DNA of 27,360 nt from positions 1 to 27,360 of IMG/VR virus record IMGVR_UViG_3300036846_000899; one strand, 5' to 3'. A model generated the notes under the pieces. That model was given only the letters and a program-made list of their open reading frames with translations, searched no databases and was not told where the DNA came from. This DNA comes from a virus. How positions within the stretch are numbered: position 1 is the stretch's first letter; each line of letters starts with the position of its first letter. The position numbers were made by a program, and so were the translations under genes. This document shows positions 1 to 27,360 of the stretch, piece after piece.

Positions 1-2
1 CG

Positions 3-215
3 AGCCAAAAGGAAATCCAGGTGCTGGACGCGCAGCTGCAAGCGATCGAGGCGGCCCGCCGAGCCGTACCCGCGTCCCCGTACCTGAGCGGCCGCTGGCC
101 TCGACGCGACGGCGACACTTACGGTAACGTGAAGGCACTGGTTTCAACACCGGAGACGGACGTTGCCGACAGTACGCCAGGGAATATACGACCTTCTAAC
201 GTCGGTGGAGCTTGA
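3..215 (+). CDS. 5'-truncated reading frame upstream of terminase
   Basis: The frame is open from the first bases of the window and stops at 215, so it is probably the 3' end of a gene that begins outside. A GTG at 21 could give a 64-residue product, but nothing marks it as a true start. The visible part is Ala/Arg-rich at first and Ser/Pro/Gly-rich at the end, with no motif I recognise. It overlaps the terminase start by about 50 bases. A small terminase subunit would fit the position, but the sequence gives no direct support for that. Confidence 0.4.
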   Translation, partial: SQKEIQVLDAQLQAIEAARRAVPASPYLSGRWPRRDGDTYGNVKALVSTPETDVADSTPGNIRPSNVGGA

Positions 216-1956
216 CACTAAGGAATTCGGACGGTCACGGATCGACCCGTGGCCGTCCCAACGCATCATCATTGACGCGGTCGCCAAGGGACTAAACGAG
301 GGCGTTCATGAGTTCATCGTCCTTAAATGCCGACAAGTTGCGGTTACGTCTGTTTGTTCGGTTATTGAGTTATTCTGGTCTCTCGCCAATCCAGGTGTTC
401 AGGGGGCGATTATTGCTGATCGAACTGACAATCTCGAACGCTTGCGTCGCATTTTTGCAAGCCTGCTCGAAACTTTGCCGCCCGAGTGGCGTACCCCCGA
501 GCACAAACTAGTCCAGAACAACCGCAATGGCATGGCGTTTGCTAATCGGTCGGTCATCGACCTGATGGCAGCTGCCAGCAATCCCGACCTGGGCGCGAGC
601 CGTGCGCTGAACATGATGCACGCAACCGAATGCAGCCAATGGAAATCGCTTGCCGGCGTGGAAAGCCTGAAAGCCTCACTGGCCAGGGAAAACCCGCACC
701 GGCTGTATATCTGGGAGAGCATCGCCAACGGCTTCAATTGGTACTACAACTTTTGCCAGCAAGCCAAGCTCGACCGCCACATGCGGTTCATTTTCATCGG
801 CTTTTGGGCGCAGCCGACCTACTCCATCGCAAAATCCGATCCCGACTACAAAATCTATTGGGACGGTCGCCTGACGACCGAGGAAATCAACCGCGCCCGC
901 TACGTCAAGGAAAACTACAGCTGGATCATCAAGCCGGAGCAAATTGCTTGGTGGCGGCGCGAGGCGGAATTCCGACAAGAAGAATACATGCTGCGCCACT
1001 ATCCGTGGCACGAGCGCGAGTGTTTCATCGCATCCGGTTCCGGCTTTTTCCCGGCACAACGCACCCTGGAGATGGCCGAGCAACTAACCCCGAGCCCGCC
1101 TTATCGTGGCTACAAATACTTTTTCGACGAAGACTTTCTGAAGTCCAAGATCGAGCAAGTCGACAATCCCGAGACTGCAATGCTGAAGGTCTGGGAACCA
1201 CCCGAGCCCAAGGGCATTTACTGTATTGGTGTTGATCCATCGGGCGGCGGCGGCGGCGACAGCGACGACCATGCCATTCAGGTGCTGCGCTGCTATTCTG
1301 ACCGCGTCGTACAAGTTGCTGAATTCCAATCAAACAAACCGCTGACCTATCAGCTGGCCTGGGTGCTGGCGCATCTTGCCGGCGCGTATCAGGATCACCT
1401 TGCCAATCTGGAGGTTACCGGCGTGGGGGCAGCTGTCCTTCCTGAAGTGCGCAACCTACGCCAACTAGCCGAGCGAGGCATTCTTCAGGGAGTACCCGGC
1501 ACACAAAACATTCTAAATATGATCGGCGCAGTGCGTTGGTTTCTTTACAAACGTCCAGACACATTGGGTGGGGCCGGAAACGTAATTGCGTGGAAGGCCA
1601 ACAGTGACAATAAATCTCAGGTGTACTCGGAAATTCGCGATAGTCTGATGCTGCGCCGACTAGAGCTGCGATCGCCGCGATTAGTAGCGCAAATGCAATC
1701 CATCGTAGAAGACGATGGTTGGATCGGGGCCGGACCCGATACGGGCGAAAATGATGACCTCGTGTCTGCATTGGTGCTGGCCCATCATGCTTGGGTGGAG
1801 TGGCGGCGGCCGATGCTGGTGGCGCGCAACCTGACCTGGGACTCAGTCAAGGGCAAGAGCCCGCCGCAGGACATGGGAACCGTGCTGTCGTTTGCTTTTT
1901 CGTCACACATCAGCATGATCAACCGCAGAGCACGCGAACGCAAGGAGCGGTTCTGA
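163..1956 (+). CDS. terL: Terminase large subunit (DNA packaging ATPase-nuclease)
   Basis: This is the motor protein that drives phage DNA into the prohead and cuts the concatemer. The 597 residues fit the family. The N-terminal ATPase half shows a degenerate Walker A of the KxRQVG type (LKCRQVAVTS, about residues 54-63) and a Walker B/motif II region ending HATECSQW (about 153-160). The C-terminal half is an RNase H-like nuclease with GVDPSGGG (Asp358) and a late acidic pair in NDDLVSA (Asp531/Asp532). The start is TTG at 163, chosen because a GGAG lies seven bases upstream and the protein starts sensibly there. It ends in a TGATG overlap with the next gene. Function is near certain; the exact start is less so. 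Confidence 0.95.
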   Translation: MPTVRQGIYDLLTSVELDTKEFGRSRIDPWPSQRIIIDAVAKGLNEGVHEFIVLKCRQVAVTSVCSVIELFWSLANPGVQGAIIADRTDNLERLRRIFASLLETLPPEWRTPEHKLVQNNRNGMAFANRSVIDLMAAASNPDLGASRALNMMHATECSQWKSLAGVESLKASLARENPHRLYIWESIANGFNWYYNFCQQAKLDRHMRFIFIGFWAQPTYSIAKSDPDYKIYWDGRLTTEEINRARYVKENYSWIIKPEQIAWWRREAEFRQEEYMLRHYPWHERECFIASGSGFFPAQRTLEMAEQLTPSPPYRGYKYFFDEDFLKSKIEQVDNPETAMLKVWEPPEPKGIYCIGVDPSGGGGGDSDDHAIQVLRCYSDRVVQVAEFQSNKPLTYQLAWVLAHLAGAYQDHLANLEVTGVGAAVLPEVRNLRQLAERGILQGVPGTQNILNMIGAVRWFLYKRPDTLGGAGNVIAWKANSDNKSQVYSEIRDSLMLRRLELRSPRLVAQMQSIVEDDGWIGAGPDTGENDDLVSALVLAHHAWVEWRRPMLVARNLTWDSVKGKSPPQDMGTVLSFAFSSHISMINRRARERKERF

Positions 1957-2171
1957 TGCAAACCTACAGCGGCCGCTGTCGCGGCGGGCCGAAAGACGGC
2001 GAGGACTTGATCAGCGTAAGCCGTGAGGTTGGATATGCAAAGGTTAAATGGGCAACTGCGCCCACAGCGGACACACCGCTAACCACGCCCGACAAAATCG
2101 AGCGGGGGTATTACGTACACATCCTCGGTCAATGGGTGTGGCATCAATGGGTGGGGCATGCCGATCGTTAG
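1956..2171 (+). CDS. Small GGP-DG protein, copy A of a duplicated pair
   Basis: A 71-residue protein of unknown function. It starts with YSGRCRGGPKDGEDL and ends with GYYVHILGQWVWH followed by a short tail. The gene at 3392 has the same beginning and end (YSGRCRGG..DGKDL and GxYxxxLGQWVWH) but a divergent middle, so the two are paralogues. The ATG overlaps the terminase stop (TGATG), with AAGGAG eight bases upstream. Near its end a 15-bp unit is tandemly duplicated (2130-2144 and 2145-2159), adding a second QWVxH. The start codon of the next gene lies at the end of the second unit. Short proteins with a GGPxDG core are familiar in phages, but no role is known to me. Confidence 0.75.
   Translation: MQTYSGRCRGGPKDGEDLISVSREVGYAKVKWATAPTADTPLTTPDKIERGYYVHILGQWVWHQWVGHADR
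2130..2159 (+). repeat. 15-bp tandem duplication
   Basis: Two adjacent copies, CAATGGGTGTGGCAT and CAATGGGTGGGGCAT, differ at one base. They encode QWVWH and QWVGH at the end of copy A of the duplicated small gene. The copy B locus (3569-3583) has a single unit, so the tandem form is probably a later local duplication. Confidence 0.85.
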
Positions 2172-2622
2172 AACCTACGGCTGCGAGCAGTGTGGCAATT
2201 TCATCCAAGTCACGCTGACGATGCAGCAGTGCGACGATCCCGCGCCCGAGTGCCCGTACTGCGCGGCGCGACCAATGCAACAAGAATTCAAGCCATTCGC
2301 CATCGGCGGCTCGACCGTGGGCAAGGCGGTCAAGCTCGCTGAGACGATCGCCGCCGAGGACTACGGCGTGGCCGACATGCAGCACGACACCCGGCGCGGC
2401 GGCACCCCCAAGGTGCGCTACAAGGACCAGGGCACCCCAGCGCAAGCCAGTGCCTGGGGCGCAACCGGCGAGGTGTTGGGGCAAGCGATGGCCCTTGGCC
2501 GGCAAACGCGCATGGCCAACGGCGGCTTTTCCGGTGTCGATACGTTGCAGAAAATGCTCAAGAGCGGCGAGCAGCCGGACCTGATCGAAGTCTCGAAAAA
2601 ACGAGCTATGAGGGTCTGGTGA
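2158..2622 (+). CDS. Zinc-ribbon protein
   Basis: A 154-residue protein with an N-terminal four-cysteine zinc ribbon: Cys9 and Cys12 (CEQC) and Cys32 and Cys35 (CPYC). The spacing resembles small FmdB-like regulatory zinc ribbons. The rest is polar and Gly/Ala-rich with no recognised domain. It overlaps the previous gene by 14 bases and is followed one base later by another small gene, so it is translated as part of the late operon. The ribbon could bind nucleic acid or a head component. The zinc-binding call is good; the function is open. Confidence 0.85.
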   Translation: MPIVRTYGCEQCGNFIQVTLTMQQCDDPAPECPYCAARPMQQEFKPFAIGGSTVGKAVKLAETIAAEDYGVADMQHDTRRGGTPKVRYKDQGTPAQASAWGATGEVLGQAMALGRQTRMANGGFSGVDTLQKMLKSGEQPDLIEVSKKRAMRVW

Positions 2623-2623
2623 T

Positions 2624-2779
2624 ATGAAGCGATGGCCAATCATTCGACACATACGATGGTGCATAGCCATATACCGCGTCAATCAATGGTACGCGATGTG
2701 GGGCAGCGTTGGGTATCTGCCGGTGAACAGCCAACATGATTATGATCACTGTGACAGGATTTGGCGCGGAGAGCCGTGA
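2624..2779 (+). CDS. Tiny Trp-rich phage protein (51 aa)
   Basis: The frame runs from ATG 2624, one base after the upstream stop, to TGA 2777-2779, directly abutting the next start. The product begins MKRWPIIRHIRW, has a central WYAMWGSVGY segment and ends DRIWRGEP. It is basic at the N-terminus with five tryptophans and has no clear transmembrane segment. The tight fit between two genes and the lack of any better frame support it. I know of no function. Confidence 0.6.
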   Translation: MKRWPIIRHIRWCIAIYRVNQWYAMWGSVGYLPVNSQHDYDHCDRIWRGEP

Positions 2780-3025
2780 GTGCCCATCCTTCTGCGCCTA
2801 GGCGGACGTGTCCGGCTGGAGAACGCGCAGGAGCGCATTACCCGCATGTCCGTCAACGAGCTGATCATCTACGAAGGCGCGCTGTGGACGTGGCTGGAAA
2901 AGATTACCAAGAGCAAGCTACACTCTGATAGGATCGTTGCCCAGCTGAACGCCATCCATCGCGAGATCGAATGGCGCGCCATGGACGCGGAGTGGAACAA
3001 TGGGCAAGCCAATCCTGTGCGTTGA
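2780..3025 (+). CDS. Small hypothetical protein (81 aa)
   Basis: The start is GTG at 2780, immediately after the preceding stop, with GGAGAG about six bases upstream. ATG at 2847 is an alternative that would shorten it. The body is helical and charged, with a likely coiled or helical hairpin segment from about residue 20 to 72 (NELIIYEGALWTWLEK, then an RIVAQLNAIHREIEW stretch). It overlaps the HAD gene by 26 bases. No domain was recognised. Confidence 0.68.
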   Translation: MPILLRLGGRVRLENAQERITRMSVNELIIYEGALWTWLEKITKSKLHSDRIVAQLNAIHREIEWRAMDAEWNNGQANPVR

Positions 3026-3392
3026 TTTTGACGGCGTGATCCACAGCTACGCCAACGGCTGGCAGGGTGCTGATGTGGTGGGCGATCCGCCGGTCCCCGG
3101 TGCGTTGCGTTGGCTGTGGAAGGCGGCTGAGTGGTTCAACGTCGCGATCTATTCCAGCCGCAGCAGCCAGGAAGGCGGTCGGGAAGCGATGCATGCTTGG
3201 ATGAACAACTTTGCCATTCATGAATTTGGCGATAAGAATAGTGCCGACAGGTTCATGGCGACGCTTAGTTTTCCAATAGAGAAGCCAGCCGCGTTCCTGA
3301 CGATCGATGATCGAGCGATTTGTTTTGAAGGCGATTGGAATGAGCTGAACCCGGCTGATTTGCTGGAGTTCAAACCTTGGAACAAACGCTGA
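3000..3392 (+). CDS. HAD-superfamily phosphatase/hydrolase-like protein
   Basis: A 130-residue protein with all four haloacid dehalogenase motifs: motif I CVDFDGVIHS (nucleophile Asp9, acid/base Asp11), motif II YSSRSS (Ser52/Ser53), motif III Lys95 in EKP, and motif IV TIDDRA (Asp103/Asp104). There is only a small cap, so the substrate may be large or flat, such as a nucleotide or a nucleic-acid end. HAD proteins of this size include phage nucleotidases and polynucleotide 3'-phosphatase-like domains. The gene lies between terminase and portal, in the late operon, and its stop overlaps the next start (TGATG). The catalytic set looks intact; the substrate is unknown. Confidence 0.87.
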   Translation: MGKPILCVDFDGVIHSYANGWQGADVVGDPPVPGALRWLWKAAEWFNVAIYSSRSSQEGGREAMHAWMNNFAIHEFGDKNSADRFMATLSFPIEKPAAFLTIDDRAICFEGDWNELNPADLLEFKPWNKR

Positions 3393-3598
3393 TGCCCTAC
3401 AGTGGTCGATGTCGTGGTGGTGTTTGGGACGGCAAGGATTTGTCTAGCGAGTGGAGAACCTATCAGGTTCCGTTCATAGAACCGCTCTCGTTGCGTGCCG
3501 CTTTCGGCGACGCACCGCTCGACGCTTCAGTCATCGTCAAATACGGTTTCTACGAATACGTTCTAGGTCAATGGGTGTGGCATGCTCCGCATTCCTGA
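3392..3598 (+). CDS. Small GGP-DG protein, copy B of a duplicated pair
   Basis: A 68-residue paralogue of the protein at 1956. It shares YSGRCRGG..DGKDL at the start and a GFYEYVLGQWVWH end, with an unrelated middle. ATG 3392 overlaps the HAD stop (TGATG), the same junction as in copy A. I prefer it to an upstream in-frame TTG at 3377. No strong ribosome-binding site is visible, so coupling is likely. An 18-base stretch, GGTCAATGGGTGTGGCAT (3566-3583), is identical to 2127-2144, and at both loci the start codon of the next gene lies at the end of this repeat region. The role is unknown. Confidence 0.75.
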   Translation: MPYSGRCRGGVWDGKDLSSEWRTYQVPFIEPLSLRAAFGDAPLDASVIVKYGFYEYVLGQWVWHAPHS

Positions 3599-5306
3599 CA
3601 AGGACCTGAGGCTCTGGGTCAAGGAGCTGACCGACGAATGCATGGCCAGCGCCGAGGAACGCGGCATGATCTACGGCCGCGCCTCGCAATACTACTACCA
3701 GGGCACATGGTCCGAACGCGCTGCAATCTACAACAAAGTCAAGCCATTTATCGACAAACTCGCCGGGTTCCTGATGCAGCCGACCGACGTCCGGTTCGCG
3801 CTGGTCTACGACACCAGTCAGGACGACAGCGTGCTGGAACGTGGGCAGCTGGTTTCGGAAAAACTCTCGGCTGACTACACCAGCACTGACAGCGACGTGA
3901 CGTTTGCCGAGGCTGTCGTGTGGTCGCTGATCAACGGCTGCGCCATCCTGAAGCATGTTCCGACCGAGGATCACGGGTTCGGCATCGGACAAATCCATCC
4001 ACAAAATTTTGGCGTCCTGGGCGAAACGACCATGTCGCTGGATGAGCAGGAGGCGTTCTGCCACGTCAGCTACCCGACGATTTCCCGGCTGCGCAGCATG
4101 CTGGAGCACCATCCTCGCCGCCGCCAGATCATGGACGAAGTCGAAGCGGGTCGCAGCGGCGACCGGGACGCGGAGAACGTGCCCCAGTATTTCCACCAGA
4201 TGGTGGTAGGCGGCCTGCAGCCTCTGGGCGGCCCCGGTGGCGCAACCAGCCCGGAGGCGGCGGGTATCGTCAACGTGTTCCCAGTGCCGACCCCGTGGCG
4301 GCCGAACCGCAAGCTGACCCCGACCGTCAAGCACTGCGAGCTGTGGATCAAGGACCGCGACCGCGAGGGCGACTATACGACCATCCAGTGCATCTATGGG
4401 GCCGAGCCGATCATCATCGAGGGCGACATTCAGCGGCGCAATCTCTCGCGCATTCCCGGCCGCCATCCGTTCGTCAAGGTGCAAGCACAGCCGACCCCCG
4501 GATATTTTTGGGGCCGCTCCTGGATTGCCGACGTGCAGATGCTGCAGGACGTGCTCAACAAACGCATGCGCGACAATCAAGTGCAGTGGGAACGCAACTC
4601 GCGCGCACCGCAAGTATTCAGCGGCTTCAGCTCAATCACCGAAGAACAGTATTTCAAAATCATCAATGAAGGCGGTTTTATTAACGATCCAAACCCGAAC
4701 GCTAAAGCGACGAAAATGCTGGAACCTCCGCCGCCGAATTACCTGGAGGAACTCCAATTTCTGTTCCAGCTATTCGATGAGGCTGCGGGCTTTACCCCGG
4801 TCATGTCCGGTCAGGGCGAGCCCGGCGTGAGGGCAGGCGTACACGCGCAAACCCTGGTCCGCACTTCGACCCCGCGCCTGATCGACCAAGCGGCGCGGAT
4901 CGAGCGGCAACTTGCCGAGAGCGGCTACCTGTGTGTGCGCATCATGCAAGCGATGGACGCGCATATCTACACCACGGGAGACAACAAAATTGAGTTTACA
5001 CTGCACGAGATACCCGACGACTTTCAGGTCCAGGTCGACAGTCATTCCGCCTCCCCGGCCTTTGCCGAGGACAACAAGCAGACCTCCATTGCGCTTGCCC
5101 GAGCCGGCGCAATCGACGCCGAAGACCTGATCCACCTGTTGCACCCGCCGGGCGCGGAATTGCTGCTGTCGCGGCTGCGCCAGCGCAAGAAGCAGCAAGC
5201 CCAAGCGGCGCAGCAGGAAAAGAGCGAGGAAACCATCCGCGAGGTGCTGCAGCTCCACCCCAGCAAATCGGGCTCAGGTGGAGGAGGTAGACGAAAGCGC
5301 GGCTAG
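3582..5306 (+). CDS. Portal protein
   Basis: A 574-residue portal subunit. It would form the dodecameric ring at the unique head vertex through which DNA enters and leaves. The evidence is the position after terminase, the length, and typical regions: an N-terminal helical part (RLWVKELTDECMASAEERG), a wing with an AVVWSLINGCAILKHV stretch, the QVQWERNSRAP segment, and a long helical stem-like region near residues 390-460 (VRAGVHAQTLVRTSTPRL, then an IERQLAESGYLCVRIMQ helix). The C-terminus is Gln/Lys-rich and then GSGGGG. It starts inside the preceding gene (17-base overlap). Portals are poorly conserved, so the call rests on pattern and context together. Confidence 0.92.
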   Translation: MLRIPDKDLRLWVKELTDECMASAEERGMIYGRASQYYYQGTWSERAAIYNKVKPFIDKLAGFLMQPTDVRFALVYDTSQDDSVLERGQLVSEKLSADYTSTDSDVTFAEAVVWSLINGCAILKHVPTEDHGFGIGQIHPQNFGVLGETTMSLDEQEAFCHVSYPTISRLRSMLEHHPRRRQIMDEVEAGRSGDRDAENVPQYFHQMVVGGLQPLGGPGGATSPEAAGIVNVFPVPTPWRPNRKLTPTVKHCELWIKDRDREGDYTTIQCIYGAEPIIIEGDIQRRNLSRIPGRHPFVKVQAQPTPGYFWGRSWIADVQMLQDVLNKRMRDNQVQWERNSRAPQVFSGFSSITEEQYFKIINEGGFINDPNPNAKATKMLEPPPPNYLEELQFLFQLFDEAAGFTPVMSGQGEPGVRAGVHAQTLVRTSTPRLIDQAARIERQLAESGYLCVRIMQAMDAHIYTTGDNKIEFTLHEIPDDFQVQVDSHSASPAFAEDNKQTSIALARAGAIDAEDLIHLLHPPGAELLLSRLRQRKKQQAQAAQQEKSEETIREVLQLHPSKSGSGGGGRRKRG

Positions 5307-5363
5307 AGGTGTAGCTTGTCACCCTGCTTCCCAGTCTTGCCCCCGCATACCCGGAAGCAAATC

Positions 5364-5410
5364 GCCGCTCCCGCCGTCCCTCCGTATGCCCCCAAGCGAG
5401 CGGGAGCGGC
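5364..5410. repeat. 11-bp perfect inverted repeat in the portal-downstream gap
   Basis: GCCGCTCCCGC (5364-5374) and GCGGGAGCGGC (5400-5410) are perfectly complementary across a 25-base loop. They lie in the 121-base gap between the portal stop and the next start at 5428. No T-run follows, so this is not a standard intrinsic terminator. It could modulate read-through or mRNA stability between the portal and scaffold/capsid parts of the operon. The rest of the gap holds no gene that I see. Confidence 0.6.
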
Positions 5411-5427
5411 ACCCTTAAGAGGCGACC

Positions 5428-5928
5428 ATGTCATTTTTGGACAGTCAGCAGGACGCAGCGGAAGAAGGCGGGCCACCCTCACCTAGCGGCCCAGCGACAC
5501 CCGGTGGTCCGCCGTCTGGCGGCTCGCCACCCGGTCCACAGGGTGGCGGGCCGATCCTTGCCGCGCTCGCCAATCGCCAGGGCGGCGCACAGCCGAGCGC
5601 GCCCGGTCCCGGCGATCAGGCCAGCTCCATGACCATGCTGATGCAGGCGGTCGGCATGATGAACAAAGCGCTGCCCGGCCTCCTGGGGCATCCGGCCTAC
5701 CAGGACGTTTTGCGCGGGCTGCAGCGCATTAGCCGGCATCTGCCACAAGGCTCGCCGGCCCTTGGTGTGCAGCGCACGCAGCTGCAGGATTTGTTGCAGA
5801 ACGTGGTCAAGAACGCGATGCTGTCGCGCATTGCCGGGCAACAACGCCCGCAATCGGGAGCCAGCCCCGATCAGCCAGCCGGGGCAGCTCCCGCCCCCAT
5901 GCCCTCGACACCCATGCCTGGAAGCTGA
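5428..5928 (+). CDS. Pro/Gly-rich head-region protein, unknown
   Basis: A 166-residue protein. The first 65 residues or so are low-complexity Pro/Gly/Ser. A helical core follows at about residues 68-140 (MTMLMQAVGMMNKALPGLL, then a QDLLQNVVKNAMLSRIAG helix), then a Pro/Ala tail. The start at 5428 has an AGAGG sequence upstream. It lies between portal and scaffold-like genes, so an auxiliary head or portal-associated role is plausible but not shown. I do not recognise a family. Confidence 0.75.
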   Translation: MSFLDSQQDAAEEGGPPSPSGPATPGGPPSGGSPPGPQGGGPILAALANRQGGAQPSAPGPGDQASSMTMLMQAVGMMNKALPGLLGHPAYQDVLRGLQRISRHLPQGSPALGVQRTQLQDLLQNVVKNAMLSRIAGQQRPQSGASPDQPAGAAPAPMPSTPMPGS

Positions 5929-5956
5929 TAAAGAGCGCAATAGCAGGGAGATACCT

Positions 5957-6142
5957 ATGGCTCAGAACCGCTCCTATGATCCACCCATCACCAGCCCACC
6001 CGACACGCCCCCGCGCACCGTTCTACAGGTCGATACCCAGTCTGAAGTGAGCGAGTGGGGCGCGATACCAAAAATCGTTCCCAAGCCAGAGGGCGGCGTG
6101 CCGCTGCAGCCGTCAATCGCCGGTAAGAGCAACAACAGCTAG
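5957..6142 (+). CDS. Small Pro-rich hypothetical protein (61 aa)
   Basis: The start is ATG 5957 with AGGGAG upstream; the in-frame open stretch before it belongs to the preceding gene's shadow. The product begins MAQNRSYDPP, is Pro/Ser/Thr-rich and probably disordered, and has no domain. It fits neatly between the 166-residue protein and the scaffold-like gene. Function unknown. Confidence 0.65.
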   Translation: MAQNRSYDPPITSPPDTPPRTVLQVDTQSEVSEWGAIPKIVPKPEGGVPLQPSIAGKSNNS

Positions 6143-6151
6143 AGTTGAGCC

Positions 6152-6697
6152 ATGCCGCGCCAGATTACCGACCAGGAAGACCAGTATCTGCAGGGTCGCC
6201 GTCAAATAGCTGACTTCGCCGAGACGCTCTACAACGATCCCGAGATGTCGCGCGAACTCAAGGGCATGATCAAGAAGAAATACCCGAACATGCGGATTGA
6301 CGACTACGACCTGGAGCAACGGGTCGAACAGCGTCTGGAAGCAGAGCGACGCGAGCGCGAGGAGCGGGAAACCGCACAGCGCGCCGAGCAAGAGCAGGAG
6401 CGTTTCCAAAACTTGCGCAAGAAGACGCAGGAGCAGTACGGCTTTACAGACAAAGCGATGGAAGACCTAGAGAAGCTCATGGTTGAGCGCAACGTCGGCG
6501 ATTATGACGTTGCCGCTGAATACATGGCCAGCAAACAACCCAAGACGAGTGACCCTACCTTCACTGATGACCGCTGGAACCACACAAAGGCTCCAGGATT
6601 TGCTGAGATCGCCAAGGACCCGGAAGAATGGGCGCGATCAGAAATTCTGAAATCATTGCGCAACGACGAGGCGCGCAACAAACAGCAACGGTTCTAA
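6152..6697 (+). CDS. Probable scaffolding protein
   Basis: A 181-residue, highly charged, mostly helical protein. A long coiled-coil-like Glu/Arg-rich segment spans about residues 50-95 (EQRVEQRLEAERREREER and onward). The C-terminus is basic (RNDEARNKQQRF). This composition, and the position directly upstream of the capsid gene, are the usual signs of a podovirus scaffold that guides prohead assembly and then leaves. There is no sequence motif that proves it. Confidence 0.75.
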   Translation: MPRQITDQEDQYLQGRRQIADFAETLYNDPEMSRELKGMIKKKYPNMRIDDYDLEQRVEQRLEAERREREERETAQRAEQEQERFQNLRKKTQEQYGFTDKAMEDLEKLMVERNVGDYDVAAEYMASKQPKTSDPTFTDDRWNHTKAPGFAEIAKDPEEWARSEILKSLRNDEARNKQQRF

Positions 6698-6711
6698 TTC
6701 AGAGGTAGCAA

Positions 6712-7749
6712 ATGCCTATCTTGGGTAGCGGCCTAATTCCGTCCGGTCCGATCGGTTTGGAATTAGAGGCAACCGTTCGGCGCGTGTTCGCGCAGATGGT
6801 CGTCATTTTGATCTATCGGCAGAACCCTCTTTTGGCCCTACTCCTGAGAAATGCCATTCGCGCATCGGGCGGCGTCAGTCCCTATACGCAGCCTGTGCAG
6901 ACTGGCCAGTACGTCACCAGTAGCTGGATTGGTCCGGCTGGCCAGTTCAATCTGCCGACCGACGTCGCCGCCACAGTCAACGCAGAATTTAATTTATGTG
7001 CTTTGGCAACGCCGGTCAGCTCGCTTGGTCTGGAGCAACTCGTAACCCAAGACGCAATCGCCGTTGCCTCCCGCCTGATGCTGAAGCTCAACGATTTGAA
7101 AAACTCGGCGCTGAATACGCTGTCGACCTCGCTGTTCAGCTCGAATTCCGCCAATGCGGCGTTACAGATGTTTGGCTTGCTCGACGCCTACGATGACGGC
7201 ACCACAGTTACAACGTATGGCGGCCTGTCACGCACGACCTATCCGACGTGGGCCGGCTTGAAAGTGGCAGCGGCGGGCGCGGTTCTGACGCGGGCTACTT
7301 TCATTCTGAATATGCTCAATGCCGCCAAGCATTCCGGCGGCGAGGCGCTCGACTTCGTGGTCATGTCGATCGAGGACTGGACAACCTTGATGACGGACTT
7401 CATGAGCATTGAGCGCTACAACAACGATCCGAGCTCGCGTTGGGGCAAGGACGATCCAGTAAATTCCGGCTTCCGTGGTTTGTTGTTGGGCGACACCCCG
7501 ATCTTCTTTGACCTCAACTGTCCTAAGGGCACAGCAATCGGCTTCAATTCCAAATATATCACCCTCGTCATTCATGAAGATGCAAATTTCGCTTGGACCG
7601 GCTGGTATTCAACAATTCCACAAGGGCAGATCGCCAGCGTCGGCTTATCACTCACCGCCCTCAATCTGGTATGCTCCAAGCCGTCAACCGGCATTCTGTT
7701 ACAAGGCATCACTGGAGGTGCAACATTTGGACCCGCTCCGCCGCCCTAA
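6712..7749 (+). CDS. Major capsid protein
   Basis: A 345-residue protein directly downstream of the scaffold-like gene, with AGAGG upstream of ATG 6712. The size, the mixed alpha/beta composition and segments such as VMSIEDWTTLMTDFMS (mid-protein) and ITLVIHEDANFAWTGWYST fit an HK97-fold coat protein. The C-terminus is Gly/Pro-rich. The N-terminal 45 residues are unusually hydrophobic and basic (RRVFAQMVVILIYRQNPLLALLL), which may be a scaffold-binding or N-arm segment. The assignment is by context and composition, since no diagnostic motif exists for this fold. Confidence 0.85.
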   Translation: MPILGSGLIPSGPIGLELEATVRRVFAQMVVILIYRQNPLLALLLRNAIRASGGVSPYTQPVQTGQYVTSSWIGPAGQFNLPTDVAATVNAEFNLCALATPVSSLGLEQLVTQDAIAVASRLMLKLNDLKNSALNTLSTSLFSSNSANAALQMFGLLDAYDDGTTVTTYGGLSRTTYPTWAGLKVAAAGAVLTRATFILNMLNAAKHSGGEALDFVVMSIEDWTTLMTDFMSIERYNNDPSSRWGKDDPVNSGFRGLLLGDTPIFFDLNCPKGTAIGFNSKYITLVIHEDANFAWTGWYSTIPQGQIASVGLSLTALNLVCSKPSTGILLQGITGGATFGPAPPP

Positions 7750-8081
7750 CCCCGCCGTCGTCTGTAGCGCGCGGTGTCGTGCCGCCATCGACGAATTGCG
7801 GGCCATTACCGCCGGCCTTGCCTGCGCGACGGCCGCACTACGTAATACCCGGATCACACTGGAACGATCCGGCCTATTGGCAGATGCCAAGAAGTCCAAC
7901 GCCCTGGAGCGGCGGCTTTCCACTCCCCCGCGTCCCCTGGCCGTTCGAGAGTGAGACGCGCGCCGCCGGCACCGGGTTGTTGTCGGGACCGCCGCCGCCA
8001 TGTCCACCACCCCCACCATGCCCGCCACCGTGTCCGCCGTCTTGGACACCGCAAGCTAGGCTGAGCCAGCAGAGGCGCTAA
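7725..8081 (+). CDS. Pro/Trp-rich protein between capsid and IPT-domain gene; start uncertain
   Basis: This frame encodes about 118 residues, including HYVIPGSHWNDPAYWQMP and WSGGFPLPRVPWPFE, then a Pro/Cys-rich repeat tail (PPPPCPPPPPCPP). Its stop overlaps the next ATG (TAATG), which supports translation. No ATG is available. The best ribosome-binding site (GGAGGTG at 7714-7720) lies six bases before an in-frame ATT at 7725, a rare start codon; GTG at 7779 is the other choice. The same site also serves a TTG at 7727 in another frame (7727-7954, 75 residues, helical and basic), and codon third-base GC content does not separate the two. Function unknown. Confidence 0.5.
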   Translation: MWTRSAALTPPSSVARGVVPPSTNCGPLPPALPARRPHYVIPGSHWNDPAYWQMPRSPTPWSGGFPLPRVPWPFESETRAAGTGLLSGPPPPCPPPPPCPPPCPPSWTPQARLSQQRR

Positions 8082-8938
8082 TGGGTGAGCCGGAACTACA
8101 AGTCGCACCGACCGTAACCAGCGTCGCGCCGACTTCAGGGGTACCGGCCGGCGGCACTGCGGTAACCATTACCGGTGTCGGTTTTACTGGCGCAACCTCC
8201 GTTCGTTTCGGCGGTCAGCCGGCGACCAGCGTCGTCGTGGTCAGCGACACCTCGATCACCTGCGTAACGCCGCTACATGCGGATGGGCTGGTAAGTATTG
8301 CTGTTACCACGCCCGGCGGCACAGGAACATCAACGCCGATTTTTACCTTCGTCGGGCCGGCAGGAAATGCCGCAGTGTTTCCGGCCTTTGTACCAATCAT
8401 TCCGCCACCACCAATTGCTGGTACCCCTCCAGCCTTTCCGCCCCCGGCCATCCCGCCGGCTGCTGGCCCGCTGGTGGGTCCAGCGATAGCCGCTGCTGGA
8501 GTTCCGCCATCGCTCGCTGGTGTCGTGCAGCCGCAATTCAAGACCGGAAGCGCAACTACCCCAGCGTCGAGCGGCTACTGGCCGCAATTCACCACCACGA
8601 CCGCGTATGCCGGGTTCCCCAACAATCCGCCGGCCGGCGTGCCGATTGTTTTTTCCAACATCTCCACCAATCCCTCGCTCGCGGGCGGTGTCTGGACCGT
8701 GGTAACACCGCCATCGACGCCGACCGTCGCGCAGATTACACTCAATGGGATGTCAATTTTGGTGCCGCACGATGTTGAGCCAATATCAGTCGGAGACGAG
8801 ACTATTGCTGAACGACTTGCAGGGGCAATTCTTTCAAGACGCAACCCTGACCAACTACATCAATCGCAGTCGTCGGCGCATAGCCGCAGCAAGCGGCTGT
8901 CTGCGCGTCATTCCACCGGGCGTCCAAACCGTTCCTAA
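8081..8938 (+). CDS. IPT/TIG-domain protein (Ig-like virion decoration candidate)
   Basis: A 285-residue protein. Residues of about 9-90 form an IPT/TIG immunoglobulin-like domain: PTVTSVAPTSGVPAGGTAVT, GVGFTGATSVRFGG and the closing TPGGTGTSTPIFTFV strand are textbook. A Pro/Ala-rich linker follows (about 100-150), then a second beta-rich region (about 155-230). Such domains occur on surface-exposed phage head and tail proteins. ATG 8081 overlaps the upstream stop. The final 55 residues or so overlap the next gene in another frame and have a different, Ser/Arg-rich character, so the native stop may once have lain near 8780. Confidence 0.82.
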   Translation: MGEPELQVAPTVTSVAPTSGVPAGGTAVTITGVGFTGATSVRFGGQPATSVVVVSDTSITCVTPLHADGLVSIAVTTPGGTGTSTPIFTFVGPAGNAAVFPAFVPIIPPPPIAGTPPAFPPPAIPPAAGPLVGPAIAAAGVPPSLAGVVQPQFKTGSATTPASSGYWPQFTTTTAYAGFPNNPPAGVPIVFSNISTNPSLAGGVWTVVTPPSTPTVAQITLNGMSILVPHDVEPISVGDETIAERLAGAILSRRNPDQLHQSQSSAHSRSKRLSARHSTGRPNRS

Positions 8939-9506
8939 TCAGGAAATCTATCCGTTCGCCGCCTGGAACGCGCTGGTGCAGCAAGCCATGACGGGCTCGC
9001 GCTCGATCCTGGCTTGTCGCTCGGTCTCCGTCGGCATCGGCGGCAGCTGGCAGCAGGATCAAACCGGCATCTGGGCCATTCGCGGCGGCAGCTGGAAACC
9101 GATGTGGCGCAGGATCGTCTGGACCGATTTTCAGGCGCGGTTCAGGATTTATGGCCGCACCTTCATGGGCACGATCAGCGATCCAGGCTGGTGGGCTCAA
9201 TTCAACGAAGGGCCGATCGGATCGATCTACCTCGCGCCCATTCCGACACAGGCGCTGCCGATGGAGGTCGATTTGACTTGCATCCCGGAAAACCTGCTGA
9301 CCGACAACGACCCGGAGCTCATCCCGTACCCGTGGACGGACGCGGTGGTGTGGTGGGCTGCAGTGCTGGCCATGCTGCAACAACAACGCCAGCAGGACGC
9401 GCAAGCGATGGCGGTCGCATTCAATGCCGAGATGCCATTTGCCGCCGCCGTTGTGTGCCCACAGATGATCCAAACACCGTACGGCGCGACGATGCGATCC
9501 GCGTGA
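8772..9506 (+). CDS. Head-tail connector/adaptor-like protein
   Basis: A 244-residue protein starting MLSQYQSETRLLLND, then FFQDATLTNYINRSRRRIAA. This resembles the N-terminus of podovirus adaptor and tail-tube-A-like proteins that dock under the portal. The C-terminal part has YPWTDAVVWWAAVLAML and a Gln-rich helix. ATG 8772 is preferred to ATG 8745 because it gives the family-like N-terminus; neither has a strong ribosome-binding site. It overlaps the previous gene by 167 bases, which is exceptional in this operon. It is followed one base after its stop by the tail protein. Confidence 0.8.
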   Translation: MLSQYQSETRLLLNDLQGQFFQDATLTNYINRSRRRIAAASGCLRVIPPGVQTVPNQEIYPFAAWNALVQQAMTGSRSILACRSVSVGIGGSWQQDQTGIWAIRGGSWKPMWRRIVWTDFQARFRIYGRTFMGTISDPGWWAQFNEGPIGSIYLAPIPTQALPMEVDLTCIPENLLTDNDPELIPYPWTDAVVWWAAVLAMLQQQRQQDAQAMAVAFNAEMPFAAAVVCPQMIQTPYGATMRSA

Positions 9507-9507
9507 C

Positions 9508-11121
9508 ATGCCGATCCAAAGCACGAACCCGTTTGAGCTGCACACGGTCGGCACTTGGAAGGGCCTGAACCAACAATCGCCGCGCGGCTCGATCGATGAC
9601 GACGAGGAATTCTGGAACGAAAATCTGTTCGCCATCGGCCCCGGCGCGCTGCGCTCGTGTTGGGGACACGGTCCCGCCGTCTATACGGCACCGGCCGGAA
9701 CCAGTATCCTGCGCATGTTCTTCGGCTTTATCGGCGATACAACAGGAGAATTTAGTGCCCCACCTCCCGGTCGTTACGGCTGGTTCTTCCTCAGTGACGG
9801 AACCGTCGACCAAGTCGATCTCGACACCAGCACCGTCGTCCACGTTGGCGCAGTTTGGACGCCCGTTGGTCCGCAGTATTGGGCCAGCGCAGTGGTGTGG
9901 CGGCCTTCATTCTACGGTAACACTGCCGGGCAGCAAGGCGGCGTCCTGTTTGGAAGCCCCAAAGGGCTCTACGCCTGGGACGGCACTACCCTCACCGCTC
10001 CGGGCGCTAACGCACCGGACTGGCTGACCAACGGACTAGAGCAGACACCGGGTGTGCCGTTCGTGATGCCGGCGGGCTTGCCCGGCATCTACTGCATGGA
10101 AGTCTACCAAGCGCGACTGTTTGTTGCCGGCAAGGACGTGATCAGTTTTTCCGCACCGTCCAATGGTGCGGACTTCAGCACAACGGACGGCGGCGGCTCA
10201 TTCGGCTATTTCGGCAACAAGCTGACCTACATCTTCAACGACCTTGCCGCCAGCTCCGGTTATCTGTTTGTGCTTGGTGACAGCTCCATTGACATGATCA
10301 GCAATGTGCAGCTGGCCTCGACCAGCACGACGCCGATCCAATACACCACCAACCTCAATTATCAGAACATCGACCCGCAAGTCGGTCAGCGTTTCCCGCG
10401 CCCGGTCGGTCGCATCGGCCGCTACCTGCAGATGTTCAACGGCGCGGGCATTTTTCAGTGCAAGGGCGCGGAGGCGGACGAAATTGGCGCGCGCGTCACC
10501 AAAATCTTCGACACATTGGACACATCACAATTCTACCCGACGATGTGTCCGGCGACGATGTTCGGCTTCAAGATTTTGCTGTGCAATGGCATGTTCACCG
10601 ACCCGTGGGGCGTCAAACGCAGTTTGTTGTTGATGTGGCATCCGATATCCGGTCAGGAATTCTGGTCGATCGCCTCGCAAAACCTCCCCCTCACATATAT
10701 CGCCGCCTACGAGCAGGACAGCATCATCACGCCCTACGGCACCGATGGCCAATCCGTCTACCAACTATTTGCTCAGCCTGACGCGACCTTGATCAAGAAG
10801 CTGTCGACCAAGTTTCTGCGCGGACAGGGGATAAAACAGGTCACCATCAAGAACTGGAAGCGGTTGTTTCTGGAATTCCACGACGAAAGCGGCCAGGGTG
10901 TGGCGTTCACCGGTCAGATGATCACCCACGCGGGCGGCATTGCCGGCGGCAGTCAGGACATCGGCTTTCAGATGCCGCCCGGCCAGCGCTACGCCTTCGA
11001 GCCGCAGGCGATCGAGGGCGCGGGTATTGCCGGGGCGGTTGACCTACAGAGCTACTCCCCTGACTTCACGATCGAGCGCTTGCATTTGGGCGCGGAGGAC
11101 AGGACCTTGTTCGGGGCCTGA
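9508..11121 (+). CDS. Tail/DNA-stabilisation protein, P22 gp10-like
   Basis: A 537-residue, beta-rich protein beginning with a GTWKGLNQQSPRGSIDDDEEF segment, close to the (G)GLN...D..E.....EN opening of P22 gp10-type packaged-DNA stabilisation and tail-hub proteins. Repeated short beta blades (VYTAPAGTSILRMFFGF, GYLFVLGDSSIDMISN, YGTDGQSVYQLFAQ) suggest a propeller-like fold. It follows the connector gene directly, as expected for the next ring of a short tail. The name is by pattern and context; T7-type tail tube B is the other possibility. Confidence 0.82.
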   Translation: MPIQSTNPFELHTVGTWKGLNQQSPRGSIDDDEEFWNENLFAIGPGALRSCWGHGPAVYTAPAGTSILRMFFGFIGDTTGEFSAPPPGRYGWFFLSDGTVDQVDLDTSTVVHVGAVWTPVGPQYWASAVVWRPSFYGNTAGQQGGVLFGSPKGLYAWDGTTLTAPGANAPDWLTNGLEQTPGVPFVMPAGLPGIYCMEVYQARLFVAGKDVISFSAPSNGADFSTTDGGGSFGYFGNKLTYIFNDLAASSGYLFVLGDSSIDMISNVQLASTSTTPIQYTTNLNYQNIDPQVGQRFPRPVGRIGRYLQMFNGAGIFQCKGAEADEIGARVTKIFDTLDTSQFYPTMCPATMFGFKILLCNGMFTDPWGVKRSLLLMWHPISGQEFWSIASQNLPLTYIAAYEQDSIITPYGTDGQSVYQLFAQPDATLIKKLSTKFLRGQGIKQVTIKNWKRLFLEFHDESGQGVAFTGQMITHAGGIAGGSQDIGFQMPPGQRYAFEPQAIEGAGIAGAVDLQSYSPDFTIERLHLGAEDRTLFGA

Positions 11122-11131
11122 CAAAGTGGCA

Positions 11132-11180
11132 TTCTCCCCCTGCTAGACCAAAGTAAACCAACCAACCCAATAGGGGAGAA
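11132..11180 (+). promoter_or_regulatory. Inverted repeat that pairs with a ribosome-binding site
   Basis: TTCTCCCC (11132-11139) is exactly complementary to GGGGAGAA (11173-11180). The second arm contains the ribosome-binding site (AGGGGAG) of the 20-codon gene at 11187. The 33-base loop is A/C-rich and probably unpaired. Folding would hide the site and could switch translation of the arginine-rich gene run. This is direct sequence observation plus inference; no terminator T-run follows. Confidence 0.5.
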
Positions 11181-11186
11181 GAGATT

Positions 11187-11249
11187 ATGGAACAGCACAT
11201 CCTAGAGGCAAACCGTCGCCGCCGTCGCGGTCGCCGGGTTCGCCGCTAA
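11187..11249 (+). CDS. Arg-rich micropeptide 1 (20 aa)
   Basis: ATG 11187 follows a strong AGGGGAG site by eight bases and the frame ends TAA at 11247-11249. The 20-residue product begins MEQHILEAN; nine of the last eleven residues are arginine. Such a peptide would bind nucleic acid or anionic surfaces. It opens a run of five tiny basic frames in late-gene territory. The strong ribosome-binding site is the main support. The size is below normal gene-calling limits, so reality needs proteomic evidence. Confidence 0.5.
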   Translation: MEQHILEANRRRRRGRRVRR

Positions 11250-11257
11250 ACCTCCCA

Positions 11258-11341
11258 ATGGCACGACGACGTAAAAAGCGCATGGTGCTGGTCCCTGCAT
11301 CGCGCAAGGCCGCCCGTGCTCGGCGTCGCAAACGGAGATAG
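11258..11341 (+). CDS. Arg/Lys-rich micropeptide 2 (27 aa)
   Basis: ATG 11258 lies eight bases after the stop of micropeptide 1. Of 27 residues, 15 are Lys/Arg and none is acidic (MARRRKKRMVLVPAS, then a second basic block). The two basic blocks flank a short hydrophobic stretch, giving a protamine-like look. No good ribosome-binding site is present, so it would rely on coupling to the previous frame. The next frame begins at the base after its stop. Confidence 0.5.
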   Translation: MARRRKKRMVLVPASRKAARARRRKRR

Positions 11342-11506
11342 TTGTTGGCCGTTGTCAGGGGAGCAGGCAGCAATTTTTCCGACATGATGCGGCGGCAGTT
11401 GAAGGGCGCAGCAAAGCGTCAAGGCAACTTCCGCACACCGAGTTGGAGGTGGCGGCCTAATTCCTTTCACAAACGGGCAGCACTCCGCAGAACCAGGAGG
11501 CTCTAA
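11342..11506 (+). CDS. Basic small protein 3 (54 aa), TTG start
   Basis: TTG 11342 abuts the previous stop, with GGAG a few bases upstream. ATGs at 11384 and 11387 would give a 40-residue form. About 15 of 54 residues are Lys/Arg; the C-terminus ends AALRRTRRL, and a WRWRP motif lies in the middle. It ends in a TAATG overlap with the next frame. I recognise no family. The chain-like junctions argue that it is translated; the exact start is uncertain. Confidence 0.45.
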   Translation: MLAVVRGAGSNFSDMMRRQLKGAAKRQGNFRTPSWRWRPNSFHKRAALRRTRRL

Positions 11507-11652
11507 TGGCGCGAGGCGTAAAGCTCGGGCCGCGCAGCCGAGTTGATCCGGCTGGGAAGCTGGGGCGGATGCACCGCCCCTCGACCCGCATTCGCCGACA
11601 TCGAGGTCACCGCCAAGGTGTTGGACGCGGACGGCGCGGACGGAGCCCATAA
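11506..11652 (+). CDS. Basic small protein 4 (48 aa)
   Basis: The start ATG overlaps the preceding stop (TAATG) and has a perfect AGGAGG six bases upstream, the best ribosome-binding site of the cluster. The product begins MARGVKLGPRSRVD and becomes extremely Arg/Gly/His-rich. The second half is open in another frame (TTG 11543 to 11665) that reads like ordinary acidic protein (FADIEVTAKVLDADGADG), so a frameshift or a different true frame there is possible. It ends in a second TAATG junction. Confidence 0.45.
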   Translation: MARGVKLGPRSRVDPAGKLGRMHRPSTRIRRHRGHRQGVGRGRRGRSP

Positions 11653-11819
11653 TGGCCAAACGTGACAAGGCACCGGGCCGTGTCGGCCCGGTTTGCCGCC
11701 AACCGTGGAGCGACGGCGCTTTTCCCGCCGATTGGCGGGGCGCACGCAAGGGCGGCCGGCGTAGTCGATCGCCGCGTCCTGGTGCGCGCACCGGTCCGGT
11801 GCGGAGCGCGCGGCGTTGA
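11652..11819 (+). CDS. Basic small protein 5 (55 aa)
   Basis: ATG 11652 overlaps the previous stop (TAATG) and TGA 11817-11819 overlaps the TTG start of the nuclease. About 16 of 55 residues are Lys/Arg. The middle holds RQPWSDGAFPADWRGARKGG; the end is an SR/PR-rich tail (RRSRSPRPGARTG). It may bind nucleic acid. The coupling at both ends supports it. A longer frame through this stretch (11662-12507) is considered a shadow upstream of 12205. Confidence 0.5.
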   Translation: MAKRDKAPGRVGPVCRQPWSDGAFPADWRGARKGGRRSRSPRPGARTGPVRSARR

Positions 11820-12280
11820 GGAAACACCGACCTCACGATCTCCCGCATTCACCGCGAGAGAGCGAGCTGCATGCGTCGGTCGCTCAGCTGCTCGACTGGG
11901 TGCTGTTCCCGCCCGCGATCTTCACCACATTTCCGGCCGGCTGGGGCAAGCTGACCAAGGGAACCGCTGGGCGGCTGTTCGCGTCCGGGCTCAAGAAGGG
12001 CATGCCCGACATCCTGGTGTTCGACGTCGGACGCAGGGTCATCGGCATCGAGCTCAAAGCCGGGGCAGGCAGCGTCAGCGCAGCGCAGCGCGATATGTTC
12101 TCGAAATTGCAGGGAGTTGGCGTTCGGGTGTATGTCTGCTGGAGCCTGGAGGACGTGATCCACGCCCTCGACAATGCCGGCATCATGCATCGCGAGGTCA
12201 ATTTATGCCAATCGGGAACCAACGCGAATGGCCACAAGCTCGGAACGGTCCGACCGCCTGCTTTCAGACACCCGACGTAA
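11816..12280 (+). CDS. VRR-NUC-type nuclease
   Basis: A 154-residue protein with a VRR-NUC (PD-(D/E)XK) core. Features are the N-terminal ESELHASVAQLLDW helix, the GLKKGMPDILVF strand with Asp65, IGIELKAG with Glu79 and Lys81, and SAAQRDMF with Gln91, followed by a GVRVYVCWSLEDV strand-helix. Phage copies are often stand-alone single-domain nucleases acting on branched or damaged DNA. TTG 11816 overlaps the previous stop. Its position among late virion genes, not with replication genes, suggests a role in packaging or DNA maturation. The C-terminal 25 residues overlap the next gene and may be non-essential read-on. Confidence 0.87.
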   Translation: MRKHRPHDLPHSPRESELHASVAQLLDWVLFPPAIFTTFPAGWGKLTKGTAGRLFASGLKKGMPDILVFDVGRRVIGIELKAGAGSVSAAQRDMFSKLQGVGVRVYVCWSLEDVIHALDNAGIMHREVNLCQSGTNANGHKLGTVRPPAFRHPT

Positions 12281-12507
12281 TTCAGAAATCCGATCGACAA
12301 CTCGCAGGGTCTTTGCGTCTCGGCACCGCACCCGGTGTCGGCCCAAGAGGCGCGCTGCTCGCCAGTAGCTCCGATTTTGGTATGGATCGGATCAGCCCGC
12401 GCGGGTTCGACCCAATGGGCACGTCCGATACGCGCCTTCCCGCGCAGGAGGGCAGTACCCTGATCTCGCGCGACGCGCGCCGGGGGAGCGGCGGTCGGAG
12501 GTCCTGA
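12205..12507 (+). CDS. Hypothetical protein (100 aa)
   Basis: The frame starts at ATG 12205 with GAGGTC about six bases upstream and ends in a TGATG overlap with the next gene. The product begins MPIGNQREWPQARNGP and is polar, with DRISPRGFDPMGTSD and a Gly/Arg tail (RRGSGGRRS). It overlaps the nuclease by 76 bases. The alternative is that 12281-12506 is non-coding, which is unlikely in this packed operon. No domain recognised. Confidence 0.6.
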   Translation: MPIGNQREWPQARNGPTACFQTPDVIQKSDRQLAGSLRLGTAPGVGPRGALLASSSDFGMDRISPRGFDPMGTSDTRLPAQEGSTLISRDARRGSGGRRS

Positions 12508-12938
12508 TGCCGCTCGCGGTGCTGCTGAACGCCGACGATCCGCTGTTCACGTTTGAGCACATGATGCAGCATCGCGAGTATTTCGCGATCATGGCCCCGC
12601 TCGACCGCTTCTCGATCCTGCCCTACCTGCTCGATCCGACCTACGGCACCGACATTCGCGCCGGACCGTGGAATTTGAGCCACCAACAAGCACACAACGA
12701 TTTCACGCAGCAGCTGCCGCCGTTCTGGGACGCGCGCCATGTCGGCTTTGGTATTCCGACCGACCAAATCCTGGTAGACAGCAATCTGCAGGACCCGGAG
12801 AGCCGGACATGGTGGACCTTCGTCAACCATCAGGAACACTTCACGACCAACGAAGCAATCCTGCCGCTCCCGGCAACGGACCCGAACCCGCCGGGTTGGT
12901 GGACGCAAATCGGGCCAGCGACCTATCCGTTCTGGTAA
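12507..12938 (+). CDS. Hypothetical late-operon protein (143 aa)
   Basis: ATG 12507 overlaps the upstream stop and has GGAGG six bases before it. The protein is rich in Phe, Pro, Trp and His (FTFEHMMQHREYFAIM, then a QQLPPFWDARHVGFG segment, ending WWTQIGPATYPFW) and shows no signal peptide or transmembrane helix. Aromatic-rich small proteins are common as minor phage structural parts, but I cannot name this one. Confidence 0.8.
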   Translation: MPLAVLLNADDPLFTFEHMMQHREYFAIMAPLDRFSILPYLLDPTYGTDIRAGPWNLSHQQAHNDFTQQLPPFWDARHVGFGIPTDQILVDSNLQDPESRTWWTFVNHQEHFTTNEAILPLPATDPNPPGWWTQIGPATYPFW

Positions 12939-12940
12939 GA

Positions 12941-13339
12941 TTGTTGGTCGAAGACGACGTTCCTTGGCTCTACCATCTCATGCGCAAGAAATACTCGCAG
13001 CGCTATGACGCGGTGACGACCGAGGGCTGGTACAGGAACCTCGTGCTCAAGCAGCCGATGGTCTACCTGCCGCAGCGCACCGCCAACGCCTTTTGCATTT
13101 CCATGCTGACCTTCGTTCCCTGGTTGCCCGCCGAGTACGAATGCACGGTTGTTTGTGTCTGTGCCGACGATGGCGCAATGTGGGAGGCGGTCAAGCTGAT
13201 CCGCTCCGCGATCGAGTGGGCGCGCAAGCGCAAGTGCATGTACTTCCGCATGTCGTCGGACACCGACACCGATCTCGCGGCTTTTGCGCGCCGCCTTGGC
13301 GCGGAGGAGATCAGCCCGCGTTTCAGTATCAGGTTGTAG
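12941..13339 (+). CDS. GNAT-like acetyltransferase candidate
   Basis: About 132 residues. The N-terminal VEDDVPWLYHLMRKKY, a central beta pair (LTFVPWLPAEYECTVVCVC) and the C-terminal helix-strand LAAFARRLGAEEISPRFSIRL follow the layout of GNAT N-acetyltransferases. The usual Q/RxxGxG/A acetyl-CoA loop is not clear; the region reads CADDGAMWEAVKLIRSAIEW, so catalytic activity is uncertain. No ATG is available near the N-terminus; TTG 12941 is used here and TTG 12896, GTG 12899 or TTG 12944 are alternatives. Genes of this kind do occur in podovirus late regions. Role unknown. Confidence 0.62.
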   Translation: MLVEDDVPWLYHLMRKKYSQRYDAVTTEGWYRNLVLKQPMVYLPQRTANAFCISMLTFVPWLPAEYECTVVCVCADDGAMWEAVKLIRSAIEWARKRKCMYFRMSSDTDTDLAAFARRLGAEEISPRFSIRL

Positions 13340-13341
13340 TC

Positions 13342-13668
13342 ATGGGCGGTCAGGCATTTGGCAATTTCCTGGGAACCGGCGGCGGTCCGTCGTCGGGCGG
13401 CGTGACCGGACCGCAGACGAGTTACGCGAATTGGGTCGGCGCGGAGGACAAGGTCAAGGCGCAGAGCGACTTCAGCGGCATGCCGATCTCGACCGGCGCG
13501 ACCCAAGCCGACATCGGTGGTAACGCCCAAACCGCGTTCCTGATGGGTCAGCAATCGGATGCCAACGCGGCCGCGCAACAAGCCTTCCAGAACCAGCAGA
13601 AGGCGTCGACGACGCAAAACCTCAACACCCTCGGCGGCGGCCTCGGCAAAATCCTGGGAGGTCTGTGA
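13342..13668 (+). CDS. Gly/Gln/Ala-rich virion protein candidate (108 aa)
   Basis: The start is ATG 13342, two bases after the previous stop; the earlier part of this open frame is a shadow of the upstream gene. The product is low-complexity: a Gly-rich head (MGGQAFGNFLGTGGGPSSGG), an Ala/Gln-rich helix (ANAAAQQAFQNQQKAS) and a Gly/Leu end (LGGGLGKILGGL). It overlaps the next gene (TGATG). Together with the following gene it resembles the small Gly-rich proteins that precede internal virion proteins in many podoviruses. No specific role. Confidence 0.78.
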   Translation: MGGQAFGNFLGTGGGPSSGGVTGPQTSYANWVGAEDKVKAQSDFSGMPISTGATQADIGGNAQTAFLMGQQSDANAAAQQAFQNQQKASTTQNLNTLGGGLGKILGGL

Positions 13669-14024
13669 TGGGTGGCAATTCGGGGCTCGGCAGTGGCGGC
13701 AGCTTCGGCGGCGCGGGCCAGCCTGGATTTATCTCGCCGTTCACCAGCGGCGCATTCAACACGGGCGCGGAAAGCTCGCTCGGGATGATGGCCAATCGCT
13801 ACAATCAGCTCGGCATGTCGGGATCGACCCCGGAAGCGATGGACCTGGGGGCCGCGCCGAGCATAACCGGCGGCATTCCGGCCGAATTTCAGGCCGGGCA
13901 GGGTCAGCTGCAGACCCAGGACTTGAGCCAAACGTCGTCCTCCGCTGGCAGCGCGCTGCAATCGAAAAACAATCAAATCGGGGCAATCGGCCAGGGCGCG
14001 GGACTGTTGGGCGGGCTGTTTTGA
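13668..14024 (+). CDS. Gly-rich virion protein candidate (118 aa)
   Basis: ATG 13668 is chosen over GTG 13665 because GGGAGG lies about seven bases upstream and the TGATG overlap matches its neighbours. The product starts MGGNSGLGSGGSFGGAG, has GAESSLGMMANRYNQLG in the middle and ends GAIGQGAGLLGGLF, very like the end of the preceding protein. The pair may be distant duplicates or share an amphipathic Gly-rich tail that interacts with membrane or with the internal core. Function unknown. Confidence 0.78.
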   Translation: MGGNSGLGSGGSFGGAGQPGFISPFTSGAFNTGAESSLGMMANRYNQLGMSGSTPEAMDLGAAPSITGGIPAEFQAGQGQLQTQDLSQTSSSAGSALQSKNNQIGAIGQGAGLLGGLF

Positions 14025-14032
14025 GGTGACGC

Positions 14033-16540
14033 ATGGGCGGAATGTTAGGTGGAGCTGGAGGCGGCGGCGGCGGATCAATGAACCCGTTTGCCTCCATGCT
14101 TGGACCCGCGAGTAACCAATCCAATGCGCCATGGGGCATCGGTGACGCGCCACCCTCGACCGTCGTCGGCAGTCTGAACGATCCGGTCACCCAAGCCCCG
14201 CTGCAAATCCAGGGCGGTCAACCGCCACCCGCGCCCGACATGCCCGCGCCCACCGGCCAGCAATCCGGCGGGTCCAACAACCAATCCTGGATGGACAGCG
14301 TCAGCAACATTTTGCTGGGCAAGGACAGCAATCAGGTCGGCAGCATGCAGGCGCAGGCGACCGGCGCAGGTGGCGGTCCGCCGACCCCCACGCAAAGCCG
14401 TCCCCTGACCCAACCGGGACCCGCGCCGCAAACCGGCGAGCCCGGCGCGATCGGCAACCCGGCCGGTGATTTCGTCCCGACCGGCAACGCCAATCCCGCG
14501 CCTGCCGCTACGCCGGCTGTGCCGCCTGTTGCGCAAAACCCGGCCGCCGCCGCCGCCAGCGCGCCGCCGGCCGGACAGACCCCGGATCAGCAGCTGCCGC
14601 TGCCGCCACAGCCGTTCCCCGGTGAGGAACCTGCCGCAGTTTCGCCACAATCTCCCCAAATTTCTGGGAAGAAAAACGCGAATGCGGCACCTGCTGCAGC
14701 CGCAGCCACCCCGCCAACAGGTCCCGATCAGTACAGCTCGCAAGGCTACACCGAGCACGGGGCAGGCTACGGCGATACGAGCACGGGCTCTGGGACGGCC
14801 ACAGGAGGCGCTACAGCGGCTCCCGGCGCGCAGGGTACGCAAGGTATAGGCGGCAAGGGAAACGCTCTCGGTGACCTCCTGCAAGGCAATTTCGGCCGGT
14901 TTTTTGGCGATCTATTCGGCGGGCAGGGCATGGCAGGGGGCGCGGGCCAGCCGGCACCATCCTCACCCACCGGAAACACCTCACCGCCGGGTATGCCATC
15001 TCCCGATGCAACGGCTTCGGCCGCGCCAGCACTGCCCGTCACCCCGACCGGCATTCCCAATCCGCAGGCAACCCCGCCAACGCAGCTCGCGGGCACCTCG
15101 ACCGGCTTGCCGGATCAGGCCGCTCGGCCGGGCACAGCCCCGAGCCCGACCGGCGTCGCCACGGCTGCACCAGCCGCCCCTGCAGGCGTAGCCGCAGCCG
15201 AGGCAGCGACCCCGCCGGGCGCACCTACGAGCGGGGCGACGGTCGGAACGCCGGGAACCATGACCACCGGCCGACCGGGCGCGGGATTTGAGAGCCGGCC
15301 CGGTGACGAGGGCGGCGCGCACCCTGTACGCGAGCCGCCGGGGGGTGCTGCGCCAATGGGCAGCGGACAAAATTGGTGGGGCACGCGGCCGCCGGATTAT
15401 TTCCAGCGGCATGGCGGGCGGCCGGGAGCCGATCTCGCTCGCGTCAACACGCCGTATGGGCCGGTGACGCTCAATCGCCAAGCGGGGCAGGATTTCGCTG
15501 GGCTCACCCAGGACATGCAAGCGGCGGGCATCCCCGGCATTACCAAGTTCGGCGGCTACAACGATCGCGGCAAGCGCTACGGCAGCGGAAAGTCGTCGCA
15601 CGCCTACGGCGCGGCGGTCGACATGAACGACGCGGTCGCTCAGGACCCGCGCACGAAAGCCTGGATCGACCAGCATCCGCAACAATGGCAAGACATGCTG
15701 CGGCGGCACAATTTTGCGCAGTACATGCCGCAGAAGGACCCCAACCACCTCGAATGGACCGGCCCTAATTCCGGGGGTCGCGGCACAGCAGCCGCGAGCG
15801 CTGCAACGCCGCGCTGGGCCAACGCGCTGCAGAACCCACCGGGTCCACTCACGCGCGGCGACCGCAACATGAACCCCGGCAACATCAAATGGGGACCGGA
15901 CGCGCGGGCGGCAGGCGCGACCGGCGTCGACGACCAGGGCCACGCGATATTCCCCAACAAAGAGGCGGGCATCCAAGCGCAGGCCAACTTGCTGACCCGC
16001 AACTACAACAACAAAACGGTTCCCGAGATGGGCCGATCCTATGCCACAGACCCGCGCTGGGCGCACGGTGTCATGGCGGCGGGCGGGTTCAGGCCGAATG
16101 AGCGGCTCAACCTGCATGACCCGGCGACCATGCAGCGATTGCAGCGCGCCATCTGGCGGCAGGAGGGAACCCACCCATTCAGCATCGACGAGGAGGCGGC
16201 CAAAAACCGTGCTGGCGGCCTCCCCGGCGTGGCGGGATTGGTCACCAGCATGATGGGGGACACGTCAGACGAGGCTTTGCGAACCATTCAGCGGCAGCAA
16301 AACCCGCCAGCGGCAAGGCCGCGTCCTCCCGGTATCGCAGCGGCGCAAGCCGCACCACAAAATCCGTTTACAGCACCGCCGAGCATACGACCCTCGCTTG
16401 GTTCTCAGGCCGGCTTGGAAGACATTCCGTCGAGCGGCGGACAAGATCAGGGATTGCTCTCGCTGATCGAGCGAATTCTACAAATGAACCAACAAGGGGC
16501 TACGGTTACGCGCCCACAGGTTCTCGGCACGCGGGGTTAA
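14033..16540 (+). CDS. Virion-associated peptidoglycan hydrolase with M15-type peptidase domain
   Basis: An 835-residue protein. About the first 440 residues are Pro/Ala/Gly/Thr low-complexity linker. Residues of about 470-577 form an M15/VanY-type zinc peptidase: SSHAYGAAVDMN (His523, Asp530, the SxHxxGxAxD motif) and NHLEW (His572, Glu574). A second domain at about 606-705 begins RGDRNMNPGNIKWG and resembles the N-x-N-P-G-N lytic-transglycosylase-like domain of phage structural proteins. The protein would cut the cell wall locally during DNA entry. The start at 14033 has GAGGTG upstream. The zinc ligands look intact. The second domain assignment is weaker than the first. Confidence 0.88.
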   Translation: MGGMLGGAGGGGGGSMNPFASMLGPASNQSNAPWGIGDAPPSTVVGSLNDPVTQAPLQIQGGQPPPAPDMPAPTGQQSGGSNNQSWMDSVSNILLGKDSNQVGSMQAQATGAGGGPPTPTQSRPLTQPGPAPQTGEPGAIGNPAGDFVPTGNANPAPAATPAVPPVAQNPAAAAASAPPAGQTPDQQLPLPPQPFPGEEPAAVSPQSPQISGKKNANAAPAAAAATPPTGPDQYSSQGYTEHGAGYGDTSTGSGTATGGATAAPGAQGTQGIGGKGNALGDLLQGNFGRFFGDLFGGQGMAGGAGQPAPSSPTGNTSPPGMPSPDATASAAPALPVTPTGIPNPQATPPTQLAGTSTGLPDQAARPGTAPSPTGVATAAPAAPAGVAAAEAATPPGAPTSGATVGTPGTMTTGRPGAGFESRPGDEGGAHPVREPPGGAAPMGSGQNWWGTRPPDYFQRHGGRPGADLARVNTPYGPVTLNRQAGQDFAGLTQDMQAAGIPGITKFGGYNDRGKRYGSGKSSHAYGAAVDMNDAVAQDPRTKAWIDQHPQQWQDMLRRHNFAQYMPQKDPNHLEWTGPNSGGRGTAAASAATPRWANALQNPPGPLTRGDRNMNPGNIKWGPDARAAGATGVDDQGHAIFPNKEAGIQAQANLLTRNYNNKTVPEMGRSYATDPRWAHGVMAAGGFRPNERLNLHDPATMQRLQRAIWRQEGTHPFSIDEEAAKNRAGGLPGVAGLVTSMMGDTSDEALRTIQRQQNPPAARPRPPGIAAAQAAPQNPFTAPPSIRPSLGSQAGLEDIPSSGGQDQGLLSLIERILQMNQQGATVTRPQVLGTRG

Positions 16541-16543
16541 TCC

Positions 16544-18691
16544 ATGATTTTGCACCCCCAAGGCTGGCCATTGTCGCCGCCGAGCGGCCAGCCGGACGCG
16601 ACCGATACCGTGACCATGCCGCCGCCGGCACCACAGCCGCCACAGCCGCCACCGCCGACCCCGTCGCCGTCGCAGCAACCCACACCGCCGCCGCCGGGTG
16701 TGGATTTGTCCAAGCCGATCCCGGCCCCGCCGCCCGAGCCCGTGCGCGCACCCGGTCAATTCGCCGATTTCGATCAATCGACGCGGTTTCCGCCCGCCGT
16801 CTACCGTTCGCCCGCGCCCAATCGCGGACCCGCCGGCTGGGGCAAGCCGTGGTATCCGAGCGAGGCGGCGAAGAAATATCCCGGCGTCACGTCGGGACCG
16901 GACATGCCAACCCCGCACGAGAGCTACAAGGCGATCCAAGCGGCTGGGTCGAGCTTGGCCCAACACGGATCAGCCCAGGTAGCGCAACATGCCAGCGTTG
17001 CCGCCGCTCTGGCCGGGCAGTTCGCGCCGATCCTCGATGCCATGTCACGCGGCGCGTTCTCGTCGGCTTACAGCGGCGCGGTCCATGCCAACATGGAACG
17101 CCAGCTGCAGAACATGCGCATCCAGCAACAACAAATGCTGATGGAGAGCGAGGAGACGGTTCGTATCCATCAACAAGAGATGCTCGGCTACGGCCGCATT
17201 TTCGAGATGCACCGGACCGGCGAGCTGGATGATCAGGAGGCAACGGAAGCGGCGCGCATTCTGGCCTCGCGCCACCAGCACCCCGGTATCGATGTTGCGC
17301 TCAACGAGAAAGGGATCGCTGGGGCCTGGGACTTGCTGAACTGGGAAGACGCGCAAATGCGGCAGATGGATGCCGCCAACACCACGTTGCGCAAGGCGAC
17401 CGCCGGACAGACGGACGCGGAGGAAGCCTCCGAATTCGGCGATACCAGCGCCAGCGGCGGTGCAGGCGCAGGTGGAGCTGGTGCGGCTGGTGGTTTCCGC
17501 CTGCCCAGTGTCGGCGCAAACGCAGGCGCAACCGCGTCGGCAGTGACCACGGACGCGGAAGGAGAGCCGGCCGCCGGGCTTGATGACCAACTCAAGAAGC
17601 AAGAATATTCCCCCGCGCAAATCGACGCCATTCACGGCATACTCAACGACGCGCCGCCCGACGCTTACAAGAATTTGCACAAGGGCGGCGCACAGCAGCG
17701 CAAGATCGCTCAGGGCGCGCTGCAGGCGCAGGCGCAGCTCGATCAGACATTGCACGGCGACGGCACGCCGGACGAAAAGCTGCAGGCTATCCGCGACAAC
17801 GTCGACACCGGCATTGCTGATACGCTGCAGGGATTGCACGACTACACCATCGATCCGCACGACGTCGGTCAAATCAAGGACCGCGCCCGCTACATGAAGA
17901 TGATGGCGGGGCTCGATCCGAAATGGAAAGAGGGCAACTACAAAATTGTTCAGAAGTATCACGACCCCAACAGCGCAGAAGGGCTGCGCGTGCAACGTGT
18001 CAGCTCACTCGACGGCGCGCTATGGAGCCTCAACAACGTGTTGGAGCGCATCCCGGAGACGGACAAAGTGCCCACGCGCGTGCTGCAGAAATGGCGCGCG
18101 GGGGTCTATTCCGGCGACCCAAAATGGGATGAGCTTTATACAGCCCTCCGCAACATCGCGACTGATACGATCGCCATCGAGACTGGCAGCGGCCGTCCAG
18201 CGGTGAACCTTGTCAACGCACAGGTCGCTCACATGCTGCCATCCAACTCGCCCGCCTCGATCCGTGCCCAAACGATGACTGACCTGCGTACCGGCTATGG
18301 GCAAATTCACGCCTTACGCGATCAATTTCGCAGCGAGGTCGGCAATCCGAACGCAGAACTGCCGTTTGCCAGTCCTGACACCAATGCCAAATATCTCGCA
18401 TGGCTGCGGCAAAATCCCTACACCGGAGAAATGCCTACGGACGCGCCGCCGTCGCTTCTGGGCGTGGGCAAGAAACCCACCGCGTTGCCGGACTGGATCG
18501 TCAAGACCACGCCGGATCGTCCTGGGCAGGAATTAACGCCGTTGACCATCCAACAAATTCATGACGGCTGGGATCAGCTCGATAAATTCGAGCGTATGAT
18601 GCATGAAAATCCCGGCGACCAGGATACGCCGCGCAAGGCGCAATGGCTGCGCATGCGTCTGGGTATGTTTACTGACCGAGGTTCAATCTGA
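16544..18691 (+). CDS. Large internal/ejection virion protein candidate
   Basis: A 715-residue protein. The first 85 residues or so are Pro-rich (QPPQPPPPTPSPSQQP). A helical, Gln/Met-rich segment follows near residues 175-215 (MERQLQNMRIQQQQM), then a Gly-rich spacer near 300-325, then a long mainly helical region. No enzyme motif is seen. Large helical proteins at this place in podoviruses form the internal core or ejectosome. That role is inferred from size, composition and the neighbouring lysin and glycine-zipper protein. It ends in a TGATG overlap with the next gene. Confidence 0.82.
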   Translation: MILHPQGWPLSPPSGQPDATDTVTMPPPAPQPPQPPPPTPSPSQQPTPPPPGVDLSKPIPAPPPEPVRAPGQFADFDQSTRFPPAVYRSPAPNRGPAGWGKPWYPSEAAKKYPGVTSGPDMPTPHESYKAIQAAGSSLAQHGSAQVAQHASVAAALAGQFAPILDAMSRGAFSSAYSGAVHANMERQLQNMRIQQQQMLMESEETVRIHQQEMLGYGRIFEMHRTGELDDQEATEAARILASRHQHPGIDVALNEKGIAGAWDLLNWEDAQMRQMDAANTTLRKATAGQTDAEEASEFGDTSASGGAGAGGAGAAGGFRLPSVGANAGATASAVTTDAEGEPAAGLDDQLKKQEYSPAQIDAIHGILNDAPPDAYKNLHKGGAQQRKIAQGALQAQAQLDQTLHGDGTPDEKLQAIRDNVDTGIADTLQGLHDYTIDPHDVGQIKDRARYMKMMAGLDPKWKEGNYKIVQKYHDPNSAEGLRVQRVSSLDGALWSLNNVLERIPETDKVPTRVLQKWRAGVYSGDPKWDELYTALRNIATDTIAIETGSGRPAVNLVNAQVAHMLPSNSPASIRAQTMTDLRTGYGQIHALRDQFRSEVGNPNAELPFASPDTNAKYLAWLRQNPYTGEMPTDAPPSLLGVGKKPTALPDWIVKTTPDRPGQELTPLTIQQIHDGWDQLDKFERMMHENPGDQDTPRKAQWLRMRLGMFTDRGSI

Positions 18692-19683
18692 TGCCCGATG
18701 ACGGCGACGCCTACATGAAATCAATCGGCTATCCGCAAGGCGGCAAGGCTGGGAAACCCACAGCAGTAGCCGCCGCCGACCCCACCGACAGCGGTCAAGG
18801 CATTCTCGCGCCCGGCCCGATGGAAGGGGTGCAGCGCGGCATCGCCAAGGGCGCAGCCGAGCTGGGGGTCGGCGCGGCGCGGCTCGCCGGCAAGGGTATC
18901 GGCCTCGTATCGCCGAATACGCAATCAGAGCTCGGCGAGCTAGCGCAACGGGTGCCCGGCGCAAAGCAGCTGGAGGCGTTTGCCGACCGGCCTTATGCCG
19001 ATCCTGGCGAGATGGTCGGCGACATCGGCCTCAACCTTGCCACCGCAGCCGGTGTTGGACCGACGCGCATACCTGGACTGGTCAAGGGGCTCGCCGGACG
19101 CATTGCGCCGACCTCCCAGTACGCGCGTGGGGTGGGCTGGATACCGACCCGCTTTGGCCGGGTCGCGGCGGGCGCAGGAACCGCAACCGAAGCAGCCGCC
19201 AAGGGCGCGGTTGGCGGGGCTATCGCTGATCCCGACGACCCCGGCACGGGTGCGGCAGCAGGCGCGATTGGTGGAGCTGTCCCGGTTGGCGTAGGCCATT
19301 TCATGCAAACCCCGACAGGCGGGTATCTCGGTGGCGCTCTGGCGCGTGGTGCGGCCGGTGCGGCTACCGGCGGCGGCTTGGGCTATCTGTTTGGCGGGCA
19401 AGGAGGGGCGCAAAGAGGGGCTGAAGCGGGAGGCTTGGGTGCTCTGGGACACGGGCTAATGCATGGAGCGCGCCACACCACCGTCAGCTATCATTCGCCG
19501 ATTGGTCAATGGTTGCAAAAATTCGGCAAAGGGCTGTTCGACAAGGGCGGTAAGCTGATTGGCTGGATCAACCCCACGACCGGCGGGTTTGTGGCTAGCA
19601 GTATGATTGCCAGCGGCGCACCGCAGGACGCCTATGATCGCTACACCACACCCGCGCCCACTGACGAAGGTGACGCACAATGA
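18691..19683 (+). CDS. Glycine-zipper protein, putative DNA-ejection component
   Basis: A 330-residue, Gly/Ala-rich protein with many small-residue hydrophobic stretches at about residues 165-275 (GAVGGAIADPDDPGTGAAAG, GGYLGGALARGAAGAATGGG, GYLFGGQGGAQRGAEAGG). Glycine-zipper segments can insert in membranes and are typical of phage ejection proteins. The C-terminal part holds SPIGQWLQKFGKGLFDKGGK, an amphipathic helix. ATG 18691 overlaps the preceding stop and the gene ends in an ATGA overlap. Role inferred. Confidence 0.8.
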   Translation: MPDDGDAYMKSIGYPQGGKAGKPTAVAAADPTDSGQGILAPGPMEGVQRGIAKGAAELGVGAARLAGKGIGLVSPNTQSELGELAQRVPGAKQLEAFADRPYADPGEMVGDIGLNLATAAGVGPTRIPGLVKGLAGRIAPTSQYARGVGWIPTRFGRVAAGAGTATEAAAKGAVGGAIADPDDPGTGAAAGAIGGAVPVGVGHFMQTPTGGYLGGALARGAAGAATGGGLGYLFGGQGGAQRGAEAGGLGALGHGLMHGARHTTVSYHSPIGQWLQKFGKGLFDKGGKLIGWINPTTGGFVASSMIASGAPQDAYDRYTTPAPTDEGDAQ

Positions 19684-20084
19684 AGCCGAAGACCGTCCAC
19701 ACCATTGGCGACCTGCCCGACACGCGCACGGCTGGGGCTGATCCGCTCCAGGTCAATGCTCGCCTCTACATGCAAATCAGCGAGCTGCTGAACCAGCTGG
19801 AGGGCAGCGACGGCGAGCGCATCACTATGCGCGAGCGGATCGCCGCGCTGGTCGCCATTGGCCGCATCCAGGTTCTGTTTGTTGGTCTGCGCAAGGAAAA
19901 AGGGATTTATCATCCAGATGCCGGAAGCTCTGTCCGAAAATACTCCACCGCATTCACCAAGGATGACACTGGTCGGCGAAAGAAGATTGCCGGACCCAAG
20001 TCCAGACCAGCCGAGCCCGAACCCGGCCCTGACTGGTTCGAGCAATCCGGGCTCGCCGACGACAGCGACGACGACGCCGACTGA
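19680..20084 (+). CDS. Hypothetical late protein (134 aa)
   Basis: ATG 19680 overlaps the stop of the glycine-zipper gene (ATGA), with AAGGTGA upstream. The N-terminal two thirds are helical, with a QISELLNQLEGSDGERITMR segment and a RIAALVAIGRIQVLFVGLRK helix; the C-terminus is very acidic (LADDSDDDAD). The acidic tail may mimic nucleic acid or contact a basic partner. It is the last or second-to-last gene of the rightward late operon. No family recognised. Confidence 0.75.
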   Translation: MKPKTVHTIGDLPDTRTAGADPLQVNARLYMQISELLNQLEGSDGERITMRERIAALVAIGRIQVLFVGLRKEKGIYHPDAGSSVRKYSTAFTKDDTGRRKKIAGPKSRPAEPEPGPDWFEQSGLADDSDDDAD

Positions 20085-20127
20085 TTTTCAGCGCGAATAC
20101 GTCCACCGCGCCGCCTGGAAGGCGGGC

Positions 20128-20316
20128 ATGCTGGGCGCGCTCAACGTCGCTACCGCGATCTTGGCCGTGCGCCTGACGCTTTTGGTTTCGGTCGTGGGGG
20201 CGAGCGGCCTGACTTACTTGGTTTTGATCCAGCCGGACCCTTACCGGCTTGGAGCCTTGGGAATTTATACCGCAGTAGTGGTAGTTCCGTTAATCTGGTT
20301 GACGGCACGACGGTAG
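20128..20316 (+). CDS. Small two-helix membrane protein, holin candidate
   Basis: From ATG 20128, with GGAAGG seven bases upstream, the frame encodes 62 residues with two hydrophobic segments (ATAILAVRLTLLVSVVGASG and GIYTAVVVVPLIWL) and a WLTARR end. The frame is open further upstream (TDFQREYVHRAAWKAG), which reads as coding but has no standard start, so the native protein may be longer or the start unusual. The position at the end of the late operon and the two-helix topology allow a holin role, but small membrane proteins of other function look the same. Confidence 0.55.
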   Translation: MLGALNVATAILAVRLTLLVSVVGASGLTYLVLIQPDPYRLGALGIYTAVVVVPLIWLTARR

Positions 20317-20382
20317 GCCCGTCAAACCAATTGTAGCCGGCCTGGGTGCGTTTTGCGTCTTGCCCGGTGGTGGACATAGGGG

Positions 20383-20634
20383 TCATCCTGAAAACGAATG
20401 GGCGGCCAGCTCTGGGCGACTGGCGGGCCTTCTACCGTGCGTCAACCGGAGAATGAGGTTCCCCCGTCCGGCGACGTCGGTCTTGCGGTAGATGTTGTGC
20501 AGCGAGCTGGCCACCTGATGGATCGTATAGCCCAGCTTGGCGGCGATCTCGCGATTGCGCAGACCACGGGCGACGAGGAGGGCAATCGCCGCCTCGCGCC
20601 CGCTCAGGATGATGCAAGGGTTAGGCGCACGCAA
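20383..20634 (-). CDS. Stand-alone LuxR-type (GerE) DNA-binding protein
   Basis: An 83-residue transcription-factor domain with no receiver or ligand domain. It has LSGRE at residues 10-14, then RGLRNREIAAKLGYTIHQVA, the helix-turn-helix, then NIYRKTDVAGRGNLILRL, matching the GerE pattern. The only usable start is TTG at 20634, which overlaps the end of the PEP-CTERM gene by 14 bases, so the two are translationally linked on the minus strand. It probably regulates its partner, a host surface operon, or phage genes. Which of these is unknown. DNA-binding fold: confident. Start codon: moderate. Confidence 0.77.
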   Translation of the reverse strand: MRAPNPCIILSGREAAIALLVARGLRNREIAAKLGYTIHQVASSLHNIYRKTDVAGRGNLILRLTHGRRPASRPELAAHSFSG

Positions 20635-21226
20635 CTTTGCGCCGACGCTGACGGAACGCGAACGTCAATCCGACAAAGCCCAGAAGCATCATGCCCCAGG
20701 TCGCTGGCTCCGGCACGGCCGAGGCCGTTTCGATACGGTTGTGCTCGAAGCTGAATATGCTTCCGGTGGCGTCAGTTAGCGTTAGCGAGTTGATCACTTC
20801 ACCGTTGATGGCGTTCACCGTGAACCCAGACTGGGAGTTGTTGATGGTGCCGAGATCAAAGTTGAATGTTCCGTCCGTAGCGTTCACGGCCAGCTTCACG
20901 TCGCCTGTGCCCGACAAACTGAACACCTCCGTCGTGGTACCAACTAGGAAGGTGTTGGTCGGATCGAACACTTGATCGGTCAGAGTGCCGGTGTTGCCGA
21001 TCTTTATGTCGTTGCCGTTGGCAGCGAACGTAAAGCCGGTCGCTAGGTTCGTGTAACGAACCACATCGAGATGCTGGCCGTTGAGATGACCTAGAGCACT
21101 GTTGGTGCTCGAGGAATCAGAGACGACGTTGTCGCCCGTCCCACTTAGTTGATCGAGGACTACAACGTCTGCCATCGCTGGCGATGACGCAAGCAGCATC
21201 GCTGCCGCGAGTACCCGTGCTTTCAT
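20621..21226 (-). CDS. Secreted PEP-CTERM sorting-domain protein
   Basis: A 201-residue exported protein. Residues 1-19 are a signal peptide ending AMA before Asp20. The central part is beta-rich and Asn/Thr/Gly/Asp-rich, as in extracellular adhesion or matrix proteins. From residue 171 it carries VPEPATWGMMLLGFVGLTFA then RQRRRK: the PEP motif, a single transmembrane helix and a basic tail of the PEPxxWA-CTERM class, which exosortases process at the inner membrane. The ATG at 21226 has GGGAG upstream. No exosortase gene is seen here, so it must use a host one. In phage DNA this is an accessory (moron) gene. Nothing suggests it is a virion protein. Confidence 0.92.
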   Translation of the reverse strand: MKARVLAAAMLLASSPAMADVVVLDQLSGTGDNVVSDSSSTNSALGHLNGQHLDVVRYTNLATGFTFAANGNDIKIGNTGTLTDQVFDPTNTFLVGTTTEVFSLSGTGDVKLAVNATDGTFNFDLGTINNSQSGFTVNAINGEVINSLTLTDATGSIFSFEHNRIETASAVPEPATWGMMLLGFVGLTFAFRQRRRKVACA

Positions 21227-21316
21227 GTGTGGAAACTCCCGTGCGTTGGCCTACCCCTAGGCCGTGATCTCCCCAAGGGATTACCATTACACATTCCCGT
21301 GAACGGTAAAAGCTTT
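21227..21316 (-). promoter_or_regulatory. Upstream region of PEP-CTERM gene with 16-bp palindrome
   Basis: GGCCTACCCCTAGGCC (21248-21263) is an inverted repeat with 6-base arms and a 4-base centre, 22 to 37 bases before the start codon. It could be an mRNA hairpin or a binding site for the LuxR-type protein. AAAAGCTTTT (21308-21317) is a second short palindrome that overlaps the stop of the upstream gene. I see no convincing -35/-10 pair. The region holds no gene. Confidence 0.45.
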
Positions 21317-21562
21317 TTAATCGAACCGGAACGCCATCTGCTTGTCCGAGAATTTTGCCTCCGCAGCCGCGACCGCCGCATGCAGCGCCGCGAACATCTG
21401 CTCGATCTCGGCCGGCGTGTAGTCGTAGCTCGATCGCCGCGACAGGTTGCCGAGCAGCGCAATCAAGCGCACCAACCGGGTCATCCGGCGCTCGGCGATG
21501 GCGCGAAACTTGATCGCCTTGTCGCTCAGTGGCAGCTGCTCGGTATCGACGATTTGTTCCAT
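21317..21562 (-). CDS. Conserved-looking small phage protein (81 aa)
   Basis: ATG 21562 has a strong AGGAGG upstream on the minus strand. The product is helical: KAIKFRAIAERRMTRLVRLI, then LGNLSRRSSYDYTPAEIEQM and FAALHAAVAAAEAKF. The NLSxxxxYxYTxxEIxxxF..AL pattern reminds me of a widespread small phage protein family of unknown role, from memory only. It is the last gene of the early operon before the PEP-CTERM gene, which has its own 90-base leader. Confidence 0.76.
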   Translation of the reverse strand: MEQIVDTEQLPLSDKAIKFRAIAERRMTRLVRLIALLGNLSRRSSYDYTPAEIEQMFAALHAAVAAAEAKFSDKQMAFRFD

Positions 21563-21589
21563 GGTGCCTTCCTCCTGGGGGTTGATAGC

Positions 21590-21685
21590 TCAGTCCGTGG
21601 GTCGCTGGTCTTGTACGGCCATGTCAAAGGGGGCGGACCGCAGACCAGCTTTTGTCCCGAAGCCCACGGTCCCCGAGTGCGTCAT
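21590..21685 (-). CDS. Possible tiny protein (31 aa)
   Basis: ATG 21685 to TGA 21590-21592 on the minus strand encodes 31 residues (MTHSGTVGFGTKAGLRSAPF and a polar end). GGAGG abuts the start too closely for a good ribosome-binding site. It occupies most of the 133 bases between two better supported small genes, and otherwise I see nothing there. Low confidence. Confidence 0.3.
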   Translation of the reverse strand: MTHSGTVGFGTKAGLRSAPFDMAVQDQRPTD

Positions 21686-21695
21686 CCTCCGCCCC

Positions 21696-21809
21696 CTAGC
21701 TCGAATGCCGGTCGAGCCACTCTCTCAACCGGATCGCTGGATCGTAGCGCGCCGGGAGCACTGCGATGACTAAGCACAGCACTCCCAGCACGATGGCCAG
21801 TGTGGTCAT
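21696..21809 (-). CDS. Tiny single-helix membrane protein (37 aa)
   Basis: ATG 21809 overlaps the stop of the upstream gene (ATGA) and the frame ends TAG at 21696-21698. The product is one hydrophobic helix (LAIVLGVLCLVIAVLP) followed by an amphipathic tail (ARYDPAIRLREWLDRH). The arrangement fits a small inner-membrane protein with a cytoplasmic basic/acidic tail. Many early phage membrane peptides alter host physiology or resist superinfection; no specific evidence here. Too short for standard gene callers. Confidence 0.65.
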   Translation of the reverse strand: MTTLAIVLGVLCLVIAVLPARYDPAIRLREWLDRHSS

Positions 21810-22009
21810 CTTGGAAGTCTGCCGTGGTCTTCCGTGCCCGGCAGACATTCCATATGACAACTACAGCTGTACGGACGACCATCCGGCGCATAACACGTCT
21901 GGCACACTTGGTAGGCGGCGCACATCGCCTTGATCGTGGGCATGGGCGAGTAGCTGCGAATGTGCGTCGGGAACAAAGCAACAAGTCCGACTATCAGTAA
22001 CGCTCTCAT
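21806..22009 (-). CDS. Small secreted six-cysteine protein (67 aa)
   Basis: ATG 22009 has GAGGAG upstream. An N-terminal signal-like stretch (MRALLIVGLVALFP) is followed by a compact domain with six cysteines (Cys30, 36, 39, 49, 51, 55; CQTC and CSCHMEC), ending in a short basic tail. If exported, the cysteines would form disulphides; if cytoplasmic, they could bind zinc. It has no lipobox, so it is not an obvious spanin. The longer open frame upstream is a shadow of the nuclease gene. It is coupled to the 37-residue membrane protein by ATGA. Confidence 0.7.
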   Translation of the reverse strand: MRALLIVGLVALFPTHIRSYSPMPTIKAMCAAYQVCQTCYAPDGRPYSCSCHMECLPGTEDHGRLPR

Positions 22010-22032
22010 GGTCTGCTCTCCTCTGGTTGATC

Positions 22033-22743
22033 TCAATTCAAACTCGCCCACGGCTCTGCGCCGGGAGCCATTTCCGCCGACAGCTTCAGCAACTCGGCGA
22101 GCTTGTACGGACCCGCGCGTCGCGCCCGGTCGGTTTCCACGTCCAGCTCGCTGCAGAAAAAGAACAGCTCCTTGGCCAGCTTGCGCTGATAGTCCTCGTC
22201 GACCTCGGCAATGAAATGCACGGGCGGCATCAGCGGGTGGTAGCACCACAGGTGCGCGGCCTGATACCCACCGACAAACATCTGCCCTTGCACCTGTGGT
22301 TTGTAGTTGTCCTCCGGCCCGCGCAGGATGTACTCAATCTGCACCCACGGCGACGGGCATTTGATCTCGACGCATTGCTTGATCGCCGACCCGTGCCGCT
22401 TCATCACCCGTTCCGGCGAGGCGGAAACCGTGTTGTGATCGTTGGTCACCAGACCGATTTTGTCCATGTACCAGCCGCGCGTAATCTGCCGCTCGAACGC
22501 TTCCGCCGCTTCGTCCTCGATCTCGTGGCCGCGTTTCATCCAGTAGCTTTGATAGCCGCCGTCCATCGATTGCTGCAGCAGCCGCTCAGCGATCAGCTTG
22601 AACATGTATTTCATGCGCCGGTCGCCGCGCGTCGGCACGCCCGTGGGCGTGATGATGTTGTGAAATTGCGACGCCGATGGTTTGCCCATACGCAACTGGT
22701 GCCATTCGTCGCTGTACTGAGCGCAATTGTGCTCGACGCTCAT
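22033..22743 (-). CDS. YqaJ/lambda-Exo-type 5'-3' exonuclease
   Basis: A 236-residue recombination nuclease. The N-terminus SDEWHQLRMGKPSASQFHNI has the W..LR.G...AS signature; GHEIEDEA (Glu76) is the first metal-site motif; VSASPERV stands where the family has SPDG; CVEIKCPS (Glu126, Lys128) is the ExK motif; YKPQVQGQMFVGG is the closing helix. The usual Asp of SPD is Glu111 here. The start ATG 22743 overlaps the upstream stop (ATGA); an earlier in-frame ATG at 22779 lies inside the upstream gene. With the SSB-tailed protein it forms an Exo plus ssDNA-binding recombination set. Confidence 0.86.
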   Translation of the reverse strand: MSVEHNCAQYSDEWHQLRMGKPSASQFHNIITPTGVPTRGDRRMKYMFKLIAERLLQQSMDGGYQSYWMKRGHEIEDEAAEAFERQITRGWYMDKIGLVTNDHNTVSASPERVMKRHGSAIKQCVEIKCPSPWVQIEYILRGPEDNYKPQVQGQMFVGGYQAAHLWCYHPLMPPVHFIAEVDEDYQRKLAKELFFFCSELDVETDRARRAGPYKLAELLKLSAEMAPGAEPWASLN

Positions 22744-22895
22744 TTGCGCACCTGTTTCGCAATGAAGCAATCGAGCCAATCGATGTTGTCCGCGAGCACC
22801 TCCTCCTGCAGTGTCGGCCCATCAACAACGAACCGCTGCACTTGCTGCAGCATCCTTAGGATTGAACGCAGATAATGTAGATCACTCTCACTCAT
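22740..22895 (-). CDS. Small acidic helical protein (51 aa)
   Basis: The frame is ATG 22895 to TGA 22740-22742 on the minus strand. Both ends are ATGA overlaps with neighbours, which is the strongest evidence that it is real. It encodes a helix-rich peptide (LHYLRSILRMLQQVQRFVVD, then QEEVLADNIDWLDCFIAKQ). It lies immediately before the exonuclease and could be an accessory to it. Below normal gene-caller length; no family known. Confidence 0.66.
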   Translation of the reverse strand: MSESDLHYLRSILRMLQQVQRFVVDGPTLQEEVLADNIDWLDCFIAKQVRK

Positions 22896-23074
22896 TGCTT
22901 GGTCCTTAACCTGATATTTTCCAGCACCCAGGCATGCAGTGCTGTTTCGGCGGCTTCTTGAGTGGCGAATGTTTGCTCGCTGACCCAGCGCGTCCCCGGA
23001 TCATCCTCGTGGTAGTGCAGCCACATGTGCCAGCGGCCAGCCGACAATTGGCAAACTCCTGCATCAGCCTGCAT
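22892..23074 (-). CDS. Small hypothetical protein (60 aa)
   Basis: ATG 23074 (CGGAG eight bases upstream) is preferred to an upstream in-frame ATG at 23110 that would lie deep in the previous gene. The product holds GRWHMWLHYHEDDPGTRWVS and ATQEAAETALHAWVLENIR, a strand-then-helix layout like small proteins with a host-interaction or dsRBD-like fold, but I cannot assign one. ATGA overlap with the next gene. Confidence 0.66.
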   Translation of the reverse strand: MQADAGVCQLSAGRWHMWLHYHEDDPGTRWVSEQTFATQEAAETALHAWVLENIRLRTKQ

Positions 23075-23261
23075 CGAACAGCTCCGGCGCGTATTGCTTC
23101 TCGTAATCATCGAGGATCGCTTGCATCACCTCGATCTCGCGGTCGGCTGTCGCCTGATGCATCAGCTTGGTGGCGACGATGCGCGGGTAGACCCGCTTGC
23201 GCATCGCCACCTCACGCCGCAGCGTGCCGATCTTGTGACGCAGGGTGATGTCAGCGGTCAT
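23064..23261 (-). CDS. Small helical protein (65 aa)
   Basis: ATG 23261 has AAGGTGA upstream; the longer open frame before it is a shadow. The product is helical and charged (MTADITLRHKIGTLRREVAM, then a DREIEVMQAILDDYEKQY helix). It may form a coiled coil. It overlaps the next gene by 11 bases and follows the SSB-tailed gene after a 52-base AT-rich gap that contains two TTCTTAG repeats (in 23294-23316). Function unknown. Confidence 0.7.
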   Translation of the reverse strand: MTADITLRHKIGTLRREVAMRKRVYPRIVATKLMHQATADREIEVMQAILDDYEKQYAPELFDAG

Positions 23262-23313
23262 GACCCGTTCACCTTTTGTATCACTATCGATAACTGTTCT
23301 TAGGAATTTTTTC

Positions 23314-23964
23314 TTAGAACGGGATCTCATCGTCCATGTCCGCGTTGCTGAGCTTCTCCGGCACCTGCACATCGCGGATCGGCTCGCGCACATCCTGCTC
23401 GGTCCAGCCGGTAACCTCGAACAGCGGGCGCGGCACGTTGCCGAATTTTTTGGTTGGCATCATGATCTTCTGCAGCCGGATCAGCGGCAGGCCGCTGAAG
23501 GCGTGCCGCCGCACCCGCGTGACATAGCGGTCGACCAGCTCGGCAATGGCGCGCTTACCGCCGGCAGACGAGGCAACAAACACCAGCACCTCCTCGTCCT
23601 CCGGGTCCTCCATCGGCAACAGCGATTGCAGCACCCACGGGTCAGCTGGTTGGCCATTGAGGCCGATGCCCCACTGGTTTTCGTCCAGGTCGCCCAAGGT
23701 TTCGCGCTCGACCGGCCGCTCGCCCTTGGCGCGACGATAGATTTTCCGCTCGACGAATTCATTGTTGACGAATTTGATCCACACCTGAGTGTAGCCGACG
23801 CAGTGAGCAATCATCTGTGTGCCGAGTGGGACTTCCTGGTTGTCGCAGAAGTATTCGCCCTTTTTGAATTTCAGCATTTTCTTAAACCCCACGTCGTCCT
23901 GTACGGCATCAGCAAGATTGTCGATTTCGGTTTGGTCGTTCATTGGCTGTAGTTGGTTGTTCAT
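23314..23964 (-). CDS. ssDNA-binding or annealing protein candidate with SSB-type C-terminal tip
   Basis: A 216-residue protein ending DMDDEIPF, nearly the acidic tip by which bacterial SSB recruits partner proteins. The body is beta-rich (GTQMIAHCVGYTQVWIKFVN, EVLVFVASSAGG, a GLPLIRLQKIMMP strand) with a polar N-terminus, but I see no clear OB-fold signature. The neighbouring YqaJ exonuclease supports a role in phage recombination or replication, as SSB or as an annealase. ATG 23964 is preferred over ATG 23970 for ribosome-binding-site spacing (AGGAA). The tip is observed; the role is inferred. Confidence 0.76.
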   Translation of the reverse strand: MNNQLQPMNDQTEIDNLADAVQDDVGFKKMLKFKKGEYFCDNQEVPLGTQMIAHCVGYTQVWIKFVNNEFVERKIYRRAKGERPVERETLGDLDENQWGIGLNGQPADPWVLQSLLPMEDPEDEEVLVFVASSAGGKRAIAELVDRYVTRVRRHAFSGLPLIRLQKIMMPTKKFGNVPRPLFEVTGWTEQDVREPIRDVQVPEKLSNADMDDEIPF

Positions 23965-23993
23965 GATCATGGTTCCTGGTTCATGTTTGATAG

Positions 23994-24242
23994 TTACTGA
24001 CTTGCCGCGTCATAGAGATCACCGACAACCGGCTCGCGCTTCATGCGCTCGGTGCGCCCGCGATGCTGGTTGCGGTAGGTGTCTTCCAGCAGCGCCCGCA
24101 GCTCGACCTGCGCCGCCTCCTTGCACGACTGCAGGTCGACGTTCTCGGAAACATCCATGGTGACCGAGGCCTCGACCCGCAGACTTTCAAAGTTGCCGAG
24201 ATTGATGGTTCGGCTGCAGCCGATGGAAAATTCTTTGATCAC
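23994..24242 (-). CDS. First gene of early operon, hypothetical (82 aa)
   Basis: GTG 24242 has GGAGAG upstream. The product starts with a beta stretch (KEFSIGCSRTINLGNFESLR then VEASVTMDV) followed by an acidic helix (VQLRALLEDT-like region, VELRALLEDTYRNQHRGR). A strand-rich N-terminus with a SIGxxRTINLGNFES pattern occurs in small plasmid and phage proteins that I cannot name with certainty. It is the promoter-proximal gene of the leftward operon, directly under the divergent control region. Confidence 0.75.
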   Translation of the reverse strand: MIKEFSIGCSRTINLGNFESLRVEASVTMDVSENVDLQSCKEAAQVELRALLEDTYRNQHRGRTERMKREPVVGDLYDAASQ

Positions 24243-24324
24243 GGGTGCTCTCCGTTCGTGGTCCGTTCACGATACCGCTTGACGCCGTGGTGTCAAGAGA
24301 TTAAATGTTAACGTCACGGAGATA
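24243..24324. promoter_or_regulatory. Divergent early/regulator control region with inverted-repeat operator
   Basis: The 20-bp sequence CTTGACGCCGTGGTGTCAAG (24278-24297) has perfect 6-base arms and an 8-base centre. Leftward, TTGACA (24296-24291 on the minus strand) with TATCGT after about 16 bases could drive the recombination operon. Rightward, TTGACG (24279-24284) with TTAAAT (24301-24306) after 16 bases could drive the regulator. Both -35 boxes lie inside the repeat, so a repressor bound there would block both. The 10-mer TTAAATGTTA (24301-24310) recurs at 27311-27320. Confidence 0.62.
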
Positions 24325-24651
24325 ATGGCAATGCGGACCGAAGACACCGAGCGCGCCCTGAAAATCGTCGAGCGGCTGATGAAGGTCGCCCCCAACAGCA
24401 GCCTGGGGCGGTTTGCCGTTCGCATGCGCTCGCGCCTCAACGCCACGCCGATGGCAACCATTCTGGAAAAGGTTCCAGGCGAAAGCATTTCCGCCAAGGC
24501 GCGCATCCTGGGCGTCTCGCGCCAGACCCTCCACTACTGGATCAACGGCGATACCCGGCCCGATGACGTGCAGGCCCGCAAGATCGAGAAGCTCACCGGC
24601 TTTTCCGTTGCCGTGATCCGGGGCCGCGTCGACGACTACCGCCCCGCTTAG
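24325..24651 (+). CDS. Helix-turn-helix transcriptional regulator
   Basis: A 108-residue protein with a Cro/CI-like DNA-binding region at about residues 52-92: SISAKARILGVSRQTLHYWI then NGDTRPDDVQARKIEKLTG. The N-terminal half is a basic helical region. It diverges from the early operon and is therefore the best candidate for the repressor or antirepressor-type switch acting on the inverted repeat at 24278. ATG 24325 is close to GGAG; ATG 24331 has better spacing. There is no C-terminal protease or oligomerisation domain like that of lambda CI. Confidence 0.82.
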   Translation: MAMRTEDTERALKIVERLMKVAPNSSLGRFAVRMRSRLNATPMATILEKVPGESISAKARILGVSRQTLHYWINGDTRPDDVQARKIEKLTGFSVAVIRGRVDDYRPA

Positions 24652-24679
24652 ACTTTCGCGCCGCTGACATCGCAATCGC

Positions 24680-24685
24680 TATAAT
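24680..24685 (+). promoter_or_regulatory. Possible -10 element upstream of endolysin
   Basis: A perfect TATAAT stands in the 123-base gap between the regulator and endolysin genes, 95 bases before the start codon. No matching -35 hexamer is found at 16-18 bases, so an activator or sigma variant would be needed. The gap also carries GGCGCGAGC twice (from about 24691 and 24703). It holds no other gene that I can see. Confidence 0.4.
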
Positions 24686-24774
24686 CTGCCGGCGCGAGCG
24701 TGGGCGCGAGCCGTGGTGTACCAGCTCGCGGATATTCGCCCCAACATTCGATCCCAACGGCATGGAGGAACCTC

Positions 24775-26190
24775 ATGAACCTTGTGATCTCATCCGGGCA
24801 CGGTGCAAAGGTGTCCGGTGCATCCGGTGTGCTCAACGAAGTCACAGAAGCACGTAAGGTCTGCGATCGTGTCGGCGAGCTGCTCAAAGGCGCGAGCGTC
24901 GGCTGTAAGGTCTATCACGAAAATACGGCAACCACCGTCAACCAGAACCTCACCAACATCGTCAACTACCACAACAGCCAGACGCGCGATCGTGATGTCT
25001 CGGTGCATTTCAATGCCTACCAGACCACGTCGAAGCCGATGGGCACGGAATGCCTCTACGTGTCGCAGCAAGCCTGGGCCGACCGCGTCGCCAAGGCAAT
25101 GGCCAAGTCCGGCGGGTTCATTAATCGCGGGCCGAAGAAACGCACCGATCTGTATTTCCTGAACAACACAGCCATGCCGGCGGTGCTCCTGGAAGTGTGC
25201 TTCGTCGACAGCTCGGCGGACGCGGACCTGTACCGGACCAACTTCGAGGCCATCTGCCGCGCCATCGCCGAGAGCCTCGCCGAGATCACCCTACCCGGCG
25301 AGCCGACCGAGCCACCCGTAGAGCCCGAGCCGCCCGGGGTGGAAATACCGCCCGAGGTGGAAATCCCGACCGGCGAAAACGTAGTCGACATTGCCATCAC
25401 CGTGACCGGCGATCCGACCGTCGTCATCAACGGCGACACCGTTACCGAGGGCGACCCTAACAACATCGTCAACCTGACCCTGGATTATTCCGGTGACGTG
25501 ATGGTGACCGTCGACGGCGAGGACTTTCAGGTCGCCCCGCCGCCACCGTCGAACCGGCCGACCGTCATGCTGGGCTCGCAAGGTCCCGACGTCGAAACCG
25601 TTCAGCAATGCCTGATGGCAAGCGGTGAGGTCGATGGTGACTTTGGCTCGCGCACCGAGAACGCGGTCAAAGAATTCCAGGACGAACAGAGCCTTGCAAA
25701 CGACGGCATTGTCGGGCCGGCAACCTGGACGAAGCTTGAAGAAGTTTACAGCCTGCCGCCCTACACGCCGGCAACCTTCGCGCCCAACCACCAGAACATC
25801 ATCTGCTCGGTGTTTGGCGGTAATGCCGATCCCAACGACAGCGCCTATCCACCCTACGATTTCATCACCGACCAGGAGGTGTCGTGCGCGCTGCCGTGGA
25901 AATGGGCGGGCGAGCGGCCGCTGGTGCTGGTGCAGAACATCGCCAACGGGCGCAAGACCGTCTGCCAAATCCGCGACGTCGGCCCGTGGCTGATCGACGA
26001 CGACAAGTACGTGCTCGGCGACGCGCGCCCCATAGCCGAGCCCAAAGGCTCAACGATCCCGCGCGGCAAGAACCAGGGCAAGACCAGCAACGGGGCCGGC
26101 ATTGACCTGACCCCAGCAGCTGCCAAGGCGATCGGTTTGTCGGGAATGGGAACGGTCAGCTGGACGTTTGTCTCGGACGCGGTCGCGTAG
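24775..26190 (+). CDS. Endolysin: amidase, peptidoglycan-binding and RlpA-like barrel domains
   Basis: A 471-residue lysis enzyme. Residues of about 1-172 are an Amidase_3-type zinc N-acetylmuramoyl-L-alanine amidase (SSGHG with His9, a Glu near 22-25, SVHFNAY with His78, LLEVCFVDS with Glu140). A Pro/Glu linker (175-200) and a beta segment (200-258) lead to a peptidoglycan-binding type 1 domain (about 263-322, MLGSQGPDVETVQQCL, VDGDFGSRTENAVKEFQ). Residues of about 338-469 resemble an RlpA-like double-psi barrel (VCQIRDVGPW; NGAGIDLTPAAAKAIGLSG). ATG 24775 has GGAGGAA six bases upstream. No signal peptide, so it needs a holin. Confidence 0.93.
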   Translation: MNLVISSGHGAKVSGASGVLNEVTEARKVCDRVGELLKGASVGCKVYHENTATTVNQNLTNIVNYHNSQTRDRDVSVHFNAYQTTSKPMGTECLYVSQQAWADRVAKAMAKSGGFINRGPKKRTDLYFLNNTAMPAVLLEVCFVDSSADADLYRTNFEAICRAIAESLAEITLPGEPTEPPVEPEPPGVEIPPEVEIPTGENVVDIAITVTGDPTVVINGDTVTEGDPNNIVNLTLDYSGDVMVTVDGEDFQVAPPPPSNRPTVMLGSQGPDVETVQQCLMASGEVDGDFGSRTENAVKEFQDEQSLANDGIVGPATWTKLEEVYSLPPYTPATFAPNHQNIICSVFGGNADPNDSAYPPYDFITDQEVSCALPWKWAGERPLVLVQNIANGRKTVCQIRDVGPWLIDDDKYVLGDARPIAEPKGSTIPRGKNQGKTSNGAGIDLTPAAAKAIGLSGMGTVSWTFVSDAVA

Positions 26191-26404
26191 CCACCACTGC
26201 AAAATTGCAACCGTCTCGCTGAATGTCAGTGAGACGGTCGCACTCCTGGCAATGGCCGATCGTGTAGAACGTGAATGGATACTCCATCGTCTGCTTGCTG
26301 CCGCAGCCGAAACACTGCCATTGCTGATAGGTTTCGACGTTCTTGCTGTTCTTGAGTAGCTTGTCCGCCATCTCGACACAGTCGCGGAATGGGTAGAGTT
26401 TCAT
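26156..26404 (-). CDS. Zinc-ribbon small protein (82 aa)
   Basis: ATG 26404 overlaps the upstream stop (TGATG) and has GGAGTGA upstream. Cys31/Cys34 (CFGCG) and Cys52/Cys55 (CQEC) give a zinc ribbon between a helical N-terminus (RDCVEMADKLLKNSKNVETY) and a basic tail (ATRPRPRQTSS). It is the last gene of the leftward operon and its end overlaps the endolysin gene by 35 bases on the other strand. It may bind nucleic acid; no specific family. Confidence 0.72.
   Translation of the reverse strand: MKLYPFRDCVEMADKLLKNSKNVETYQQWQCFGCGSKQTMEYPFTFYTIGHCQECDRLTDIQRDGCNFAVVATRPRPRQTSS
26210..26238 (+). terminator. Hairpin downstream of endolysin
   Basis: ACCGTCTCGCTG (26210-26221) pairs with CAGTGAGACGGT (26227-26238) with one G-T pair and a 5-base loop, 20 bases after the endolysin stop. 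No T-run follows on the plus strand, so termination may be weak or factor-dependent. On the minus strand it lies inside the zinc-ribbon gene. TGCAAAATTGCA (26198-26209) is an adjacent short palindrome. Confidence 0.4.
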
Positions 26405-26541
26405 CACATCTTCACTCCGAAATTCCAGAAGCAAATAAACTCGTAGAAGAAGATCGCGAGCAAGATCGTCCGCCAGCGCAGGCGAGCTGGATCGAGCGCG
26501 CACAACCCGATTAAAACCGCCATGGCCGTGTCGAAGCTCAT
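26404..26541 (-). CDS. Tiny membrane protein (45 aa)
   Basis: ATG 26541 has AAGGAG upstream and an ATGA overlap with the previous gene; the stop overlaps the next start (TGATG). A short N-terminal hydrophobic helix (TAMAVLIGLCAL) and a longer aromatic one (TILLAIFFYEFICFWNFGV) flank a basic loop (DPARLRWR), so two membrane passes are possible. With the endolysin gene next to it, although on the opposite strand, a lysis or membrane-modifying role can be considered. Not provable from sequence. Confidence 0.62.
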   Translation of the reverse strand: MSFDTAMAVLIGLCALDPARLRWRTILLAIFFYEFICFWNFGVKM

Positions 26542-26735
26542 GGCTGCTCCTTACACTCCCGGTCGATCAAGTCACCCCAACCACGGCCACGCGCAAACCG
26601 CAGCAACTCAAGAAACATCAGCGGTTCAAGTGCGACCCAGTGATCACCACCCTCGCGCGGAGCACGCAACATGATCATGTAGCCACAATCTTCAGCGTAC
26701 AGACCGTCGCCTAAATAGGTTGCTGCATCACTCAT
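26538..26735 (-). CDS. Small phage protein with YLGDGxYAED start (65 aa)
   Basis: The start at 26735 overlaps the stop of the upstream gene (ATGA) and the end overlaps the next start in the same way. The product begins MSDAATYLGDGLYAEDCGYM and ends with a helix (PLMFLELLRFARGRG). The YLGDGxYAE pattern is one I associate with small accessory proteins of proteobacterial phages, from memory, role unknown. It may form a small beta-hairpin plus helix fold. Confidence 0.76.
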   Translation of the reverse strand: MSDAATYLGDGLYAEDCGYMIMLRAPREGGDHWVALEPLMFLELLRFARGRGWGDLIDRECKEQP

Positions 26736-27157
26736 GACAGCTCTCCCAGTGATTGGATGCCGACCATCTCCATCGGCGGCTGCGGAAAATCATGCCGAAG
26801 ACTGCGCCACAGATGCAGCACCCGATAGTTGTTGACCGACCTCGATAGCGGCGGGTGATACTGAACGACGCAGTCTTCCGCTTCCCAAAACATGTTCTTG
26901 ACGAAACACATCTCCTCCCAGTTCGGTAGCCGCGCTCGCCCCTTGCGATCGATCGACACCGAGACATGCTCCCAGCCGTCGAGCTTGCCATCGCTGACGA
27001 CCATCAACAGTCGCTCACCGCACGGTCCTGGAACTGTTTCAAACGCGCCATAATTTTCCCCTGGATCGCTGGCCCAATAATCCGGGTGCCGTAGATCAAA
27101 CGTGCGCACCCGCGCTCGACGCCGGTAGCGCTCTAGCTTGGTCGGGACACACAGCAT
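26732..27157 (-). CDS. Small phage protein, DUF7694-like (141 aa)
   Basis: ATG 27157 is chosen because AGGAGGG lies five bases upstream; a TTG at 27175 would put that site inside the gene. The product has a basic N-terminus (KLERYRRRARVR), a WEHVSVSIDRKGRARLPNWE core, EMCFVKNMFWEAEDCVVQYH and VLHLWRSLRHD. The HVSVS...PxWEEMxxxKxxFWxxEDxVVQxHP...HLW layout matches the DUF7694 family as I remember it, found in phages, function unknown. It is first in the leftward operon below the right-hand control region. Confidence 0.8.
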   Translation of the reverse strand: MLCVPTKLERYRRRARVRTFDLRHPDYWASDPGENYGAFETVPGPCGERLLMVVSDGKLDGWEHVSVSIDRKGRARLPNWEEMCFVKNMFWEAEDCVVQYHPPLSRSVNNYRVLHLWRSLRHDFPQPPMEMVGIQSLGELS

Positions 27158-27175
27158 CACTCCCTCCTGTGACAA

Positions 27176-27353
27176 ACGATCTATTCTTGTCGCACCGGAG
27201 TGTCAAGAGGGATTTTATTACAGAGACGCTATAGCCCGTCAATCGCTTTTCTCTTGACAGCCGATCGGAGGACCCTGTAATAACCGGCGCTCTTGACTTA
27301 AAGTTATATGTTAAATGTTATACTCTTAACACATTACTTGAGCGGCCATAACA
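27176..27353. promoter_or_regulatory. Right-hand divergent control region with CTCTTGAC repeats
   Basis: Four copies of the CTCTTGAC motif or close variants occur: the reverse-strand CTCTTGACAC at 27209-27200 within CTTGTC-N10-GTCAAG (27186-27207), CTCTTGACA at 27251-27259, CTCTTGAC at 27290-27297 and CTCTTAACAC at 27323-27332. Leftward, TTGACA (27206-27201) is a candidate -35 box for the small-gene operon. Rightward, TTGACA (27254-27259) with TAATAA after 18 bases, and the extended -10 TGTTATACT (27316-27324), are candidates for the gene beginning at 27354. No gene is seen in this stretch. Confidence 0.6.
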
Positions 27354-27360
27354 ATGCCCG
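27354..27360 (+). CDS. Start of a rightward gene, cut by the window edge
   Basis: An ATG at 27354 begins a frame of two codons before the window ends. The strong extended -10 box 30 bases upstream and GAGCGG about ten bases before the ATG suggest a real gene start, probably an early or regulatory gene. Nothing can be said about its product. Confidence 0.3.

Follow-up and report, generated by a model that had tools for sequence, protein, structure and literature searches.

Why would a phage carry a gene for a protein with a PEP-CTERM tail, the hallmark of bacterial exosortase substrates? The question is raised by an IMG/VR virus record of 27,360 bases (the window; L and G labels denote the viral loci and contigs compared with it), in which such a gene overlaps one for a stand-alone GerE/LuxR-type DNA-binding protein. 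An initial annotation read the two as a surface protein with its own LuxR-type regulator, placed as a moron at the boundary of late and early genes.

Analysis of the gene product confirms that this is a true PEP-CTERM protein gene carried by a phage. Table 1 shows the layout of the protein, which begins with MKARVLAAAMLLASSPAMA up to the cleavage site and continues as DVVVLDQLSGTGDN...SAVPEPATWGMMLLGFVGLTFAFRQRRRKVACA. It exceeds curated cut-offs for PEP-CTERM proteins, both for Pfam PEP-CTERM (PF07589; 32.5 bits, E 8e-08, residues 170-195, cut-off 20.7) and for NCBIfam TIGR02595 (23.6, cut-off 16). Its score on PEPxxWA-CTERM (NF035944) is 33.7 bits, just below the cut-off of 35, which the relatives L096 and L128 exceed (36.8 and 40.9, respectively). 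Judged by reading the sequence, the protein has an N-terminal signal peptide and is otherwise without a membrane segment except in the tail, VPEPATWGMMLLGFVGLTFAFRQRRRK. Since there is no cysteine close to the cleavage site, the signal is not of the lipoprotein type. The mature part contains 14.6% Thr, 10.6% Asn, 10.6% Gly and 9.3% Ser, 2.6% Lys+Arg and no Cys at all, in agreement with the composition bias described for PEP-CTERM proteins (PMC1569441).

Table 1. Positions of the features of the window that are discussed in the text.
Feature	Position	Strand	Evidence or remark
Stand-alone GerE/LuxR-type DNA-binding ORF, 83 aa, TTG start	20383..20634	-	Pfam GerE
Gene for the 201-aa PEP-CTERM protein of virus family A	20621..21226	-	ORF, Pfam PEP-CTERM, viral relatives
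PEP-CTERM tail: PEP motif, hydrophobic stretch, basic cluster	20624..20716	-	Pfam and NCBIfam matches
Mature domain, 151 aa, predicted CBM-like beta-sandwich	20717..21169	-	Alignments, AlphaFold2, Foldseek/VIA CBM29 matches
Signal peptide MKARVLAAAMLLASSPAMA, likely signal peptidase I site between AMA and D	21170..21226	-	Sequence
Small ORF, 81 aa, upstream of the PEP gene on the same strand	21317..21562	-	Homologue in L003/L004
YqaJ-like exonuclease, early recombination block	22033..22779	-	Pfam YqaJ, 64.3 bits
Small HTH-like protein, directly before the endolysin; possible regulator	24325..24651	+	108 aa by reading
Endolysin	24700..26190	+	Amidase_3 and peptidoglycan-binding domains

A sigma-54 site, which is described as common but not universal upstream of PEP-CTERM genes in Proteobacteria, was not found upstream on the minus strand when up to one mismatch was allowed, and around the gene there were no sigma-70 promoters, terminators or Rfam RNAs above chance. 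The upstream palindrome CTAGGGGTAG was considered as a shared operator and rejected because it occurs in the window only.

The surroundings of the gene are those of a phage. Plus-strand structural genes (terminase-like, major head protein and a tape/transglycosylase protein) lie to the left of the PEP/GerE pair, and to the right are minus-strand genes including the YqaJ exonuclease, followed by the plus-strand amidase endolysin. A homologue of the 81-residue ORF (47% over 78 aa) is found near the PEP pair in L003/L004, on the opposite strand. L005, whose kinship with the window phage shows in its endolysin (two segments, at 60 and 83%) and its YqaJ exonuclease (36%), retains a PEP gene adjoining YqaJ, and proteins of related contigs match terminase, portal, integrase, primase, RecT and baseplate families. 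Host DNA or an assembly junction is ruled out as the source of the gene, since phage genes lie on both sides of it, its GC content is similar to that of the remaining window and it recurs in other phage records. No hosts with the identical pair were found either; relatives exist in phages and the sampled genomes are without the domain. The initial annotation was right to place the gene in a phage. The site that it described is also recognisable, where the early block on the minus strand ends, but the gene is not a lone moron and belongs instead to a widespread virus family. Elsewhere in the window, the best conserved segment of the endolysin is its C-terminal ~140 aa (the segment that is 83% identical in L005), and the HTH-like protein encoded before it has a 35% homologue in the same locus. 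Host assignment through TerL or endolysin similarity gave weak, mixed matches only.

Relatives of the PEP gene were found at 13 viral loci, with four contigs at 83-90% identity, two at 57-61% and the others weaker. When an alignment of eight mature-domain sequences was used for a wider viral search, 138 IMG/VR loci were found to encode a relative, of which 80 were kept. The mature domain represents a virus family not described before, here called family A, and is confined to viruses in the samples searched. It was missing from all 397 genomes searched in the order to which an assembly titled 'Rhizobiales bacterium 65-9' belongs, and from all 398 genomes across Pseudomonadota, the phylum of that assembly, each sample covering a few hundred species; in a control, a profile of 59 sequences picked up the domain in each of 33 family-A virus records and in 0 of 4 records with only other PEP families. 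A large species-genome scan, seeded with exact peptides of the window protein only, returned tail-driven matches, mostly from Sphingomonadales and other Alphaproteobacteria, and none of these loci fits the domain profile. Exosortases are present in five example genomes with similar tails. No relatives of the PEP or LuxR protein were found among 50,697 GenBank phages, and none of a VPGP-tailed member (see below) in the phages or plasmids searched. The mature domain has no match in Pfam (including its CBM families), PHROG, PADLOC or among known defence families, and no convincing PDB sequence match.

An AlphaFold2 model of the mature domain, built with 59 sequences, is all-beta with a pLDDT of 96.0 and a pTM of 0.90. 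The best Foldseek matches to this model are CBM29 (E 3.7e-4). With VIA-align, the first row is an insecticidal protein domain (Z 9.3), tied with carbohydrate-binding modules; the CBM29 chain aligns over 117 residues with Z 8.7 and rmsd 3.3, and the next rows are other carbohydrate-binding modules. The resemblance to CBM29 extends over most of the predicted domain, but identity is only ~12% and there is no Pfam CBM match. The fold is best called CBM-like, with glycan binding as a prediction from the model. Residues N53, D54, K56, E124, E142, H143 and R145 are conserved.

The C-terminal tails of family A are not conserved in the same way as the domain. The 68 unique members comprise 35 with a VPGP tail, 17 with a PLPA-type tail, 13 with a PEP-type tail and three in which the tail is truncated or unclear. 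L007, for example, has the same mature domain as the window protein and scores 29.1 on the VPLPA-CTERM model (TIGR03370; cut-off 25.35), where the window member carries PEP instead. A maximum-likelihood tree of 59 domains with their tails removed requires 12 changes of tail class, against a minimum of two, which shows that tails change repeatedly while the domain is retained.

The commonest tail consists of VPGPxxGAGxPGL, a hydrophobic stretch and a basic cluster. It passes none of the NCBIfam models and is found in at least 120 viral stretches, where it begins 30-48 residues from the C-terminus. The form VPGP[IV][VA]GAG[LI]PG, again with a hydrophobic stretch and a basic cluster, is seen on several unrelated secreted phage proteins (L264-L342). 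In bacteria the VPGP tail was absent from samples of 150, 398 and 385 genomes, with a control run alongside, and a sorting enzyme for this tail is therefore hypothetical. It may represent a new sorting signal, or the tail may serve simply as a membrane anchor.

Some family-A genes have company. Of 65 non-redundant family-A loci, 18 have another gene for a secreted, tailed protein no more than 1.5 kb away. These partners fall into several mature families, three of which occur with more than one tail class; one of the three, family B, is also found next to other domains in L008, L011 and L012. The model of the family-B partner is all-beta and less certain (pLDDT 80.6), and its top-ranked match, a domain from a surface glycan-binding protein (Z 9.5), is tied with unrelated domains. 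It can be seen that the two tails of a pair belong to the same class in 18/18 pairs by eye and in 17/18 by an automatic rule, which misread the two VPIP-type tails of L207. When the pairs were reduced to 12 clusters all 12 agreed, compared with 4.5 expected by permutation (p 5e-5). The simplest reading of this concordance is that the host determines the tail class. Recombination between adjacent tails may also contribute; DNA at 20639-20719 of the window is also similar, at 80%, to the part of the family-B gene of G001 and G002 that encodes its tail. Tandem PEP-CTERM genes occur in L002, L003 and L008-L012, where at least five mature-domain groups are combined as A+B, B+A, D+B, C+E and C+B on contigs with few or no other genes in common. 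In a phage that already has the tandem pair, a VPGP-like tail is also present on a third secreted protein (L238:3980-4831, minus strand).

When set against two entire contigs, G001 (39 kb) and G002 (49 kb), the window showed DNA similarity in the PEP gene only, amounting to 90% over 512-518 bp and extending from just past the signal peptide into the tail. At the protein level, G002 also has a distant endolysin and one small ORF in common with the window. The dN/dS ratio of the PEP gene is about 0.29. Together, the gene-confined similarity and the dN/dS ratio indicate that unrelated phages exchange the gene and that purifying selection acts on it.

What, then, might the protein do? Recognisable YqaJ, Erf-like, helicase and nuclease genes in the neighbourhood nearly always share the strand of the family-A gene, and endolysin and tail-fibre-like neighbours are mostly on the opposite one. 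The strand shared with recombination and replication genes suggests early or middle expression; early expression is usual for superinfection-exclusion proteins (PMC9586334). The explanation that we favour, at not quite an even chance, is that family A is a virus-only family of secreted, glycan-binding-like proteins displayed on the infected or lysogenic cell through C-terminal sorting by the host. Processing, location and function are here inferred. The protein would be expressed with the early or middle genes, as gene orientation implies, and exported by Sec through its signal peptide; the PEP tail would then retain it in the inner membrane until a host exosortase cleaved at PEP, delivering the mature domain to the cell surface or the exopolysaccharide layer. 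In the last and least certain step, the CBM-like domain might cover receptor glycans and so reduce superinfection and unproductive re-adsorption. In phages of hosts with other sorting systems the same domain would ride on a VPLPA-type or VPGP-type tail. Display by a host exosortase is moderately supported by the evidence from the tails, and masking of surface glycans is proposed by analogy. A role at the cell surface, already suggested in the initial annotation, is judged the likeliest.

Several observations weigh against display of this kind. In L006 the family-A gene is found near terminase and portal genes, outside the early block, and the concordance of paired tails may stem in part from recombination between them. 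The commonest tail class, VPGP, did not turn up in any of the bacterial genomes sampled. Glycan binding, moreover, is predicted from a common fold at Z near 8.7, which weakens this part of the explanation.

A displayed protein might instead benefit the host cell as a lysogenic conversion or biofilm factor that alters exopolysaccharide binding, aggregation or attachment, a role that we consider rather unlikely. PEP-CTERM proteins have been tied to exopolysaccharide and floc formation (PMC1569441; Gao 2018, as described in papers that cite it), the CBM-like fold of family A would fit such a role, and integrases are encoded near the family-A gene in L007 and near a family-B/D pair in L011. However, no integrase was identified in the window; the family-A gene is mostly found on the strand of early replication genes and not in an isolated lysogeny locus; and the sampled bacterial genomes, where prophages would be expected, contain no relative.

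The reading of the initial annotation, in which the PEP and GerE genes form a dedicated module and the LuxR-type protein controls the surface protein, appears improbable. The overlapping helix-turn-helix gene that it described is present: the ORF matches Pfam GerE (PF00196) with 31.1 bits over residues 9-61 (cut-off 23.5), and its first 14 nt overlap the end of the PEP gene. A GerE gene also directly follows the tandem PEP genes of L009 and lies ~1 kb on in L010, and GerE is commoner in PEP-tailed records than in the others (5/13 vs 1/35, Fisher p 0.004), although this enrichment may reflect a host-lineage effect. However, GerE was adjacent to the family-A gene in none of the 42 family-A virus records tested; three of these have GerE above the cut-off, in each case far from the family-A gene (G779:C1:4557-4712, G780:C1:32976-33131 and G772:C1:24752-24916). 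The window LuxR protein had no tblastn match in any viral locus examined. LuxR as a general partner was rejected; GerE directly adjoins PEP-CTERM genes only in the window and L009, and the search for the same partnership in other phages that the initial annotation had proposed yielded a single further case of direct adjacency. We conclude that it correctly recognised a PEP-CTERM phage protein, but that a dedicated regulator is not supported and that a single cargo gene is too narrow a description; the span 20383-21226 is that of the pair, and the recurrent unit is the PEP gene alone.

Finally, it is very doubtful that the protein is an envelope component of the lysis programme, resembling a unimolecular spanin with a membrane segment and a beta domain in the periplasm. 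In favour of such a role, about a dozen family-A loci have an endolysin gene close by, and the window protein has a signal sequence and a C-terminal membrane segment. Against it, these endolysin genes mostly lie on the other strand, the window protein is without the N-terminal lipobox cysteine of such spanins (its signal ends in AMA, followed by DVV), and the family exchanges recognised sorting tails (PEP, VPLPA), which would be unexpected of a spanin.

Both halves of the favoured explanation have known counterparts. The window protein resembles the PEP-CTERM/EpsH exosortase substrates (TIGR02595, PF07589; PMC1569441) in its signal peptide, PEP motif, hydrophobic stretch and basic end, as well as in being low in Cys and Lys/Arg and high in Thr, Asn and Ser. 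It differs from them in that the family is phage-encoded, the domain is absent from sampled bacteria, homologues swap tails and no sigma-54 site was found upstream. Like the T5 Llp-type exclusion lipoproteins (PMC9586334), it is a small secreted phage protein of the envelope with expected early expression and proposed receptor masking. Llp, however, is an outer-membrane lipoprotein that acts from the periplasm on a protein receptor, whereas family A has a sorting tail and a CBM-like fold, and the likeness is one of analogy. A literature search for PEP-CTERM or exosortase in phages gave only incidental co-mentions, and a virus family that joins a conserved secreted domain to swappable tails was not found in the literature and libraries searched.

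In general terms, we tentatively propose that soil phages have a virus-specific class of surface-display proteins that would use the sorting enzyme of the host, with the tail (PEP, VPLPA or the new VPGPxxGAGxPG) being swapped to re-target a conserved, putatively glycan-binding domain. How Gram-negative bacteria sort proteins by their C-termini is poorly understood. Family A, with its constant domain and exchanged sorting tails, amounts to a natural domain-swap experiment. The tail may report the sorting system of the host and could thereby help to assign hosts to soil phages, while the VPGP tail could expose a new sorting signal. Family A also offers a testable way for phages to remodel the surface of the infected cell. 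If the proposal is true, phages would have a new means of excluding superinfection or remodelling the surface, and a sorting signal not described before would come to light.
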